The position numbers and the translations under genes were made by a program. Of a stretch of DNA of 64,000 nucleotides, positions 1-64,000 are shown piece after piece. Below the pieces are notes generated by a model, which had not been told where the DNA came from, did no database searches, and saw nothing but the letters and a program-made list of their open reading frames with translations. Source of the stretch: Bifidobacterium breve (GTDB taxonomy: Bacteria > Actinomycetota > Actinomycetes > Nanopelagicales > Nanopelagicaceae); assembly GCA_945890205.1 (NCBI GenBank), contig CAMDCL010000001.1, positions 62,001 to 126,000 of the forward strand, read 5' to 3'. The first letter of the stretch is position 1, and the number at the start of each line of letters is the position of its first letter.

Positions 1-191
1 GCGATTGAAAGTGGCTTCTCATGCACATGTGTCTCAACTAGGGGTCCTACATACTCAAGGAGACCCTCACCTAGTTGTGAGTAGTAAGCGTTGATCTGAC
101 GAGCTCGCTTTGCTGCGTAGAGAACGAGGCTGTACTTAGAACCGCTCTTCTCTAAAAGTTCATCAATTGGTGGATTTGTAATGCCATCCAT
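1..191 (-). CDS. rpoZ: RNA polymerase omega subunit, 3' end cut by window
   Basis: Omega subunit of RNA polymerase, a small chaperone-like subunit that binds beta-prime and helps assembly. The visible 63 codons start [20 protein letters not shown] and contain the omega core [16 protein letters not shown], followed by the actinobacterial extension with [17 protein letters not shown]. The start is the ATG at 191. The gene runs off the left edge, so its C-terminus is not seen. It follows the mIHF-guanylate kinase gene by 45 bases in the same direction, the usual actinobacterial gmk-rpoZ order. Confidence 0.9.
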
Positions 192-236
192 GGTGTCCCC
201 GCTTCTGTGATCAATCTCGTCTTGTTTAACAAGTAC

Positions 237-1112
237 TTAATTCTGGGCTAACTCTACCAGTCTCTGGACAACGCTCTCGACCTGGTCATTGACGAGGATC
301 ACATCAAAGAAGGCCGCTGCTGCCAGCTCTTCTTGGGCTAACTCCAACCTCTCCGCCCGTCGCTCGGCCCCATCGGTTCCTCTTCCCACAAGCCGTGAAA
401 CCAACTCTTCCCACGAAGGTGGCTCTAGAAATACCAAGATTGATTGTGGCAGATGAGCCTTCACCTGTTTTGCCCCAGCGATCTCAATCTCAAGTAAGAC
501 ATTTTTTCCTTCTCGTAACGCCTGTTCCACCTGGGCCTGCGGAGTTCCATATCGATTTCCTGCAAACTCCGCCCATTCCAAAAACTCATTATTTGAAATC
601 ATCCGTGCAAAAACCGATTCGGTGACAAAAAAGTAATCATGTCCATCAATTTCATTAACCCGTGGTTTTCTCGTAGTAAAACTTACACTGACCCAAAAAT
701 CTCCAGCCTGACGCAGCCGCCTTGCAATCGTGCTTTTTCCTACTCCTCCAGGTCCTGATAAAACTATCAACCGCCCTGGATTACTCAAATGCTCTGGCCT
801 CAAAAACTCTTCCCGAAGCTGTTTTATCTGATGCCGTCCCAATCCCTGAATCCGTCGCGTTGGAGAGATATTAAGTCGCTCCATCATCGTGTTAGCTCTA
901 ATCTTTCCGACACCAGTAAAGGATTCGAGCAACTCCTTCACTCTCATCTTTCCAACAGCTTCATCGGTACTGGCTAAGTTTAAAACAGAGTCGATGTCGA
1001 GTTCTCCGGACTTGATCTGCGCCTTGACCTCTGCGCGCCGTTTGCGTGATGCGCTCGCTTTAGCTAAAGCTGCTTGCCGTTGCTGAGCGGTTAACTGCGG
1101 AGGCGTTCCCAT
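237..1112 (-). CDS. gmk: Fused actinobacterial integration host factor and guanylate kinase
   Basis: One continuous 291-residue frame that joins two proteins usually encoded by neighbouring genes. Residues 1 to about 105 match the mycobacterial-type integration host factor mIHF, with PPQLTAQQRQAALAKA at the start and the DNA-binding helix-two-turn-helix part with TGVGKIRA and GLGRHQIKQL (about 61-100). Residues 112-291 are guanylate kinase (GMP + ATP to GDP + ADP), with P-loop GPGGVGKST at 120-128, SFTTRKPR at 144-151 and YGT at 188-190. No stop or Met codon lies at the junction. TTG codons there could allow internal starts, one close after a purine-rich GGAAGAG. The gene lies 19 bases after pyrF, in the pyr operon direction. 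Confidence 0.9.
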   Translation of the reverse strand: MGTPPQLTAQQRQAALAKASASRKRRAEVKAQIKSGELDIDSVLNLASTDEAVGKMRVKELLESFTGVGKIRANTMMERLNISPTRRIQGLGRHQIKQLREEFLRPEHLSNPGRLIVLSGPGGVGKSTIARRLRQAGDFWVSVSFTTRKPRVNEIDGHDYFFVTESVFARMISNNEFLEWAEFAGNRYGTPQAQVEQALREGKNVLLEIEIAGAKQVKAHLPQSILVFLEPPSWEELVSRLVGRGTDGAERRAERLELAQEELAAAAFFDVILVNDQVESVVQRLVELAQN

Positions 1113-1131
1113 GAGGTAAATCTAGTGGAGA

Positions 1132-1833
1132 TTAAATTAAGAGTGAGCCAATTTCCTGGGCTCTCTCCTTCATGGCTTGAGCACCATCGCGCCAGCTCTG
1201 CGTAATGGGACGACCTATCACCACATAATTGGCACCGGCCGCTATCGCATCTTCGGGGGACATAGTTCGCTGCTGATCATCGCTACCCGCCATCTCGCGG
1301 GGACGGACACCTGGGGTAATGATCACAATTGAGTCACCGACCGCTTCTCGTACCGCAGATATTTCCAAAGGTGAACACACAATAGCGCCTGCACCTGCAG
1401 CGGTTGCCACCTTTGCCAATGAAACCGCTGAATTCAATGCGTTAGCTCCAAAACCAACCTCAGCAACATCAGACTCATCTAATGAGGTCAAAATCGTCAC
1501 TCCAGTGATGTGTGTCTTAGGCATCGCATCGACCGCCGCTTTGACCATCGCTCTACCTCCCGAGGCGTGAACCGTTAGAAACTTCGGAGATAAATGAGCA
1601 ACAGCTAGCGCCGCTCCACTGACTGTGTGCGGAATGTCATGAAGTTTTAAATCTAAGAATATCTCTGAATCTGTAACCGACTTTATAGCTTTGACACCAT
1701 CGCTACCAAAGTTGAGATAAAACTCAAGTCCTAACTTAAAGATCGATATGTGATCCTGAGTAGCCTTAACCCATTGGATCGCTGTCGTTAGCTCTGGAGT
1801 ATCCACCGCCAAAACAATAGGTGCTTTTATCAT
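1132..1833 (-). CDS. pyrF: Orotidine 5'-phosphate decarboxylase
   Basis: Last step of UMP synthesis, OMP to UMP plus CO2. The 233-residue protein has the catalytic D61-x-K63-x-x-D66 motif in DLKLHDIPHT and the C-terminal phosphate site TPGVRPREMAGSDDQQR with GRPIT. These are marks of the E. coli/Bacillus type. From memory, mycobacterial and Streptomyces PyrF at this locus belongs to the longer type with DAKRGDIG, so this looks like a different subfamily in the same slot. The ATG at 1833 directly abuts the pyrD stop, indicating translational coupling. Confidence 0.93.
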   Translation of the reverse strand: MIKAPIVLAVDTPELTTAIQWVKATQDHISIFKLGLEFYLNFGSDGVKAIKSVTDSEIFLDLKLHDIPHTVSGAALAVAHLSPKFLTVHASGGRAMVKAAVDAMPKTHITGVTILTSLDESDVAEVGFGANALNSAVSLAKVATAAGAGAIVCSPLEISAVREAVGDSIVIITPGVRPREMAGSDDQQRTMSPEDAIAAGANYVVIGRPITQSWRDGAQAMKERAQEIGSLLI

Positions 1834-2775
1834 TTACTCCGCCTCAATGGGACGATGTGCGAACCCAACAGCCTGCTTCAGTGATGTAAATCCTCGATCA
1901 ATTAAAAGTTGTTTCAACTCATCTTGTATCGACATTATCGCAGTTGGATTACCAAAGCTTGCAGTTCCGATAGAAACACCACTTGCTCCAGCTAAAATCA
2001 TCTCGAGTGCATCCTTTCCAGATGCGACTCCGCCCATTCCCAATATTGGTATCTGCGGAAGCGCTGCATGAACCTGATAAACAGCACGCACCGCAATAGG
2101 ACGGATAGCAGGACCAGAAAGCCCACCAGTCTTACCACCTAGATGCGGACGCATCGTGTCTACGTTGATTACCATTCCTAAGACGGTGTTGATTAGCGCT
2201 AACCCATCTGCCCCTGCATCGACTACGCCCTTTGCGATAGAGACAAGATCTGTTACATCAGGTGAGAGCTTGGCGATTATGGGCAGCTCTCCGCCAATAG
2301 TCCGGCGAACACCATCTATAACTCGACGTGATGCCTCGGGATCGCATGCAAATACCAGGCCACGATTTTCAACATTGGGACAGGAGATATTGACCTCTAT
2401 CGCACTGATTCCAGAAACAGATCTAAGTTTTCTGGCTAATGTTGAGTACTCCTCTACCGTTTCACCAGCTATGGAAACAATTACACGCGCCTTTTGTTCA
2501 ACAAGATATGGAACATCCTTTGCTAAAAAAGCATCTATTCCAGGGCCTTGTAGGCCGATGCTGTTGAGCATCCCACTGGGCGTTTCAGCCATTCGAGGGG
2601 TCGGTCGACCAGGTCGCATCTTTGACATAACAGACTTGGTAACTACTCCGCCCATTTCACGCAATGGGAAAAACTGAGCTAACTCTCTTCCAGAACTTGC
2701 ACAGCCACTTGCAGTAAATGTGGGGGCAGGAAACCATGCATTTCCGATAGTTGTTGAAAAATCTAGCGCGGTCAT
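1834..2775 (-). CDS. pyrD: Dihydroorotate dehydrogenase, class 1B catalytic subunit
   Basis: Oxidises dihydroorotate to orotate with FMN. The start is the ATG at 2775, which overlaps the pyrK stop as ATGA, giving 313 residues; an upstream in-frame extension exists but lies inside pyrK. The active-site loop NISCPN carries a Cys at residue 132 as catalytic base, the mark of class 1 enzymes. With the adjacent pyrK this is class 1B, which passes electrons to NAD through PyrK. C-terminal FMN-phosphate elements GMGGVASG and GASGVSIGTA are present. Confidence 0.94.
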   Translation of the reverse strand: MTALDFSTTIGNAWFPAPTFTASGCASSGRELAQFFPLREMGGVVTKSVMSKMRPGRPTPRMAETPSGMLNSIGLQGPGIDAFLAKDVPYLVEQKARVIVSIAGETVEEYSTLARKLRSVSGISAIEVNISCPNVENRGLVFACDPEASRRVIDGVRRTIGGELPIIAKLSPDVTDLVSIAKGVVDAGADGLALINTVLGMVINVDTMRPHLGGKTGGLSGPAIRPIAVRAVYQVHAALPQIPILGMGGVASGKDALEMILAGASGVSIGTASFGNPTAIMSIQDELKQLLIDRGFTSLKQAVGFAHRPIEAE

Positions 2776-3608
2776 ATCTGTTGACCTACCTTGCTCCACT
2801 GAACCTTTGCTCCATCCATTACTGGTCCATCGATACATGAACGAAGATTTGAGATCGTTCCATCCTCATTCTCAACTGGAAGTACACAGGTCATACAGAT
2901 TCCTACGCCACACGCCATCGACTCTTCAACGGCGCATTGGTGAATTACATCAAACTGATTTGTGATCTTGGTAATTGCTGCAAGCATTGGCATCGGACCA
3001 CACGAGTAAATAACCGCGACATTCAAATCCTTAATGATCTCTGCAATGGGATCTGTTACTCGACCTGCAACTCCCATAGATCCATCTTCGGTATAAATCC
3101 GCATGGAGTTCACCGCTCGTTTGCCCTCCATCGGTGCATAAATCTTTGATCCCGTACTTGCACCTAATAACATATCAACTCGGCATCCCCGAGAGTTCAG
3201 CAACTCAGCCAATCCAAACAATGGTGCCGATCCATAACCTCCTCCTACTAAGAGAACAGGTACCGGCTCTGTCGGAATTCCAAAGGCTGTTCCAAGCGGA
3301 GCGACAAGATCTAGAACTACACCTTCACCTTGGGCGCATAACCACTTACTCCCCTGACCATGAGGTGCAACGATCAACTCCATCGTCCCACCAACTGTCG
3401 TGCTGGTAGACACACGAGAAATTGCAAAAGCGCGACGAAGGACCATGGATGAAGAACCTCCACCCACACTTATAGCAACAAAGTTTCCAGGTTTGCAGTT
3501 AGTAGCAATGTCACCGATGTTGATGATGATTTGGTGGTATTGACCGACTCGTGTATTACTCACAATTGGTGCAAGCAGTTGCTTGGCGTGTTTGTTGATC
3601 TGTGTCAT
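2772..3608 (-). CDS. pyrK: Dihydroorotate dehydrogenase electron transfer subunit
   Basis: FAD and [2Fe-2S] protein of the ferredoxin-reductase fold that carries electrons from PyrD FMN to NAD. The 278-residue sequence has a beta-barrel FAD domain with LRRAFAISR (about 57-65), a nucleotide domain with VGGGYGSAPL (121-130) and SCGPMPML, and a C-terminal cluster site with Cys 233, 238, 241 and 258 (CxxxxCxxC then C). It starts immediately after the carB stop and overlaps pyrD by 4 bases, so carB, pyrK and pyrD are coupled. Confidence 0.93.
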   Translation of the reverse strand: MTQINKHAKQLLAPIVSNTRVGQYHQIIINIGDIATNCKPGNFVAISVGGGSSSMVLRRAFAISRVSTSTTVGGTMELIVAPHGQGSKWLCAQGEGVVLDLVAPLGTAFGIPTEPVPVLLVGGGYGSAPLFGLAELLNSRGCRVDMLLGASTGSKIYAPMEGKRAVNSMRIYTEDGSMGVAGRVTDPIAEIIKDLNVAVIYSCGPMPMLAAITKITNQFDVIHQCAVEESMACGVGICMTCVLPVENEDGTISNLRSCIDGPVMDGAKVQWSKVGQQI

Positions 3609-6600
3609 CTATGCAAGCCATTCCTGTAGAGACTTGATACTAAGTGGGCTAGCTTGCAAGAAGCCAATCGCATCTACCGCAGCGCTAAATCCTGCTGTGG
3701 TTGTTATGCACGGAATGGATCTTTGAACAGCTGCGGTACGAATTGCCCAGCCATCGGCACGTGTTCCGCGACCAACAGGGGTGTTTATTACTAGGTCGAT
3801 CTCACCAGAATTGATCATCTCGACAATAGTTTTTTCACCCATCTGTCCTGTGCCTTCAGAGTGTTTTCGTACCGTTGTGCACTCAATACCCTTTGTGCGC
3901 AAAAATGCGGCGGTTCCATCAGTTGCAAGAATATGAAACCCTAACTCTGAAAATCCTAAAGCAGGTTCAATTCCAGTTGCTTTGTCCTTATCAGCTAAGG
4001 AGATAAAGACAGTGCCGGATTTGGGAAGTGGACCAAAGGCAGCGATCTGACTCTTTGCATAACTTTCTCCAAAGGTTGGAGAAATCCCCATAACCTCTCC
4101 AGTAGAACGCATCTCAGGTCCAAGAACCGCATCGACTCCCCTACCATCGGTGCGGCGGAAGCGGTTCCATGGCAGTACCGCCTCCTTGACTGAAACACCC
4201 CGAGCAACACCATCGCCTGATTTCGGAAGAATTCCATCCACTCTCAATTGTTTGATTGTGGTACCAACTGAGATCCGAGCCGCCGCCTTTGCAAGAGCAA
4301 CCCCGCTGGCTTTACTAACAAAGGGCACTGTGCGAGATGCTCGGGGATTTGCTTCTAAAACATACAAAACATTATCTGCGATGGCGAATTGAATATTTAT
4401 TAATCCGCGCACATCAACTCCACGTGCAATCTTCTCCGTGGCAGAGCGAATCTCTTCTCTCTGCTCATCTGTAACTGTCATTGATGGGAGAACACAGGCA
4501 CTGTCACCGCTATGAATTCCTGCCTCTTCAATATGCTCCATGACGCCACCGAGAAAGAGCTCCTCCCCATCAAACAGGGCATCTACATCGATCTCAATTG
4601 CGTTATCAAGGAAGCGATCTACTAGTACGGGATGATCTGGAGTTATATCGGTTGCACGAGTGATAAAACCTCCGAGAGCGGCATCGTCATAGACGATCTC
4701 CATACCTCGACCACCCAACACAAATGATGGTCTGACTAAAACTGGGTATCCAATCTCGTGGGCGATATTTGTCGCCTCTAACTGTGAAGAGGCCATTCCA
4801 AATTCAGGCGCTCTCAAGCCCTGTTCTGCAAGGATATTTCCAAAGGCTCCTCGTTCTTCGGCTAGGTTAATAGCTTCAGGAGATGTACCCAAGATATTTA
4901 CTCCATTAGCCTTTAATCCAGCGGCCAACCCCAAAGGTGTCTGGCCACCTAGCTGTGTAATCACTCCCAACACTGGACCGGCCTGTATTTCGGCGTGAAC
5001 AACTTCAAGTACATCTTCTAGGGTCAATGGTTCAAAATAGAGACGATTACTTGTGTCGTAATCGGTAGAAACAGTTTCAGGGTTGCAGTTGATCATAATT
5101 GTTTCATAACCGGCCTCGCGCAGTGTGAAAGAGGCGTGAACACATGAATAATCAAACTCTATTCCCTGACCGATGCGATTAGGGCCGCTACCAAGAATGA
5201 TGACCGCAGGTGTTGTACGAGGACGTACCTCGGTCTCCTCTTCATAACTTGAATAATGATAAGGAGTAAACGCCTCAAACTCGGCTGCACATGTATCAAC
5301 TGTTTTATAAACAGGACGAACTCCTAGGTGATGGCGGGCTTTGCGAATTTCATCCTCAGAGACACCACGTAAATTAGCAATCTGACTATCTGAAAATCCC
5401 TGACCTTTTGCGGTACGAAGTAGTTCGATAGTTAACTCACCAGGTAAAGCGATGATCGCCGCCTGTTGATTGATCAGCTCGATCTGGCGCAAATACCAAG
5501 GATCTATCTTGGTTGCCTTAAAGACCTCATCGATCGTAGCTCCTGCCCACATAGCCTTTTGTACCTGCTGCAATCGATACTCAGTTGGGATGCGCATACT
5601 TTGCAGCAATGCATCGCGCTCTGTTTCAGATACAGCTGGCCAGGAAAAGATCGCTTCCTTGCGCTCCAAAGATCGTAAAGCCTTCATGAGCGCTTCCGAG
5701 AAGGAGCGACCGATGGCCATCGCCTCGCCCACACTCTTCATCGTTGTTGTTAAACGAGGATCTGCATCTGCAAACTTCTCGAAGGCAAAACGAGGAAGCT
5801 TCACAACAACATAATCCAAGGTCGGTTCAAAAGAGGCTGGCGTCACCTGCGTGATGTCATTTTGAATCTCATCTAAGGTGTAACCAATAGCCAGCTTGGT
5901 AGCAATTTTTGCGATCGGAAATCCTGTGGCTTTTGAGGCCAGGGCACTGGAGCGTGAAACTCGTGGATTCATCTCGATCACGATAATCCGACCATCACTT
6001 GGGTTTACAGCAAATTGAATATTACATCCACCAGTATCCACACCAACCTCACGGATGATCTCCATAGAAAGATCACGCAACTTCTGATACTCGACATCGG
6101 TCAAGGTCATCGCCGGTGCAACGGTAATCGAATCGCCCGTATGGACACCCATGGGATCAAGGTTCTCAATTGAACAAACAATTACAACATTGTCCTTGTT
6201 ATCGCGCATGACCTCGAGTTCATACTCTTTCCATCCGATAATTGATTCTTCAAGCAGAACTTCAGAGGTTGGACTATGTCGCAAACCAGCTCCGGCTATT
6301 TGGCGTAGCTCAGCCTCATCAAATGCGATACCAGAGCCCAAACCACCCATAGTAAAAGATGGTCGAACCACTACTGGATAATTCAATTCAACTACAGCCT
6401 TGAGAATCTCCTCCATTGTGTGACAAATACGAGACTTGGCTGACTCTCCACCAACCTTTTCAACAATCGCGCGAAAGAGTTCTCGGTTTTCACCACGATT
6501 GATCGCATCGACATCTGCTCCGATAAGCCGAACGCCATACTTTGCCAGAGTACCTCTTTCATACAGACCAATCGCAGCGTTTAAAGCTGTTTGCCCACCC

Positions 6601-6869
6601 AGTGTTGCAAGTACCGCATCAGGTTTTTCATGGACGATGATGCGTTCGATAATCTCAGGAGTAATTGGTTCGATGTAGGTTGCATCGGCGAACTCGGGAT
6701 CGGTCATAATTGTTGCAGGATTGGAGTTAACCAAAATGACTCTGATTCCTTCAGCACGCAGAACGCGACAGGCTTGAGTTCCTGAGTAATCAAACTCGCA
6801 GGCTTGACCAATAACGATTGGGCCACTGCCAATAACTAAAACACTTTTAATCGATGTATCTAAAGGCAT
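3609..6869 (-). CDS. carB: Carbamoyl-phosphate synthase large subunit
   Basis: Makes carbamoyl phosphate from ammonia (delivered by CarA), bicarbonate and two ATP; it feeds pyrimidine and arginine synthesis. The 1086-residue length is normal. Two homologous ATP-grasp halves are visible: the first with [15 protein letters not shown] near 165-180, the second with [19 protein letters not shown] near 720. The C-terminal regulatory domain has the methylglyoxal synthase-like fold, with [19 protein letters not shown]. Its ATG shares one base with the carA stop (TAATG). Confidence 0.96.
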
Positions 6870-7984
6870 TAAGCAACCACCTTCTTCGACATCAAATCCA
6901 CAAACCGATCAAAGAGGTAGGAAGCATCATGAGGTCCGGCGGCAGCTTCTGGGTGATACTGCACTGAGAAAGCGGGTTTATCCAGCAAGGCTAAACCTTC
7001 GACAACTCCATCATTAAGGCAGGTATGTGTTACCTCTCCACGTCCATACACCGTTGAGAACTCCGTATCTGTTGGAGCTTTTACCGCAAAGCCGTGGTTG
7101 TGAGCGGTGATCTCTACCTTTCCAGTGTTCTTATCCATAACTGGTTGATTGATACCCCGATGACCAAACTGAAGTTTGTAGGTTTCAAAGCCAAGGGCTC
7201 GACCTAATATCTGATGTCCAAAACAAATTCCAAAGAGTGGAACATCTGCCAAGAGAAGCTCACGTACAACCTCGATCACATCGCTCATCGTCGATGGATC
7301 ACCGGGACCATTTGAGAGAAATACTCCATCAGGATTGATAGACATAATTTGCTCAACCGCTGAGTTGTAGGGCATCACATGCACCTCTACGCCACGTTGG
7401 GCTAGTGAACGCGGTGTTGCTGATTTAATTCCTAGATCTAAAGCGGCAATAGTGAACCTCTTTTTACCTTCGGCGGGAACAATATAGGTTTCGGAGGTAG
7501 ATACATCCTTAACCAAAAAAGCACCCGACATCGCTTCAGTTTTGCGAACCTCAACAACCATCTCTTCACGGCTCAGATCCAACCCCGAGAAAATTCCAAC
7601 ACGCATCGCTCCACGATCACGAAGATGTCTGGTGATTGCACGAGTGTCAACGCCTTGGATACCTATGATCCCTTGATTAATCAGCTCTGTTTCAAGATCG
7701 TTTTGTGCTCTCCAGTTAGAGGTCAGAGAGGATGGATTTCGAACGACAAAACCTGCAACCCATATCTTTGAGGATTCATTATCAAAGTTATTAACTCCAG
7801 TATTTCCGATATGTGGTGCGGTCATTACAACTATCTGCTTGTGATACGAGGGATCTGTGAGGGTTTCTTGATACCCAGTCATACCTGTTTGGAATACAGC
7901 TTCTCCAAATGTTTTTCCAACAGCAGCCCAAGATGTGCCTTCAAAGATCCTTCCATCATCCAGAACGAGGTAAGCATTTGCCAT
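6869..7984 (-). CDS. carA: Carbamoyl-phosphate synthase small (glutaminase) subunit
   Basis: Hydrolyses glutamine and channels ammonia to CarB. The class I amidotransferase triad is visible: Cys254 in LFGICFGHQ, and His344 with Glu346 in QYHPEA. The N-terminal CarA domain has [15 protein letters not shown]. Two starts are possible, a GTG at 7987 and the ATG at 7984. I prefer the ATG because GGAGG lies 6 bases upstream of it but only 3 from the GTG; it gives 371 residues and a TGATG overlap with pyrC. Confidence 0.95.
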
Positions 7985-9291
7985 CACTTGCCTCCTTCAC
8001 CTGAGATAACTCCACTTAGCAGAGTTGGTTTTCCTCTGAAAATTGTGTGCTCCACAAACCCTGGTAACTCCCGGCCATGGTATGGAGTATTCGATGAGTT
8101 AGACAGCAGTAAATCGCGGTCAACCCTCCATAATTTCGTTGGATTAATCACAACCAAGTTGGCATAACTTCCCTTTGCAATCCTTTGCCCTTGATTCTCA
8201 TATCCACCAATGAGTGCTGGGGTGTGCGACATGCGATCTGCAACCTGTTGCCAACTCATCAAACCTGAGTCAACCATTGTCATTTGAACAATTGAAAGAG
8301 CGGTTTCAAGACCCACCATTCCAAAGGCCGCCTCTTGCCATTCACACTCTTTAGCCTCCAAGGGATGGGGAGCGTGATCAGTTGCGACAATGTCGATGGT
8401 TCCATCAGCTAGAGCCTGTCTCAAAGCATGCACATCTGACTCTGTTCTCAGTGGTGGGTTGACCTTATATACCGGGTCATACGATGAGGCTAAATCATCA
8501 GTCAGTAACAAGTGGTGCGGTGTGACCTCAGCGGTCACATTGATTCCTCGAGCCTTGGCCCATCGAATAATTTCTACACCACCTGCAGTAGTTAGATGAC
8601 AGATGTGAAGTCGCGATTGCACATGATCTGCGAGTAAAACATCTCGAGCAATAATCGCTTCCTCTGCAACGGCAGGCCATCCCTTTAATCCTAAGCGTGC
8701 AGAGATCTCACCCTCATTCATCTGAGATCCAACTGTCATTCGAGGATCCTGCGCATGTTGTGCGATTACTCCCCCGAACTTTTTTATGTACTCAAGGGCT
8801 CTTCGCATGACAAGCGGATCAGAAACACAATTTCCGTCATCACTAAAAACACGTACACGTGCAACTGAATCAGCCATTGCGCCAATCTCAGAAAGTGTTA
8901 CACCTTTGAGGCCTTGAGTTACCGCACCAATAGGAAAAACATCCAGCAGTCCAGCTTCCTGGCCAAGTCGGTACACCTGCTCTACTACTCCAGCGGTATC
9001 TGCAACTGGAGATGTGTTCGCCATGGCAGATAGCGCTGTAAATCCACCCTTGGCACCGGCTCTACTACCTGTCAAAACCGTTTCAGCATCTTCGCGACCA
9101 GGCTCTCGCAGATGTGTATGTAGATCAACCAAACCCGGAAGGATGACACAGCCTTTACCGTCAATACTCGTATGCGCCTGGCCCTTGTAAGTGCTGGATA
9201 CATCAACGATGTACTCACCATCTATACAAATATCGGCGGTCGAACCATCTGGTAACTGTGCACCTTTAATAACTAGATCTATAGCGCTCAC
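7984..9291 (-). CDS. pyrC: Dihydroorotase, type I
   Basis: Cyclises carbamoyl aspartate to dihydroorotate. The 435-residue length and metal motif [12 protein letters not shown] (His58, His60) are those of the long type I dihydroorotases of the amidohydrolase superfamily. Further metal-site pieces are FSDDGNCV, the His in VIAQHAQD and IVATDHAPH. The start is a GTG at 9291 that directly follows the pyrB stop, with GGAGG inside the end of pyrB 7 bases upstream. Confidence 0.94.
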
Positions 9292-10239
9292 TTAATTTCC
9301 TCCAGCTTCCAAAGCTCCACCGGTCAAGAGAACGTACAAGATCGCCATTCGGACACTGACGCCATTAGTAACCTGTTCCGTAATCACGGAGCGAGAGCTA
9401 TCAGCTACCTCTGCCGAGATTTCTAGTCCACGGTTCATTGGACCAGGGTGCATCACAATCGCACCCGGTTTCATCGATTTCATTCGATCAGAGTTCAGAC
9501 CAAAGTATCGCGAGTACTCTCGAGCATTAGGAAAGTACATCTCGGTCATTCGCTCCTGTTGCACTCTTAACATCATCACAACATCTACAAAGGGAATAAC
9601 CGAATCTAAATCATAGGAAATAGAGACCGGCCAACTTTCGACACCAACTGGTAACAGCGTTGGGGGTGCCACCAAAACTACCTTTGCACCAAGCTTTGAG
9701 AGCAACAAAATATTTGATCTAGCAACTCGCGAATGCAATACATCGCCAACAATTGCAACGCTAAGTCCTTCAAGGTCGCTTTTGCCTAGACCTAAATGTT
9801 TGCGGATAGTGAATGCATCTAATAAGGCTTGACTTGGATGTTCATGTGTTCCATCGCCAGCGTTTACAACACTTCCGGACATCCATTGAGAATCAGCCAG
9901 GCGTTGAGCCGCACCTGATGCGAAGTGGCGTATGACCACCGCATCTGCGCCCATAGCCTGCAAGGTCATGGCGGTATCTTTGAGCGACTCACCCTTGCTC
10001 ACACTTGATCCCTTAGCGGAGAAGTTAATGACATCTGCAGATAATCTCTTTGCCGCAGCTTCAAATGAGATTCGAGTTCTGGTCGAATCCTCTGCAAAGA
10101 GATTAACAATCGTCCTGCCGCGCAAGGTTGGTAGCTTTTTAACAGCTCCATCGCTGACCCTTGCCAGTTCATTAGCGGTATCTAAAATTGAGATCGCTTC
10201 TGCTTTGGAAAAATCTGCAATGGATAAGAGATGGCGCAT
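9292..10239 (-). CDS. pyrB: Aspartate carbamoyltransferase catalytic chain
   Basis: Condenses carbamoyl phosphate with aspartate, the committed step of pyrimidine synthesis. The carbamoyl phosphate loop STRTR is at residues 52-56, HPSQ at 134-137, and the C-terminal [12 protein letters not shown] is typical of PyrB rather than ornithine carbamoyltransferase. At 315 residues it is full length. No regulatory chain gene (pyrI) is next to it. The ATG overlaps the pyrR stop by one base. Confidence 0.95.
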
Positions 10240-10772
10240 TAGCCCGCCTCCCCTTCGATACTTACTTCATCTCGACCATCTATCTCACTGAGCAAAACTC
10301 GTACCGATTGGGATTTGGAGGTCGGCAGGTTTTTTCCTACAAAATCCGCCTTAATGGGAAGCTCCCTGTGACCTCGATCTACAAGTGCGGCTAGTTGGAC
10401 AGTTCGTGGGCGACCGATCTCACCCAGTGCATCTAGCGCCGATCTAATTGTTCGGCCCGAGAATAAAACATCATCCACCAAGATCACATCGCAATTTTCA
10501 ACTCCACTCGGTGGAATTGTGGTCGGCATAATCGCTTTAGGTGCGCGCAATCTCAGATCATCACGAAATAAGGTGATGTCCAAGGTTCCACACGAGATTT
10601 CAACGCCTTCAATCTCAGAGATGATTGAAGCGATCCGTTGTGCAAGATGGGCACCACGTGTCGGAATTCCTAAGAGAACAATGGATGATGCGCCTTGATT
10701 CTTCTCAAGGATCTCGTGGGATATACGGGTCAATGCACGTTTAATGTCAGGTGCAGACAGGGCTACGCTCAT
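10239..10772 (-). CDS. pyrR: PyrR, UMP-responsive RNA-binding regulator and uracil phosphoribosyltransferase
   Basis: First gene of the pyr operon. PyrR binds a hairpin in pyr mRNA when UMP is high, and many members also convert uracil and PRPP to UMP. The PRPP loop [13 protein letters not shown] lies at about residues 96-108. I place the start at the ATG at 10772 (177 residues), preceded by AAAGGAG at a 7-base spacing; an in-frame GTG at 10790 lies in the leader and would place that site inside the gene. A matching PyrR-binding hairpin lies just upstream (10786-10803). Confidence 0.94.
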
Positions 10773-10785
10773 GTAAATCTCCTTT

Positions 10786-10803
10786 CCCACCTCTCAGGAT
10801 GGG
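10786..10803 (-). promoter_or_regulatory. PyrR-binding hairpin in the pyr leader
   Basis: On the minus strand the leader reads CCCATCCTGAGAGGTGGG. CCCA pairs with TGGG, a T bulges, CC pairs with GG, and the loop is TGAGA. This matches 12 of 14 positions of the PyrR-binding consensus I recall (ARUCCNGNGAGGYU). The hairpin ends 6 bases before the AAAGGAG ribosome site, so bound PyrR could block initiation at pyrR rather than attenuate transcription. No downstream terminator hairpin with a T run is visible. Confidence 0.75.
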
Positions 10804-10824
10804 TCGTTAAAGGATGCAGGCGCG

Positions 10825-10830
10825 ATAATA
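10825..10830 (-). promoter_or_regulatory. Candidate -10 box of the pyr operon
   Basis: TATTAT preceded by TGC on the minus strand. Transcription would begin near 10817, giving a leader of roughly 45 bases that contains the whole PyrR hairpin. No good -35 box lies at the normal spacing; a TTGATA is present but 24 bases upstream. Assigned by pattern only. Confidence 0.4.
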
Positions 10831-10895
10831 GCACCGAATCGCAGGGGCTGTGGATATCAAAAAGTAGATGTCCGCTCCCCCCTTATGGTCGCTCC

Positions 10896-11360
10896 ATGAG
10901 CATTGATACAGAGCTAGATACCCTTCACAACAGACTTCGCCAGATCCGTGAATCACAAGGGCTAACCCTTCAGCAGGTTTCCGCCCGCAGCAAAGGCCAA
11001 ATCTCGGCGATTGCCCTTGGCTCCTATGAACGAGGTGATCGTTCCATAAGTGCACGCAAGATTTTGCAGATCGCACAGCTATACAACATACCCGTCACTG
11101 AACTCTTTACACCCGCTGAAAAAACCTTGCAGACAGGTCGGGTAGTAATCGATCTTCGAAAGCTCACCCAGACTGAGGATCCAATAGGAAAACAACTTTT
11201 AATAGTGCTGAAGCGGATTGTCGCGATGCGACGAGATTGGAATGGCGAGGTAATCTCACTTCGAGAGGGTGATATTTCAAACCTTCAGACCTTTGCCCAT
11301 TTTTCTACAGCAGAACTATCTCTGGCGTTAGAGCGATTTACTCTTACTAAATTGAAATAG
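10896..11360 (+). CDS. bldD: BldD-type transcription regulator with cyclic-di-GMP signature
   Basis: Small DNA-binding protein (154 residues) with an Xre-type helix-turn-helix at about 10-65 (LRQIRESQGLTLQQVS, SYERGDRSIS) and a C-terminal domain. In Streptomyces BldD that domain binds cyclic-di-GMP through an RxD-X8-RxxD signature. Here the same signature is intact as R112-R-D114, eight residues, then R123-E-G-D126. The start is the ATG at 10896; an earlier ATG five bases upstream in another frame meets a stop at once. No Shine-Dalgarno is obvious, so the mRNA may be leaderless. It is divergent from pyrR, and its 3' end overlaps nusB by 14 bases tail to tail. Confidence 0.88.
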   Translation: MSIDTELDTLHNRLRQIRESQGLTLQQVSARSKGQISAIALGSYERGDRSISARKILQIAQLYNIPVTELFTPAEKTLQTGRVVIDLRKLTQTEDPIGKQLLIVLKRIVAMRRDWNGEVISLREGDISNLQTFAHFSTAELSLALERFTLTKLK

Positions 11361-11769
11361 TGTCCTTGATGCTTGCGATACGTCCTAAAACACCATGAAT
11401 ATACTTTGATGACTCATCGCTCGAAAGCTCCTTTGCAAGTACTAGTGCTTCATCTATCGCAACACTCATAGGAACATCGGTCGACCACAAGATCTCGTAG
11501 ATTCCAAGACGCAAAATGTTTCGATCTACAGCTGGCAGACGATCCATATCCCAGCCTTGAGCATAGGTTGTAATCAACTCATCGATCTTTCGCCGATTAT
11601 CAGATATCCCTGTCACTAACTCCTTCGTGTATTCACGGATTGGACGGGCATCTGGACCCTCCACCGGAATATCGCGTGAGGCTAAGGTCTCGACAAGATT
11701 TGTTCCCCGAATATCGGTCTCATACAGAAGATCTAGCGCTTGTTTGCGCGCCTTGCTACGTGCCGACAC
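11347..11769 (-). CDS. nusB: Transcription antitermination factor NusB
   Basis: NusB binds boxA RNA with S10 (NusE) for rRNA antitermination. The 140-residue protein has the typical opening ARSKARKQALDLLYETD (arginine-rich, RNA contacting) and the C-terminal VDRNILRLGIYEIL and VAIDEALVLAKELSSDESSKYIHGVLGRI blocks. The GTG start at 11769 shares its G with the efp stop (TAGTG), so NusB is translationally coupled to EF-P, the same order as in mycobacteria. Confidence 0.95.
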   Translation of the reverse strand: MSARSKARKQALDLLYETDIRGTNLVETLASRDIPVEGPDARPIREYTKELVTGISDNRRKIDELITTYAQGWDMDRLPAVDRNILRLGIYEILWSTDVPMSVAIDEALVLAKELSSDESSKYIHGVLGRIASIKDTISI

Positions 11770-12329
11770 TAGTTAGCGCGACCCTGGTAAGACCCGTCGC
11801 GAGTATCTACAAGAACAATCTCATCCTGTTTGATGAAGAGAGGTACCTGAATCTCAATACCTGTTTCAACGGTAGCGGGCTTAGTTCCACCGGAAGAACG
11901 ATCTCCCTGAATTCCAGGCTCTGTGTAGGTAACCTTCAATGGAACAGAGGCTGCCAATTCAATGTACAAGGGGTTGCCTTCATTGACCGCAACAATCGCT
12001 TCAGTGTTTTCAAGCATGTAATTAGCGGCATCGCCCACAGTGGCGGCGCTGATTGTCATCTGGTCATATGTCTTGGTATCCATGAATACAAAGTCATCGC
12101 CCTCTTTGTAAAGATACTGCATCTCTCGCTTCTCAAGGATCGCAACATCGACCTTGACTCCGGCGTTATAAGTACGATCAACAACCTTGCCACTAAGAAC
12201 TGATTTTAGCTTTGTGCGTACAAATGCTGGTCCCTTGCCAGGCTTAACATGTTGGAACTCAACTACCGTCCACAACTGGCCTTCAATATCCAAGGTCATT
12301 CCATTTTTCAAATCATTTGTAGTTGCCAC
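11769..12329 (-). CDS. efp: Translation elongation factor P
   Basis: EF-P relieves ribosome stalling at proline runs. The 186-residue, three-domain protein has the exposed loop KPGKGPAF with the tip lysine at residue 32. The PGKGP form is the actinobacterial subgroup reported to work without lysine modification; no modification gene (epmA/B or a rhamnosylating earP) is seen nearby. It starts at a GTG (12329) with GGGTG 8 bases upstream. The 77-base gap to aroQ probably carries its own promoter, but I cannot fix the boxes. Confidence 0.95.
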
Positions 12330-12406
12330 AGCTAATTCACCCGCTCTTGTCGCTAGTCATCTTAATTACGAAGGTCTAAGGATACCTGCTCGATGGGTGT
12401 GCTCTG

Positions 12407-12841
12407 TTACTTCGAGAGAAGGTTAGCCATAGCAATGATGGCTAAAACATAGGAATTTGGACCAAAACCACCAATTGTTCCATTGGCCACACCTGAAATC
12501 ACGGAGGTGTGACGAAACTCTTCACGACTGAGTGGGTTGGATAAATGGACTTCAATTAATGGCTTCTTTACCAGTTCGGCTGCATCACGAATTGCATATG
12601 AGTAATGGGTAAAGGCAGCTGGGTTAATAATCACCGGAAGATTGTTGTCAGCTGCCTCATGCAACCAACCAATAATCGTAGCTTCATCATCACTTTGGCG
12701 AACATCAGCTTCAAAGCCATGCTGTGTTGCAGCGATACCGATCATTGATTTCAGTTCGGCGTAATTGAGATCTCCATAAATAGAAGAGTCACGTATATCC
12801 AAACGTGAAAGATTCGGACCGTTGATAACCAGAATCTTCAT
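12407..12841 (-). CDS. aroQ: 3-dehydroquinate dehydratase, type II
   Basis: Third step of the shikimate pathway, dehydroquinate to dehydroshikimate. The 144-residue size and NGPNLSRLDIR start motif mark type II. The Tyr of SSIYGD is the catalytic base, and INPAAFTHYSYAIRDA and IEVHLSNPLSREEFRHTS form the active site. The usual NLNxLGxRxP opening is altered to NLSRLDIRDSS, a small divergence. It overlaps aroB by 4 bases (ATGA). Confidence 0.93.
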   Translation of the reverse strand: MKILVINGPNLSRLDIRDSSIYGDLNYAELKSMIGIAATQHGFEADVRQSDDEATIIGWLHEAADNNLPVIINPAAFTHYSYAIRDAAELVKKPLIEVHLSNPLSREEFRHTSVISGVANGTIGGFGPNSYVLAIIAMANLLSK

Positions 12842-13893
12842 GAGGAGATTCTCTCATAGGCCGCATCTAGCTCGGCGGAGGTTAGATCATCTAAACGCAG
12901 GGTTGATCCAATGCCCTCGAGGACCACAAACCTCATTGTGTTTCCTCTGACCTTTTTATCGAGGGCGAGCAAGGGCGCTAACTTTTGCCAGGCGGATCTT
13001 TCAAAGGTAATGGGTAGTTGATATCGCGTCAGGAGATCTCTGTGCAACTGCAAAGTCTGTGAATCAATCGCTCCACGAGCAAAGGCGATCTCGGCGACAA
13101 AGACCATTCCGATCGCTACCGCTTCTCCATGACGCATCTGATACTTGGAGTACTTTTCAATCGCATGACCCAAGGTATGCCCATAATTAAGTGCTTCACG
13201 AGCAAAGCTCTCCTTAAAATCAGCCGATACCACAGCTGCTTTTACCCTCACCGCACGAGTAACTAAATCCAGAAGTGATGCCTGATCAGACAGAAGTGTT
13301 TCTGCTGTGCACTTTTGCGAGACCCTAAGAATCTCGGGATCAGCTATAAAGCCACACTTAATCACCTCAGCCATGCCCGCAGAAATATCTCGCAGAGACA
13401 GAGAGTTCAAGAAATTAAGATCTATCAGTACCGACTCAGGTGAATGGAAGGAGCCAATAAGATTTTTTCCATAATCGGAGTTGATACCTGTTTTACCACC
13501 CACTGACGCATCGACCATACCCGCCAGTGATGTCGGAACCGCGATCCAATCAATACCTCGAAGCCAGGTTGCCGCTGCAAAACCGGCGCAATCGGTAACC
13601 GCTCCCCCACCAATTCCTACAATGAGATCTGAACGGGTAAAACCCGCAGCACCTAGCCAATTCCAAAGATTAAGCAGGGTGCTTGAACTCTTCCCCTCTT
13701 CACCATCTGGCACCTCAAAAAGGTGAAGTTCACAATCAAGGTTTTTGAGAGGTGTCAAATCTGGTGAGAAGTTTGTAGAGACAATAACCGCCACACGAGT
13801 TCGGTTTTTGATCCGCTCGATCAAAGTTGAGCTCCAATTGCAACCGATCGCAACCTCGTAATCTCGCTCAGCGGAGACTTTCACCGTATTCAT
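12838..13893 (-). CDS. aroB: 3-dehydroquinate synthase
   Basis: Second step of the shikimate pathway, DAHP to dehydroquinate, NAD and metal dependent. The 351-residue protein shows the nucleotide site GIGGGAVTDCAGFAAATWLRG and IPTSLAGMVDASVGGKTGIN (here VPTSL), and metal ligands in AEVIKCG, NYGHTLGHAIE and RHGEAVAIG. It lies between aroK and aroQ with 4-base overlaps on both sides. Confidence 0.95.
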   Translation of the reverse strand: MNTVKVSAERDYEVAIGCNWSSTLIERIKNRTRVAVIVSTNFSPDLTPLKNLDCELHLFEVPDGEEGKSSSTLLNLWNWLGAAGFTRSDLIVGIGGGAVTDCAGFAAATWLRGIDWIAVPTSLAGMVDASVGGKTGINSDYGKNLIGSFHSPESVLIDLNFLNSLSLRDISAGMAEVIKCGFIADPEILRVSQKCTAETLLSDQASLLDLVTRAVRVKAAVVSADFKESFAREALNYGHTLGHAIEKYSKYQMRHGEAVAIGMVFVAEIAFARGAIDSQTLQLHRDLLTRYQLPITFERSAWQKLAPLLALDKKVRGNTMRFVVLEGIGSTLRLDDLTSAELDAAYERISS

Positions 13894-14393
13894 CGCAGCT
13901 TCAATTCAATATCAGAGATGATCTGCTCCACACTCATGTCATCTACCTTAACGCTCAGATCTGCTAGATCTTCGTAGATAGGCCGACGCTTATCACTCAG
14001 AGACTGCCATTGTGCTCGTGGGTTCCCTAAAAGCAAAGGGCGGTCTCGATTAAAACCAACACGTGGAGCCGCCGTTGCTAAAGAAACATCAAGGAAGATT
14101 ACCGTTGAATCAGATGAACGTATCTCTTGTTGAGCCTGCTCAGAGACGGGAGCTCCTCCACCTAAACTAATGATGACATTGTCCATTGCAAGTACCGTTA
14201 TCAGAGTTTCCAATTCAAGAGCGCGAAAATGAGGCTCGCCATCTACTACAAAGATATCGGTAATCTCCTTGCCTTCGCGCTGCTCGATCAGAAGATCGGT
14301 ATCTACAAACTTCATATTAAGTTTGTGAGCCAACGCAGCACCTACCGTGCTTTTGCCCGATCCAGGTGGACCTATAAGCACAATACGGTTCAT
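13890..14393 (-). CDS. aroK: Shikimate kinase
   Basis: Phosphorylates shikimate at O3. The 167-residue P-loop kinase has GPPGSGKST at residues 8-16, the shikimate-binding VDTD at 30-33, GEPHFRALE, a glycine-rich IISLGGGAP, and the lid arginine region NRDRPLL. It lies between aroC (8 bases upstream) and aroB (4-base overlap). Confidence 0.94.
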   Translation of the reverse strand: MNRIVLIGPPGSGKSTVGAALAHKLNMKFVDTDLLIEQREGKEITDIFVVDGEPHFRALELETLITVLAMDNVIISLGGGAPVSEQAQQEIRSSDSTVIFLDVSLATAAPRVGFNRDRPLLLGNPRAQWQSLSDKRRPIYEDLADLSVKVDDMSVEQIISDIELKLR

Positions 14394-14401
14394 CTTTCTG
14401 C

Positions 14402-15583
14402 TTACTTAAAGTTCAGGTTAGCTATATACGATTCAAAATTTCGACGTGTTTCAGTGACAGAATCCCCACCAAACTTCTCAAGAACAGCTTGCGCTAGAAC
14501 AAGAGCAACCATTGCTTCAGCAACTACACCAGCAGCTGGTACGGCGCACACATCTGATCGCTGATTAATAGCCTTTGCCGCTTCACCAGTAGCTACATCG
14601 ATGGTGTCCAAAGCTTTAGGAACGGTTGAGATAGGTTTCATCGCTGCTCGAACACGCAAAATTTCACCATTAGACATTCCACCCTCAGTTCCACCAGCCC
14701 TGTCGCTTCGTCTAACAATCTCTCCCTTGGAGTTCTTCTCAATCTCATCATGAGCAACGGAGCCTCTACGGGCAGCGGTTTGAAAACCATCACCAATCTC
14801 TACCCCTTTTATCGCTTGAATTCCCATAACCGCACCTGCAAGTTGTGAATCCAGTCGGCGATCCCAATGAACATGGGAACCAAGGCCAGGTGGCATGTTG
14901 AATGCAAGCACCTCAACAACACCACCCAATGTGTCTCCATCGCGATGTGCCTTTTCAATCTCGGCGATCATCGCTTCACTTGTTGCAGAATCAGCGCAAC
15001 GAACAGGATCTGCATCAATACTCTTCATATCTCCAGCTTGTGGAAGTTGCGTTCCTTCGGGTACCCGCACCGCACCGATTGAGAGAACATGACTTAAAAT
15101 TGTTATTCCAACACTTTGCTCCAAGAAGCTTCGTGCAACCGCTCCTAGTGCAACACGTGCCGCTGTTTCACGCGCACTGGCTCTTTCAAGAATTGGGCGA
15201 GCATCATCAAAGTTATATTTCTGCATACCGACCAGATCTGCATGGCCAGGTCGAGGACGTGTTAAGGGTGCGTTTCTGCCAAGATCCTTAATCTCATCTT
15301 CCGCAACAGGATCTGCCGACATAACCTTTTCCCACTTAGGCCATTCAGAGTTACCCACTTGAATTGCAATAGGTCCACCCTGCGTAAGACCTAGACGAAC
15401 ACCGCCAAGGATTGTGACCTTGTCAGCTTCAAAGTTTTGCCGAGCGCCGCGACCGACGCCAAGGCGACGTCTTGCTAGGTGGTAATCAATATCAGCGGTT
15501 GTGATCGAGACTGAGGCGGGAATACCTTCAACAATTGCACTCAGGGCCTGGCCATGAGACTCACCTGCTGTTAACCAACGCAT
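14402..15583 (-). CDS. aroC: Chorismate synthase
   Basis: Converts EPSP to chorismate using reduced FMN. It has 393 residues, normal for the family. Signature blocks are [17 protein letters not shown] at the start, [50 protein letters not shown] (read in pieces) and the C-terminal [23 protein letters not shown]. The chorismate made here supplies pabB in this window and the tryptophan route (trpD). Confidence 0.96.
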
Positions 15584-15608
15584 GTGCCTATTGTGGCAGA
15601 TGTACCCA

Positions 15609-16010
15609 CTAACTCGTCGCCAAATAAAGAGCCAAAGCGAGAAAAATGCTGGGTGCTAGAGGAATACTCTTCGCAAGCTTTCGATTCTTTAATCCGCTAG
15701 CCATAATATGGAGCGCTGCGATCGATAGCAAATATCCAAAAAGCTCCACCAATGACAGATCCGTGGATATGTTCAGATAAACAACTATGAGGGCTAGAAG
15801 TTTTACATCTCCCATTCCCATTCCACACAGATGCAGTACCGCTAGAAAAGCTGCGCTCATCAATAATCGTTGAATCGACCCAAAACCATTCATTACTAGG
15901 ACAGGGGTCAGAGCAATAGCTAGTAAAGAAAGGTAAATATTAGGAATCTTGTGATATCGAAGATCTGCTAACGAGATCGGAACCGATGCAAGAAAGAACA
16001 AAAACAACAC
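15609..16010 (-). CDS. Prepilin peptidase, A24 family, short form
   Basis: Membrane aspartic peptidase that trims type IV pilin-like leaders. It has 133 residues, with the first catalytic Asp in [11 protein letters not shown] (residue 16) and the second in the GxGD motif GMGMGDVKL (about 62-70). Several hydrophobic helices span the rest. It lacks the N-terminal methylase domain of PilD/ComC, like CpaA/TadV proteins. No pilin or secretion ATPase gene is near; it sits between aroE and aroC as in Mycobacterium (Rv2551c, from memory). Confidence 0.85.
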
Positions 16011-16057
16011 CGAGAAAGGTTAGGAGAATCCCCCACCTTGATTTTTAAGGTTGTGGA

Positions 16058-16855
16058 TTAACTCAGCTGCTTCAACGCCGCATTTCGCATGAGTTGGTAC
16101 ATCTCAGAGCGATTGAGGGGCAGTTGGGCAAAGATTTCTACTTGTGAGATGGCTTGATGAATCAAAAGATCTAAGCCATCAATCACAACAGCTCCACTCT
16201 TTGACCAGGTATCTGAAATAAGGGTCGGCCAAGGATGGTACAAAACCTCAAACAAAACCCCTTGCGGCGAGCTGATTGAGGGCTGGAAAAAATCTGCAAC
16301 CTTTACTGGAGTCGTATTGATAACTAGATCAGCTGAGTTTATCTGATCATGCAGCTCCCAATCTAAATATGTTATCTCTCGTTCTGCTGCAAGATCCATC
16401 TGGCTTTGACGATCGGGGTTGCGATGAATCACCTCAATACCTTTAGCTATGGAAGATACAGCTGCTACCGCTGCACGAGCTGTAGCGCCTGAACCAATAA
16501 TCAGACATGAATCAATTTCACTCAGTCCACTTCCTAACAAGGAGTACTTAAAACCTTCAACATCTGTGCTTGTCAGATTCCATCTGCCATTTACCTTATG
16601 CAAGGTATTTCCACCTGAAATCCTCTGTGCAATTTTTGATCTCACCTCAGCAACAACTAGCGCCGCCTCTTTCAAAGGCATCGTTAGCGAGAAAGCGCTC
16701 TTGTCACAATCCTGCAAAAAAGTGGCCAGCTCCCCCGCTCTCACTTCGATAGCCTCGTAATGTGCCTCAATGCCCAAATGCTCATAGGCAATTGAGTGCA
16801 ACAAGGGACTTAAGGAGTGGTTGATCGGCGAACCTAAGACAGCTGCATTTATCAT
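16058..16855 (-). CDS. aroE: Shikimate dehydrogenase
   Basis: Reduces 3-dehydroshikimate to shikimate with NADPH. The 265-residue protein has the substrate motif NHSLSPLLH (residues 12-20), the catalytic lysine in SLTMPLKEAAL, the dinucleotide site IIGSGATARAAVAAV and NTTPV, and the C-terminal DGLDLLIHQAISQ. It overlaps mltG by 4 bases. It is upstream of the other aro genes, so six consecutive shikimate-region genes (with the peptidase) run in one direction. Confidence 0.92.
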   Translation of the reverse strand: MINAAVLGSPINHSLSPLLHSIAYEHLGIEAHYEAIEVRAGELATFLQDCDKSAFSLTMPLKEAALVVAEVRSKIAQRISGGNTLHKVNGRWNLTSTDVEGFKYSLLGSGLSEIDSCLIIGSGATARAAVAAVSSIAKGIEVIHRNPDRQSQMDLAAEREITYLDWELHDQINSADLVINTTPVKVADFFQPSISSPQGVLFEVLYHPWPTLISDTWSKSGAVVIDGLDLLIHQAISQVEIFAQLPLNRSEMYQLMRNAALKQLS

Positions 16856-17871
16856 TCAAATGCACCAGCCTTTCGATTTTTGATGTAAATAGCTTTCCAT
16901 GTATTGAACTGCTCAAAATTGGAGGTAAATCGGGTATCACCCGGTGCAACGGTAATGAAGTACAACCAATCCCCCTCTACTGGATTTAAGGCAGCCTCCA
17001 TCGCTGCACTTCCGGGGCTTCCGATTGGACCAGGTGGAACTCCATATCGAAGGTATGTGTTGTATGGTGATTTCAGCTTTGTTGAATCACGGCTAAGGAA
17101 AATATCTCCGCGAACCTTCATGATGTAATGAACAGTTGAATCCATCTGCAAGGGCATACCTATCGCTAATCTGTTGTAAATAACCCGCGATACCTTTGCG
17201 AAGTCAGAAATATCTCCCTCGGCCTGGACAATCGATGCGATTGTCAACAACGCAAGTGCTGAGTACTTCCCCTTACCTTCCAGTAATTCCAGCGCAATTG
17301 GTTCTCTCATGAAGCGATCAATCATCTCCTGCGCTGCAGATAACGCGCTTGTTCCTTCAACAAAGGAGTACTGAGCCGGAAAGAGCAACCCCTCGCTGTC
17401 GGTAAATCCTTTCGGCAGTTTGAGGCGAGAAAACGCTGTCTGTATTTCACGCTCCGAGAATCCATATAACTTTAAGGATCTCTGAATCTCAACTTTGCGA
17501 GCACCCTCATTGACCTTAACCAGCTTTGGTATCCGTTCTGGATCTAATAACTGCTCTAAGGCTTGCTGTGCTGAAATCTTAACTGTGAGTCGATGTCCAC
17601 CTGGTGCAATTTTTTGCGAACGAGAATCAGCGACAGCAACGCCAAAAAAAGCCTGCGAGGACTTAATGACACCGGCATCAAAGAGAATTTCTGCAATTTC
17701 AGAGCCAGTAGCACCGGTTGGAACTTCAATGACCTTTTCCTGCAATCCCTGCACTGAAACCACTCTGGGATAATCTGCAACTGAGGAGCTTTGAGTTCTG
17801 ATAAGAAAAAGGGACAGGGTAAAGAGAAAGATGAGGATCCCGGCTCCAACTAATCTTTTCAATGCAATCAT
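16852..17871 (-). CDS. mltG: Endolytic murein transglycosylase MltG
   Basis: Inner-membrane enzyme that cuts nascent peptidoglycan strands and so sets glycan length. The 339-residue protein has one N-terminal membrane helix (about 9-24), a LysM-like region (IEVPTGATGSEIAEIL) and the YceG catalytic domain with Glu218 in IVQAEGD, FPAQYSF, and YGVPPGPIGSPGSAAMEAAL near the C-terminus. It overlaps ruvX upstream and aroE downstream by 4 bases each. Confidence 0.93.
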   Translation of the reverse strand: MIALKRLVGAGILIFLFTLSLFLIRTQSSSVADYPRVVSVQGLQEKVIEVPTGATGSEIAEILFDAGVIKSSQAFFGVAVADSRSQKIAPGGHRLTVKISAQQALEQLLDPERIPKLVKVNEGARKVEIQRSLKLYGFSEREIQTAFSRLKLPKGFTDSEGLLFPAQYSFVEGTSALSAAQEMIDRFMREPIALELLEGKGKYSALALLTIASIVQAEGDISDFAKVSRVIYNRLAIGMPLQMDSTVHYIMKVRGDIFLSRDSTKLKSPYNTYLRYGVPPGPIGSPGSAAMEAALNPVEGDWLYFITVAPGDTRFTSNFEQFNTWKAIYIKNRKAGAFE

Positions 17872-18296
17872 GATCGGCTCTTTTGTAGTTCAATGCCAAA
17901 CTCAAGAATTGCGATAGCCGCAGCTATATCAATGCTCTCCTTAGACTCTTTGGCATTCTTTCCCGACTCCCGTAAATTTCGAGCAGCGCTAACGGTTGAC
18001 ATACGCTCATCAACCATCACAACTTCTAGATCTGTAACTGTTCGAAGCTGCTGAGCGAAGGAAAGGGCTTTCTCAGATGCCTGACCATCTTTGCCGCTCA
18101 AGAGCGCGGGGTTACCTACAAAGAGCTGAACCGGTTCTATCTCATTGATCAGCTCTAAGATCTGCGCTAAAAGTTTTTTGTCTGTGGCTTTTAAGGTTGT
18201 TAGCGGTGAACAAAGAATGGAATCAGGATCGCTTACCGCGACTCCGATACGGACATCTCCATAATCAAAGGCGATACGGCGTCCTCGTTGCATCAT
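17868..18296 (-). CDS. ruvX: Putative pre-16S rRNA nuclease (YqgF/RuvX)
   Basis: RNase H-fold protein; in E. coli YqgF processes the 5' end of 16S rRNA. Visible are the first acidic motif FDYGDVRIGVAVSD, FVGNPALLSGKDGQAS and VDERMSTVSAA. Two consecutive ATG codons begin the frame; the second (18293) has better spacing to a GGGG in the end of alaS, so the protein is 141 or 142 residues. The alaS-ruvX-mltG-aroE order is conserved in actinobacteria. Confidence 0.92.
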   Translation of the reverse strand: MMQRGRRIAFDYGDVRIGVAVSDPDSILCSPLTTLKATDKKLLAQILELINEIEPVQLFVGNPALLSGKDGQASEKALSFAQQLRTVTDLEVVMVDERMSTVSAARNLRESGKNAKESKESIDIAAAIAILEFGIELQKSRS

Positions 18297-20969
18297 CTAC
18301 CCCAGTAGAGATTGCGAGATAGCAGCAATCGCCTCCGAAGCCTTTGCTGGATTGGTGCCACCACCCTGCGCGAAATCATCCTTACCGCCGCCGCCACCAC
18401 CCAGTACCGTTGAACCAATCTTGACTAAGGCTCCAGCCTTAACACCTGCAGAACGCGCCTCATCACTTACCGCAACTACAAGAACTGGCTTTCCATCATT
18501 GCTGCTCACTAGGGCCACCACACTCTTACTATTATGTCCACGCAAATCAATCGCGATCTTTCGTAGATCATCGCCCGAGACGCCATCGGCCATCACAGAG
18601 CCAATAAAGGTAACGCCGTTTACAACAGCGGCTGATTTAGCTAAATCACCAACCTGTGACAAGGCTTGAGCAGATCTAACAGCTGCCAGCTCCTTTTCGA
18701 TCTCCTTCATCTTGTTGAGCAGATCTGAGATACGTTCTGGAAGCTCCTCTGTACGGGAACCTTTTATTAATTCGGTAAGTGAGTTAAGCAAAATATGTTC
18801 GCGAGCTAGGAATCGATAGGCATCAACACCAACGAGGGCTTCTACACGTCGAACCCCAGCACCGATTGATGATTCACCCAAAAGCTTTACAACACCTAAT
18901 TGACCTGAACGTGAAACATGGGTACCACCGCATAGCTCGCGTGCCCAATCTCCAACACTTACAACACGGACAACATCTCCGTACTTCTCTCCAAATAAGG
19001 CCATCGCCCCAATCTCTTTAGCCTGCGCCTGGGACATGCTTTCTGCGGTTACCTCTAAATTATCTAGTAGCAATGTGTTGACGCGTGATTCAACATCGTT
19101 AAGAATCGAAGCTGAAACAGCACCTGTCGATGGAAAATCAAAACGAAATCTGCCGGGTGAGTTTTCAGAGCCTGCCTGTGTTGCAGTCTCCCCAAGAATT
19201 TCACGGAAGGCTTTGTGAACCATATGTGTTGCGGTGTGAGCACGCGAGATCGCTGCGCGTCTTTCCCCATCGATCTCAGCTAAAGCATCGGCTCCAACTT
19301 CGACACTTCCATTAAGAACTCTGCCTCTGTGTACAGAAACTCCTGGAACTGGTGATTGAACATCCTCAATCTCAACAACGGCGCCATTGCTCAAGATGAT
19401 ACGACCACCATCTGCTAACTGACCACCACCTTCAGCATAAAACGGGGTGCGGTTAAGGATGATCTCTACATCATCGCCTTCTGATGCGGAGGAGGTTGAA
19501 ACACCATCGACCAAAACCCCTGTTAAGGATGATTCGGAGCTTAAATGGGTATAGCCAAGAAACTCAGTTTTTCCACTCTTGTCTGCAATTGCGCGATACA
19601 CCGATACATCTGTGTGACCAGATTTTTTCGCCTTAGCATCAGCCTTGGCCCGATCCTTTTGCTCCTTCATCAAGCGACGGAATCCATCCTCATCGACGCT
19701 TAGACCTTCTTCACTTGCCATCTCCAGAGTTAAATCAAATGGGAAGCCATAGGTGTCATGAAGTTTGAAAACCTCTTCACCTGGTAGTACTGAACTCTTA
19801 CTCTTTTTCAAGGCGGTAGATGCAATATCAAAGATTTGGGTTCCACTCTTGAGCGTTTGCAAGAAGCTCTCCTCCTCCGAAACACTGACCGACAAAATTC
19901 TCTTCTTATCCGATGAGAGTTCCGGGTACTGCGGGGCCATCGCGCCTATTGCTGCGACTGTAAGTTCAGACATAATCGGATCCATAGATCCTAAAAGGCG
20001 CATATTACGAATAGTCCGTCGCATCATTCGACGTAGAACATATCCTCGACCTTCATTGCCGGGTGTAACTCCATCACCAATTAACATCGCAGATGTTCGA
20101 GCATGATCTGCAATAACACGCAGTGATATGTCAGATTTTTCTGAGGAGCCGTATTTAACGCCGGTCAACTCAGAGGCACGATTGAGGATTTGTATCGTTG
20201 TGTCGATCTCATAGATATTCTCAACACCTTGCAGTAAGGCGGCTGTACGTTCCAGACCAAGACCGGTATCAATACTTTTTGCTGGAAGCTCTCCAAGGAT
20301 TGGGTATCCATCTTTACCGCCACCTGCACCACGTTCATTCTGCATGAAAACCAGGTTCCACACTTCAAGGTAACGATTCTCATCTGCGATTGGGCCACCC
20401 TCAGCACCATATGCGGGGCCACGATCAAAGTAGATCTCAGAACATGGACCGCACGGTCCAGGTACACCCATTGACCAAAAGTTATCGGCCATATCTCGTC
20501 GCTGAATACGCTCCTTGGGAACACCAATCTGCTTGTGCCAAATATCAGCGGCTTCATCATCATCCAAGTAAACGGTCACCCATAGTTTTTCTTCAGGGAA
20601 ACCATAGCCACCATCTGAAATTGGTCGAGTAAGTAACTCCCAAGCAAGGGCGATCGCACCCTCCTTAAAGTAATCACCAAAGGAGAAGTTTCCACACATT
20701 TGGAAAAATGATGCATGCCGAGTCGTTTTTCCAACCTCATCGATATCCAAGGTACGGACGCACTTTTGGACAGATGTTGCGCGTTTATACGGAGGCGTTA
20801 TCTCACCGAGAAAGTAAGGTTTAAATGGAACCATGCCAGCGTTAACCAAGAGAAGGTTTGGATCATCTGCGATCAATGAAGCAGAAGGAACAACTGTGTG
20901 AGTTAGCCCTTGACGGTTGTCAGATTCAAAAAAGCGCAGCCAGCGCGAACGGATCTCGGCGGATTCCAC
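18297..20969 (-). CDS. alaS: Alanyl-tRNA synthetase
   Basis: Charges tRNA-Ala and edits Ser/Gly-tRNA-Ala. The 890-residue protein has the catalytic class II core at the N-terminus ([46 protein letters not shown] read in pieces), the editing-domain zinc motif HTATH near residue 570 and CGGTH near 675, and a glycine-rich C-terminal domain ending in [15 protein letters not shown]. It starts 9 bases after the DUF948 gene. Confidence 0.96.
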
Positions 20970-20978
20970 TAGTAAGGA

Positions 20979-21344
20979 TCACTCAGCCTTCTTCTTCTTT
21001 TTAGCACGACCCTTGTTCATCTGTGCCGCTGAAAGAAGTGCGCCAGCAACCTTTACCGCAGAACCATTTTTATTCATGAAACCCTGAGTTGCCTCACTTA
21101 CCTTTTCAGACATCTCTTCAATATTTTTGCTCACACGATTAATGCTATGAAGTGGGCCATTGACCAAGGTAACCGTGGTGTGAACCTCATCGATCAGTGG
21201 GGCGGTCTCTTCGGTCAAGGTTTTCAAGGACGCTCTCGCCTCATCGACAAGACGTCCGAAACGAACAACCACGTAAGCGATCGCGATCGCTATTACGGCA
21301 AGAGATGATGCCGCGATTATTGTTGCAATTCCACCTGGACCCAT
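20979..21344 (-). CDS. DUF948-type membrane protein
   Basis: Small protein of 121 residues with one N-terminal membrane helix (about 8-28), a helical, probably coiled-coil middle (RLVDEARASLKTLTEETAPLIDEV and NRVSKNIEEMSEKVSEAT) and a very basic end (KGRAKKKKKAE). It fits the DUF948 family. Its function is unknown; its fixed place just before alaS is shared with other actinobacteria. It lies between aspS (21 bases downstream in coordinates) and alaS. Confidence 0.8.
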   Translation of the reverse strand: MGPGGIATIIAASSLAVIAIAIAYVVVRFGRLVDEARASLKTLTEETAPLIDEVHTTVTLVNGPLHSINRVSKNIEEMSEKVSEATQGFMNKNGSAVKVAGALLSAAQMNKGRAKKKKKAE

Positions 21345-21365
21345 GTTGTTAGCCTACCTGAACCA

Positions 21366-23120
21366 TTAACTCTCTTGCGGGTTTTTAGGCTGTGGAACCC
21401 AATCAATTCCGCTCTCTTTACGTTGAGCGGGGGTAATCGGAGTTGGAGCACCAGTCAACGGATCTCCTCCACTTGCAGTCTTTGGGAAGGCGATAACTTC
21501 GCGAATCGAATCCGACCCCGTTAACAATGCGCACACGCGATCAAGTCCTAATGCGATTCCACCATGTGGAGGTGGCCCGTAATTGAAGGCCTCTAATAAA
21601 AAGCCAAACTTGCTTGTAGCTTCCTCATCACTTAATCCAATAACTGAAAAAACATCCTTTTGAATTGTGCGATCGTGGATACGGATTGATCCACCACCTA
21701 GCTCTGTTCCGTTAAGAACGATGTCATAGGCATACGCCAAAGCAGATGCTGGATCTGATTTAAAGGTAGAGGCGAACTCAGGTTTTGGTCCGGTAAATGG
21801 ATGGTGAACCGCGGTCCAACCTCCATCCTCGGTAGGTTCAAACATAGGTGCATCGACAACCCAGAGAAACTCCCACTTGCCATCAGGAATCAAATTGCAA
21901 CGCTTTCCGATCTCTAAACGAACCGCGCCCAAAAGATTGAGTGAGGCGGTGCGTTCTCCCGCTGCAAAGAAGATTGCATCTCCTAGCTTGGCTCCTGTTG
22001 CAGCGACAATCCCAGCGGTCTCCGTTTCGGAGATATTTTTTGAGACAGGCCCGCCAAGAGTTCCATCCTCATTGACCAGAATGTATGCAAGACCCTTTGC
22101 CCCTCGCGCCTTAGCCCAGTCTTGCCATGCATCCAGTTCGCGACGGGCCGATGCGGCACCGCCCGGCATAACTACAGCACCGACATATGGAGCCTGAAAG
22201 ACTCGAAATGGAGTTTGCGCAAAGAAAGTGGTGAGATCAACTAATCTATTTCCAAAACGCAGATCAGGTTTATCGGATCCATAATCTTTCATCGCATCGG
22301 CGTAGGTCATGCGCATCAAAGGAAGAGGAATATCGTAATTCACCGCTTCCTTCCAAACCCGAGCTACGATCTTTTCAGCTACAGCCAAAATATCCTCTTG
22401 GTCAATAAAGGACATCTCAATATCTAATTGTGTGAACTCTGGTTGGCGATCTGCACGAAAATCCTCATCTCGAAAGCAGCGCGCGATTTGATAGTACTTT
22501 TCCATTCCTGCAACCATCAGTAACTGCTTAAATAGCTGCGGTGATTGAGGTAGTGCGTACCAAGATCCTGGCTGCAAACGAACCGGCACTAAAAAGTCGC
22601 GCGCACCCTCTGGAGTTGATCGAGTCAGGTATGGAGTTTCAATCTCGAGGAACTTTTCATCCTCCATCACACGACGGATCGTCGAAGTTACCTTTGAGCG
22701 AAGACGAAGATTGTGAGCAGGCTTTTCACGTCGCAGATCTAGATAGCGATAGCGAAGCCGAACATCTTCATTAATATCGGTGTCATCACCACTATCAACT
22801 GGAAATGGAAGTGGCGCTGCCTCTGAGAGAACTACGACCGTGTCTGCCATGACCTCGATCGCACCCGTTGCAATACTTGTATTTTCATTACCTTCGGGAC
22901 GAGCGACAACTTCTCCGGTAATTAGTAGGCACCATTCAGCACGCAGAGAACCTGCGACCTTTTCATCTCTAATAACCACCTGAACAGATCCTGATGCATC
23001 CCGAAGATCGATGAAAGCTACGCCGCCATGATCTCGGCGGCGAGAAACCCAACCCGCCAGTGTGACAATTTGACCGGCATCTGATTGACGCAGGGATCCA
23101 GCTTCATGTGAACGCAACAT
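21366..23120 (-). CDS. aspS: Aspartyl-tRNA synthetase
   Basis: Class II synthetase of 584 residues. The N-terminal OB fold binds the anticodon ([23 protein letters not shown], read in part), motif 2 is [19 protein letters not shown], a bacterial GAD insertion follows, and motif 3 is [11 protein letters not shown]. Whether it is discriminating or also charges tRNA-Asn cannot be told here, since neither asnS nor gatCAB is in the window. Confidence 0.96.
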
Positions 23121-23132
23121 TTTTTCCTAATC

Positions 23133-24389
23133 CTACTTTTCGAGTGCTTCGAGCAATGATTCAATCTTAACTGAGGTTGAGCCACCTGATTTCATCTCTT
23201 TCAACTCAACGGTGCCACTGGAGATCTCGGAATCACCAAGAACGATCACATATGTAGCGCCACTCTTATCGGCGCCCTTCATGGCCCCTTTGAGCGCTCG
23301 ATCACCAAAGGCTATTTCGACCCGCTTTCCTTTGGCACGAAGATCACTTGCAATAGTAAGAGCTTGCAGCTTTGCGCCATCTCCTAATGGAATGATAAAA
23401 AGATCGGAGACAAAGGCTTCCTCGCCGGTAACACCTTCAGCTTCCGCAGCCAGCAAGGCACGATCTACGCCAAGTCCAAAACCAATACCGGAGAGAGATT
23501 GTCCGCCCAACTGTTCCATTAATCCGTCGTAACGTCCCCCGCCACCGATACCAGATTGCGCACCCAGCAGCTCATGGACAAACTCAAAGGTCGTGCCTGT
23601 GTAGTAATCCAAGCCACGAACCATGCGTGGATTGAGGGTGTATGAAATGCCAAGTGCATCCAAATACTTAGTGACAGTGTCAAAGTGCTGACGTGATGCA
23701 TCGCTGAGATAATTTGCTAGCAGAGGTGCATCAGCCATCGCCTTTATCATCTCTTCACGTTTATCATCAAATAACCGTAAAGGATTTATCGCCGCTCGCG
23801 CCGCGGTAGCCTCATCTAACTTAAGGGTAGAAATAAACTTCACAAGATCTACTTTGTGCGCCGCTCTTGATTGAGCATCTCCTAACGAGGTCAGCTCTAA
23901 TCGATACCTTTTTAAACCAAGAGCCTTAAAACCAGCATCTGCAACTGCAATTACCTCTGCATCGATCGCTGGATCATCCAACCCGATCGCTTCAATTCCT
24001 ACCTGATAAAACTGACGGTATCTACCTGCCTGCGGGCGCTCTGCGCGGAAAAATTGACCTGAGTACCAAACCTTTACAGGAAGTTGCCCACGATCCAATC
24101 CATGTTCAATAACCGCTCGCATCACACCAGCTGTTCCTTCGGGACGCAATGTTATTGAACGACCACCTCTGTCCTCAAAGGTGTACATCTCCTTTGATAC
24201 AACATCGGTAGATTCTCCGACACCGCGCTTGAATAACTCCGTATCTTCAAAGACGGGAAGTTCAATCAACTGGTACCCGGCTCTGCTTGCTGGTGCGATT
24301 AAACATTCGCGTACAAATTCAAATGCGCTAGAACGTGGAGGTGTGTACTCGCTAACTCCCTTAGGCGCTGAGATCTTCTGCGCAGCCAT
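23133..24389 (-). CDS. hisS: Histidyl-tRNA synthetase
   Basis: Class II synthetase of 418 residues. Motif 2 is [19 protein letters not shown], the histidine-A loops are [16 protein letters not shown] and [11 protein letters not shown], and the C-terminal anticodon domain follows [10 protein letters not shown]. Its start overlaps the stop of the metallo-hydrolase gene by one base. The hydrolase-hisS-aspS order matches mycobacteria. Confidence 0.95.
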
Positions 24390-25078
24390 CAGTAACGACC
24401 TACCAAACTCTTTAGATATGGATTGTTTTTCTTCTCATGAGCCATAGTTGTTTCGGGACCATGTCCTGGTAAAACTCGAAGATGATCAGATAGTGGCACA
24501 ACCTTTTTTCGCAAGGTCTCCTCCATATCCTTAGCTGACCCGGTCGGTAAATCTGTGCGACCAATAGAACCAGAAAAGAGAACATCCCCGCTTATCAATA
24601 CTTCATCGGATACCTCAAAGATTAAAGAGCCACGGGTATGGCCAGGTGCGTGGGTTGCTTTAAAGGAAAGGCCCACTAAATCAAGGAGATCTCCATTGCG
24701 AAGTTCTCGTACCTCGGCTGGTTCAACAAATTTCATTCCAGAAAGGGTTGCGTTGAACTCAGCCCCATGAAGTTTTTCAGGTGATGCAAGAAATGCACGA
24801 TCTTCACTGTGAATATAAGCGGGTATGGAGTAACCATCAGCTATCGGCTGGATGGAAAAGGTGTGATCTAAATGTCCATGTGTTGCGATGATCGCAAACG
24901 GTTTGAGATTGTGGCGCTGAAGGATCTCCTGCAACTGGCCACTCACATCTGGCATACCGGGGTCGATGACAACGCACTCGCTGCCTGGGCCAGGAGCCAG
25001 GACCCAGCAGTTGGTGGCAAACATGGGAGCGGCAAAGGAGTCGATTAACAAAGCCTCCACCCCCTCATTCACGCTCAA
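24389..25078 (-). CDS. Metallo-beta-lactamase-fold hydrolase, glyoxalase II-like
   Basis: Soluble metal hydrolase of about 229 residues. The metal motif is [10 protein letters not shown] (HxHxDH), with further ligands in [16 protein letters not shown] and LPGHGPET. These fit glyoxalase II-type or related thioester hydrolases; the substrate is not determinable. The same position next to hisS is occupied by Rv2581c in M. tuberculosis (from memory). The frame opens with TTG, and a GTG two codons later (25072) is an alternative start. Confidence 0.85.
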
Positions 25079-25155
25079 TTAGGGTGCGATTGACGCTCAC
25101 ACCATGAGACAGGGTACCTTTTGCTCTACCAATCCACACTCGACCCACGCTTAGA

Positions 25156-25183
25156 GGGTGCAAATCTTCTAAGCATCGCACCC
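25156..25183. repeat. Inverted repeat in divergent promoter region
   Basis: GGGTGC (25156-25161) and GCACCC (25178-25183) form a 6-base inverted repeat with a 16-base centre, in the 155-base gap between the divergent hydrolase and DUF349 genes. It could be an operator or a leader hairpin for either gene. No clear -10/-35 pair was found there. Confidence 0.25.
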
Positions 25184-25233
25184 ACCACATAGCGAGCCTT
25201 GCACAAAGGTAACGCGCTGAAAGGATCACTCTC

Positions 25234-26532
25234 ATGACAGATATGAATTTCCCACACCAGGCTAGCGCTGCAAGTGCGTTAATCGGAGATCCTTCAGCCT
25301 TTGGTCGAGTTGCAGAGGATGGAACTGTTTTTGTTCGCACCTCAAGCGGTGAGAAAGCGGTTGGTTCATATCCGGGAAAGAGTGCAGAAGAGGCACTTGC
25401 ATACTTTGTTCGCAAATTTGAGCTGCTAGCCGCCGAGGTTGCGCTACTTGCTGCACGTATTCAAAGTGGCGCGATGGTTCCTTCAGATGCATATACCGCA
25501 GTTAAAAAACTGCGCGATCAGGTAAAAGAGCTCAATGGTGTTGGTGATCTTGATGCCTTAGCCGCCTCTGTAGAACAGATTGAGCCGCTCATCGAAGGAC
25601 ATCGCGAGGCGTATGAGGCCAAGAAGGCGGCGGAGAACGCTGCAAAGGCGGCTCGTCGTGAACAGATCCTTGTCGAAAAAGAAAAGATCGTTGCTGAGGC
25701 TGAAAGCCTTGCACTCTCTGAAAGTTGGAAAAGCACCGGAGATCGCTTAAAGGTTTTGCTGGATGAGTGGAAGGCAGCACCTCGTTTAGAGAAGAAGACT
25801 GATGCAGATCTCTGGAAGAGATTCTCTTCCTCCCGTAACAAGTTTGATAAACGCCGCCGTACCCACTTTGCCGCTCTCGAAGCAACACAATCTGTTGTCT
25901 CTGATGCAAAGAAAAAGATTGTAGAAGAGGCGGAAAAGTTAGCAACATCAACTGAGTGGGTGCCAACGGCTAAGCGATTCAAGGCGCTCATGGATCAGTG
26001 GAAGGCCGCCGGTCGCGGTAAGAAAAGTGATGATGCAAAGTTATGGGGACGTTTCAAAGCCGCCCAAGATCAATTCTTTACTGCTAAAAACGCTGATTTA
26101 GAAAAGCGCGATACAACCATGGCCGCCAATCTGGCCAAGCGTGAAGAGCTTCTTCCTTTAATTGAGGCCCTCGTTCCCATTTCAGATGTAAAGCAGGCGC
26201 GTAAAGTTCTCAATGAGCATCTTCGTGTCTGGGAAAAGATCGGGATGACCCATCGTGATAAGCGAGCGGCATTGGATGCACGTGTTGCCGCGGTTGAGTC
26301 AGCGGTAAAAGAGGCCGAGGCTGAGATTTGGCGCAAGACAGATCCAGCCGCCAAAAAGCGTGCCCAAGAGGTGGTTGCACAGTTAACTGAATCAATCGCC
26401 AACTATGAGAAGGCTGCTGCAAAGTTTGCTGCAAGTGGAAACACAAAGAAGGCAACCGAGGCCGCTGAATCTGCAACCGCACGTAAGGTGTGGCTAGCAG
26501 AGGCTGAAAAGGGACTTGCAGAGTTCAACTAG
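25234..26532 (+). CDS. DUF349 repeat protein
   Basis: A 432-residue, highly helical, charged protein. At least three DUF349 repeats are visible, at about 148-215 (WKSTGDRLKVLLDEWKAA, LWKRFSSSRNKFDKRR), 222-290 (WVPTAKRFKALMDQWKAA, LWGRFKAAQDQFF) and 300-370 (KQARKVLNEHLRVWEKIG). The N-terminal 60 residues have a small conserved cap (FGRVAEDGTVFVRTSSGEKAVGSYPG). The ATG at 25234 has AAAGGA about 9 bases upstream. Function is unknown. It is one of few plus-strand genes here and converges on rel. Confidence 0.85.
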   Translation: MTDMNFPHQASAASALIGDPSAFGRVAEDGTVFVRTSSGEKAVGSYPGKSAEEALAYFVRKFELLAAEVALLAARIQSGAMVPSDAYTAVKKLRDQVKELNGVGDLDALAASVEQIEPLIEGHREAYEAKKAAENAAKAARREQILVEKEKIVAEAESLALSESWKSTGDRLKVLLDEWKAAPRLEKKTDADLWKRFSSSRNKFDKRRRTHFAALEATQSVVSDAKKKIVEEAEKLATSTEWVPTAKRFKALMDQWKAAGRGKKSDDAKLWGRFKAAQDQFFTAKNADLEKRDTTMAANLAKREELLPLIEALVPISDVKQARKVLNEHLRVWEKIGMTHRDKRAALDARVAAVESAVKEAEAEIWRKTDPAAKKRAQEVVAQLTESIANYEKAAAKFAASGNTKKATEAAESATARKVWLAEAEKGLAEFN

Positions 26533-26538
26533 GGCCGA

Positions 26539-26568
26539 ACTAATAATTACTAGCTACTAATTATTAGT
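26539..26568. terminator. Perfect 11-base inverted repeat between convergent genes
   Basis: ACTAATAATTA (26539-26549) and TAATTATTAGT (26558-26568) are exact reverse complements around an 8-base centre, between the convergent DUF349 and rel genes and including the last codons of rel. The stem is AT-rich with no T run, so it would be a weak bidirectional terminator or an mRNA 3'-end stabiliser. Pattern only. Confidence 0.35.
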
Positions 26569-28719
26569 AGTTCTGTAAACATCGTAGACACCTTCAATAC
26601 CTCGGACCGCAGCCAACACCGCATCTAAATGGGTGGCATCTGCCATCTCAAAGGTAAATCGTGAAAAGGCGGTGCGATCCTTTGAGGTGCTAACAGCTGC
26701 GCTCAAGATATTTACATGCTGGTCAGACAAGGTACGGGTTACATCTGCCAGCAAGGATGCCCGATCGAGCGCTTCTACTTGGATATTGACCAAGAAGATT
26801 GATGCAGCGCCCAATCTCCACTTCACACTAACAACACGATCGGTTTGATGCTTCTGTAGATCAGAGGCGTTGGTGCAATCTGAACGGTGGATTGATACCC
26901 CGCTGCCCTTAGTTATAAACCCCATGATCGCATCGCCCGGAACTGGTGTACAACAACGTGCAAGTTTTACGAGAACATCATCGGTTCCCTCTACATCAAC
27001 AGCGTTGCTAGATCGCCTTGTAGTAGGAGCACGATTAGGAAAAACCTCCATCGTTGGCTCTGGGTGTGAATCCTCCGCACCCATCGATGCGACCAGTTTG
27101 TCAATGATCGATGCCGCAGAAACATGTCCATCTCCAACAGCTGAATACAGTCCGTCGATATCTGAGTATCGGAGATCATGGGCTAACTCAAGAAGAGAGT
27201 GTCCTGCAAAGATTTTTTGCAGAGGTAAGCCAGCTTTTCGCATCTGTCGTGCAATAGATTCTCGTCCGGCATCGATAGCCTCTTCGCGACGCTCCTTGCT
27301 AAACCAGGCTTTAATTTTGGAGCGAGCTCTAGGACTTTTTACAAAGTTGAGCCAATCTCGACTGGGGCCGGCAGCTTCGCTCTTATTGGTAACAATTTCG
27401 ACAACATCCCCATTATTCAGACGTGACTCAAGAGGAACCAGTCGACCATTTACCTTTGCGCCCGCGCACCTAAGACCAACATCTGTGTGGACTGAAAATG
27501 CGAAGTCCACAGGTGTGGATCCCCCAGGCAAAGCAACAACACTGCCCTTGGGAGTAAAGACAAATACTTCTGGGGAGCCTAAATCAAAACGTAGCGCTTC
27601 AAGGAACTCAGATGGATCCTCAGTCTCTTTCTGCCACTCATGAAGCTGGCGCAGCCATAACATTTCTGGAGATGATTCATTGTTCTCAGCCCCTTGTTTG
27701 TACTTCCAGTGCGCAGCGATACCAAACTCTGCGCGAGCGTGCATATCGTAGGTGCGAATCTGAATCTCAATCGCTTTACCTGTAGGGCCAATAACTGTTG
27801 TGTGTAATGACTGGTACAGATTGAACTTTGGCATTGCGATGTAATCCTTAAAACGCCCCGGAACAGGACTCCATCGTGCATGGATAGAGCCCAGTACCGC
27901 ATAACAATCGCGAACATCATTTACCAAGACTCGGATACCGACTAAATCATAGATCTCATTGAATTCACGACCTCGCACAACCATCTTTTGGTACACCGAG
28001 AAGAAGTGCTTTTTTCGGCCGGTGACCGTTGAATCAATACTGTCTCGAGCTAAATCCTCCTTCACCAACGCGATAACTTCTGCACTTAACTTGTCGCGTG
28101 ATGGTGAGCGCTCTGCCACCAACCTGGAAATCTCTTCAAACTTCTTAGGCTCTAATACCTCAAATGAGAGATCCTCTAACTCCCACTTAAGGGCGTTCAT
28201 TCCCAATCTATGCGCTAAAGGGGCATAGATATCAAGAGTTTCACGTGCCTTACGCTCGGCACTTTCAGTTGATACAAACTTCCAGGTACGCGCGTTGTGA
28301 AGACGATCGGCCAATTTAATAACGAGAACGCGAATATCTCTCGACATCGCAATAACCATCTTACGAACAGTCTCAGCTTCTGCCGTGGGTCCATAAGTAA
28401 GTTTGTCTAACTTAGTGACCCCATCAACTAGATCTGCAATCTCATCCCCAAAATCAACACGTAATTGAGTCAGCGAGTAAGGCGTATCTTCAACTGTGTC
28501 GTGAAGCAAAGCCGCGATAATTGTTGCCGGGTTAAGCCCAAGGTTGGCCAAGATCTCTGCGACTGCAACAGGGTGGGTGATGTACGCCTCGCCCGATTTT
28601 CGCACCTGGCCTTCATGGGCACCACGTGCAACTTCAAAGGCACGGGATACCTCATCGCCATTAACTACGGCATGGTTTTCTTTGAGAGCACTTATAACTG
28701 GTGCTATCAAAGTATCCAC
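26557..28719 (-). CDS. rel: Bifunctional (p)ppGpp synthetase/hydrolase
   Basis: Stringent-response enzyme of 720 residues. Domains in order: HD hydrolase (THPVAVAEIL with His49, LLHDTVEDT at 72-78), synthetase (GIRVLVNDVRDCY, MPKFNLYQSLHTTVIG, HARAEFGIAAHWKYKQG), TGS (VDFAFSVHTDVGLRCAGAKVNG), a helical/zinc-finger part with LARCCTPVPGD, and a C-terminal ACT domain. Both catalytic halves look intact. The start is a GTG with AAGG 7 bases upstream. It follows secF by 8 bases; the apt gene often found here is absent. Confidence 0.94.
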   Translation of the reverse strand: MDTLIAPVISALKENHAVVNGDEVSRAFEVARGAHEGQVRKSGEAYITHPVAVAEILANLGLNPATIIAALLHDTVEDTPYSLTQLRVDFGDEIADLVDGVTKLDKLTYGPTAEAETVRKMVIAMSRDIRVLVIKLADRLHNARTWKFVSTESAERKARETLDIYAPLAHRLGMNALKWELEDLSFEVLEPKKFEEISRLVAERSPSRDKLSAEVIALVKEDLARDSIDSTVTGRKKHFFSVYQKMVVRGREFNEIYDLVGIRVLVNDVRDCYAVLGSIHARWSPVPGRFKDYIAMPKFNLYQSLHTTVIGPTGKAIEIQIRTYDMHARAEFGIAAHWKYKQGAENNESSPEMLWLRQLHEWQKETEDPSEFLEALRFDLGSPEVFVFTPKGSVVALPGGSTPVDFAFSVHTDVGLRCAGAKVNGRLVPLESRLNNGDVVEIVTNKSEAAGPSRDWLNFVKSPRARSKIKAWFSKERREEAIDAGRESIARQMRKAGLPLQKIFAGHSLLELAHDLRYSDIDGLYSAVGDGHVSAASIIDKLVASMGAEDSHPEPTMEVFPNRAPTTRRSSNAVDVEGTDDVLVKLARCCTPVPGDAIMGFITKGSGVSIHRSDCTNASDLQKHQTDRVVSVKWRLGAASIFLVNIQVEALDRASLLADVTRTLSDQHVNILSAAVSTSKDRTAFSRFTFEMADATHLDAVLAAVRGIEGVYDVYRTTNN

Positions 28720-28727
28720 AAAGAACC

Positions 28728-29786
28728 TTACTTACGACCTTTACGCTTTGGTTGGTTGCGAGGTCCACGACCATTTACAACAGCTACCGAAGAAACAACA
28801 GCTGATGAACTGGAAGCAGGAGTTGAGGTACGTGCTGCAACTCGCTTGGCAAGTGCCTGCATCGCAGGCTCTTTCTCACGTAGCTGGGCAAGAACGGCAG
28901 GAGCGATGAAGATCGAGGAGTAAGTACCCACGATCAAACCGATAAATAATGCAAGAGATAGATCCTTCAGAGTTCCAGCCCCAAGTAACCCTGCGCCAAC
29001 AAACAAGATTGCCGCCACTGGAAGGATCGCCACAATCGAGGTGTTAGCGGAACGGACAATAGTCTGATTGACAGCCAAGTTAACAGCTTGCGAATAGGTT
29101 TTGGTAGAGGCAGCTGAAATCGCCTTCGTATTATCACGCACCCTGTCGAACACAACTACAGTGTCATAGAGGGAGTAACCCAAGATGGTTAAGAAACCAA
29201 TAATGGTTGCGGGAGTTACATCAAATCCAACGAGTGCATAAATACCGACCGTAATGAACACATCATGTACTACCGCCACGATTGCAGAAAAGGCCATCTT
29301 AGGCTCTAGCGCCATCGCCAGATAAATCATTACTACAAAAAGAAAGCCAAATAATCCGTAAAGAGCTTTACGGGTGATCTCCTTACCCCACGATGGACCA
29401 ATGATCTGAGTATCAATATCTGCGGCGCTCACTGAAAACTTAGCTGCCAACGCATCTTGAACCGCATTGTTGAGAGCAGAATCTAGCGCTTGAGTTTGAA
29501 CGCGCACCTTATCGGTGCCTACCAGTTGCACAATTGGATCACTTGTAACCCCGGCCTCTTCAACCGCATCTCTTGCTAGAGAAACTGAAGGGTTTGAAGT
29601 GTTAACTGTGAAGGAGGAGCCACCCTTGAACTCAATTCCGAGCTGCAACCCTTGAACCGCCAAAGCACCTATGGATAACAGAACAAAGAAGCCTGAAAGT
29701 GCATACCAACGACGTCGGCGACCTATGAAATTTACCGATGTCTCACCGCGATAGAGACGCCCACCTAGACCTGAAAACTTTGACAC
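28728..29786 (-). CDS. secF: Protein translocase subunit SecF
   Basis: Partner of SecD in the SecDF complex that uses the proton gradient to help pull proteins out of SecYEG. Six membrane helices are expected; visible are GIEFKGGSSF after the first helix, GYSLYDTVVVFDRVRDN, and the C-terminal LIVGTYSSIFIAPAVLAQL. I place the start at the GTG at 29786, with AAGGAG 7 bases upstream and one base after the secD stop; a longer TTG-led frame lies inside secD. It has 352 residues with a basic, Ser/Ala-rich tail. Confidence 0.93.
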   Translation of the reverse strand: MSKFSGLGGRLYRGETSVNFIGRRRRWYALSGFFVLLSIGALAVQGLQLGIEFKGGSSFTVNTSNPSVSLARDAVEEAGVTSDPIVQLVGTDKVRVQTQALDSALNNAVQDALAAKFSVSAADIDTQIIGPSWGKEITRKALYGLFGFLFVVMIYLAMALEPKMAFSAIVAVVHDVFITVGIYALVGFDVTPATIIGFLTILGYSLYDTVVVFDRVRDNTKAISAASTKTYSQAVNLAVNQTIVRSANTSIVAILPVAAILFVGAGLLGAGTLKDLSLALFIGLIVGTYSSIFIAPAVLAQLREKEPAMQALAKRVAARTSTPASSSSAVVSSVAVVNGRGPRNQPKRKGRK

Positions 29787-29787
29787 T

Positions 29788-31299
29788 TTACGACTCCTTC
29801 GCAATGACTAGACCCAGACTCTTAGGTGAGAAACCTGAGAGAGGATGACCTGAGTTGAAGAACTTGCTTCGAGAAATTAGGACAAGTGCAGGCTTGGTGA
29901 AGAGGAAGATGATAATCAAGTCGATGAGTGTTGTTAAGCCCAAAGTGAAGGCGAAACCACGAACACCACCCACTGAGAAGATATACAAAAGAACCGCTGC
30001 GATAATCGAGACAAAGTCAGCGATCAGGATCGTGCGTCGCGCACGAAGCCAGCCTGTTTCAGCGGCGGTTCGCAGGGATCTTCCTTCCCGCATCTCATCC
30101 TTTACTCGTTCAAAGTAAACGATAAATGAGTCTGCCGTTACACCGATCGCTGTAATTGCACCGGCGATACCAGCCAGGGTCAGAGTAAAGCCAATCCATT
30201 GACCCATGAGCAGGATCAGCGTGTACAACATAATCGCTGCAACACCCAGAGATGCAACAGTGACAAAACCTAATGCTCGGTAATACAGAAGGGTGAAGAT
30301 CACTACTAACAACATACCCAGACCTGCAGCGAGAACACCAGCGTTGAGCTGATCCGCACCTAATGTTGGAGAAACTTGCTGGACTTCGCCACGATCAAAT
30401 GCAAGTGGGAGCGAACCATACTTAAGTACATTTGCAAGATCCTGTGCTTCCAGCTGAGTAAAGCTTCCAGTGATCTGTGCATTACCAGATGGAATCGCTT
30501 CAGTGATTCGAGGAGCTGAAACAACTAGACCATCAAGAACAATAGCTACCTGATTAGTTGGTTCCGGAAATGAGGTAACACGTGCTGTCAAAGCACCAAA
30601 GGCAGATGTGCCCTCGTTATCAAATTCGAGACTTACAAACCAGGCACTGCCTGCCTGAGTATCAAGACCTGCAGCTGCCGACGAAATCTGTCGACCTAAA
30701 ACCTCTGCAGGAGCAAGAATGTACTTTGCACCACCGGCACGATCGCAGGTTACCAAAGTGTCAGATGGTAAATCTGTAGAAGTTCCTTGTAGATTTTCCG
30801 GCTTAGTACAATCAAGTGCTGCAAACTTCGCATTGAGTTCTGCACTTACTCCAGCTGCTGGAGTTGCAGCAGCATCGGCCGCTGCCGGAACACCTGATCC
30901 AGATGCAAGCACCTGGCGGAAACGAAGTTCTGCTGTCTGTCCCACTAAATCAACCACACGTCGACCGGTATCACCAGGAACTGAAATTATGATTTGGCGA
31001 CTGGTTCCGGTGCCTTGCGAAGTTACCTCTGATTCAACAACACCCAATGAGTCAACACGTTGGCGAATAATTGAAACCGCCTGATCGATCGCCTCGCTTG
31101 TGACGCTGCCCTCCTCACCCGGTGCGATTCGAGGTTGAAGAGTTACCGAAGTTCCACCACGCAGATCCAAACCTAATTGCAGGCTCTTTGTATCTTGCAG
31201 GAAAACTAGACCTACCAGCGACACAAGGATGAGGCCAAGAATTGCCAAGGATCGCCCAGGACGGGAGCTGGTCTTTATTGGTTTGGTTGTTGTAGACAT
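29788..31299 (-). CDS. secD: Protein translocase subunit SecD
   Basis: A 503-residue membrane protein. It has an N-terminal helix followed by LGLDLRGGTSVTLQ, a large periplasmic-side region (P1) with an Ala-rich linker around 145-165, then LGADQLNAGVLAAGLGMLLVVIFTLLYYR and the conserved AIGVTADSFIVYFERVKDEMREGRSL in the membrane part. It is coupled to secF. The yajC gene that usually precedes secD is missing; ruvB ends 11 bases upstream. Confidence 0.95.
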   Translation of the reverse strand: MSTTTKPIKTSSRPGRSLAILGLILVSLVGLVFLQDTKSLQLGLDLRGGTSVTLQPRIAPGEEGSVTSEAIDQAVSIIRQRVDSLGVVESEVTSQGTGTSRQIIISVPGDTGRRVVDLVGQTAELRFRQVLASGSGVPAAADAAATPAAGVSAELNAKFAALDCTKPENLQGTSTDLPSDTLVTCDRAGGAKYILAPAEVLGRQISSAAAGLDTQAGSAWFVSLEFDNEGTSAFGALTARVTSFPEPTNQVAIVLDGLVVSAPRITEAIPSGNAQITGSFTQLEAQDLANVLKYGSLPLAFDRGEVQQVSPTLGADQLNAGVLAAGLGMLLVVIFTLLYYRALGFVTVASLGVAAIMLYTLILLMGQWIGFTLTLAGIAGAITAIGVTADSFIVYFERVKDEMREGRSLRTAAETGWLRARRTILIADFVSIIAAVLLYIFSVGGVRGFAFTLGLTTLIDLIIIFLFTKPALVLISRSKFFNSGHPLSGFSPKSLGLVIAKES

Positions 31300-31310
31300 A
31301 GGCGCAGAGT

Positions 31311-32351
31311 CTAGGCGTCAGATGCTGGTAAGTCGAAAAGGGTCGCAATTTCCGCAGGTGGTGTTCGTCCTATGTGGCGCCAGCCTTGCGCGGTGGCCAC
31401 TCTTCCACGCGGGGTTCGCGCCATAAAGCCATTTCTGACCAGGAAGGGCTCGGCTACCGACTCCACCGTCTCGATCTCCTCCCCCACAGCGATCGCTAAG
31501 GTAGAAAGACCTACGGGTCCACCGTTGAAACGCTCAACTAGCGCAACCAGTACTGCGCGATCTAGGCGATCTAAACCAAGCTGATCAACCTCATACATCT
31601 CTAATGCAGCCTTTGCATCATGGATCGAGATCTGTGCTCGACCCTGCACTTGTGCGAAATCTCGAACACGACGCAGTAAGCGGTTTGCTATTCGTGGTGT
31701 TCCGCGGGAACGGCCAGCTACTTCAACAACGGCATCCTTGTCGATAGAAATTTTTAATAGTTCAGAGCTTCGAGAGATCACATGAGCGATCTCACCCTCG
31801 TTGTAAAAATCCAAGTGAGCGGTAAAGCCAAATCGATCACGTAATGGGCTAGGCAAGAGGCCAGCACGTGTGGTTGCACCCACCAAGGTGAAGTGTGGAA
31901 GCTGAAGCGGTATAGATGTCGCACCTGGTCCCTTACCAACAATTACATCGACCCGAAAATCCTCCATCGCTAAGTACAACAACTCTTCTGCAGGTCTTGG
32001 AAGTCGATGAATCTCATCGAGAAAAAGTATTTCTCCTTCTACGAGCGAGGAGAGAATCGCTGCCAGATCTCCGGCATGTGTAATGGCAGGGCCACTGGTA
32101 ATACGAATCGGTGCTTGCATCTCACTGGCAAGAATTAACGCCAAAGTTGTCTTACCTAATCCAGGCGGACCAGAAAGAAGAATGTGATCTGCCGGCGAAT
32201 TACGATGACGCGCAGCGGTTAATAAAACATCAATCTGTTCACGGACACGATGTTGCCCAATGAAATCGCCCAAAGATTTCGGGCGTAGCGCTTGTTCCAG
32301 AGCGGACTCCTCGCTTTTAATCTGCGGGGTCACTAAGCGATCATCGGCCAC
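31311..32351 (-). CDS. ruvB: Holliday junction helicase motor RuvB
   Basis: AAA+ ATPase that drives branch migration with RuvA. Walker A is GPPGLGKTT and Walker B is LFLDEIHRL; sensor residues lie in [19 protein letters not shown] and the C-terminal winged helix has [11 protein letters not shown] choose the GTG at 32351 (346 residues), preceded by GGAAAG at 7 bases; it overlaps the end of ruvA by 11 bases. A longer GTG-led frame begins at 32378. Confidence 0.95.
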
Positions 32352-32958
32352 GGGCGCTCTTTCCACTTGAAAGTGCACGTTTTAAAAGCTCACTCAGATC
32401 AAGGATGGAGGCATCAACGCCCTCTGATTGCAGTGATGCGATTACATTTGAAATCGCTGCATCAGACTCTTTGGGTGAAAAACCAAGAGAAACCAATGCG
32501 CTTGAAAGTTGTTCGCGCCAAGCGGGTTGATGAGAAGTGAACCGCTGGGAATGTGAGAGATCACCCAACTTTCCTTTGAGTTCAAGGATCAACCTCTGCG
32601 CTCCCTTTCGACCGATTCCCGGCACCTTTTCAATACTTCCAATATCCTCTTGCGCGATCGCTCTGCCTAAATCCTCGGGTGTCAGAGCGCCAAGTATTGA
32701 GAGTGCAACCTTTGGGCCAATACCAGAAACTGTTTGAAGTAACTCAAATAAGGATCGAGACTCTTCATTGAGAAAGCCAAAGAGAGTTAGGGAGTCCTCA
32801 CGAACTACAAGTGATGTAAAGAGCTGAATCTGGGAGCCTAGGGCCACCTGGGTTGATGTTGTCGGAGTAACTAAAACAGTTAAGCCAAACCCTCCAACCT
32901 CGACAACTAAACGATCACCGTTGATCGATCTTACATTTCCGCTGAGTAATGAGATCAT
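32341..32958 (-). CDS. ruvA: Holliday junction-binding protein RuvA
   Basis: Tetrameric junction-binding partner of RuvB. The 205-residue protein has an OB fold at the N-terminus ([25 protein letters not shown]), helix-hairpin-helix motifs ([14 protein letters not shown] and [21 protein letters not shown]) and a C-terminal RuvB-contacting domain ([17 protein letters not shown]). It overlaps ruvC by 4 bases and ruvB by 11. Confidence 0.95.
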
Positions 32959-33494
32959 CGCGACCTCAACTTCTTCAAACGAGATTGTTCAGCCGCTACC
33001 GCCTGTGCCAGTCGGGTACTTCCGCCACCTCGCCAGATATTACAAATCGCTAACGCCAATGCATCAGTTGCATCTACAGGTTTTGGTATTGAATCGAGAT
33101 TGAGAATCTTTTGTACCATCTGCGCAACTTGAGCTTTATTTGCTCGTCCGCTCCCAGTAACTGATGCCTTCACCTCTGAAGGGGTGTGCATCATTACCGG
33201 GATTCCAGCCTTTGCAGCTAACAGCAACGCTATGCCCGCCGCTTGACCAGTTCCCATCACAGTTCGTACATTGTGTTGAGAAAAAACCCGTTCGACTGCG
33301 ATTACATCCGGCTTCCAGAGATTGATCCATTGAGATAGTTGCTGATCTAAATCTAGGAGTCGATGTTCTAAGGATGAATCTGTCGGAGTAAGAATGACAC
33401 CAACCTCCACTAATGAAATTGGTGATCCCACCGCACCTTCAACAACGCCCACACCGCAGCGAGTAAGACCTGGGTCGACGCCCAAAACTCTCAT
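32955..33494 (-). CDS. ruvC: Holliday junction resolvase RuvC
   Basis: Cuts Holliday junctions, completing the ruvCAB set. The RNase H-fold protein has the first catalytic Asp at residue 7 ([14 protein letters not shown]), an acidic residue in DVIAVERVF, and the C-terminal [14 protein letters not shown] place the start at the ATG at 33494 (179 residues), with GAGGAG just upstream; an ATG four codons earlier overlaps that site. Confidence 0.94.
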
Positions 33495-33554
33495 TGCGCT
33501 CCTCATGCTTTCTCAATACGCCAAAGTGCAAGCCTAAGGTGGTTCAACTTTGGT

Positions 33555-34307
33555 CTATTCGAGGCTCGCCATAACTTCATCGGAAACATCAAAGTTAGAG
33601 TAAACATTTTGTACATCATCTAGCTCTTCAATCGCATCAATCAACTCAAAAACCTTTTTTGCACCATCTGCATCCAGCGGGATGCTCATTGATGGCAAGA
33701 ATGAGGAGTCTGCAGACTCATAATCAATCCCAGCGCTCTGTAATGCCGTTCTCACAGGAACCAAATCAACGGGTTCGCTCACGATTTCAAAGGCCTCGCC
33801 CAAGTCATTTACCTCTTCGGCACCTGCTTCAAGAACCGCTTCTAAGATTGAATCCTCGGTTAGTGCTCCATCCTTCTTAACAATTACTACACCTTTACGG
33901 TTAAACAAATAAGAGACGGAGCCAAGATCTGCCATTGATCCACCGTTGCGGGTAACTGCAACCTTTACCTCTGATGCCGATCGATTTCTATTGTCAGAGA
34001 GACATTCGATCATGATCGCAACACCGCTGGGACCGTACCCCTCGTACATGATCGTGATCCAATCCTTAGCGCCTGCTTCCAACCCTGCGCCACGTTTGAT
34101 TGCGCGTTCAATGTTGTCTGAAGGCATTGAAGATTTCTTAGCCTTTGCTACCGCATCAAAAAGAGTGGGATTGCCATCCATGTCTGCTCCGCCATTACGA
34201 GCTGCAACTTCAATTGCTCGAATCTGCTTTGCAAATACCTTTGCACGACGACTATCTATGATCGCCTTTTTGTGCTTTGTCGTAGCCCATTTGGAATGGC
34301 CTGACAT
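33555..34307 (-). CDS. yebC: YebC/PmpR family protein
   Basis: A 250-residue protein of the YebC/PmpR family ([65 protein letters not shown]). Members were described as DNA-binding regulators and more recently as ribosome-associated factors that help translate proline stretches; which applies here is unknown. AGGTGAGG precedes the ATG. It is next to ruvC as in most bacteria. Confidence 0.92.
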
Positions 34308-34347
34308 GAATTCACCTCACCTAGATAAGTCTGTGCTGCTGTGCGAC

Positions 34348-34944
34348 TTACTTTACCTTCTCAAGTGCAGGACGTGCCACCTGCTCAATGAAGTAACGAT
34401 GAATTCGGTCATCCCCCGATAACTCCGGATGAAATGATGTAGCTAAGGCAGTTCTTGAACGAACAGCTACAGGATGTGAGTCAACTGAAGCCAGAATCTG
34501 AACTGAATCTGACACCTTCTCGACCCATGGTGCTCGAATAAAGACCGCCCTCATCAGGCCAGTGGAACCATCTGCGAATTCAATATCGGATTCAAAGGAA
34601 TCTACTTGACGCCCGAAGGCGTTTCGGCGAACGGTAATTTCAAGTCCACCAAAACTCTTCTGCCCCACCTTTGCATCAAGAATTTCTTCGGCCAACAAAA
34701 TCATTCCAGCACATGATCCATAAACTGGCATTCCACTTGCTATGCGATCTTTGATCAGTTGATAAACCCCAAATACCTCTGATAGCTGCGAGATAGTTGT
34801 CGATTCTCCACCAGGTAGCACCAAGGCATCTACAGATTTAATTTCACCTGCTCTACGTACCGCAACAGCTTCAACTCCACAGTCGATTAAGGAGTTAATG
34901 TGTTCACGAACATCACCTTGAAGAGCTAAAACGCCTACCTTCAT
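34348..34944 (-). CDS. pdxT: Pyridoxal 5'-phosphate synthase glutaminase subunit PdxT
   Basis: Supplies ammonia from glutamine to PdxS. The 198-residue class I amidotransferase has LPGGESTTIS, the nucleophile Cys in YGSCAGMILLA, and the His-Glu pair in TSFHPELSGDDRIHRYF. It lies 11 bases after pdxS, and the two form the ribose-phosphate-dependent PLP synthase. Confidence 0.95.
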   Translation of the reverse strand: MKVGVLALQGDVREHINSLIDCGVEAVAVRRAGEIKSVDALVLPGGESTTISQLSEVFGVYQLIKDRIASGMPVYGSCAGMILLAEEILDAKVGQKSFGGLEITVRRNAFGRQVDSFESDIEFADGSTGLMRAVFIRAPWVEKVSDSVQILASVDSHPVAVRSRTALATSFHPELSGDDRIHRYFIEQVARPALEKVK

Positions 34945-34955
34945 TGATGTGGGAG

Positions 34956-35843
34956 TTACCAGCCGCGTTCTGCAAGGCGGTGAGGCGCTGGAAGATCTGC
35001 AACGTTGATTCCAACCATCGCTTCTCCCAAACCACGTGATGCATCAGCAATAACCTTTGGATCATCCCAAAAAGTTGTTGCCTTAACACAGGCCGCTGCT
35101 CGTTGAGCGGGATTTCCAGATTTAAAGATTCCAGAACCGATAAAGACACCATCGGCTCCCATGCTCATCATCAACGCTGCATCAGCAGGTGTTGCAATTC
35201 CTCCTGCTGTAAACAACACAACTGGAAGTTTTCCGGTTTGAGCAACCTCTTTTACTAAATCATATGGAGCCTGAAGCTCCTTTGCTGCAACATACAGTTC
35301 ATCTTCGCGCAGTGATGAAAGACGTCGAATCTCTCCACCAATCTTGCGCATGTGCTGCATCGCATTTGAAACATCTCCTGTACCAGCTTCGCCCTTTGAG
35401 CGAATCATCGCTGCACCTTCATTGATGCGGCGTAGCGCTTCTCCCAGATTTGTTGCACCACATACAAATGGAACTGTGAAGTCAAACTTATCAATGTGGT
35501 TTTCATAATCTGCTGGAGTTAAGACCTCTGACTCATCGATGTAATCAACGCCAAGGGATTCAAGAACACGGGCCTCAACAAAGTGACCGATGCGCGCCTT
35601 GGCCATAACTGGAATCGACACCGCTGCTTGAATCTTCTCGATCATGTCTGGATCAGACATACGAGCAACCCCTCCTTGAGCACGGATGTCAGCTGGAACT
35701 CGTTCAAGTGCCATAACAGCGACCGCACCAGCATCTTCCGCGATCTTTGCCTGGTCTGCATTTACGACATCCATAATGACGCCGCCCTTGAGCATTTCAG
35801 CCATTCCGCGCTTTACGCGACCGGTGCCTGTTACTTCAGCCAT
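34956..35843 (-). CDS. pdxS: Pyridoxal 5'-phosphate synthase subunit PdxS
   Basis: TIM-barrel lyase that builds PLP from ribose 5-phosphate, glyceraldehyde 3-phosphate and ammonia. The 295-residue protein is among the best conserved: [32 protein letters not shown], the catalytic lysines in MAKARIGHF and [10 protein letters not shown], and [18 protein letters not shown] lies about 10 bases before the ATG. Confidence 0.96.
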
Positions 35844-35883
35844 GATGTGTTACTCCGCTTCAATGGAAAGATAGAGCCCAATC

Positions 35884-36879
35884 CTACTTCGTCTTTTCAA
35901 TAGCGCGAGACGTAAATTCAGGCTCGCGATCAGTCAAAGCGACCCAAACCTGGCCCGGATCAAAGTTCATGATGGTGCCATCACTGAAAGTAAAGGTGGT
36001 CCCTGAATCGGCGCTGGCTCTGTTCCATGTAGTAACAAAGCGTTCCCCGTTGCGAAGAACATAGGCCTTTCCTGTACCAATGGTCTGCGTTAAAGGTGTG
36101 ACTCCGCCAAATTTATCGCCATACTCTGAAGGTGTAATGCTCACCATTTGAATTACAAAGGTTGTAGCTCCGAGGACAACACCGCTATCTGCAAGATTTA
36201 ATTTTTTATTGTGGGAAAGAAGCCATCGTGATTCTTCTTCTGACCATTGCGCAGAATACGTAGCCGCTGGCCAACTCACATCAACCTTCTGAGTTGGTGT
36301 ACCACCTTCTTGTAACTCTCCAAAAACAAAACCGACACCTTTAGCTATATCAACTTGCAGATTATCATCCAAGACTTTCTGCATCAAAAGATCTGCTCGA
36401 AGTACCATCGCATACGGTTGATTGCGGGATGGATCGGTTGTATAGATCGTGGGGCTTTGTCGCTGCGCCCCTAAATCCTGAAGATTTGCCGCGGAGATAA
36501 CTGGAAGAAGTTTGCTCTGAGCTCCACTGTATGCAAAAGCCACTCGCCCATATTGACTCAAGATATTGATATCGGAGATTCGCGCGCTTCGAACCGGTCC
36601 AATTCTTTGAGGGATGAACGTTGAAAATATGGCGGCTAACCGAGTGAGACCGCCTTCTACCTGCTGGATGTACACAATCTCTGCATCCTCTACACCAATC
36701 TGAGGATGTGCCATATTGGAGTCATCGATCTTGACCGCAAGCACCCGACCATCAACGCCTTCGCGTCCACTAAGAACGCTAGTTGCCTTTTTTTCAGGCA
36801 GTAACTCTGTTGCAGCGGCACAGCTAGAAAGCAATAGTGCAATCACTACCCCGGCAAATGCTGTGCGCCTAGAGAACAT
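35884..36879 (-). CDS. DUF3048 family lipoprotein
   Basis: Predicted exported lipoprotein. After a short basic start a hydrophobic stretch ends in the lipobox LLSSC. The mature part matches DUF3048 (YerB-like): VKIDDSNMAHPQIGVEDAEIVYIQQVEGGLTRLAAIF, read in pieces, and IGPVRSARISDINIL. The family function is not established. The ATG at 36879 overlaps the upstream gene by 11 bases; an in-frame TTG three codons earlier is an alternative. The C-terminal region has WNRASADSGTTFTFSDG. Confidence 0.85.
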   Translation of the reverse strand: MFSRRTAFAGVVIALLLSSCAAATELLPEKKATSVLSGREGVDGRVLAVKIDDSNMAHPQIGVEDAEIVYIQQVEGGLTRLAAIFSTFIPQRIGPVRSARISDINILSQYGRVAFAYSGAQSKLLPVISAANLQDLGAQRQSPTIYTTDPSRNQPYAMVLRADLLMQKVLDDNLQVDIAKGVGFVFGELQEGGTPTQKVDVSWPAATYSAQWSEEESRWLLSHNKKLNLADSGVVLGATTFVIQMVSITPSEYGDKFGGVTPLTQTIGTGKAYVLRNGERFVTTWNRASADSGTTFTFSDGTIMNFDPGQVWVALTDREPEFTSRAIEKTK

Positions 36880-37372
36880 CGGCTTCAAACTCGTAAGTAA
36901 TTGGAAGTGGTGCGGTTCCGGCTAATCTAAATAAACGCACGATTGGCTTGTTGCGCACCATATGTGTACGAGCAACAGCATCGGTATGAATTGCGATGCC
37001 TACTCGAACCTTGTCAGTTAACCCTGAAAGTTCAGTCAGTAAAGCGCTATCGGCGGCCGTAGTCAGGTGCTCGGCATCCTCCAATAAAAGTCCTAACGCG
37101 CCAGATAATCCACTCTCTGCTTGAGAACGATTCTGAATATTGGCATCACGTGCTTGATATGCGGCGGCGGTTAACAACATTGATGATGCTGGATCTGCGA
37201 TATCGCTGTGGGCAATCTCTAATGCAACCGCAGCTCTCTTTTGTAACAGCACATCTAGATTGGCCCAGCTTGTCTCCACGCGATGGTGCAGGCGATCTAG
37301 ACGGGTAGCGGTAAAAGATAGATACCAGAGAATTATTAAGAGGATGCAGGCGGCTACTAACCAGCGGGTCAT
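36869..37372 (-). CDS. Small membrane protein, LemA-like or Nudix-protein N-terminal half
   Basis: A 167-residue protein with one N-terminal membrane helix (about 4-22) and a helical body (RLDRLHHRVETSWANLDVLLQKRAAVALEIAH) resembling LemA proteins. In M. tuberculosis the gene before pimA encodes a membrane protein with a Nudix domain (Rv2609c, from memory), and its N-terminal half looks like this protein. No Nudix box (GX5EX7REUXEEXGU) is present, so this appears to be the N-terminal part alone. It overlaps pimA by 4 bases. Function unknown. Confidence 0.6.
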   Translation of the reverse strand: MTRWLVAACILLIILWYLSFTATRLDRLHHRVETSWANLDVLLQKRAAVALEIAHSDIADPASSMLLTAAAYQARDANIQNRSQAESGLSGALGLLLEDAEHLTTAADSALLTELSGLTDKVRVGIAIHTDAVARTHMVRNKPIVRLFRLAGTAPLPITYEFEADVL

Positions 37373-38550
37373 AGCTTCTCCTCTTTGTTAAGAAATCTGC
37401 TCCACGGTCGCGTATCAGATGCTAGGCCAACCTTTTGACTACCGACCATTGACATCTCATAGACTGAAAAGATCTGATCCCCAACACGTGTCCAGTCAAA
37501 GAGTTGTGCATGGGCTTTACCCCGAATAGCTAAAGCCTTTCTTTTCTCTTCATCTCTCAAAAGATCGATTACAACCTTTGCCAACTCAGTTGGATTTTCT
37601 GATGTAAAGAGCGCTCCGAACTCTCCGTGACCCAGTAGATCATCAAATGCCGGGATATCACTAGCTACAACACATGCTCCACCGGCTAGCGCCTCTGCCA
37701 AGATGATTCCGAAGGATTCACCACCTGTATTTGGGGCGACATATAGCGCAACTGAGGACATAAAGTTTGCTTTCTCCTCCTCAGAAATTCGGCCAAGGAA
37801 TTCAAAACGATGTCGAAGTTGAGGATCAATACCTTCGATAACCTCTTCGGGATCGCCAGGACCTGCAACAAAAACCTTTACATCTGGAGCAAATCGAGAG
37901 ATAACTGGTAAGGCATCAACAAGAACGCTCAAACCCTTTCGAGGCTCTTCAAATCGACCAATAAATCCGATGGCGTTGCCAGACCATTTCTCCTGAGGGT
38001 TACCATCGGAGTAACGAGTGGCGTAAATACCGTTCGGAATGATGATCGCATCTGTTTCTAGGTGATCGGTGAGGGTCAACCTCGCCGCCTCGGAAACTGC
38101 GATACGAGCAGAGAGTTTTTCAATCGCCGGCTCGAGAATAGGACCAATTGCAAAGATAATTTTTTGTCGCTTGGCAGCGGCGTGAAAAGTTCCAACCATT
38201 GGCCCATCAGCTGCCCAGCACGCTAAAAGAGAGATTGATGGAATCGCTGGTTCGTGAAGATGCAGCAAATCAAATTCTCCCTGCGCAATCCACTGACGAA
38301 CACGTGCAAATGCAACAGGTCCAAATAAGACTCGCGCAACAGCCCCGTTATAAGGAATCGAAATCGGCTTTCCTGCATTCACAACATAATCTGGAAGATT
38401 GGATTCATCTATTGCCGGTGCAAGAACAGAGACATCATGGCCGGCCTTTATTAAAAACTCAGCTAGATCACGAATATGGTTTTGCACTCCCCCAGGTGTA
38501 TCCCAACTATAAGGGCACACGATTCCTATCTTGAGAGATCGATTAAGCAT
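37369..38550 (-). CDS. pimA: Phosphatidylinositol alpha-mannosyltransferase PimA
   Basis: GT-B glycosyltransferase that adds the first mannose to phosphatidylinositol at the inner face of the membrane. The 393-residue protein opens with IGIVCPYSWDTPGGVQNHIRDLAE, has LHLHEPAIPS in the middle, and the GT4 nucleotide-sugar motif GESFGIILAEALAGG in the C-terminal half with FIGRFEEPRKGL. The assignment rests on these and on the pgsA-patA-pimA order. The ATG overlaps the patA stop by one base. Confidence 0.9.
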   Translation of the reverse strand: MLNRSLKIGIVCPYSWDTPGGVQNHIRDLAEFLIKAGHDVSVLAPAIDESNLPDYVVNAGKPISIPYNGAVARVLFGPVAFARVRQWIAQGEFDLLHLHEPAIPSISLLACWAADGPMVGTFHAAAKRQKIIFAIGPILEPAIEKLSARIAVSEAARLTLTDHLETDAIIIPNGIYATRYSDGNPQEKWSGNAIGFIGRFEEPRKGLSVLVDALPVISRFAPDVKVFVAGPGDPEEVIEGIDPQLRHRFEFLGRISEEEKANFMSSVALYVAPNTGGESFGIILAEALAGGACVVASDIPAFDDLLGHGEFGALFTSENPTELAKVVIDLLRDEEKRKALAIRGKAHAQLFDWTRVGDQIFSVYEMSMVGSQKVGLASDTRPWSRFLNKEEKL

Positions 38551-39434
38551 TAGGTTCGTTCCTTAAAATCGCCATCGGTCCAGATGCGCTGCAACATATG
38601 CCAATCCTGAGGAGTTTGCGCAATCCCATCTTGAAAATGTTTTGCGGTTATCTGGACAATCTCCTGCACCTTTGCGCCTTCTTCTCCCGCGCTAGGTATG
38701 GCTACCTTTCTAAATTCAATATGGATACCGGTTTCGGTGTATGAAACAAAGGCTGTAATAAGAGGTGCCCGCGTTTTCAAAGCCAATAGGGCAGGTCCTG
38801 CCGGCATGCGTGCTTTACCGTTAAAGAAATCAACATCTATACCTGATGCGGATAGATCTCTGTCGGCGACAAGTGCAACAAGTGCGCCCTGTCGCAACCT
38901 CTGAGCCAAGTTTCCTAAGACGCGACCATCTAGCGGCAACACCTCCATTCCCATAGCTTGCCTATAAGCCAGGAACTTCAGAAACAGTTTTTCTGGTTTT
39001 AACCTTTCAGCCACAGTGACTAATGGAATCCCTTTAGCGCAAAAGTAAGCGCCGGCATGATCCCAATTTCCGGCATGAGGAAGAGCAACTATCACGCCCG
39101 TCTTTGCCTCAATCGCATCGAGCAATAGGTGCTCATTTGTGACCGTAACAGTTGCCGCTACACGTTCAGCTGACCAATCTGGAAATCTAAATGTGTCACA
39201 CCAGTACCGCATGTATGAACGCATTGCGTCTATGAGTAATAAATCTAAATTAAGTGAGGTAATTGTTGGTTGAGTTCGCGCAAGGTTAGCGCGAAACCTC
39301 TTTATACTCTTACCATTTTTCTTAACCAAGTAATCAGCGATGCGATAGGCGAGTTTGTAAGCGGTTTTTTCAGGTAACCATCTCACAAGACGCCAACCGG
39401 CAAAGTACACGTAAGCGGTCAAATTATCTCTCAC
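38550..39434 (-). CDS. patA: Phosphatidylinositol mannoside acyltransferase, LpxL/HtrB-like
   Basis: Membrane-associated acyltransferase that acylates phosphatidylinositol mannosides. It has the H-x4-D motif in ALPHAGNWDHAG and ALVADRDLS, as in lauroyl acyltransferases. I choose the GTG at 39434 (294 residues), with AAGG 9 bases upstream, overlapping pgsA by 11 bases; a TTG seven codons earlier has no ribosome site. Lipid A is not expected in an actinobacterium, and the neighbours support the PatA role. Confidence 0.87.
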   Translation of the reverse strand: MRDNLTAYVYFAGWRLVRWLPEKTAYKLAYRIADYLVKKNGKSIKRFRANLARTQPTITSLNLDLLLIDAMRSYMRYWCDTFRFPDWSAERVAATVTVTNEHLLLDAIEAKTGVIVALPHAGNWDHAGAYFCAKGIPLVTVAERLKPEKLFLKFLAYRQAMGMEVLPLDGRVLGNLAQRLRQGALVALVADRDLSASGIDVDFFNGKARMPAGPALLALKTRAPLITAFVSYTETGIHIEFRKVAIPSAGEEGAKVQEIVQITAKHFQDGIAQTPQDWHMLQRIWTDGDFKERT

Positions 39435-40029
39435 TGTGGCTGGCCTTTTTAACAATCAACATTCTTTGAAGGACGGTGAACGTGCCAAGAGCTGCAAGTA
39501 GCCACATTCCAATGGTCAATACATATGGAACTCCAAGACCATCAAAACCGATGGCGGTTAGGGCGATGATCAATCGCTCGGTTCGCTCTGCTATCCCACC
39601 TGAGCAGGAGATTCCGAAACTTTCAGCCTTGGCACGTATATATGGAACAAGTAATCCAGTAACTAAGGTTGCTAAAACTACATATGACAACTCATCATTT
39701 TCATTGATGAGAAAGATTGATACACCAAGTAGAACCGCGGAGTCGGTGATTCGATCGATGGTCGAATCCAAGAAACCACCCCATTTGCTAGAGCCTGCAC
39801 GCGAAAGCCTGGCCATTGTTCCGTCGAAAAGATCACTTAAAGCCAAAATACAGATTGCAACGGTTCCGATGAAGAACTCACCACGTGGGTAGAAATACAA
39901 GGCGCAGATGACAACTCCAATCGCCCCTACCCATGTAACCGCATTTGGCGTGATTCCACGTCGCAGAGCAAAGGCTGCCACGGGGGTAATTACCCGAGTG
40001 ACCGCTGGCTTCAAACGTGCGCTTAACAT
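39424..40029 (-). CDS. pgsA: Phosphatidylinositol (phosphate) synthase, CDP-alcohol phosphatidyltransferase
   Basis: Integral membrane enzyme that joins CDP-diacylglycerol to an inositol alcohol, by context inositol phosphate. The CDP-alcohol signature is intact: LFDGTMARLSRAGSSKWGGFLDSTIDR holds the D-G-x2-A-R-x8-G-x3-D-x3-D pattern. Several membrane helices follow. The ATG at 40029 gives 201 residues; a longer frame up to 40110 would run across the divergent gene's start and adds no conserved residues. No Shine-Dalgarno is seen, so it may be leaderless (possible -10 TACGAT at 40038-40043). Confidence 0.9.
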   Translation of the reverse strand: MLSARLKPAVTRVITPVAAFALRRGITPNAVTWVGAIGVVICALYFYPRGEFFIGTVAICILALSDLFDGTMARLSRAGSSKWGGFLDSTIDRITDSAVLLGVSIFLINENDELSYVVLATLVTGLLVPYIRAKAESFGISCSGGIAERTERLIIALTAIGFDGLGVPYVLTIGMWLLAALGTFTVLQRMLIVKKASHSER

Positions 40030-40053
40030 CAAGGACCATCGTAGGCTGAGCCA

Positions 40054-40647
40054 GTGCAAACACAAATTACCCAAACACAAACCAAGGGAATTATTCATAT
40101 TTATGGCCACACCAGCGCTGAGCCTGAATTAGTCGCACAAACCTTCGGGGGTCTGTTTACCCAAAAGGTTCACAGCGATAGCGACCTGGCGATTTTTGCG
40201 ATTAATCCATCGGCAGGTATTGATCAAGAGACCATTGCAATCTGGTCAGAGCTCGATGAGTTTCAGATTCCTCGTCTGGTGGTTGTTACTCATTTAGAAA
40301 AGCAAGAGGCAGATTTTGATGATGCTGTGATGGTCGCTAATCGAGTTTTCTCTCCGATGGCAACTCCATACTTAGTTCTGCACGATGATGTGGGTTTACC
40401 GATAGCACTTATTTCCCTTGCCGATTTATCAATCATTGATTATTCAACTACTCCCCCGACGTCACGTGCCAGTGATCCCGAACATCAAACACTTGTTCAA
40501 GAGTTTAGAGATGAGTATCTCGAATTGGTACAAAGCTCTGGCGATCAGGCATTTCCGGCGGGATTACTCTTCCCGGCGATACCGTTATGGATTGAAAGAG
40601 GAATAGGCGTAGACATTGTGAAGCAGTACATAAACCAAATTAATTAA
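40054..40647 (+). CDS. EF-G2-like pseudo-GTPase domain
   Basis: A 197-residue protein resembling the G domain of the actinobacterial EF-G-like protein EF-G2. Residues 43-95 (SDLAIFAINPSAGIDQETIAIW, QIPRLVVVTHLEKQEADFDDA) align with the EF-G2 stretch after the switch regions. Residues 145-192 (EFRDEYLELVQ, FPAGLLFPAIPLWIERGIGVDIV) align with the segment ending its G domain. The nucleotide site is gone: the P-loop slot reads GHTSAEPE, switches I and II are deleted, and the NKxD slot reads THLE. It starts at a GTG 24 bases from the divergent pgsA start. The N-terminus is low complexity (QTQITQTQT), from a repeated CAAACACAAA. Confidence 0.7.
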   Translation: MQTQITQTQTKGIIHIYGHTSAEPELVAQTFGGLFTQKVHSDSDLAIFAINPSAGIDQETIAIWSELDEFQIPRLVVVTHLEKQEADFDDAVMVANRVFSPMATPYLVLHDDVGLPIALISLADLSIIDYSTTPPTSRASDPEHQTLVQEFRDEYLELVQSSGDQAFPAGLLFPAIPLWIERGIGVDIVKQYINQIN

Positions 40648-41175
40648 TTACCAAGCAGCTGCAATCTCATCTCGAGTTAAGTGGAGCAGCTGTGGCAAAA
40701 CCTTCGTCTTACCAATTATCGGCATAAAGTTTGCATCTCCGCTCCATCGAGGCACGACATGTTGGTGGATGTGTGCGGCAACTCCAGCCCCAGAGATTGC
40801 ACCCTGATTCATTCCTAAATTAAAGCCCTCTGGTGATGAAACCTTACGAATAGTTCTCATCGCATGAGATGTAAGTGATGAGATTTCATTTCTCTCCTCA
40901 TCACTCAAATCAGTCAGATCGGCTACATGTCTGAAGGAGCAGACCAAGAGATGTCCTGGGTTATATGGATAAAGATTCATGACTACATAGGAGCTCTTGC
41001 CACGATAAACAATCAGACCCTCTTGATCACTCATTGCAGGAATGTCGCAGAAAGGACATGAGACAGCGTTTCCTTCTAAAGGTCTATTTTCTCCACGCAG
41101 GTAATCCAGACGATGAGGTGCCCACAACCGCTGCCACCCATCGGGCATTCCGGCACCAGTTATCTCGTGGCTCAC
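40648..41175 (-). CDS. HIT family nucleotide-binding protein (Ap4A phosphorylase-like)
   Basis: Histidine triad protein of 175 residues. The triad is AAHIHQHVVPRW, and a Cys pair SCPFCDIP in the N-terminal part probably holds a metal. In M. tuberculosis the gene between thrS and pgsA (Rv2613c, from memory) encodes an Ap4A phosphorylase of this type. The GTG start lies just after thrS with AGGTG 6 bases upstream; an ATG at residue 10 is an alternative. It converges directly on the pseudo-GTPase gene, with no base between the two stops. Confidence 0.88.
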   Translation of the reverse strand: MSHEITGAGMPDGWQRLWAPHRLDYLRGENRPLEGNAVSCPFCDIPAMSDQEGLIVYRGKSSYVVMNLYPYNPGHLLVCSFRHVADLTDLSDEERNEISSLTSHAMRTIRKVSSPEGFNLGMNQGAISGAGVAAHIHQHVVPRWSGDANFMPIIGKTKVLPQLLHLTRDEIAAAW

Positions 41176-41178
41176 CAG

Positions 41179-43167
41179 CTACACCTGAGTTCGTTCAGCG
41201 ACAACCTTCTTAATTTCAGCGATCGCATCAGCTATTGGAATTCCATTCTTCTGTTCGCCGTTGCGATAACGGAAGGAGACCGCTCCTGCCTTTTGATCCT
41301 CTTCACCTGCAATCACCATAAATGGGATCTTTTGCATCTGCGCGTTGCGAACCTTTTTCTGCATCCGATCATCTGATGCATCTAATTCAGCGCGGATACC
41401 AGCCTTGCGCATCTGCGTTATTACATCACCTAAATAATCAGCAAAGGTATCTGCAACTGGGATTCCAACCGCCTGCACAGGAGCTAGCCAGGGCGGAAAA
41501 GCGCCGCTGTAATGCTCCGTCAAAACTCCAAAGAAGCGTTCGATGGAACCAAAAAGTGCGCGATGAATCATCACTGGACGTTGGCGGGTTCCATCCGTTG
41601 CTGAGTATTCAAGTTCAAACCGCGCAGGCAGTTGGAAATCAACTTGGATTGTGGACATCTGCCAGGTGCGACCGATTGCATCCTTTGCTTGCACCGAAAT
41701 CTTTGGGCCGTAGAAAGCCGCTCCACCTTCATCCAGAACCAGTTCAAGTTTTTGCGCCGTCGCAGCTTTGCGAAGTGCATCCGTTGCTTCGGCCCAATCT
41801 GCATCCTCGCCAACAAATTTTTCCTCATTCTTAGTAGACAGTTCGAGGTAAAAATCATTGAGACCGTAATCACGTAGCAGGTTAAGAACAAAGGTAAGTA
41901 GTGAATCGAGTTCACCTACCATCTGCTCTTTAGTGCAGTAAATGTGTGCATCATCTTGGGTAAAACCACGTGCACGCGTAATCCCGTGTAAAACACCAGA
42001 TTTTTCATAACGGTAAACTGTTCCGAATTCAAAGAGCCGAAGTGGAAGTTCACGATAGGAGCGACCACGGGACTTGTAGATCAGATTGTGAAATGGACAG
42101 TTCATCGGCTTCATGTAGTACTGCTGCCCAGCACGTTTTACAGTTCCATCAGCATTTAACTCTTCATCCAAAATCATGGGCGGATACATTCCATCGGCGT
42201 ACCACTGCAAATGACCCGAAGTTTCAAATAATGCCGCTTTTGTTAAATGTGGAGAGTAAACAAACTCGTAATTTTCCTGCTCATGGCGGATGCGTGAGTA
42301 ATCCTCCATCGCACGACGGACGATTCCACCTTTGGGATGGAAAACAGCTAAACCGGAACCAATCTCTTCTGGGAATGAGAAAAGATCTAGTTCTGTTCCT
42401 AAGCGACGGTGATCTCGCTTCTCCGCTTCAGCTAGAAGCTCAAGATAAGCGTTGAGTTCATCTTGTGATGGCCATGCAGTTCCGTAAATTCGCTGCAGCA
42501 TTGGGTTCTTTTCAGATCCACGCCAATATGCCGCCGCTGTGCGCATTAATTTAAAGGCTGGTATCTGCTTAGTAGATGGAAGGTGCGGACCACGACATAA
42601 ATCGCTCCATACCGGGTTCCCATCGCGACCTAAGTTGTCATAAATGGTTAGCTCGGATCCACCCACTTCTACAGATGCTTCTTCGCCTGCTGGACCTTTA
42701 ATTCCAATCAATTCACATTTAAATGGTTCGTGTGCCAACTCTTTTAGAGCCTGCGCCTCGGTAGTAACACGACGACGAAAACGTTGGCCCTCTTTGATGA
42801 TTTTGCGCATCGCACTTTCAATCTTTACCAAGTCATCTGGATTAAAAGTGTTCTCTGGGTCAAAGTCGTAATAGAAACCATCTTTAATCGGAGGGCCAAT
42901 ACCAAGACGGGTGTTTGCATAAACCTCTTGCACCGCTTGTGCCATGACATGTGCGGTCGAGTGGCGCAGAACCGCTAAACCATCTTGCGATGTAATCGTC
43001 ACAGACTCAACAACATCACCCTCAGCCAGCTCAGTCCATAAATCTCTTAATAAACCATTGACGCGGCATACAACTACATCTTTATTCTCGGCAAAAATAT
43101 GGGTCGGCCGTTGATCTGCTGCTACCTGTTGGGCAACGCCATCAACTGTGATCGAGATCTGAGCCAT
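41179..43167 (-). CDS. thrS: Threonyl-tRNA synthetase
   Basis: Class II synthetase of 662 residues. Domains in order: TGS at the N-terminus, editing domain with [13 protein letters not shown] (about 65-78), catalytic core with zinc ligands in KPMNCPFHN and [11 protein letters not shown] (here [14 protein letters not shown]), [11 protein letters not shown] as motif 3, and a C-terminal anticodon domain. It lies 4 bases after pabC and is followed by the HIT gene. Confidence 0.96.
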
Positions 43168-43171
43168 GTGG

Positions 43172-43930
43172 CTAGCCTACCGAAGTCCGTAGCGCCATCG
43201 CTTCAATTTCTGCACCAAATTCAGGTGATTGCTCCAGCAACCTTCCATCGATAGATAAGACGGGTTGTGCTACACGAAGACTGCTTAATAGAAATGCTGA
43301 CTCGACCTTCGAAAGATCTGCCAACTCAATACTTTTTACAGCGACACCGCAGTACTCAACTACTAAAGCTCGCATAACTCCAGCAAGAACTCCATCACTT
43401 ATGGGTGGGGTCAACCACTTTCCATCTATCTTGAAAAGCAGGTTAGTAACCGATCCCTCGGATACTCTGCCGAACTCATTGATAATGATCGCCTCGTCGA
43501 AACCTTGAGCCTTTACAGAGTTCAAAATATCCAACCTATGTGTGTATGGATAGCTCTTTACAGGTTGGCCGGCTACAGATATTTGGCTACTAAGAATTGC
43601 AAGTGAAGCGGGTTGGTGTAATGGCGTGTACGGCAGGTGGACCGCTGACCAATCTCCATCATTTCCAAAGGAGATTCGCAGTAATCCGTTCGGGAATTTT
43701 TCAGTTTTACAAAGAAGTGCCACGCCAGCGCGTACCGCATCCTCGCTGGCGATGGAAAATCCTAACTGTCGCGAACTTGTAACCGCTCGGCGCATATGTC
43801 GAGACAGCGCCCACGGCGAGTTATCAACGGTCTTGATTGTCTCAAATACTCCAGAGCCCTTCATCCATCCCTTGTCATCGCATTGACTATCTTTGAGATC
43901 TATTAAGGCCCCGTTGTAAATCACCTTCAT
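43172..43930 (-). CDS. pabC: Aminodeoxychorismate lyase, class IV aminotransferase fold
   Basis: PLP enzyme that releases pyruvate from aminodeoxychorismate to give p-aminobenzoate for folate. The 252-residue protein has Lys125 (in GQPVKSY) at the position of the E. coli PabC catalytic lysine: the spacing to DEA is the same 20 residues. Other fold-type IV signs are [13 protein letters not shown] and [14 protein letters not shown]. The neighbouring pabB supports PabC over a D-amino acid or branched-chain aminotransferase. Confidence 0.85.
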
Positions 43931-44919
43931 TACTGTTGCCCTGCAGCGATCTTGATCAGACGGGAGGCCTTCAGTTCAGTCTCCTCCCACTCACTCTGCG
44001 AACTACTGCTAAATGTGATTCCAGCACCAGTCCCAAAATTTACTTTCTCATCTCTCCAAAAAATACGAATAGCAACTGATAGCTCAGCTTTATCTCCCTG
44101 AACCCAACCTAAAATGCCACAGTAAGGTCCGCGTGGTTTTTCATTGTCAGAGATCGTTGACAGTGCAGATGATTTTGGTGCACCGCTGACTGAACCGGGA
44201 GGCGAAACCGCCTTAAAGATTTCTTTCCAGCTGATTCCTTCAATCAGATCCCCTTCAACATCTGAAACTAAATGCTGTAGCCCTGGATGATCCTGACTAT
44301 AAAGAAGTTGTGTCACCTCTACCGAACCGCTTTGACAGATCATCCCCAAATCATTTCTCATCAGATCAACGATCATGATGTTCTCTGATCGATCCTTGTC
44401 GCCAAAGTTACTGGTGCCCAAGGTTTGCGTGCCCTTGATTGGTGAGGTTTTTACTCTCTTTCCTGCGCGCTGCAGAAAAAGTTCTGGAGATGCAGAGGCG
44501 ATGTTTATCCCTGGGATCTCAAGATAACTAGCCCATGGTGCGGGGTTTTTCTCAAGTATGTGTGAGAAAAGTCCACGCAGCGTTTGATTGCTGTTCTCAA
44601 CCGATAACTGTCTGCAGGCATTAACTTGATAAACCCAGCCTTGAGCGATCAATTCTCGAACTCTGTCGACATAAGAAATGTAGCCCTCTTTGTCGGGAAG
44701 GCTTTTCCAAACACCTTCTATGGGCTTCCAGGTAGCAGATGGAAAGTTGGTGCTCACTACCGATGCAAACTTTGCTGCGGTGAACTCACCTTCAAAGGTT
44801 GTAGAGATCGCCCAAAACCCACCATCATCAAGGCAGGAAGGATCATGTGATATCTCTAGTAACTGCGTTGCTAAACGACCCCCCATCCAAAAAATGGGTT
44901 CTACCTCGGCGTATTCCAC
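43930..44919 (-). CDS. pabB: Aminodeoxychorismate synthase component I
   Basis: Converts chorismate and ammonia to aminodeoxychorismate. The chorismate-binding domain carries SPIKGTQTL; the PIKGT lysine marks PabB, while anthranilate synthases have PIAGT. Other motifs are DLMRNDLG, VSPPGSVSGAPK and GPYCGILGW. At 329 residues it is short, having lost much of the N-terminal TrpE-like domain. The glutaminase partner (pabA/trpG) is not in the window. The GTG start at 44919 faces the tRNA cluster; the stop overlaps pabC by one base. Confidence 0.9.
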   Translation of the reverse strand: MEYAEVEPIFWMGGRLATQLLEISHDPSCLDDGGFWAISTTFEGEFTAAKFASVVSTNFPSATWKPIEGVWKSLPDKEGYISYVDRVRELIAQGWVYQVNACRQLSVENSNQTLRGLFSHILEKNPAPWASYLEIPGINIASASPELFLQRAGKRVKTSPIKGTQTLGTSNFGDKDRSENIMIVDLMRNDLGMICQSGSVEVTQLLYSQDHPGLQHLVSDVEGDLIEGISWKEIFKAVSPPGSVSGAPKSSALSTISDNEKPRGPYCGILGWVQGDKAELSVAIRIFWRDEKVNFGTGAGITFSSSSQSEWEETELKASRLIKIAAGQQ

Positions 44920-44947
44920 GAGGTAACGCTAACCAATCCCCTCCACT

Positions 44948-44977
44948 TTGGCGCTTACGGCTCTCCTGCGATAGATT
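44948..44977 (+). promoter_or_regulatory. Candidate promoter of tRNA-Gly
   Basis: TTGGCG (44948-44953) and TAGATT (44972-44977) are 18 bases apart, with tRNA-Gly starting 11 bases after the -10 box. Pattern match only. Confidence 0.45.
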
Positions 44978-44987
44978 TGCCCTCCTC

Positions 44988-45060
44988 GCGGACGTAGCGC
45001 AGTTGGTAGCGCGGAACCTTGCCAAGGTTCAGGTCGCCGGTTCGAACCCGGTCGTCCGCT
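44988..45060 (+). tRNA. tRNA-Gly (anticodon GCC)
   Basis: The acceptor stem GCGGACG pairs with CGTCCGC, followed by discriminator T. The anticodon stem GAACC/GGTTC encloses TTGCCAA, giving anticodon GCC. The T arm CCGGTTCGAACCCGG is standard. CCA is not encoded. Confidence 0.95.
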
Positions 45061-45089
45061 CTGATACTCGCCGTTTAGATTGAACTCTC

Positions 45090-45118
45090 TTGGAAGGTTT
45101 TAATCTAGCGGCGATATT
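45090..45118 (+). promoter_or_regulatory. Candidate promoter of tRNA-Cys
   Basis: TTGGAA (45090-45095) and GATATT (45113-45118) are 17 bases apart, five bases before the tRNA-Cys 5' end. Co-transcription with tRNA-Gly, 63 bases upstream, is also possible. Confidence 0.35.
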
Positions 45119-45123
45119 TGTAT

Positions 45124-45194
45124 GGTCGGGTGGCCGAGAGGCGAGGCAAGGGACTGCAAATCCCTCTACACGGGTTCAAATCCCGTCCCGACCT
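45124..45194 (+). tRNA. tRNA-Cys (anticodon GCA)
   Basis: The acceptor GGTCGGG pairs with CCCGACC, discriminator T. The anticodon loop CTGCAAA between GGGA/TCCC gives GCA. The D arm resembles that of long-arm tRNAs but the variable loop is short, so Cys is right. The three bases after the discriminator happen to read CCA (45195-45197), so CCA may be encoded. Confidence 0.94.
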
Positions 45195-45230
45195 CCACTT
45201 TTGATTCACGCTAAATAAGAGGGATGCACC

Positions 45231-45575
45231 ATGATCGATGAAGCTTCAAACAGACCATGGGGTCGCTATGAGGTTTTGCAAGAGTCGCTCACTCACAAAG
45301 TTAAATGCATCTATGTAAAACCTAACTCAAGGCTTTCATATCAACGACATCAAAAAAGAGCAGAGCACTGGTTCATAGTTTCGGGAGTAGCAACCGTGAC
45401 TCTCAACGGAGAGGTATTTACACGAAACTCTGGTGAAACCGTTGATGTAGGAGTCGGAGATCTGCACAGAATTGCTAACCAAGGATCAAGTGAGCTGGTT
45501 TTTATTGAGGTTCAAACAGGAAGCTACTTTGGAGAAGATGATATTGAGCGTATTGAGGATGATTACTCACGTTAA
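45231..45575 (+). CDS. Cupin, mannose-6-phosphate isomerase type II family
   Basis: A single cupin barrel of 114 residues matching the C-terminal isomerase domain of ManC/type II phosphomannose isomerases: RPWGRYEVL, the metal-binding RHQKRAEHWFIVSG, then GDLHRIANQG and IEVQTGSYFGEDDIERIEDDY. Metal ligands are the two His and Glu of the first motif and the His of the second. It has no pyrophosphorylase domain. Mannose 6-phosphate would feed GDP-mannose, the donor for PimA, but this link is inference. GAGGG precedes the ATG. The gene sits between tRNA-Cys and tRNA-Val. Confidence 0.88.
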   Translation: MIDEASNRPWGRYEVLQESLTHKVKCIYVKPNSRLSYQRHQKRAEHWFIVSGVATVTLNGEVFTRNSGETVDVGVGDLHRIANQGSSELVFIEVQTGSYFGEDDIERIEDDYSR

Positions 45576-45591
45576 ATGACTGATGTATAGT
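45563..45591 (+). promoter_or_regulatory. Candidate promoter of tRNA-Val
   Basis: A good -10 box TATAGT (45586-45591) lies 11 bases before tRNA-Val, with a weak -35 TTACTC (45563-45568) at 17-base spacing inside the end of the cupin gene. Confidence 0.4.
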
Positions 45592-45602
45592 TCTCACACC
45601 TA

Positions 45603-45674
45603 GGACGATTGGCTCAGCGGTAGAGCACCACATTGACATTGTGGGGGTCACTGGTTCGATCCCAGTATCGTCCA
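45603..45674 (+). tRNA. tRNA-Val (anticodon GAC)
   Basis: The acceptor GGACGAT pairs with ATCGTCC, discriminator A. The anticodon stem CCACA/TGTGG encloses a loop with GAC. The T arm is CTGGTTCGATCCCAG. CCA is not encoded. Confidence 0.94.
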
Positions 45675-45787
45675 CTTCGATTAGATATCCTTCAAAAGAT
45701 TAGATTTGGCTCACATTGAGTGATCTAACCCCTCAGTAACACAAAGTCTACTCGCCAGTTCGGCATAGCCCTCTTTACAGTTAATAC

Positions 45788-47212
45788 ATGCCTTCACCCA
45801 ACTCATATCCCACCATCATTCAAGGTGGCATGGGTATCGCTGTCTCTTCATGGCAGTTGGCAAAAGAGGTATCGATAGCCGGTGAACTTGGCGTTATTTC
45901 AGGTACTGCGATTGATTCAGTTGTAGCAAGGCGTTTACAAGATGGCGACCCAACGGGTGACATACGTCGAGCCATGGCAGCCTTTCCAAATCAAGAAACT
46001 ATCAAGGAAATTTTGAATAGATTCTTTATCGAAGGTGGTCGTGAAGCGGGTAAGCCTTACCTAGATGTACCGAAGCTAAGTATTAAAGGAAATCTCTTCT
46101 CCAACAATCTTTTAGCTGTCGCAAGTTTTGTTGAAGTGTGGCTAGCAAAAGAGGGCCATACCGGGATAATTGGTATGAACATTCTCGAAAAGATTCAACT
46201 GGCGATCCCTGCTCAGCTATACGGAGCGATGTTGGCAGATGTTGATTACATCCTGATAGGTGCGGGTATTCCAGCCCAGGTTCCGCAATTACTCAATGAA
46301 ATTTCGCTAGGTAATAAGGTAGCAATGAAGGTTGATGTGGCAGATACCAAGGAAAAGCATTACCTGCACTTTGATCCGCGCTCTCTTGGTATAGAAAACT
46401 TTCCAACAAAACGCCCACTGTTTCTAGCAATCGTCACCTCGCACGCACTTGTTGCATACCTTAATAAAGATGAAGAAACTAAACCTGATGGTTATGTTAT
46501 TGAATACCACGTAGCAGGAGGACACAACGCTCCCCCTCGTGCCAAGAACCATGTTAACGAAGAGGGCGAGGCGGTATACAACGAGTTAGATACCCCCAAC
46601 CTAGAAAAGATTTTCGCTTCAGGTTCACCTTTTTGGCTAGCTGGCGGATATGCAACACCTAGCAAAGTTAGAGAGGCGCTCTCCTTTGGAGCCCAAGGAG
46701 TTCAAGTTGGATCACTCTTTGCACTGGCGCAGGAATCAGGATTCACCGACGAAAATAGATCTTCAATTTTGCAATCACTTGCAGATCCCAGCATGCGGGT
46801 GATGACCGATGCGAGTGCATCTCCAACAGGTTTTCCATTCAAGGTGATTCAGAATAATCAAACCCTTTCAAATGATAATTTGTATAAGGAGCGAACAAGA
46901 ATCTGCGACTTAGGGTATTTGCGCACCATGTTCCAGCGAGAAAAGGGCGGGATTGGCTATCGCTGTCCAGCCGAACCCCTGGATAACTATGAGTTTAAAA
47001 ATGGCGAGGTTGATCAAGCTCAGGGTTCTAAATGTTTGTGCAACGCATTGATGGCCGACATCGGATTAGGCCAAACCAGACCTGATGGTCGAATTGAAAT
47101 ATCACTTCTTACATTTGGTTCAGATCTTGAAGGTCCACGCGCACTTCGTGCATTACATCCAGAAGGCTGGAACGCTATGCAGGCCTTAAATTTCCTCAAA
47201 TCAGCTATCTAG
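45788..47212 (+). CDS. Nitronate monooxygenase-like FMN protein with Cys-bearing C-terminal region
   Basis: A 474-residue protein. The first 370 residues follow the nitronate monooxygenase/2-nitropropane dioxygenase TIM barrel: IIQGGMGIAVSSWQLA, GIIGMNILEKI, VDYILIGAGIPAQ, EYHVAGGHNAPP (substrate-base His region), FWLAGGYATPSKVREAL and GAQGVQVGSLFALAQESG. The last hundred residues are outside the usual fold and contain Cys393, Cys416 and Cys418 (RCPAEP, KCLCNAL). The true substrate is not clear. The lysE-type gene follows after 13 bases. Confidence 0.78.
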   Translation: MPSPNSYPTIIQGGMGIAVSSWQLAKEVSIAGELGVISGTAIDSVVARRLQDGDPTGDIRRAMAAFPNQETIKEILNRFFIEGGREAGKPYLDVPKLSIKGNLFSNNLLAVASFVEVWLAKEGHTGIIGMNILEKIQLAIPAQLYGAMLADVDYILIGAGIPAQVPQLLNEISLGNKVAMKVDVADTKEKHYLHFDPRSLGIENFPTKRPLFLAIVTSHALVAYLNKDEETKPDGYVIEYHVAGGHNAPPRAKNHVNEEGEAVYNELDTPNLEKIFASGSPFWLAGGYATPSKVREALSFGAQGVQVGSLFALAQESGFTDENRSSILQSLADPSMRVMTDASASPTGFPFKVIQNNQTLSNDNLYKERTRICDLGYLRTMFQREKGGIGYRCPAEPLDNYEFKNGEVDQAQGSKCLCNALMADIGLGQTRPDGRIEISLLTFGSDLEGPRALRALHPEGWNAMQALNFLKSAI

Positions 47213-47225
47213 TAACCTTTCTTTT

Positions 47226-47852
47226 GTGTCGCAACTGATAAGCAATCTGCCCTCATTTGCTCTGACGACACTTTTACTTGTGATGGTCCCGGGTCAAGGT
47301 GTCGCGATGGTGTTGCGCCAATCAATTATGGGAGGCCCGACCGCCGCCCTTCTCTCATCACTTGGAAATTGCATGGGTATCTTGATTTGGAGCATTTCAA
47401 GTGCCATTGGATTATCGGCAATCTTTAAAGAATCAGAAAGAGCGTATTCAATTCTTAAATGGAGTGGAGTTGTTTTCTTAACATCTATCTCTTTACAAAC
47501 CTTTGTCTCTCTACGCCAAGAATTCGGTAGGTTTGATCTGGAAAGTGCAGTCACCACTTCTTCTTGGGGATCATTCCGATTAGGACTAGTGACCAATTTA
47601 ACCAATGCAAAAGCTGCGGTGTACGCGGTTGCTTTCATTCCGGCATTTATTCCCAAAGATGCATCTCTGGGTGCTGGAATCATCCTGCTGGGCGCTGTAT
47701 GGGCAACAATTTCTATCCTGTGGAATATAGGACTGATCTGGACTGTGAAACGCTCCTCCATCTTCATTCAAAGGCCCAAGGTGCGTAGATCTCTTACCGC
47801 AATATCTGCTGTAGGAATTTTGGGCATAGCTATCGGGCTAGCTTTTTCCTAA
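47226..47852 (+). CDS. LysE/RhtB family exporter
   Basis: A 208-residue membrane protein with about six helices. The N-terminal MVPGQGVAMVLRQSIMGGPTAALLSSLGNCMG matches the LysE/RhtB signature, usually PGP with GR, here PGQ. LGLVTNLTNAKAAVYAVAFIP matches the second block. The family exports amino acids and related metabolites; the substrate is unknown. The start is a GTG at 47226, 13 bases after the preceding gene, so they are probably co-transcribed. Confidence 0.85.
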   Translation: MSQLISNLPSFALTTLLLVMVPGQGVAMVLRQSIMGGPTAALLSSLGNCMGILIWSISSAIGLSAIFKESERAYSILKWSGVVFLTSISLQTFVSLRQEFGRFDLESAVTTSSWGSFRLGLVTNLTNAKAAVYAVAFIPAFIPKDASLGAGIILLGAVWATISILWNIGLIWTVKRSSIFIQRPKVRRSLTAISAVGILGIAIGLAFS

Positions 47853-47854
47853 AA

Positions 47855-48625
47855 CTACTTGGTGAGTGATTCAATAAATGTCAAAGAGTTTTGGAAGATT
47901 AACTCTTGGTCATAATCCATGGTTGCAACATGGTAGCTATTTACTAATTCAATTCGTGCCTTATAGCTAGAACCAATTTCACTTAAAATTATCTCGGTAT
48001 TGGTCACTGGCAATGTGTGATCCTCGACAGAGTGAAAGAGTTGAACAGGGATAGTTACATTCTTGAGATTGCGCCTAGTAACTCGCAACATCTTAAGCAG
48101 TTGATGAATACCTCTAGTCGGAAGAGCGTCATAACCCCATTCGGTGATTCCAGGGCGTTTAATGTCATCACCCACACTGGTGCGCATCTTCTGAAATCTG
48201 GATAAGAAAAAGGCTAACTCCGCTGGAACACCTTTTACATGGATCATCGGATTTACCAATACCAAACCAGTGATCGAATCATTGTGGGAGGCAGCTACAT
48301 TTAAAATAGTTCCGCCACCCATTGATAGTCCGATTAAGAAGATTACATCGCAACTTGTTCGTAGTTGGTTTAACTCATACTCAACTTTGGATGGCCACTC
48401 TTGCCATTTGACCTTATTGAGATCTTCAGGGACAGTTCCATGCCCCGGAAGCAATGGGACACGAACTGTGTACCCCTTTGAATGCAGGAACTCTCCCCAA
48501 GGTCTCATCGATGCCGGAGAGCCGGTAAATCCATGCACAAGTAGAACTCCGATATGTGCATTTTCTCCTGTACCTGATGCCGCCCAATCCTGTAACCAGC
48601 CTGCAGGTGCGCCTGTGATAGCCAT
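47855..48625 (-). CDS. Alpha/beta hydrolase, carboxylesterase/monoacylglycerol lipase type
   Basis: A serine hydrolase of 256 residues from the ATG at 48625. The oxyanion strand is LLVHGFTGSPASM, the nucleophile elbow GLSMGGG, the Asp probably in HSVEDHTLP and the His in NSYHVATMD. The pattern resembles Est30-type carboxylesterases. Substrate unknown. A longer frame starts 13 codons earlier at 48664, but it would overlap the divergent exonuclease start. Confidence 0.85.
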   Translation of the reverse strand: MAITGAPAGWLQDWAASGTGENAHIGVLLVHGFTGSPASMRPWGEFLHSKGYTVRVPLLPGHGTVPEDLNKVKWQEWPSKVEYELNQLRTSCDVIFLIGLSMGGGTILNVAASHNDSITGLVLVNPMIHVKGVPAELAFFLSRFQKMRTSVGDDIKRPGITEWGYDALPTRGIHQLLKMLRVTRRNLKNVTIPVQLFHSVEDHTLPVTNTEIILSEIGSSYKARIELVNSYHVATMDYDQELIFQNSLTFIESLTK

Positions 48626-48648
48626 ATGAAAAGAATACGACCGATGCA

Positions 48649-49311
48649 ATGTCAGAGCAATCACATACGATTAATCACATGTCTGAGGTCGCAGAGCGAG
48701 ATCTTCATGAAACTACCTTTGCCGTCCTTGATCTTGAAACATCGGGTGGCTCTGTCCGATTAGGAGCGGGCATTACCGAGATTGGTGTAGTGAAGGTGCG
48801 AGGAGGAAAAATCCTCGGTACCTTTGAAAGTTTTGTAGATCCTGGCCATCCTCTTCCACACTTCATTACTGAGTTGACTGGGATCACAGATGAGATGTTG
48901 ATCTCGGCACCCTTTATCGATGAGATTCTTCCTTCCCTCTTTGAGTTTTTAGGAAGTTCTGAAGAAACGGTAGTAGTTGCACATAATTCTCCATTTGACC
49001 TGAGTTTTCTGAAAGCTGCATCTGTAACACATCAAATCCCCTGGCCCAATTATCGAACTATTGATACCGCTCGATTGGCTCGCGCAATTCTTGACAGAGA
49101 TGAGATCATCAACTGCAAATTATCAACCTTGGCGCAGTTCTTTGGTGCAACTACATCACCTAGCCATCGGGCCTTAGATGATGCAAAAGCAACGGTTGAT
49201 GTTTTGCATGGCTTAATCGAAAGGTTGGCTGGCTTTGATATTTACAACTTTGAACAGATGCGCAACTTCCCATCTAAGAAGAGAAGATCTAAACGCCTAA
49301 TCGCTGAGTAA
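48649..49311 (+). CDS. DnaQ-type 3'-5' exonuclease (DEDD family)
   Basis: A 220-residue protein with the DEDDh exonuclease motifs: Exo I AVLDLETSG, Exo II VVAHNSPFDLSFL, Exo III SHRALDDAKAT. In Mycobacterium the gene beside trpD (Rv2191, from memory) joins such a domain to a UvrC-like GIY-YIG nuclease. Here the protein stops after the exonuclease domain with a basic tail (PSKKRRSKRL). The start is the ATG at 48649 or the ATG at 48679. Its 3' end overlaps trpD tail to tail by 23 bases. Confidence 0.88.
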   Translation: MSEQSHTINHMSEVAERDLHETTFAVLDLETSGGSVRLGAGITEIGVVKVRGGKILGTFESFVDPGHPLPHFITELTGITDEMLISAPFIDEILPSLFEFLGSSEETVVVAHNSPFDLSFLKAASVTHQIPWPNYRTIDTARLARAILDRDEIINCKLSTLAQFFGATTSPSHRALDDAKATVDVLHGLIERLAGFDIYNFEQMRNFPSKKRRSKRLIAE

Positions 49312-50332
49312 GTTCAGCCCATTTCACAACTAGCTCGCTCGCTGCTCCACTGTCGATTGCACCCTCGGCCGCCGTGACTGCGGATGCAAATCTCTCATGT
49401 AATGAAGAGTTTAAATCTCCTTCATAGGCGGCTATCGCAGCTGCGGCGTTGAGCACACATGCATCGCGACAGGGGCCTTTCGCACCACTTAATATCTGAC
49501 GGGTAATGCGCGCATTTTCTGCGCCATCCCCACCAGCCAAAGCTGAGGTAGGAGCAGGAGAAACTCCAAACTCTTGTGGATCGATCAACCCACTTGAAAT
49601 CTCATCTGTGCCAATGCTCAAAACCGAGGTGGTTGTAGCAAGTGTTATCTCATCTAAGCCATCATCTCCACGAAATACAAAGCCATCGACCCCACGAGCT
49701 GCCAGCACCTGCGCCATCACTAGATGCATTCGCTCATTGGCAACACCTATTGCGGCAGCCTTTGGCTTAGCCGGATTGGCTAAAGGGCCCAAAATGTTAA
49801 AGACCGTTGGAGTTGCAAGCTCCTTACGAGCACTAGCGGCATACCTCATAGCAGGATGAAAGTTTGGAGCAAAGCAAAACCCAATGCCGAGTGTTGCAAA
49901 ACTCTCTTCAACCGCCGCCCCATCGAGATTGATATTTATTCCTAAATTTTCTAACAGATCTGCAGAACCTGATTTTGAGGATGCGGCGCGATTACCATGT
50001 TTAATTACCTGTGCCCCAGCGGCGGCGGCAATTATCGCCGCCGTTGTTGAGATATTGATGGTGTGTGCGCCATCTCCACCAGTTCCTACCGTGTCGACAG
50101 CGCGCTGTGAAATGGAGATTGGAGCGCAGTGTCGATACATCTGGTCAACAAGTGCGCCAACCTCTTCAGGGCTCTCACCCTTGTTTTTAAGAGCGATGAG
50201 AAAATCCTTGATAACTTCATTAGCGGCTTGGCCTGTAAGAATCTGATTCATGCACCATTGGACCCGATCAACATCTAGATCTAAGCCGGAAGTTATGATC
50301 GCTATGTTTTCATCCCACAGCGATTTGCTCAT
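49289..50332 (-). CDS. trpD: Anthranilate phosphoribosyltransferase
   Basis: Second step of tryptophan synthesis, anthranilate plus PRPP. The 347-residue protein from the ATG at 50332 has the PRPP loop VDTVGTGGDGAHTINIST, KHGNRAASSKSGSADLLENLG and NILGPLANPA. The longer frame up to 50455 reaches into the receiver-like gene and adds only unconserved sequence. No other trp genes are adjacent; the isolated trpD next to the bc complex genes matches mycobacterial and Streptomyces order. Confidence 0.94.
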   Translation of the reverse strand: MSKSLWDENIAIITSGLDLDVDRVQWCMNQILTGQAANEVIKDFLIALKNKGESPEEVGALVDQMYRHCAPISISQRAVDTVGTGGDGAHTINISTTAAIIAAAAGAQVIKHGNRAASSKSGSADLLENLGININLDGAAVEESFATLGIGFCFAPNFHPAMRYAASARKELATPTVFNILGPLANPAKPKAAAIGVANERMHLVMAQVLAARGVDGFVFRGDDGLDEITLATTTSVLSIGTDEISSGLIDPQEFGVSPAPTSALAGGDGAENARITRQILSGAKGPCRDACVLNAAAAIAAYEGDLNSSLHERFASAVTAAEGAIDSGAASELVVKWAELTQRLGV

Positions 50333-50340
50333 GAGAAAAG

Positions 50341-50763
50341 TTAAGCAGAAATAACAGCGGTCCCGCGTAGCAATTGCGCCGCGGTCTTGGCCAGTGTGAA
50401 TGGATCGATGGGATGTACAACTGAAGCCTCTGCAAGAGACCAGGCGGCAAGCCACTTATCCTCTTTGCGGCCGGTGATCACAAGAATTGGAGGACAGTTG
50501 AAAACCTCATCCTTGAGCTGTCGAGCCATACCCAACCCACCCTCTTGCGCCGCTTCTCCATCGAGAATAAAGAGATCGGCTCGAAAACCACCTGCAAGAT
50601 TTTTAGAGTCAATATATGCACGTAGCGCTGGAGCTGTAGCAAATTGATGGATCTCATGCTCTGGCAGATCCTTAGCGGTTCGAACTCCCAGGGCGGAGAT
50701 TATTGAGGCGCGAACTGAAGAGTCATCTGAGTACACAATGATCTGTTTTTTAACCTCGGCCAT
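50341..50763 (-). CDS. Receiver-like protein with incomplete active site
   Basis: A stand-alone 140-residue domain resembling response regulator receivers. The acidic pair is Asp13/Asp14 (YSDDSS), the possible phospho-acceptor Asp68 (LFILDGEA) and Thr97 follows (VITGR). The conserved Lys-Pro after strand 5 reads His117-Pro118, so the usual lysine is missing. There is no output domain and no kinase nearby. It lies 8 bases upstream of trpD and divergent from ctaE. It may be a pseudo-receiver that acts by binding. Confidence 0.65.
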   Translation of the reverse strand: MAEVKKQIIVYSDDSSVRASIISALGVRTAKDLPEHEIHQFATAPALRAYIDSKNLAGGFRADLFILDGEAAQEGGLGMARQLKDEVFNCPPILVITGRKEDKWLAAWSLAEASVVHPIDPFTLAKTAAQLLRGTAVISA

Positions 50764-50910
50764 AGCGCCATTCTAATGAGTAAATCCCTGCGCCATCGCC
50801 CAACCCCTTCTCAGGATTGGCCTATTTTGTAGTGATCCGTTTCACCTCAAGAGAAGCAAAAACAGGGGGCTGGGACACTCCCCCAGGCAGACGGCAAGGC
50901 TGTTTTCGGG

Positions 50911-50916
50911 AATAAT
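50911..50916 (+). promoter_or_regulatory. Candidate -10 box of ctaE-qcrCAB, leaderless
   Basis: AATAAT ends 7 bases before the ctaE ATG, and there is no Shine-Dalgarno between. That spacing puts the transcription start at or next to the A of the ATG, as in leaderless actinobacterial genes. No clear -35 box. Confidence 0.45.
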
Positions 50917-50923
50917 CGTCCTC

Positions 50924-51547
50924 ATGTCAAGCGCCGTTGCACATCACAAGATCACTCGTCCCAACGCAGTAGCTGTTGGCACCATCGTCTGGCTTGCTAG
51001 CGAGTTAATGTTTTTCGCTGCGCTCTTTGCAATGTACTTTACGATCCGCGCTGTCCAGGGTCCAACTATCTGGGCTGAGTCAACACAATTACTGAGCCTT
51101 CCATTTGCAGCGGTGAACACAACGATCTTGGTTCTCTCCTCCGTTACCTGTCAATTTGGAGTATTTGCCGCAGAACGTTTTCAAAATTTTAGAACGGGAA
51201 AGTTGTACCAAGTAAATAAGTGGGGAATGCGGGAATGGTTTGCGACCACATTCTTGATGGGCTCATTTTTTATCGCAGGACAGGTTTATGAGTACGCGCT
51301 CTTGGTCTCTGAAGGTCTAGCACTTTCCACAAATGCATACAGCTCGGTTTTCTACATCACCACGGGTTTCCACGGCTTGCACGTAACAGGAGGTCTCATC
51401 GCCTTCTTGATTGTGATGATCCGTGTTTCTAAGGCTCGCAGATTTACACATCAGCAAGCAACAACTGCAATTGTAGTTTCGTATTACTGGCACTTCGTCG
51501 ATGTTGTCTGGATCGCACTTTTTGCTGCGATTTACCTGATTAAGTAG
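50924..51547 (+). CDS. ctaE: Cytochrome c oxidase subunit III
   Basis: Membrane subunit of the aa3 oxidase, 207 residues and about five helices (a short subunit III as in actinobacteria). Landmarks are [31 protein letters not shown] and [18 protein letters not shown] near the end. It is first in the ctaE-qcrC-qcrA-qcrB operon, so an oxidase subunit is made together with the bc complex. Confidence 0.94.
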
Positions 51548-51559
51548 TAAGGAATATAA

Positions 51560-52351
51560 GTGAAGCGTCTATCCCGCTACCGTCGCCACAAGGCGGTTGG
51601 TCCTGCGTTGTTAATCTTTGCACTGCTTGGAATCGGCACAACATTTAGCGTGGCAAGTGCAACCACCGCTTCGCAGACAACCACAGCTGATCGATCTGCA
51701 CTCATCGAAGAAGGACGACAGATCTTTTTAAAGGGTTGCTCCTCATGTCACGGCATCAACTCTGAAGGTGGCGCAATCGCTCCTTCACTTGTTGGTGTCG
51801 GAGCTGCATCGGTAGATTTCCAGGTTGGTACAGGCCGTATGCCGATGGCCGATATGAGCACACAAGCGATGCGTAAAGCCCCTCTGTATACCCCAGAAGA
51901 GACAGCGGCACTAGCTGCATATGTTGCATCCCTTGCTCCGGGACCAGAAATTCCAACGGAGGCACAGTTAAATTATGAGCGAGATGGAAGCCTTGCAGAG
52001 GGCGGTGAGCTGTTTCGAACCAACTGCGCCATGTGTCACAACTTTGCAGGTCAAGGTGGAGCGCTAACCCAAGGTAAGTACGCACCTACCTTGATGGGCG
52101 TTGAACCAAAACACATTTATGAATCTATGGTGACCGGCCCACAATCTATGCCGGTCTTTAGTGACAAGACAATTACTCCAAAGGAAAAGTTGTCAATCAT
52201 TAAATGGATTAAAGCGGCAGAAAAAGAACCCAATCTTGGCGGTGCATCACTTGGACGCGTAGGTCCCGTAACTGAAGGGTTGCTTGCATGGACCCTTGGC
52301 TTGGGTGTACTCATTGGTGTAGCTGTGTGGCTAGCGATGAAGGCGAGATAG
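51560..52351 (+). CDS. qcrC: Di-haem cytochrome c subunit of the bcc complex
   Basis: Cytochrome c1 equivalent with two haem c sites: CSSCH at 60-64 and CAMCH at 156-160. It has an N-terminal signal anchor (about 13-33) and a C-terminal membrane helix (about 240-260). The two-haem form is specific to actinobacteria and replaces the soluble cytochrome c, passing electrons directly to the aa3 oxidase. The GTG start at 51560 has AAGGA about 8 bases upstream; 263 residues. Confidence 0.95.
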   Translation: MKRLSRYRRHKAVGPALLIFALLGIGTTFSVASATTASQTTTADRSALIEEGRQIFLKGCSSCHGINSEGGAIAPSLVGVGAASVDFQVGTGRMPMADMSTQAMRKAPLYTPEETAALAAYVASLAPGPEIPTEAQLNYERDGSLAEGGELFRTNCAMCHNFAGQGGALTQGKYAPTLMGVEPKHIYESMVTGPQSMPVFSDKTITPKEKLSIIKWIKAAEKEPNLGGASLGRVGPVTEGLLAWTLGLGVLIGVAVWLAMKAR

Positions 52352-52355
52352 ATCT

Positions 52356-53348
52356 ATGTCAAATGAGATTGAAGCGATAAAGGATCCAGGACTTCCTGCG
52401 CACGTTCATCGCAAAGCAGATCATGATCCTGTTGCGGCAAAGCGTGCAGAACGTCAGGTAGCAATCCTCTTTGGAATCTCATCTGTAGGAACAGTTCTAC
52501 TAATCGCATCTTTTTTTATTCCCGAAGATATCTTTATCTTTGTTCCTGTCATGGGAAGTCAAAACGCCCATCAACTAGGTCTAGGCCTTGGAATGGCGAT
52601 CTCTTTGTTCTTCATTGGCATGGGAGCGATCCATTGGGCCAAAACATTAATGCCCGACCAAGAGGTAATCGCTTACCGTCATGAACTTCGGTCTGAGGAT
52701 GTAGATCGTAAAGAGTTTGTAGTAGCTGTTAAGGATGGCGTTGAGGCTTCAGGAATAGGTCGACGCTCTTTAATCAAAAGATCGCTAGGTGCCGCTCTCG
52801 GATTATCTGCTCTCTCCCCGATCCTTTTGCTACGAGATTTAGGTCCACTTCCTGGAAATGATTTGAAGGAGACCTCGTGGAAAGCGGGTACATACCTGGT
52901 AACAGATCCGGGTGATCGCCGAATCCGCGCCTCTGATCTTGAGGTTGGCTCAGTTGCACAGGTACTTCCTGAAAGTGATGATCCAGAGCATAGAAAGCTC
53001 AATGACATCGCCAAGGATGCGGTGCTCTTGATTCGTTTGCGTCCAGAAGAGTTCAATCTCGATGCAGAGCGCCTGAGCTGGACACATGAAGGAATCATCG
53101 CCTTCTCAAAGATCTGTTCACACATGGGATGTGCTGTGGCCTTGTATGAACAGCAGACCAAGCACCTGCTGTGCCCTTGCCACCAATCAACCTTTGATGT
53201 CACAAGAGCTGCAAAGGTGATTTTTGGACCTGCGGCCAGACCACTTCCGCAGTTAAATATCTCAGTGGATGGCGAGGGTTTCCTCGTTGCCCGCACTCCT
53301 TTCTCTGAACCGGTTGGACCAAGCTTTTGGGGGCGTATCTCATCATGA
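52356..53348 (+). CDS. qcrA: Rieske iron-sulfur subunit of the bcc complex
   Basis: A 330-residue protein with the actinobacterial three-helix N-terminal membrane part (ILFGISSVGTVLLIASFFI, LGLGMAISLFFIGMGAIHW and a third near residue 150). The C-terminal Rieske domain has the cluster motifs CSHMGC and CPCHQS, with Cys and His as [2Fe-2S] ligands. It overlaps qcrB by 4 bases and follows qcrC after 4. Confidence 0.95.
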   Translation: MSNEIEAIKDPGLPAHVHRKADHDPVAAKRAERQVAILFGISSVGTVLLIASFFIPEDIFIFVPVMGSQNAHQLGLGLGMAISLFFIGMGAIHWAKTLMPDQEVIAYRHELRSEDVDRKEFVVAVKDGVEASGIGRRSLIKRSLGAALGLSALSPILLLRDLGPLPGNDLKETSWKAGTYLVTDPGDRRIRASDLEVGSVAQVLPESDDPEHRKLNDIAKDAVLLIRLRPEEFNLDAERLSWTHEGIIAFSKICSHMGCAVALYEQQTKHLLCPCHQSTFDVTRAAKVIFGPAARPLPQLNISVDGEGFLVARTPFSEPVGPSFWGRISS

Positions 53349-54928
53349 CAACTGAACAACGAATTGGGCAGGTCGCTAACTACGTTGATGAGCGAACTGG
53401 CGCTGCTGCATGGATGAAGAAAAATCTGCAAAAGGTCTTCCCTGATCACTGGTCATTTCTTCTTGGTGAAGTTGCGCTCTACTCATTTGTTATTTTGCTT
53501 CTTTCAGGTACATATCTGACATTTTGGTTTGATCCATCTGCACGAGAAGTTATTTATGAAGGAAGTTACGCACCCCTTGAAGGTGTACAAATGTCTGCAG
53601 CGTACGCATCCACATTGCACATCTCCTTTGAGGTTCGTGGCGGATTGCTCATGCGACAGATTCACCACTGGGCCGCCTTAATCTTCATGGCAGCGATCGT
53701 CGCCCACCTGATGCGCGTCTTCTTTACCGGTGCCTTCCGCAAACCTCGCGAGGGTAACTGGATCATTGGAATTGGTTTGTTAACTCTAGGAATCGTTGAA
53801 GGCTTCCTCGGATACTCGTTGCCAGATGATCTGCTTTCAGGCACAGGTATTCGTATCGCAGAAGCGATTATTCAAGCCATACCTGTTGTTGGTTCATACC
53901 TTTCCTACTTTGCCTTTGGCGGAGCTTTCCCAGGAGAGGCGTTTATCCCCCGTATTTATATTGTGCATGTGCTGCTACTTCCTGGAGCCTTTCTGGCGCT
54001 CATCACCGCTCACTTAATGATGGTCTGGTACCAGAAGCACACACAATTTCCTGGCCCAGGTCGCACAGAAAAGAATGTAGTTGGATACCCATTGATGCCT
54101 GTTTACATGGCAAAGGCTGGCGGCTTTTTCTTCATCGTCTTTGGAGTAACCGCATTTATCTCAGCGGTGGCATCCATCAACCCGATCTGGCTCTACGGAC
54201 CATATACACCCGGTCAGATCACCGCAGGTTCCCAACCAGATTGGTACATGGGTTGGCTCGATGGTTTAGTACGTATGGCACCACCGTTAGAGACATACTT
54301 TTTCGGGTACACCATCTCATGGAATATTTTGATACCAGGTCTGATCGTTCCGGGCATCCTGTTTACAGGAATGGCGCTCTATCCATTTATTGAGAGCTGG
54401 ATAACTGGCGATAAGCGCGAACATCACTTACTGGATCGTCCACGTAATGCACCAAACCGCACAGCGCTAGGTGCCATGTCAATCACCTTTATGTTGGTTG
54501 CATTAATTAATGGTGGAAATGATCTAATAGCAACCCACTTTGATTTATCAATTAATCAAATTATGTGGGCCACGCGAATTGGAATAATCGTCCTTCCTCC
54601 TCTTGCCTTTGTTATTACAAAACGTTTGTGTCTATCTCTGCAGAGAGCAGATCGCGAGCTAGTTCTACATGGCCGCGAAACAGGTCGCCTACTTCGTTTA
54701 CCTCATGGTGAGTTTGTTGAAGTTCATGAGCCAATCTCTCCTGAAAAGGCTTATTTACTCACCTCACATGAGCAGGCACCACCGTTGGCCCTTCCTGAGG
54801 TTGATGGTCGCGGTGTGAAGCGTGCAGGTGCACTCCGTAACAAGCTTCGTTCACGTATGAGCGTTGCACACTCTGAAGCAGTTCCTAAGGTATCTACAGA
54901 TGATCTCAAGGAGATTGAGCACCACTAA
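53345..54928 (+). CDS. qcrB: Cytochrome b subunit of the bcc complex
   Basis: Quinol-oxidising haem b protein of 527 residues, starting at the ATG that overlaps the qcrA TGA. Haem-ligand histidines lie in RQIHHWAAL (107/108) and AHLMRVF (121), and in later helices (YIVHVLLLPG, LITAHLMM). The quinol-site PDWY appears as SQPDWYMGW. It has a long hydrophilic C-terminal extension, as in mycobacterial QcrB. It converges on the SRPBCC gene 36 bases away. Confidence 0.95.
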   Translation: MTTEQRIGQVANYVDERTGAAAWMKKNLQKVFPDHWSFLLGEVALYSFVILLLSGTYLTFWFDPSAREVIYEGSYAPLEGVQMSAAYASTLHISFEVRGGLLMRQIHHWAALIFMAAIVAHLMRVFFTGAFRKPREGNWIIGIGLLTLGIVEGFLGYSLPDDLLSGTGIRIAEAIIQAIPVVGSYLSYFAFGGAFPGEAFIPRIYIVHVLLLPGAFLALITAHLMMVWYQKHTQFPGPGRTEKNVVGYPLMPVYMAKAGGFFFIVFGVTAFISAVASINPIWLYGPYTPGQITAGSQPDWYMGWLDGLVRMAPPLETYFFGYTISWNILIPGLIVPGILFTGMALYPFIESWITGDKREHHLLDRPRNAPNRTALGAMSITFMLVALINGGNDLIATHFDLSINQIMWATRIGIIVLPPLAFVITKRLCLSLQRADRELVLHGRETGRLLRLPHGEFVEVHEPISPEKAYLLTSHEQAPPLALPEVDGRGVKRAGALRNKLRSRMSVAHSEAVPKVSTDDLKEIEHH

Positions 54929-54964
54929 CCCCGGGTATCGATCTCCCTTGCCCCCTAACCAGCC

Positions 54965-55438
54965 CTACCCTTCGGCGATTGACTTTAATGCCACTAAGGA
55001 TTTGGCCATCCACTTTGGATTATGCGCCATCGCTCCAGTCCGCTTCAACCACCAGCTCGCAAAGGCTGGGATATTGCTTGCATCAAATGATTCAGTGACA
55101 ACTGTTGAAGTCGGAGTAATGGCATTTAGTTCGTAGCTCCATCTCCACTTCATGAGATGACACCAGGTAATCTCTTTATCCTCTTCAAAGGCGATGACTG
55201 TATTTTTGATTCTGTAAGGAAGTTTGATCTTCATCGACATTCCAAATTGAGCTCCGAGAAAGAGTCGATCAGGCCCCGAAAGAGAGCCTCGAACCGTTCC
55301 AGAGCCATCAAATCTTTTGTGGTCGGCAGGGCTTGCTAATAGATCAAAGATTGTGTGGGATGGTGCATTAATAGTGATTCGAGCAGCAGCGGTAAGTGGA
55401 GAGTCAACCGGAAGAATCTCAGCTCGAATATCGCTCAT
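54965..55438 (-). CDS. SRPBCC/polyketide cyclase-like protein at the end of the oxidase operon
   Basis: A soluble 157-residue protein with the START/SRPBCC pattern: ARITINAPSHTIFDLLASPADHKRFDGSG, then repeated beta strands (GAQFGMSMKIKLPYRIKNTVIAFEEDKEITWCH) and a C-terminal helix. The fold binds hydrophobic ligands; the ligand is unknown. Its ATG overlaps the ctaF stop by one base (TAATG), so it is translated with ctaC-ctaD-ctaF. A role in lipid, haem or quinone handling for the oxidase would be speculation. Confidence 0.75.
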   Translation of the reverse strand: MSDIRAEILPVDSPLTAAARITINAPSHTIFDLLASPADHKRFDGSGTVRGSLSGPDRLFLGAQFGMSMKIKLPYRIKNTVIAFEEDKEITWCHLMKWRWSYELNAITPTSTVVTESFDASNIPAFASWWLKRTGAMAHNPKWMAKSLVALKSIAEG

Positions 55439-55842
55439 TAGTGAGCAGAAGCAATCTCAGGCTTCTCATACTCTGTAACCATTCCAATAATGGAGATGAC
55501 AAGTGCGCCTAAGCCGATTAATGAAAGCCACCAACCGATAATCAAACCAAGAGCAAAGGCGCATGCGCTCAGCGCTACTGGTAATGGCCACCATGAGTGC
55601 GGGCTGTAAAAACCAAGTTCTCCCGCACCATCTGAAATCTGCGCGGTTAAATTATCCTCTGGAAGGGTTACACCGATTCGCTTCTGGGTAAACCAAACAT
55701 AAAAGCCAATCATTCCCGCCAAACCTGCAGATAGAAGCATTCCAGCGATGCCTACCTCTTCGCCACCAATCTGCCAGTAGATCACAGTCATGATTACATA
55801 GAAGACACTGAGTCCTCCAAATAATTTCCAGGATGCTTTCAT
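55438..55842 (-). CDS. ctaF: Actinobacterial cytochrome c oxidase subunit IV
   Basis: A 134-residue membrane protein with four predicted helices (SVFYVIMTVIYW, GIAGMLLSAGLAGMIGFYVWF, and two near 88-125) and the conserved soluble segment GELGFYSPHSWWPLP. It is a subunit of the actinobacterial aa3 oxidase and found only there. It lies 3 bases after ctaD. Confidence 0.92.
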   Translation of the reverse strand: MKASWKLFGGLSVFYVIMTVIYWQIGGEEVGIAGMLLSAGLAGMIGFYVWFTQKRIGVTLPEDNLTAQISDGAGELGFYSPHSWWPLPVALSACAFALGLIIGWWLSLIGLGALVISIIGMVTEYEKPEIASAH

Positions 55843-55845
55843 GGT

Positions 55846-57501
55846 TTAACTGTGCCCTTCAGTCTTTACATGTGGGTGGTGAAGATCAAAGGCGGGACGC
55901 TCTGAAGAGATGCGTGGCATTGAAAGGAAGTTATGGCGTGGAGGTGGACATGATGTGGCCCATTCCAGTGAAGCTCCGTAACCCCAAGGATCATCAACGC
56001 CAACCATTGGTGCCTTACGAGTGATCCAGATGTTGATTGCAAAAGGAATCATGGAAAGGGCTAAGAGGAATGAACCAACCGTTGAAACCGTATTCATAAA
56101 GGTGAATCCATCAGTTGGTAGGAAATCTGCATAGCGACGAGGGAAGCCCTTAATACCCAACCAGTGCTGAATCAAAAATGTTAGGTGGAAGCCAAAGAAA
56201 AGGGTCCAGAAGTGAATCTTTCCAAGGGTCTCATTGAGCATCTTTCCGGTGAACTTAGGCCACCAGAAGTAAAAGCCTGCAAACATAGCAAATACCACTG
56301 TTCCAAATAGAACGTAGTGGAAGTGCGCCACCACAAAGTAACTTGCAGAGACTGCAAAATCTAATGGCGGCGAGGCCAAGATAATTCCAGTGATTCCACC
56401 AAATAGGAATGTCACTAAAAAGCCCATAACCCACAACATAGGTGTTTCAAAGGTCACGTGACCACGCCACATTGTTCCGATCCAGTTGAAGAACTTCACG
56501 CCAGTTGGAACTCCGATAAGAAATGTCATAAAGGAGAAGAAAGGCAATAGCACTTGACCACTTGCAAACATGTGGTGAGCCCATACAGAAACTGAGAGAG
56601 CTGAGATCGCAATAGTTGCGGCAATCAGACCAAGGTAACCAAAGATTGGCTTACGGCTAAAGACGGGCAAGATCTCAGTTGCGATTCCAAAGAAGGGTAG
56701 CGCCAAGATGTAAACCTCAGGGTGTCCGAAAAACCAGAACAAGTGTTGGAACAACATAACTCCACCATTTGCGGGATCAAAAAGATGCGTTCCATAGAGG
56801 CGGTCCGACTCTAATCCAAGCAGCGCCGCAGCTAAAGGAGGAAATGCCAGCAGAACGAGGATAGCGGTCAGCAAAACATTCCAGGTAAAGATCGACATAC
56901 GAAACATCGTCATTCCAGGTGCACGCATTGTAAAGATGGTTGTAATGAAGTTAACACCACCGAGAATTGTTCCAACACCACTAATAGCTAAGCCAACTAG
57001 CCAAAGATCTGAACCGATACCCGGTGAGTACTGTGCATTTGATAATGGAGCGTAGACAGTCCAACCAAATGAAGCGGCACCACCTGGTGATAAAAAACCA
57101 CCAAATGCCATCAATGAACCAAATAGATACAACCAGTAGGACAACATATTCAGACGTGGGAAGGCCACATCCGCTGCTCCGATTTGCAAAGGCATAATCA
57201 CATTGGCAAACCCAACAAACAGTGGGGTTGCAAACATGAGCAACATAATTGTTCCGTGCATGGTGAAGATCTGGTTGTACTGCTCATTACTCAAGAACTG
57301 CATTCCTGGGCGAGCTAACTCTGCACGCAGGGCAAGGGCCAGGACTCCACCAATGAGGAACCAAACAAAAGAGGTGATCAGGTACAAGTAACCGATGGTC
57401 TTATGATCGGTTGAGGTGATCCACTTTACAAAGGATTTTCCCTTAGGAGTTGGCGAAGGACCACCTGCAGTAATCGTCGGCCTTTCTGCATATGTTGTCA
57501 T
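55846..57501 (-). CDS. ctaD: Cytochrome c oxidase subunit I
   Basis: Catalytic subunit with haem a, haem a3 and CuB, 551 residues and twelve helices. Landmarks are the haem a His region [12 protein letters not shown], the CuB His and cross-linked Tyr in [25 protein letters not shown], and [15 protein letters not shown] with the a3/a haem ligands. It overlaps ctaC by 4 bases. The C-terminal tail ends in a His-rich stretch ([14 protein letters not shown]). Confidence 0.96.
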
Positions 57502-58250
57502 GCTTGCCCTCCCTTAAGAGTTTCCAGATAAGCATCGAATTCTGCTGGAGTTACAACCTTTACTTTAAATAACATCTGAGTGTGATTTCGTCCACATAAA
57601 ATGTTGCAACGACCCGGGAACTCACCCAACTTATTGGCGGTAAATTCCAGTTGGTTTGTTAATCCAGGAAGATTTTGCATCTGGATCATGAAGGCTGGAA
57701 TCCAAAAACCATGCACAACATCATTGGCTGTAAGGGTGTATCGGACACGCTCCCCCAGTGGCACCACCAAAGTTGGGGTTTGCTCTGGAGTTCCGGTTAC
57801 TACCGCGTTGGGACCAGCTTCCGGATAACCAAACTGCCAAGACCATTGAAATCCTTCGACGGTAATCTCATGTGCGTAGGTAGTAGTTTTTTCAGTAATA
57901 ATCGTTTGCTTTTGTGCGGTGTAGTAGAAGAGAACGGCAACGATGATGAATGGAATGACGGTGTAAGCAACTTCAACTGGAACGTTGTACTGAGTCTGCT
58001 TAGGAAATGATGGATCATCCTTTTTGCCACGGTGAAAAACTGCCGGCCATAAAATTAAAATTAATGTAATGACACCAACAACTCCACCAGCAATCCAAGC
58101 CCCCTGCCATAGTGACAAGGATTGGTCATTCACACTTGTAACACCCTCTTCAAAGCCCAGACCTGATACTTGGGAGCAACCGGTAAGAAGAGCTAGCGGT
58201 GCTATAAAAAGGAGCGGCTTGAGTCTGCTCACAAAGGTGCGTCGGGACAT
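57498..58250 (-). CDS. ctaC: Cytochrome c oxidase subunit II lipoprotein
   Basis: CuA-bearing subunit that takes electrons from QcrC. The 250-residue protein has a lipoprotein signal with lipobox LLTGC (Cys25), two membrane helices (about 50-70 and 92-112), and the CuA ligands: the His in VVHGFWIP and the motif [12 protein letters not shown] with two Cys, His and Met. Aromatic electron-entry residues are in [11 protein letters not shown]. It is first in the ctaC-ctaD-ctaF-SRPBCC operon. Confidence 0.95.
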
Positions 58251-58326
58251 GGGGTAAGGATAGTTTGAAATTCACGTGAGCGTGGCATGAGCCCAATCTT
58301 GGCGAGGGGTGGCACTGCTCACATTA

Positions 58327-59298
58327 CTAAAGGTGGAGTGAAACCTCTTGGGCAGCGCTTTCTCCATACGCCTCTTGGAATCGGGCGATGAACTCATCTC
58401 GAGTAAAGCGATACTCCTGAGTGCCCAGCGTTTCAATCACATAGGTTGCAATGAGCGCTCCTAATTGAGCACATCGCTCATGTGAAACACCCCAGGCAAG
58501 TCCTGCGATAAATCCAGAACGGAATGAGTCGCCAACTCCAGTGGGATCGGTCTTTGACTTTTCCTGAGGACAGCTAACTTGAACAAACTCCCCCGCAGCG
58601 CTCTCCACCTTGGCTCCCTGAGAGCCAAGTGTGACAACGCGATACTTCACCCGCTCCAAAATCTCGCGATCACTCCAACCCGTTTTTTGCATTGCAAGTG
58701 CCAGCTCATACTCATTGAGAAATAGGTATGCAGCCCCATCAATGAGTAGCTTGATCTCATCGCCAGACATACGCGCCATCTGTTGAGATGGGTCGGCGGC
58801 AAATGCGATTCCTAGTTGACGGCAGACCTCTGAGTGGCGAAGCATCGCTTCTGGATCATCGGGTGAGATCACCATCATGTCCAGACGTCCGGTTTTTTCC
58901 ATAATGGGGCTGAGTTCAATATTTCGAGCCTCTGACATTGCACCTGGAAAAAATGATGCGATCTGATTGAGATCTTGATCGGTAGTGACAACAAAGTGGG
59001 CGGTATGCAAGGTTGTCGAAACTAAGGTGTGGGATGTATCCACACCATGTCGAGTTAACCAGGCTTCGTAATCAGCCCAATCCTTTCCAACCGCTGCTAT
59101 CAAAATTGGATTGAGTCCCAAGACGCCCATTCCATAAGCGATATTGGCGGCGCACCCACCACGACGAACATCGAGGCTATCGACTAAAAAACTCAAGGAG
59201 ACCTTTTCAAGTGATCCAGCTACTAGGGAGTCGGTGAACCTTCCAGGGAAGGTCATCAAATGGTCAAGACCTACCGAACCCGCTACACCGATCTTCAT
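58327..59298 (-). CDS. adoK: PfkB-family kinase, probably adenosine kinase
   Basis: Ribokinase-fold sugar/nucleoside kinase of 323 residues. Visible are the N-terminal GSVGLDHLMTFPGR, RRGGCAANIAYGMGVLG for substrate binding, VVTLGSQGA, and the C-terminal catalytic DPTGVGDSFRSGFIAGLAWG with Asp in the GxGD anion hole. In M. tuberculosis the gene near ctaC (Rv2202c, from memory) is adenosine kinase; the order here supports that, but other PfkB substrates cannot be excluded. Confidence 0.8.
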   Translation of the reverse strand: MKIGVAGSVGLDHLMTFPGRFTDSLVAGSLEKVSLSFLVDSLDVRRGGCAANIAYGMGVLGLNPILIAAVGKDWADYEAWLTRHGVDTSHTLVSTTLHTAHFVVTTDQDLNQIASFFPGAMSEARNIELSPIMEKTGRLDMMVISPDDPEAMLRHSEVCRQLGIAFAADPSQQMARMSGDEIKLLIDGAAYLFLNEYELALAMQKTGWSDREILERVKYRVVTLGSQGAKVESAAGEFVQVSCPQEKSKTDPTGVGDSFRSGFIAGLAWGVSHERCAQLGALIATYVIETLGTQEYRFTRDEFIARFQEAYGESAAQEVSLHL

Positions 59299-59329
59299 GT
59301 AGGGATACTAATGTCTTGGCGCAGGAAAG

Positions 59330-59701
59330 TTAGTTAAAAGAATCGCCGCAAGCACATGAGCCTGCTGCATTTGGATTATCGATTGTGAAGCCCTGCTTTT
59401 CTATTGTGTCTACAAAATCAATAGTTGCACCAGCAAGGTATGGGTCTGACATCTTGTCAGTGATTACCTTGACCGATCCAAACTCACGAACAATGTCGCC
59501 ATCCATATTGCGATCATCAAAGTACAACTGGTACTTAAGACCTGAGCAACCACCCGGCTGAACAGCTACACGCAGGTTAAGGTCATCTCGGCCTTCTTGG
59601 GCCAGTAGCGCAGATACCTTGGATGCGGCTACCTCGGTTAAAACAATGCCGGTTGCCGTTGTTGCCTCTGTTGTTGCCTCTGCTTGTGCCTCTGTTGTCA
59701 T
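59330..59701 (-). CDS. Iron-sulfur cluster carrier, IscA/ErpA (HesB) family
   Basis: A 123-residue A-type carrier with the three cluster Cys at 52 (GGCSGLKY), 116 and 118 (SCACGDSF). The first 18 residues are an Ala/Thr/Glu low-complexity tail encoded by a short tandem repeat (about 59655-59700). I choose the ATG at 59701, with GGAG 7 bases upstream; a longer frame begins at 59770 without support. By position it matches Rv2204c (from memory). It is divergent from the DUF3043 gene. Confidence 0.9.
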   Translation of the reverse strand: MTTEAQAEATTEATTATGIVLTEVAASKVSALLAQEGRDDLNLRVAVQPGGCSGLKYQLYFDDRNMDGDIVREFGSVKVITDKMSDPYLAGATIDFVDTIEKQGFTIDNPNAAGSCACGDSFN

Positions 59702-59781
59702 AGTTGCTCTCCTGTCGTGACTTGCCAATCTTACTCCTGGTACACCTCGGATGCGAGTCGAGCATTTCAAGAGTCGGGCTC

Positions 59782-59787
59782 TATAGT
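59782..59787 (+). promoter_or_regulatory. Candidate -10 box of the DUF3043 gene, leaderless
   Basis: TATAGT ends 6 bases before the ATG at 59794, with no Shine-Dalgarno between, so transcription likely starts at the start codon. The -35 region is not recognisable. Confidence 0.5.
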
Positions 59788-59793
59788 TGGCCC

Positions 59794-60321
59794 ATGACTG
59801 AGAATGAAGGCAAAGGCCGTCCTACCCCAAAGCGAAAAGATGCCGAATCTAAGCGCAAGGTTTCATCTCTTGCTCCGCTTGTAAGCAAGGAGCAAAAGCG
59901 GGCTTCTAAGGCTCTTTCAAAGGAGAGCCGTATCGCTCAAAGAGCTGCATATCTTCGCGGAGATGAAGCGGCGTTACCTGCTCGCGATAGAGGTCCTGCT
60001 CGTCGATATGTTCGAAACTTTGTCGACTCACGTAGATCTATCGGCGAGTACTTTCTGCCAATTATTTTTGTCGTGCTTGTATTGACCTTATTTCCAATTG
60101 CAGCGGTTCAGATTGGTGCGATCGCATTGATGTACTCAGTCTTAGTTATCGCTGTCATTGATGGAATCTTTTTGTCACGTAAAATTCGCAAAGCAATTGA
60201 AGCCAAGTTCCCTGGGACATCAACTAAGGGGCTAGGAATGTATGCATGGCTTCGCTCGACTCAGATGCGTCGTTTGCGAGCTCCACATCCTCAGGTAAAG
60301 GTTGGCGATCCGATTAATTAA
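59794..60321 (+). CDS. DUF3043 membrane protein
   Basis: A 175-residue protein specific to actinobacteria. The first 75 residues are very basic and Lys/Arg/Ser-rich (GRPTPKRKDAESKRKVSS, AYLRGDEAALPARDRGPARRYVRNFVDSR), followed by two membrane helices (about 85-104 and 108-128) and a basic tail. This layout is that of DUF3043. Function unknown. It is divergent from the IscA/ErpA gene, as in Mycobacterium. Its stop overlaps the convergent aldo/keto reductase by 4 bases. Confidence 0.88.
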   Translation: MTENEGKGRPTPKRKDAESKRKVSSLAPLVSKEQKRASKALSKESRIAQRAAYLRGDEAALPARDRGPARRYVRNFVDSRRSIGEYFLPIIFVVLVLTLFPIAAVQIGAIALMYSVLVIAVIDGIFLSRKIRKAIEAKFPGTSTKGLGMYAWLRSTQMRRLRAPHPQVKVGDPIN

Positions 60322-61319
60322 GCGCGAGGGTTAGGGCTCTCATTTTTCTTAGGGTCCCGCTCTGGCAAAGTTCCAAGAACTGAATCAATCGCCCGCATTA
60401 TCTCGGCATCCAACTTCACACCAGATGCCTTCACATTTTCCTTCACCTGTTTTGGTTTAGTAGCTCCCATGATCGCCGATGAAACATTCGGGTTTTGCAA
60501 AACCCATGCGATTGCCAGTTGAGACATCGATAAACCAGCTTGATCTGCGATCGGCTTGAGCTTTTGTACAGCCTCCAAAACCTCATCCCGCAACCAACCC
60601 TTGATCATATTTGCGCCACTGCCCTTATCGGTTGCGCGAGAACCTGCCGGTGCCTTCTTTCCAGGAAGATACTTTCCAGTCAGAACACCTTGCGCCATAG
60701 GTGACCAGACGATCTGCCCAATACCCTCTTTTTGAGACAAGGGAACAACCTCTGCCTCAATTACTCGCCATAAAGCTGAGTACTGAGGTTGGCTTGAAAC
60801 AAAGCGGTTATATCCCCGGGCATCTTGAACAGCTAGCGCAGATTTAATCTGCGAGGCGTTCCACTCAGAAAAACCAATATAGTGAACCTTGCCAGCACGG
60901 ATCAGATCATCAAATGCGCTTAAGGATTCTTCTAGCGGTGTTTCATAATCAAAACGGTGCATTTGATACAGATCAATATGATCGGTTTGTAATCGCTTTA
61001 AAGATGCGTTGCACGATTCAATAATGTGTTTACGCGAAAGCCCACGGTCATTCTTGCCAGCACCCGTCGGGAAATAAACCTTTGTGAATAGTTCATAAGA
61101 TTCACGTTTGACACCTTTAAGAGCTTTACCTAAAACAGTTTCTGCCTTTGTTCCTGCATACACATCTGCGGTATCAAAGGTTGTGATGCCTTCATCAAGT
61201 GCGGCTTTAACACATTTGATCGCAGCCTCTGATTCAATCTGATTTCCGTGGGTAATCCAGTTTCCGTAAGAGATCTCAGAAACATACATTCCGGTGCCGC
61301 CAAGGCGTCTATATTCCAT
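60318..61319 (-). CDS. Aldo/keto reductase, Kv-beta-like subgroup
   Basis: NADPH-dependent TIM-barrel oxidoreductase of 333 residues. The AKR tetrad is visible: Asp49 and Tyr54 (FDTADVYAG), Lys80 (LFTKVYF) and His121 (YQMHRFDY). MEYRRLGGTGMYVSEISYG and SPMAQGVLTGKY point to the AKR6/potassium-channel beta-like group. Substrate unknown. The ATG at 61319 is the natural start; the frame continues upstream to 61385 but that part is unconserved. Confidence 0.9.
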   Translation of the reverse strand: MEYRRLGGTGMYVSEISYGNWITHGNQIESEAAIKCVKAALDEGITTFDTADVYAGTKAETVLGKALKGVKRESYELFTKVYFPTGAGKNDRGLSRKHIIESCNASLKRLQTDHIDLYQMHRFDYETPLEESLSAFDDLIRAGKVHYIGFSEWNASQIKSALAVQDARGYNRFVSSQPQYSALWRVIEAEVVPLSQKEGIGQIVWSPMAQGVLTGKYLPGKKAPAGSRATDKGSGANMIKGWLRDEVLEAVQKLKPIADQAGLSMSQLAIAWVLQNPNVSSAIMGATKPKQVKENVKASGVKLDAEIMRAIDSVLGTLPERDPKKNESPNPRA

Positions 61320-61364
61320 GTCTGCAAGCCTATGACCTGCGCGCCTAGTTGCCAACCCCAGGGC

Positions 61365-61394
61365 GTTGTGGTTTGGTGTGCACACAACTTAATA
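61365..61394 (+). promoter_or_regulatory. Candidate promoter of the cobalamin-regulated operon, with inverted repeat
   Basis: TTGTGG (61366-61371) and TTAATA (61389-61394) are 17 bases apart, just before the riboswitch. The spacer is covered by an inverted repeat, GTTGTG (61365-61370) with CACAAC (61383-61388), which may be a regulator site or chance. Pattern only. Confidence 0.4.
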
Positions 61395-61512
61395 GCTCCT
61401 CTACTGGGGGAAGTTCGGTGAAAATCCGACGCTGACCCGCAACCGTAAATCTGTAAAAGAGAACCATCTTTTTAAAGATAAGTCGGATTACCCATTAGAA
61501 CGAGATGAGACA
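61395..61512 (+). ncRNA. Cobalamin riboswitch aptamer
   Basis: The conserved core is clear: GGGGGAAGTTCGGTGAAAAT followed by CCGACGCTGACCCGCAACCGT (61406-61445), the receptor and T-loop elements of B12 riboswitches. The B12-box equivalent is AAGTCGGATTACCC near 61480-61494. Flanks CTCCTCT and AGATGAG can pair as the closing stem. The outer limits are approximate. It senses adenosylcobalamin or another corrinoid and should repress the genes downstream when the vitamin is plentiful. Confidence 0.9.
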
Positions 61513-61629
61513 AACACCCGCCGAGGTTTGCGGGGTGTGCTCCTAACACCAAAGCTATTGGCGCCATTGCCATACCTTGGTGCGGTTCACTCCCTGTGAG
61601 ACTCTTTCTTTTTGAGAGGCTACACAGCA
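61513..61629 (+). promoter_or_regulatory. Riboswitch expression platform
   Basis: Between the aptamer and the first gene. A strong hairpin joins ACACCCGC (61514-61521) and GCGGGGTGT (61530-61538); it may be the P13 helix whose loop contacts L5. A second pair CACCAA/TTGGTG follows. Just before the gene CTCTTTCTTTTTGAGAG can pair and hide the GAGAGG ribosome site (61614-61619), suggesting control of translation. No hairpin with a T run was seen, so transcription termination is less likely. This 310-base stretch with the aptamer has no gene. Confidence 0.55.
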
Positions 61630-62154
61630 ATGAAGTTCAAAGTATTTTTTCTAGCGTTACTGATCTCCTTACTATCAACTCCACAAGCACCAGCAGCTGA
61701 AACTGGATGGCGCTATTGGGGCTACTTCCAAGCAGCACCTGGTGCAACAGCCTGGACCGCTGCGATGACAGGACCAACAGTTGCCGTGGCAGATGGTTCT
61801 GTAGAGGGTTGGGCATTTACATTTAGTAATGATGCGGTGCCAGATGCTAAAGCACCCAAGGTGGCTCCCTCCTTTTCCAAGATTTGTGGAAAGACAAAGG
61901 CTATGGCCGGCAAAAAACGTGTTGCCGTAATGGTTGATTTTGGCTCTGCAGTCTTGCGCCCTAAAGGTGAAAGAACTCCACGACTTATTCAGCGGTGCAT
62001 AGTCGCTGAACAGGATGCGCTCGGTATCGACATCTTGGGTCAAGCGGTAAAGGTTCGAGCACAAGGCTCGGGCTTTATCTGCGGACTCAACGGTTACCCA
62101 GCTAAAGAGTGTGGCGTTGAAATGAAAACTCCTAAGGGATACCTCAAGAAGTAA
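61630..62154 (+). CDS. Secreted protein, SCO2322-like, partner of an ECF transporter
   Basis: A 174-residue exported protein with a clear signal peptide (MKFKVFFLALLISLLST, cleavage after APA near residue 22). The mature part has WRYWGYFQA, the ADGSVEGWAFTFS block, KRVAVMVDFGSA and four Cys (86, 123, 151, 161) that could form two disulfides. It resembles a Streptomyces family (SCO2322) found beside ECF transporters, from memory. Likely an extracellular or cell-wall helper for corrinoid uptake; unproven. The ATG at 61630 is preceded by GAGAGG. Confidence 0.75.
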   Translation: MKFKVFFLALLISLLSTPQAPAAETGWRYWGYFQAAPGATAWTAAMTGPTVAVADGSVEGWAFTFSNDAVPDAKAPKVAPSFSKICGKTKAMAGKKRVAVMVDFGSAVLRPKGERTPRLIQRCIVAEQDALGIDILGQAVKVRAQGSGFICGLNGYPAKECGVEMKTPKGYLKK

Positions 62155-62156
62155 GT

Positions 62157-62903
62157 ATGACTCAACCATCACTGCACCCATTTACCTGGTGGCTTTGGGC
62201 TATCGGATTGGCCGTTGCCATTGTTCGATTTGATAGCACCTGGTTCACATTGTCATGTGTGGGTGTAGTGATGGTGCTTGTTTTCAGGCTCAGAGATGAT
62301 GCGCCATGGGCCAAGAGTTTTGATTGGACCTTGAAGTTATCGGCTTGGATCTTAGGGGTCAGAACAATCATAGGAATCACAATTGGCGTGCCAATTCCGG
62401 GCACTGAACTTTTTAGATTACCTGTCCTGCCGCTACCTACATGGATGCCAGGAATTCGAATTGGTGGTGTGGTTACCTGGGAACGATTATCTTCATCATT
62501 GTCAGAGGGGTTGCTCATCTGCTCCATCATTGTCATCTTCGGTGCCGCAGCATCTCTAACCAGTCCTCATCGCTTACTTCGCGTATTGCCCATTTACATC
62601 TATGAGTTTGCCGTCGCGGTTGTGATCGCAACATCAGTTCTGCCACAACTTGTTGGTTCAGTTAAGCGAATTCGTTTAGCACAACGGTTGCGCGGAGAAA
62701 ATACCCGCGGATTCAGATCATGGAAACGTGTTGCAATTCCACTACTTGAAGAGTCACTTGCTCGATCACTTGATTTGGCCGCCGCCATGGATAGTCGCGG
62801 GTACGGGGTGAGCAAGAAGCGTTCCCGCTACCGCCCCATTTCATGGCGACTCAAGGATTCTCTTGTCGTGATCTTAGCTATTGGATTGGTCGTGATCTCA
62901 TGA
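62157..62903 (+). CDS. ECF transporter transmembrane T component
   Basis: A 248-residue membrane protein of the CbiQ/EcfT family that couples the ATPases to the substrate-binding S subunit. Around four to six helices are visible, plus the two cytosolic coupling motifs, RLAQRLRGE (about 175-183) and LAAAMDSRGYG (about 207-217), whose Ala-Arg-Gly-like triplets contact the ATPases. It starts 2 bases after the secreted-protein gene and overlaps the ATPase gene by 4 bases. Confidence 0.88.
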   Translation: MTQPSLHPFTWWLWAIGLAVAIVRFDSTWFTLSCVGVVMVLVFRLRDDAPWAKSFDWTLKLSAWILGVRTIIGITIGVPIPGTELFRLPVLPLPTWMPGIRIGGVVTWERLSSSLSEGLLICSIIVIFGAAASLTSPHRLLRVLPIYIYEFAVAVVIATSVLPQLVGSVKRIRLAQRLRGENTRGFRSWKRVAIPLLEESLARSLDLAAAMDSRGYGVSKKRSRYRPISWRLKDSLVVILAIGLVVIS

Positions 62904-64000
62904 TCAAGTTTTCCCATGTCTCTTTGATCTACCCAAACTCAACGACAACTGTTCTGGAAGATCTCAATCTGACAATTGCAGAAGGAGAGCTGGTTTTAGT
63001 TATAGGTCCTACCGGGTCAGGCAAATCTTCATTGTTGCGACTTATCAATGGGTTAGTTCCCCACCACACCGGCGGCATCCTAGCTGGAGATATATGTGTG
63101 AACGGGGTTTCAACTCAAATGACTAAGCCTGGTGGTATGGCCCACCTGATTGGAATCGTTGGACAAAACCCGGCAAATGGCTTTGTTGCCGACACAGTTG
63201 AAGAGGAGCTTGTATTTGGAATGGAAGTTCTTAACCTTCCTAATGATGTGATGCGCAAACGTGTTGAGGAGGTTTTGGATCTGCTCAGCCTTGCCGCGCT
63301 GCGCAATCGATCAATTGCGACATTAAGTGGTGGAGAACAACAAAGAGTTGCCATAGGTGCCGCCTTGGTAACCCATCCGAAGGTCTTAGTTTTGGATGAG
63401 CCAACAAGTGCTTTAGATCCAATCGCTGCAGAAGAGGTGCTATCGATTCTGCATCGCTTGGTCCATGATCTAGGTCTTACCGTTGTAATCGCCGAACACA
63501 AGTTAGAACGTGTCATTCAATTTGCCGATCGAATCGTTTACATCAATGGCGATGGCGCAGCAAATGTCGGAACACCTGAGGAGATTCTGATGCAATCGCC
63601 TATCGCACCTCCCATTGTGCATCTAGCTAGAGCTTTGGGATTGAAGGAGATCGGAGTCACGGTCCGAGAGATGCGCAGAATGACAACACATCTGCGAGAA
63701 GCGATTGCTTCTCATCCAGTTGCAGATTCACAAAAGCCGACCGAAACCGTTATCTCCTTTGACAAGCTCACAGTTGTTTACGAGAACCAAACCGCACTGA
63801 ACAACATCTCTTCAACAATTTGTGCCGGAGAAATTGTGGCGGTCATGGGTAGAAATGGCGCTGGCAAAAGCTCCTTATTAAAGGCCATTGCCGGAGTGAA
63901 CCGACCTGGGACAGGGGTAATCAAGGTACTTGGCGATGATCCATACGATCTACAGGGTAAAAAGCGACGAGAAGCTATTGGCTTTATCCCGCAGGAGCCA
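62900..64000 (+). CDS. ECF transporter ATPase, two fused ABC domains, cut by window end
   Basis: ATPase of the ECF transporter, with both nucleotide-binding domains in one chain. The first domain has Walker A GPTGSGKSS (36-44), signature LSGGEQQRV (142-150), Walker B VLVLDEPTSALD and the switch His200. The second begins near residue 283 with Walker A GRNGAGKSS (316-324) and continues past the edge after IGFIPQEP (its Q-loop). 367 codons are visible. The gene for the S (binding) subunit is not in view and may follow. Under the upstream cobalamin riboswitch, a corrinoid importer is the best guess. Confidence 0.88.
   Translation, partial: MIKFSHVSLIYPNSTTTVLEDLNLTIAEGELVLVIGPTGSGKSSLLRLINGLVPHHTGGILAGDICVNGVSTQMTKPGGMAHLIGIVGQNPANGFVADTVEEELVFGMEVLNLPNDVMRKRVEEVLDLLSLAALRNRSIATLSGGEQQRVAIGAALVTHPKVLVLDEPTSALDPIAAEEVLSILHRLVHDLGLTVVIAEHKLERVIQFADRIVYINGDGAANVGTPEEILMQSPIAPPIVHLARALGLKEIGVTVREMRRMTTHLREAIASHPVADSQKPTETVISFDKLTVVYENQTALNNISSTICAGEIVAVMGRNGAGKSSLLKAIAGVNRPGTGVIKVLGDDPYDLQGKKRREAIGFIPQEP

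Follow-up and report, generated by a model that had tools for sequence, protein, structure and literature searches.

A riboswitch-led ECF operon in a Ca. Planktophila-type actinobacterium and its secreted partner, a putative permuted transcobalamin-type beta-grasp domain

What is the role of a secreted protein whose gene lies between a cobalamin riboswitch and the genes of an ECF transporter? The question is raised by the end of the window, by which we mean the whole stretch of 64,000 nucleotides, from a lake bacterium, that was analysed. An earlier note had described a riboswitch followed by a four-Cys exported protein, an EcfT and a fused EcfA-EcfA, and searches of Rfam, Pfam and NCBIfam confirmed this layout. 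The exported protein (positions 61630–62154, forward strand, 174 aa) has a hydrophobic N-terminus and four Cys (86, 123, 151 and 161), and matches the NCBIfam family NF040672, SCO2322_fam, with 141.6 bits (cut-off 85, E 2.2e-41, profile positions 2–143 of 144). We found no literature on SCO2322 and nothing related on SCO2321, SCO2323, SCO2324 or SCO2325; in the portions of PMC4350170, PMC2667541, PMC8914203 and PMC8079986 that were available there was nothing on the SCO2322 family.

The 5' leader of the operon holds a match to an AdoCbl-type cobalamin riboswitch aptamer (positions 61384–61542, forward strand), just under the gathering threshold of both models concerned. The RF01482 (AdoCbl) score was 42.5 bits (E 1.6e-6 on 551 bases, model positions 1–149 of 149) against a curated gathering value of 50, which explains why the riboswitch is absent from a gathering-level scan of the whole window. 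RF00174 gave 31.4 bits against 31.5 (E 1.7e-6 genome-wide), and this was its sole match at E <= 0.001 in the assembly of 1.27 Mb, which is 83% complete. That the match is more than chance is argued by the relatives: at the orthologous position a cobalamin riboswitch family passed gathering in 18 of 20 loci (13 RF01482, 2 RF01689 and 3 RF00174), and 94 of the 99 SCO2322 genes found in the order have a same-strand RF00174 match no more than 2.5 kb upstream. The predicted fold of the leader RNA (z −2.2) did not settle the expression platform.

Downstream lies EcfT (62157–62903, forward strand, 248 aa; PF02361 CbiQ, E 9e-12, 45.5 bits against a cut-off of 25), followed on the same strand by the fused ATPase with two ABC_tran stretches (535 aa, PF00005, E 1.3e-54), whose gene runs to window-equivalent position 64507 from 62900 and so crosses the window's end at 64000. 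The earlier note had asked for a reading past 64000 in search of an S subunit, and one was found directly after EcfAA: a protein of 265 aa (window-equivalent 64504–65301, locus L003:3505–4302) that scores above the Pfam cut-offs of both PF07155 (E 2.1e-10, 41.3 bits) and PF12822 (E 2e-7, 31.6 bits). The four genes are contiguous, and with EcfT, the paired EcfA domains and the S component the ECF set is complete. The secreted protein had also been considered as an S component itself; this was ruled out, as it has a single N-terminal hydrophobic segment and the PF07155/PF12822 protein sits downstream. Would the S component be one of known other specificity, as the earlier note had allowed? None was identified, although one of the two broad Pfam families is named for riboflavin, and the NCBIfam scores stayed below cut-off for both the folate family (30.4 against 60) and riboflavin (22.6 against 99). 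Neither phmmer nor an 18-sequence profile (18 of 22 S components were aligned) suggested kinship with a PDB chain, the profile finding no match at E <= 10.

SCO2322, EcfT, EcfAA and S occur in that order in all 20 order loci fetched, and across 151 genomes SCO2322 and the S component are found together in 96, SCO2322 alone in three, S alone in two and neither in 50, the five exceptions all being at contig ends. Among the 80 loci listed from a scan of contigs there were near relatives only, so that the wider range of relatives comes from a separate genome search. A viral origin was considered and dropped, no relative being confirmed among viral contigs. In 44 genomes the riboswitch is present without SCO2322. 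Fourteen such loci were fetched, and 11 have a three-gene pattern like BtuF-BtuC-BtuD (Pfam check on five binding proteins and one permease) while three, all from genus g3, have a lone unpermuted beta domain. The neighbours gcvT and pepA are common to nine of the 14, which marks the same chromosomal slot.

The same genes could be read as an importer of cobalt (or nickel) for corrin synthesis, resembling CbiMNQO, with the secreted protein as a metal-handling accessory. Cobalt importers are also led by riboswitches, as in Streptomyces lividans, where a cobalamin riboswitch precedes cbiM (PMC8079986, seen in part), the EcfT belongs to the CbiQ family, and the four Cys of the secreted protein are invariant across 32 aligned homologues (32 of 53 rows, duplicates and near copies omitted). 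However, the S component encoded in the contiguous operon matches PF07155/PF12822 and not the CbiM family, and elsewhere in the order the slot behind the riboswitch is filled by genes like BtuFCD. CobS turned up in a single genome among 101 from the order and gave no match in the window's genome, so that cobalt for corrin is probably not needed, whereas the MetH B12 domain is present in 111 of 151 genomes, the window's included. We regard the metal importer as very improbable. The operon is very probably a B12 importer, and the dedicated B12 uptake route proposed at the outset is well supported by this context, namely the S component that completes the unit, the riboswitch that leads it across the order and the BtuFCD-like genes that take its slot elsewhere.

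What, then, is the secreted protein? No Pfam family matched it at E <= 1. Its AlphaFold2 model (pLDDT 87.8) gave no convincing fold match with Foldseek or VIA-align, and transcobalamin was not among the rows. Foldseek alignments keep chain order, and a permuted match can therefore escape; the VIA-align result is equally compatible with one. Direct membership in DUF4430 was rejected, since PF14478 matches neither the window protein nor ten proteins scanned from weak loci; a PF14478 search of genome G000 likewise gave no match at E <= 0.001.

The connection is made by relatives that hold the same operon position elsewhere in Actinobacteria, with the two halves of the domain in the opposite order; we call these unpermuted relatives the P-form and the window's permuted type the S-form. 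Outside the order a riboswitch was found in seven of the 12 S-form and six of the nine P-form loci scanned, and in L165, one of these six, it stands ahead of a second beta gene and not of the ECF operon. Against the P-form profile the window family scored 73 over 45 columns when unrotated and 129 over 110 columns when cut in silico at residue 85, the score climbing toward this single optimum as the cut position moves; within-form controls of the beta domain peak at no permutation. Single proteins were also seen in which the two NF040672 halves share a frame but have changed places, and Cys 123, 151 and 161 of the window family align with invariant Cys of the P-form. The EcfT-EcfAA-S genes downstream are the same for both forms. 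Judged from these profiles and models, the SCO2322 domain and the P-form are circular permutants of one another, the P-form having the linear order and the predicted fold of the transcobalamin beta domain.

The likeness of the P-form to transcobalamin rests on both profile and model. It matched the DUF4430 profile at 91.5% in hhalign over 100 columns (26 of 30 DUF4430 loci in the alignment, four without a motif match being left out), and the observed score was reached by none of 200 column shuffles. Its model has the strand order E-E-H-E-E-E-E, with a hairpin after the helix, which is the linear order of the transcobalamin-like clade; in the window family this order is absent, its halves being permuted. 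The 15 best Foldseek matches of the model are all transcobalamin or 3u7z (best E-value 0.0034, none below 0.001), and VIA-align gave Z values of 9.4–10.2 against the beta domains of transcobalamin, haptocorrin and intrinsic factor and against 3u7z, with the next unrelated match at 5.0. The title of 3u7z, putative metal-binding protein, would suit a cobalt accessory, but the fold is that of B12 binders, and a further match, 5np4, is an isolated human beta domain whose title gives it as solved with cyanocobalamin. Searched against PDB sequences, the P-form profile found no transcobalamin, while the DUF4430 profile found 3u7z at E 0.0014 and transcobalamin-1 only at E 0.13. For the window family itself, DUF4430 is a weak match: 8.5% when compared directly and unrotated, and 16.5% when permuted, with a score of 24.5 where the best of 200 shuffles was 22.8. 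Because this resemblance is weak and the window-form model is without a fold match of its own, the link to transcobalamin passes through the P-form.

These last two observations are also what one would expect if the likeness of SCO2322 to the P-form were due to convergence or module shuffling, the SCO2322 fold being unrelated to transcobalamin. To this we give very little credence, given the single rotation optimum, the swapped halves within single proteins, the aligned Cys and the shared downstream genes. Since rotation raises the match to the P-form, and the P-form model in turn matches the beta domains of transcobalamin, haptocorrin and intrinsic factor, the exported protein of the window is, most likely, a transcobalamin-type (SLBB) beta-grasp domain in circularly permuted form and a putative corrinoid capture protein for the S component.

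In animals the beta domain is joined to an alpha/alpha toroid, and a toroid gene (SCO2321 family) adjoins many relatives of SCO2322; in L166 the two are fused in one ORF. The toroid is apparently permuted too. Its rotation was examined with 10 S-type and 11 P-type sequences from 28 toroid-bearing loci (16 toroids were aligned, eight ORFs without a phmmer match being dropped), and within-form controls again peak at no permutation. Its form agrees with that of the beta protein in 25 of the 25 loci classifiable for both, out of 42 examined; the other 17 were classed as beta-S only (10), beta-P only (four), alpha-S only (one) or neither (two). The concordant loci share ancestry and thus do not stand for 25 events, and the internal repeats of a toroid both facilitate permutation and loosen the alignment. 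A single-sequence search found no toroid in the window's genome.

Taken together, the unit is probably an ECF-type importer of corrinoids that is repressible by B12 and has a putative extracellular capture protein of its own, as read from sequence comparison and modelling. When B12 is scarce, the riboswitch would permit expression of the operon. The secreted beta-grasp domain would bind a corrinoid outside the membrane and present it to the S component, which EcfT-EcfAA would drive after the hand-over. In many other actinobacteria the toroid, as a surface protein, may cover B12 from the opposite side, so that beta domain and toroid would form a split, surface-anchored receptor like transcobalamin; in the window's genome the beta domain would act alone.

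Could the secreted protein instead be a surface scaffold or lid of a B12-importing S component, with no corrinoid affinity of its own? In ECF transporters the S component is itself the binding protein (PMC5997447, available in part), C-terminal membrane anchors occur in 40 of 46 relatives' ORFs, and the missing toroid partner would fit as well. We nevertheless consider this unlikely, in view of the homology to beta domains that contact B12, of 5np4, an isolated human beta domain listed as solved with cyanocobalamin, and of the three genus g3 genomes in which the riboswitch leads a lone P-form beta domain without an S component. Of the two roles that the earlier note had guessed for the exported protein, corrinoid capture thus gains from its homology as a permuted transcobalamin-beta-like domain, and a cell-wall role finds nothing in its favour beyond the relatives' anchors; the window copy has neither a C-terminal anchor nor a lipobox.

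A transcobalamin-like SLBB clade (DUF4430, PF14478) was predicted to scavenge B12 by Burroughs et al. 2007 (PMC1796856). In the part of that article available to us, its members are secreted or anchored beta-grasp proteins, often with an alpha/alpha toroid, which in transcobalamin cooperates in B12 binding; they lie in CbiO/CbiQ-like operons, and their hosts, low-GC Gram-positives, planctomycetes and euryarchaea, usually lack B12 synthesis. Unlike that clade, the window family has its two halves swapped and reaches the threshold of no Pfam model; the stem "permut" is absent from that article's text. For acI Actinobacteria of the same lineage, which lack B12 synthesis, Kang et al. 2017 proposed an ECF module preceded by cobalamin/AdoCbl riboswitches as the cobalamin transporter, but the accessible text does not contain "secreted", "extracellular", "signal peptide" or "SCO2322" (PMC5301498). 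The role of the ECF module as B12 importer is therefore already proposed for the lineage. ECF-CbrT of Lactobacillus delbrueckii is likewise a B12 transporter whose S component is the binding subunit, but no separate extracellular partner is given for it in what was seen of that paper (PMC5997447). At the level of sequence, the PDB searches linked the window's S component neither to the solved CbrT nor to any other chain. BtuFCD, although its relatives fill the same slot, has binding protein (PF01497) and permease (PF01032) families unrelated to those of the window. The animal proteins share the beta-domain fold of the P-form, but each is one secreted protein, whereas the bacterial beta domain and toroid are usually distinct surface proteins found next to a membrane importer, and the window's beta domain is permuted.

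More tentatively, and with slightly more doubt than belief, we suggest a wider history. SCO2321 and SCO2322 would together make up a bacterial transcobalamin in two pieces, from which B12 passes to the S component of the ECF transporter. Along one branch both pieces would have undergone circular permutation without a change of partner, the anchored chain ends moving and the B12-clasping interface unchanged. Many freshwater Nanopelagicales may then have come to rely on just the permuted beta half, and some genomes of 1.2 Mb, which lack these ECF genes, on a single beta domain in unpermuted form.

Transcobalamin is the carrier of B12 in animal blood, and the two actinobacterial partners would offer a model, in bacterial form and with separable parts, of the clasp of two domains by which animals hold B12. 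Two partner domains that are both apparently circularly permuted are an unusual case. To our knowledge, ECF transporters are usually described as a class that needs no extracellular capture protein, and a likely one can now be named. SCO2322_fam and SCO2321_fam, so far uncharacterised actinobacterial families, thereby gain a concrete proposed fold and a testable function, and freshwater actinobacteria unable to make B12 gain a candidate set of genes for its uptake.

The end of the window carries a plus-strand operon headed by a riboswitch. As the earlier note had proposed, a cobalamin riboswitch, here an AdoCbl-type aptamer (61384-61542, +) that in this copy scores slightly under both Rfam cut-offs, leads genes for an exported protein of 174 aa (61630-62154, +), EcfT (62157-62903, +) and a fused EcfA-EcfA ATPase, EcfAA (62900 to window-equivalent 64507, +). 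Past 64000, where the note would have looked for an S subunit, a 265-aa S component was indeed found directly after EcfAA (window-equivalent 64504-65301), and 3' of it lie convergent genes that we take, from their translations, to be gcvT, pepA and lpdA. The substrate of the S component would, from this context, be a corrinoid. The genome assembly is 1.27 Mb and 83% complete. Elsewhere in the window, three tRNA genes are clustered at 44988-45674.

The exported protein belongs to the SCO2322 family (NF040672), which is present above cut-off in 99 of the 151 genomes of the order; the S component is present in 98. Both occur in 96 genomes, SCO2322 alone in 3, S alone in 2 and neither in 50, and in the five genomes that break the pattern the genes lie at contig ends. 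An RF00174 match (E <= 0.001) lies on the same strand within 2.5 kb upstream of 94 of the 99 SCO2322 genes, 91 of them within 700 bases (median 177); for the other five, three genomes have a match on another contig and two (G033, G081) are without any. SCO2322, EcfT, EcfAA and S were contiguous in that order in all 20 fetched loci of the order (nine genera), with a cobalamin-type riboswitch at gathering in 18. These operons are flanked by gcvT (20/20) and pepA (18/20), and on the opposite side by an aldo/keto reductase (19/20). Seven loci on metagenome-assembled contigs labelled Bifidobacterium breve or Streptomyces griseus (L061, L075, L084, L087, L092, L100, L133) encode Planktophila-like SCO2322 proteins (55-62% identity), and their labels look wrong.

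Class-wide, SCO2322 matches were found in 123 of 296 genomes (102 above cut-off), and in several weak matches the halves of the profile lay in swapped order within one reading frame. Forty loci were fetched from outside the order: 20 strong, 16 swapped (P-form, L155-L170) and 4 weaker ones of the window form (L171-L174). EcfT, EcfAA and S lie downstream in 17 of the 20 strong loci and in 2 of the 4 weaker window-form loci; among the P-form loci, 12 have all three ECF genes, another, at a contig end, has two of them, and 3 have none. Ten proteins of the weak loci matched no relevant Pfam family, and against NCBIfam gave only partial NF040672 matches below cut-off.

Profile comparison of the window family (32 sequences) with the P-forms (19 sequences) covered 45 columns with a score of 73 unrotated and 110 columns with a score of 129 after rotation of the window family, the optimum being broad (residues 79-97); in rotation controls within each form, the best score was at no rotation. 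Three Cys are common to both in the merged alignment. The P-forms align with DUF4430 (26 sequences) over 100 columns (91.5%), and on gap-filtered columns none of 200 shuffles reached the observed 39.4 (best 24.7). For one P-form modelled with AlphaFold2 (pLDDT 86.7), the top 15 Foldseek matches were all to 3u7z or to human, bovine or rat transcobalamin; the best E was 0.0034, none was below 0.001, and the next, unrelated match stood at 2.7. VIA-align, a second look at candidates supplied by Foldseek itself, gave Z of 9.4-10.2 over 94-97 residues to transcobalamin, haptocorrin, intrinsic factor and 3u7z, then 5.0. The window-form model (pLDDT 87.8) retrieved nothing convincing with Foldseek or VIA-align, as is expected from the permuted order, although this is not proof of permutation. 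SCO2322 is thus probably a permuted relative of the transcobalamin beta domain, a relationship that is new as far as our literature search reaches.

Of the 43 loci examined, 28 also encode an alpha/alpha-toroid protein close by. All five toroids tested matched NF053823 (SCO2321 family, squalene-cyclase-like by profile), each under cut-off. Between the two kinds of operon the toroid scored 315 over 222 columns unrotated and 430 over 311 columns rotated, and it too appears to differ by circular permutation. When the order of the two halves was tested in 42 loci, 25 were classifiable for both proteins: beta and toroid were both in P order in 13, both in window order in 12, and mixed in none. Given common ancestry of these loci, the result places both permutations on one shared branch of those sampled and is no sign of recurrence. 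Two beta genes surround one operon in L164 and L165, and the toroid gene of L164 is doubled too; circular permutation could plausibly arise by way of tandem copies of this kind. By its domain matches, a 1228-codon ORF (L166:6513-10196, -) with a beta domain at residues 79-212 and a toroid at 423-781 appears to be a natural fusion of both halves of a transcobalamin-like receptor. Its beta domain is a P-form, the segment before the toroid is Ig-like by eye, and it ends in a C-terminal hydrophobic helix. In L177, from a Streptomyces-like genus (g31), 7134-14137 is a row of genes for a P-form, EcfT, EcfAA, S, a toroid whose end is LPxTG-like and, separately, a PF14478 protein; a cobalamin riboswitch (6575-6768, -) is directed away from this row.

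Within the order, a single-sequence search found the toroid in only two of 61 genomes, each a member of genus g8, and not in the window genome. By our own hydropathy cut-off, a C-terminal membrane helix is present in 40 of 46 beta ORFs from 42 loci outside the genus. Of 53 rows within the order, in which some genes are counted repeatedly, 6 have such a helix and 3 a lipobox pattern, one doubtful; neither feature is present in the window copy.

For the transcobalamin-like domains of bacteria, many of them accompanied by toroids, a place in operons with CbiO/CbiQ-like genes and a role in B12 scavenging were predicted (Burroughs et al. 2007, PMC1796856, available part), and a riboswitch-led ECF system of acI was proposed as a cobalamin transporter (Kang et al. 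2017, PMC5301498, available part). The accessible part of a beta-grasp review (PMC1949818) names circular permutation for the E1 UFD domain only; this review and work on ZNF143 (by listing) were all that was found for "transcobalamin" and "circular permut" jointly. The literature covered, which leaves out most subscription journals, held nothing on SCO2322 and nothing relevant on SCO2321 or SCO2323-2325. To the same extent, the concordance of the apparently permuted SCO2322 and toroid is new, as is the chromosomal slot that the SCO2322 operon seems to have in common with BtuFCD-like genes.

Forty-four genomes of the order have a cobalamin riboswitch and no SCO2322 gene, and 14 such loci were fetched. 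Eleven show a three-gene pattern of the BtuF/BtuC/BtuD type; in Pfam, five binding proteins are PF01497 and one permease PF01032, and 9 of the 11 third genes match an ABC ATPase. The other three (L212, L213, L224), all from single-contig 1.2-Mb genomes of genus g3, have at the slot a riboswitch-led lone beta domain of ~175 aa (P-form profile, E 4e-16 to 1e-15) with a single N-terminal hydrophobic segment, with no ECF genes alongside and no S component found in these genomes; another g3 genome, G121, does carry SCO2322 and S. Nine of the 14 loci adjoin the same gcvT and pepA as the SCO2322 operon, and in the other five (four of the window's genus) these flanks were not seen within the fetched stretch. 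Judged by these shared flanks, one chromosomal slot behind one riboswitch therefore appears to hold alternative corrinoid uptake sets in several genera. CobS was found in a single genome of 101 (G021), close to a BtuF-type binding protein.

The organisms of the order are predicted to use B12, from a MetH B12 domain in 111 of 151 genomes, the window genome included, and NrdJ matches in 133 (114 above cut-off); the window genome, an incomplete assembly, has no NrdJ match. Cobalamin riboswitches of 96-103 bits (G007:C2:350974-351192, G044:C63:4411-4629, G036:C4:759-972) precede, by 0.6-0.7 kb, matches to NrdJ-like ribonucleotide reductase that fall below cut-off. By analogy with 5np4, listed by title as the isolated human transcobalamin beta domain solved with cyanocobalamin, corrinoid binding by a beta domain on its own is possible in principle. 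Going by the RNA family, the riboswitch would be unoccupied when corrinoid is low, and the operon would then be expressed. The secreted beta-grasp domain may then, to judge from its fold, bind corrinoid, which the S component would take over for import driven by EcfT-EcfAA, as the function of that family suggests.
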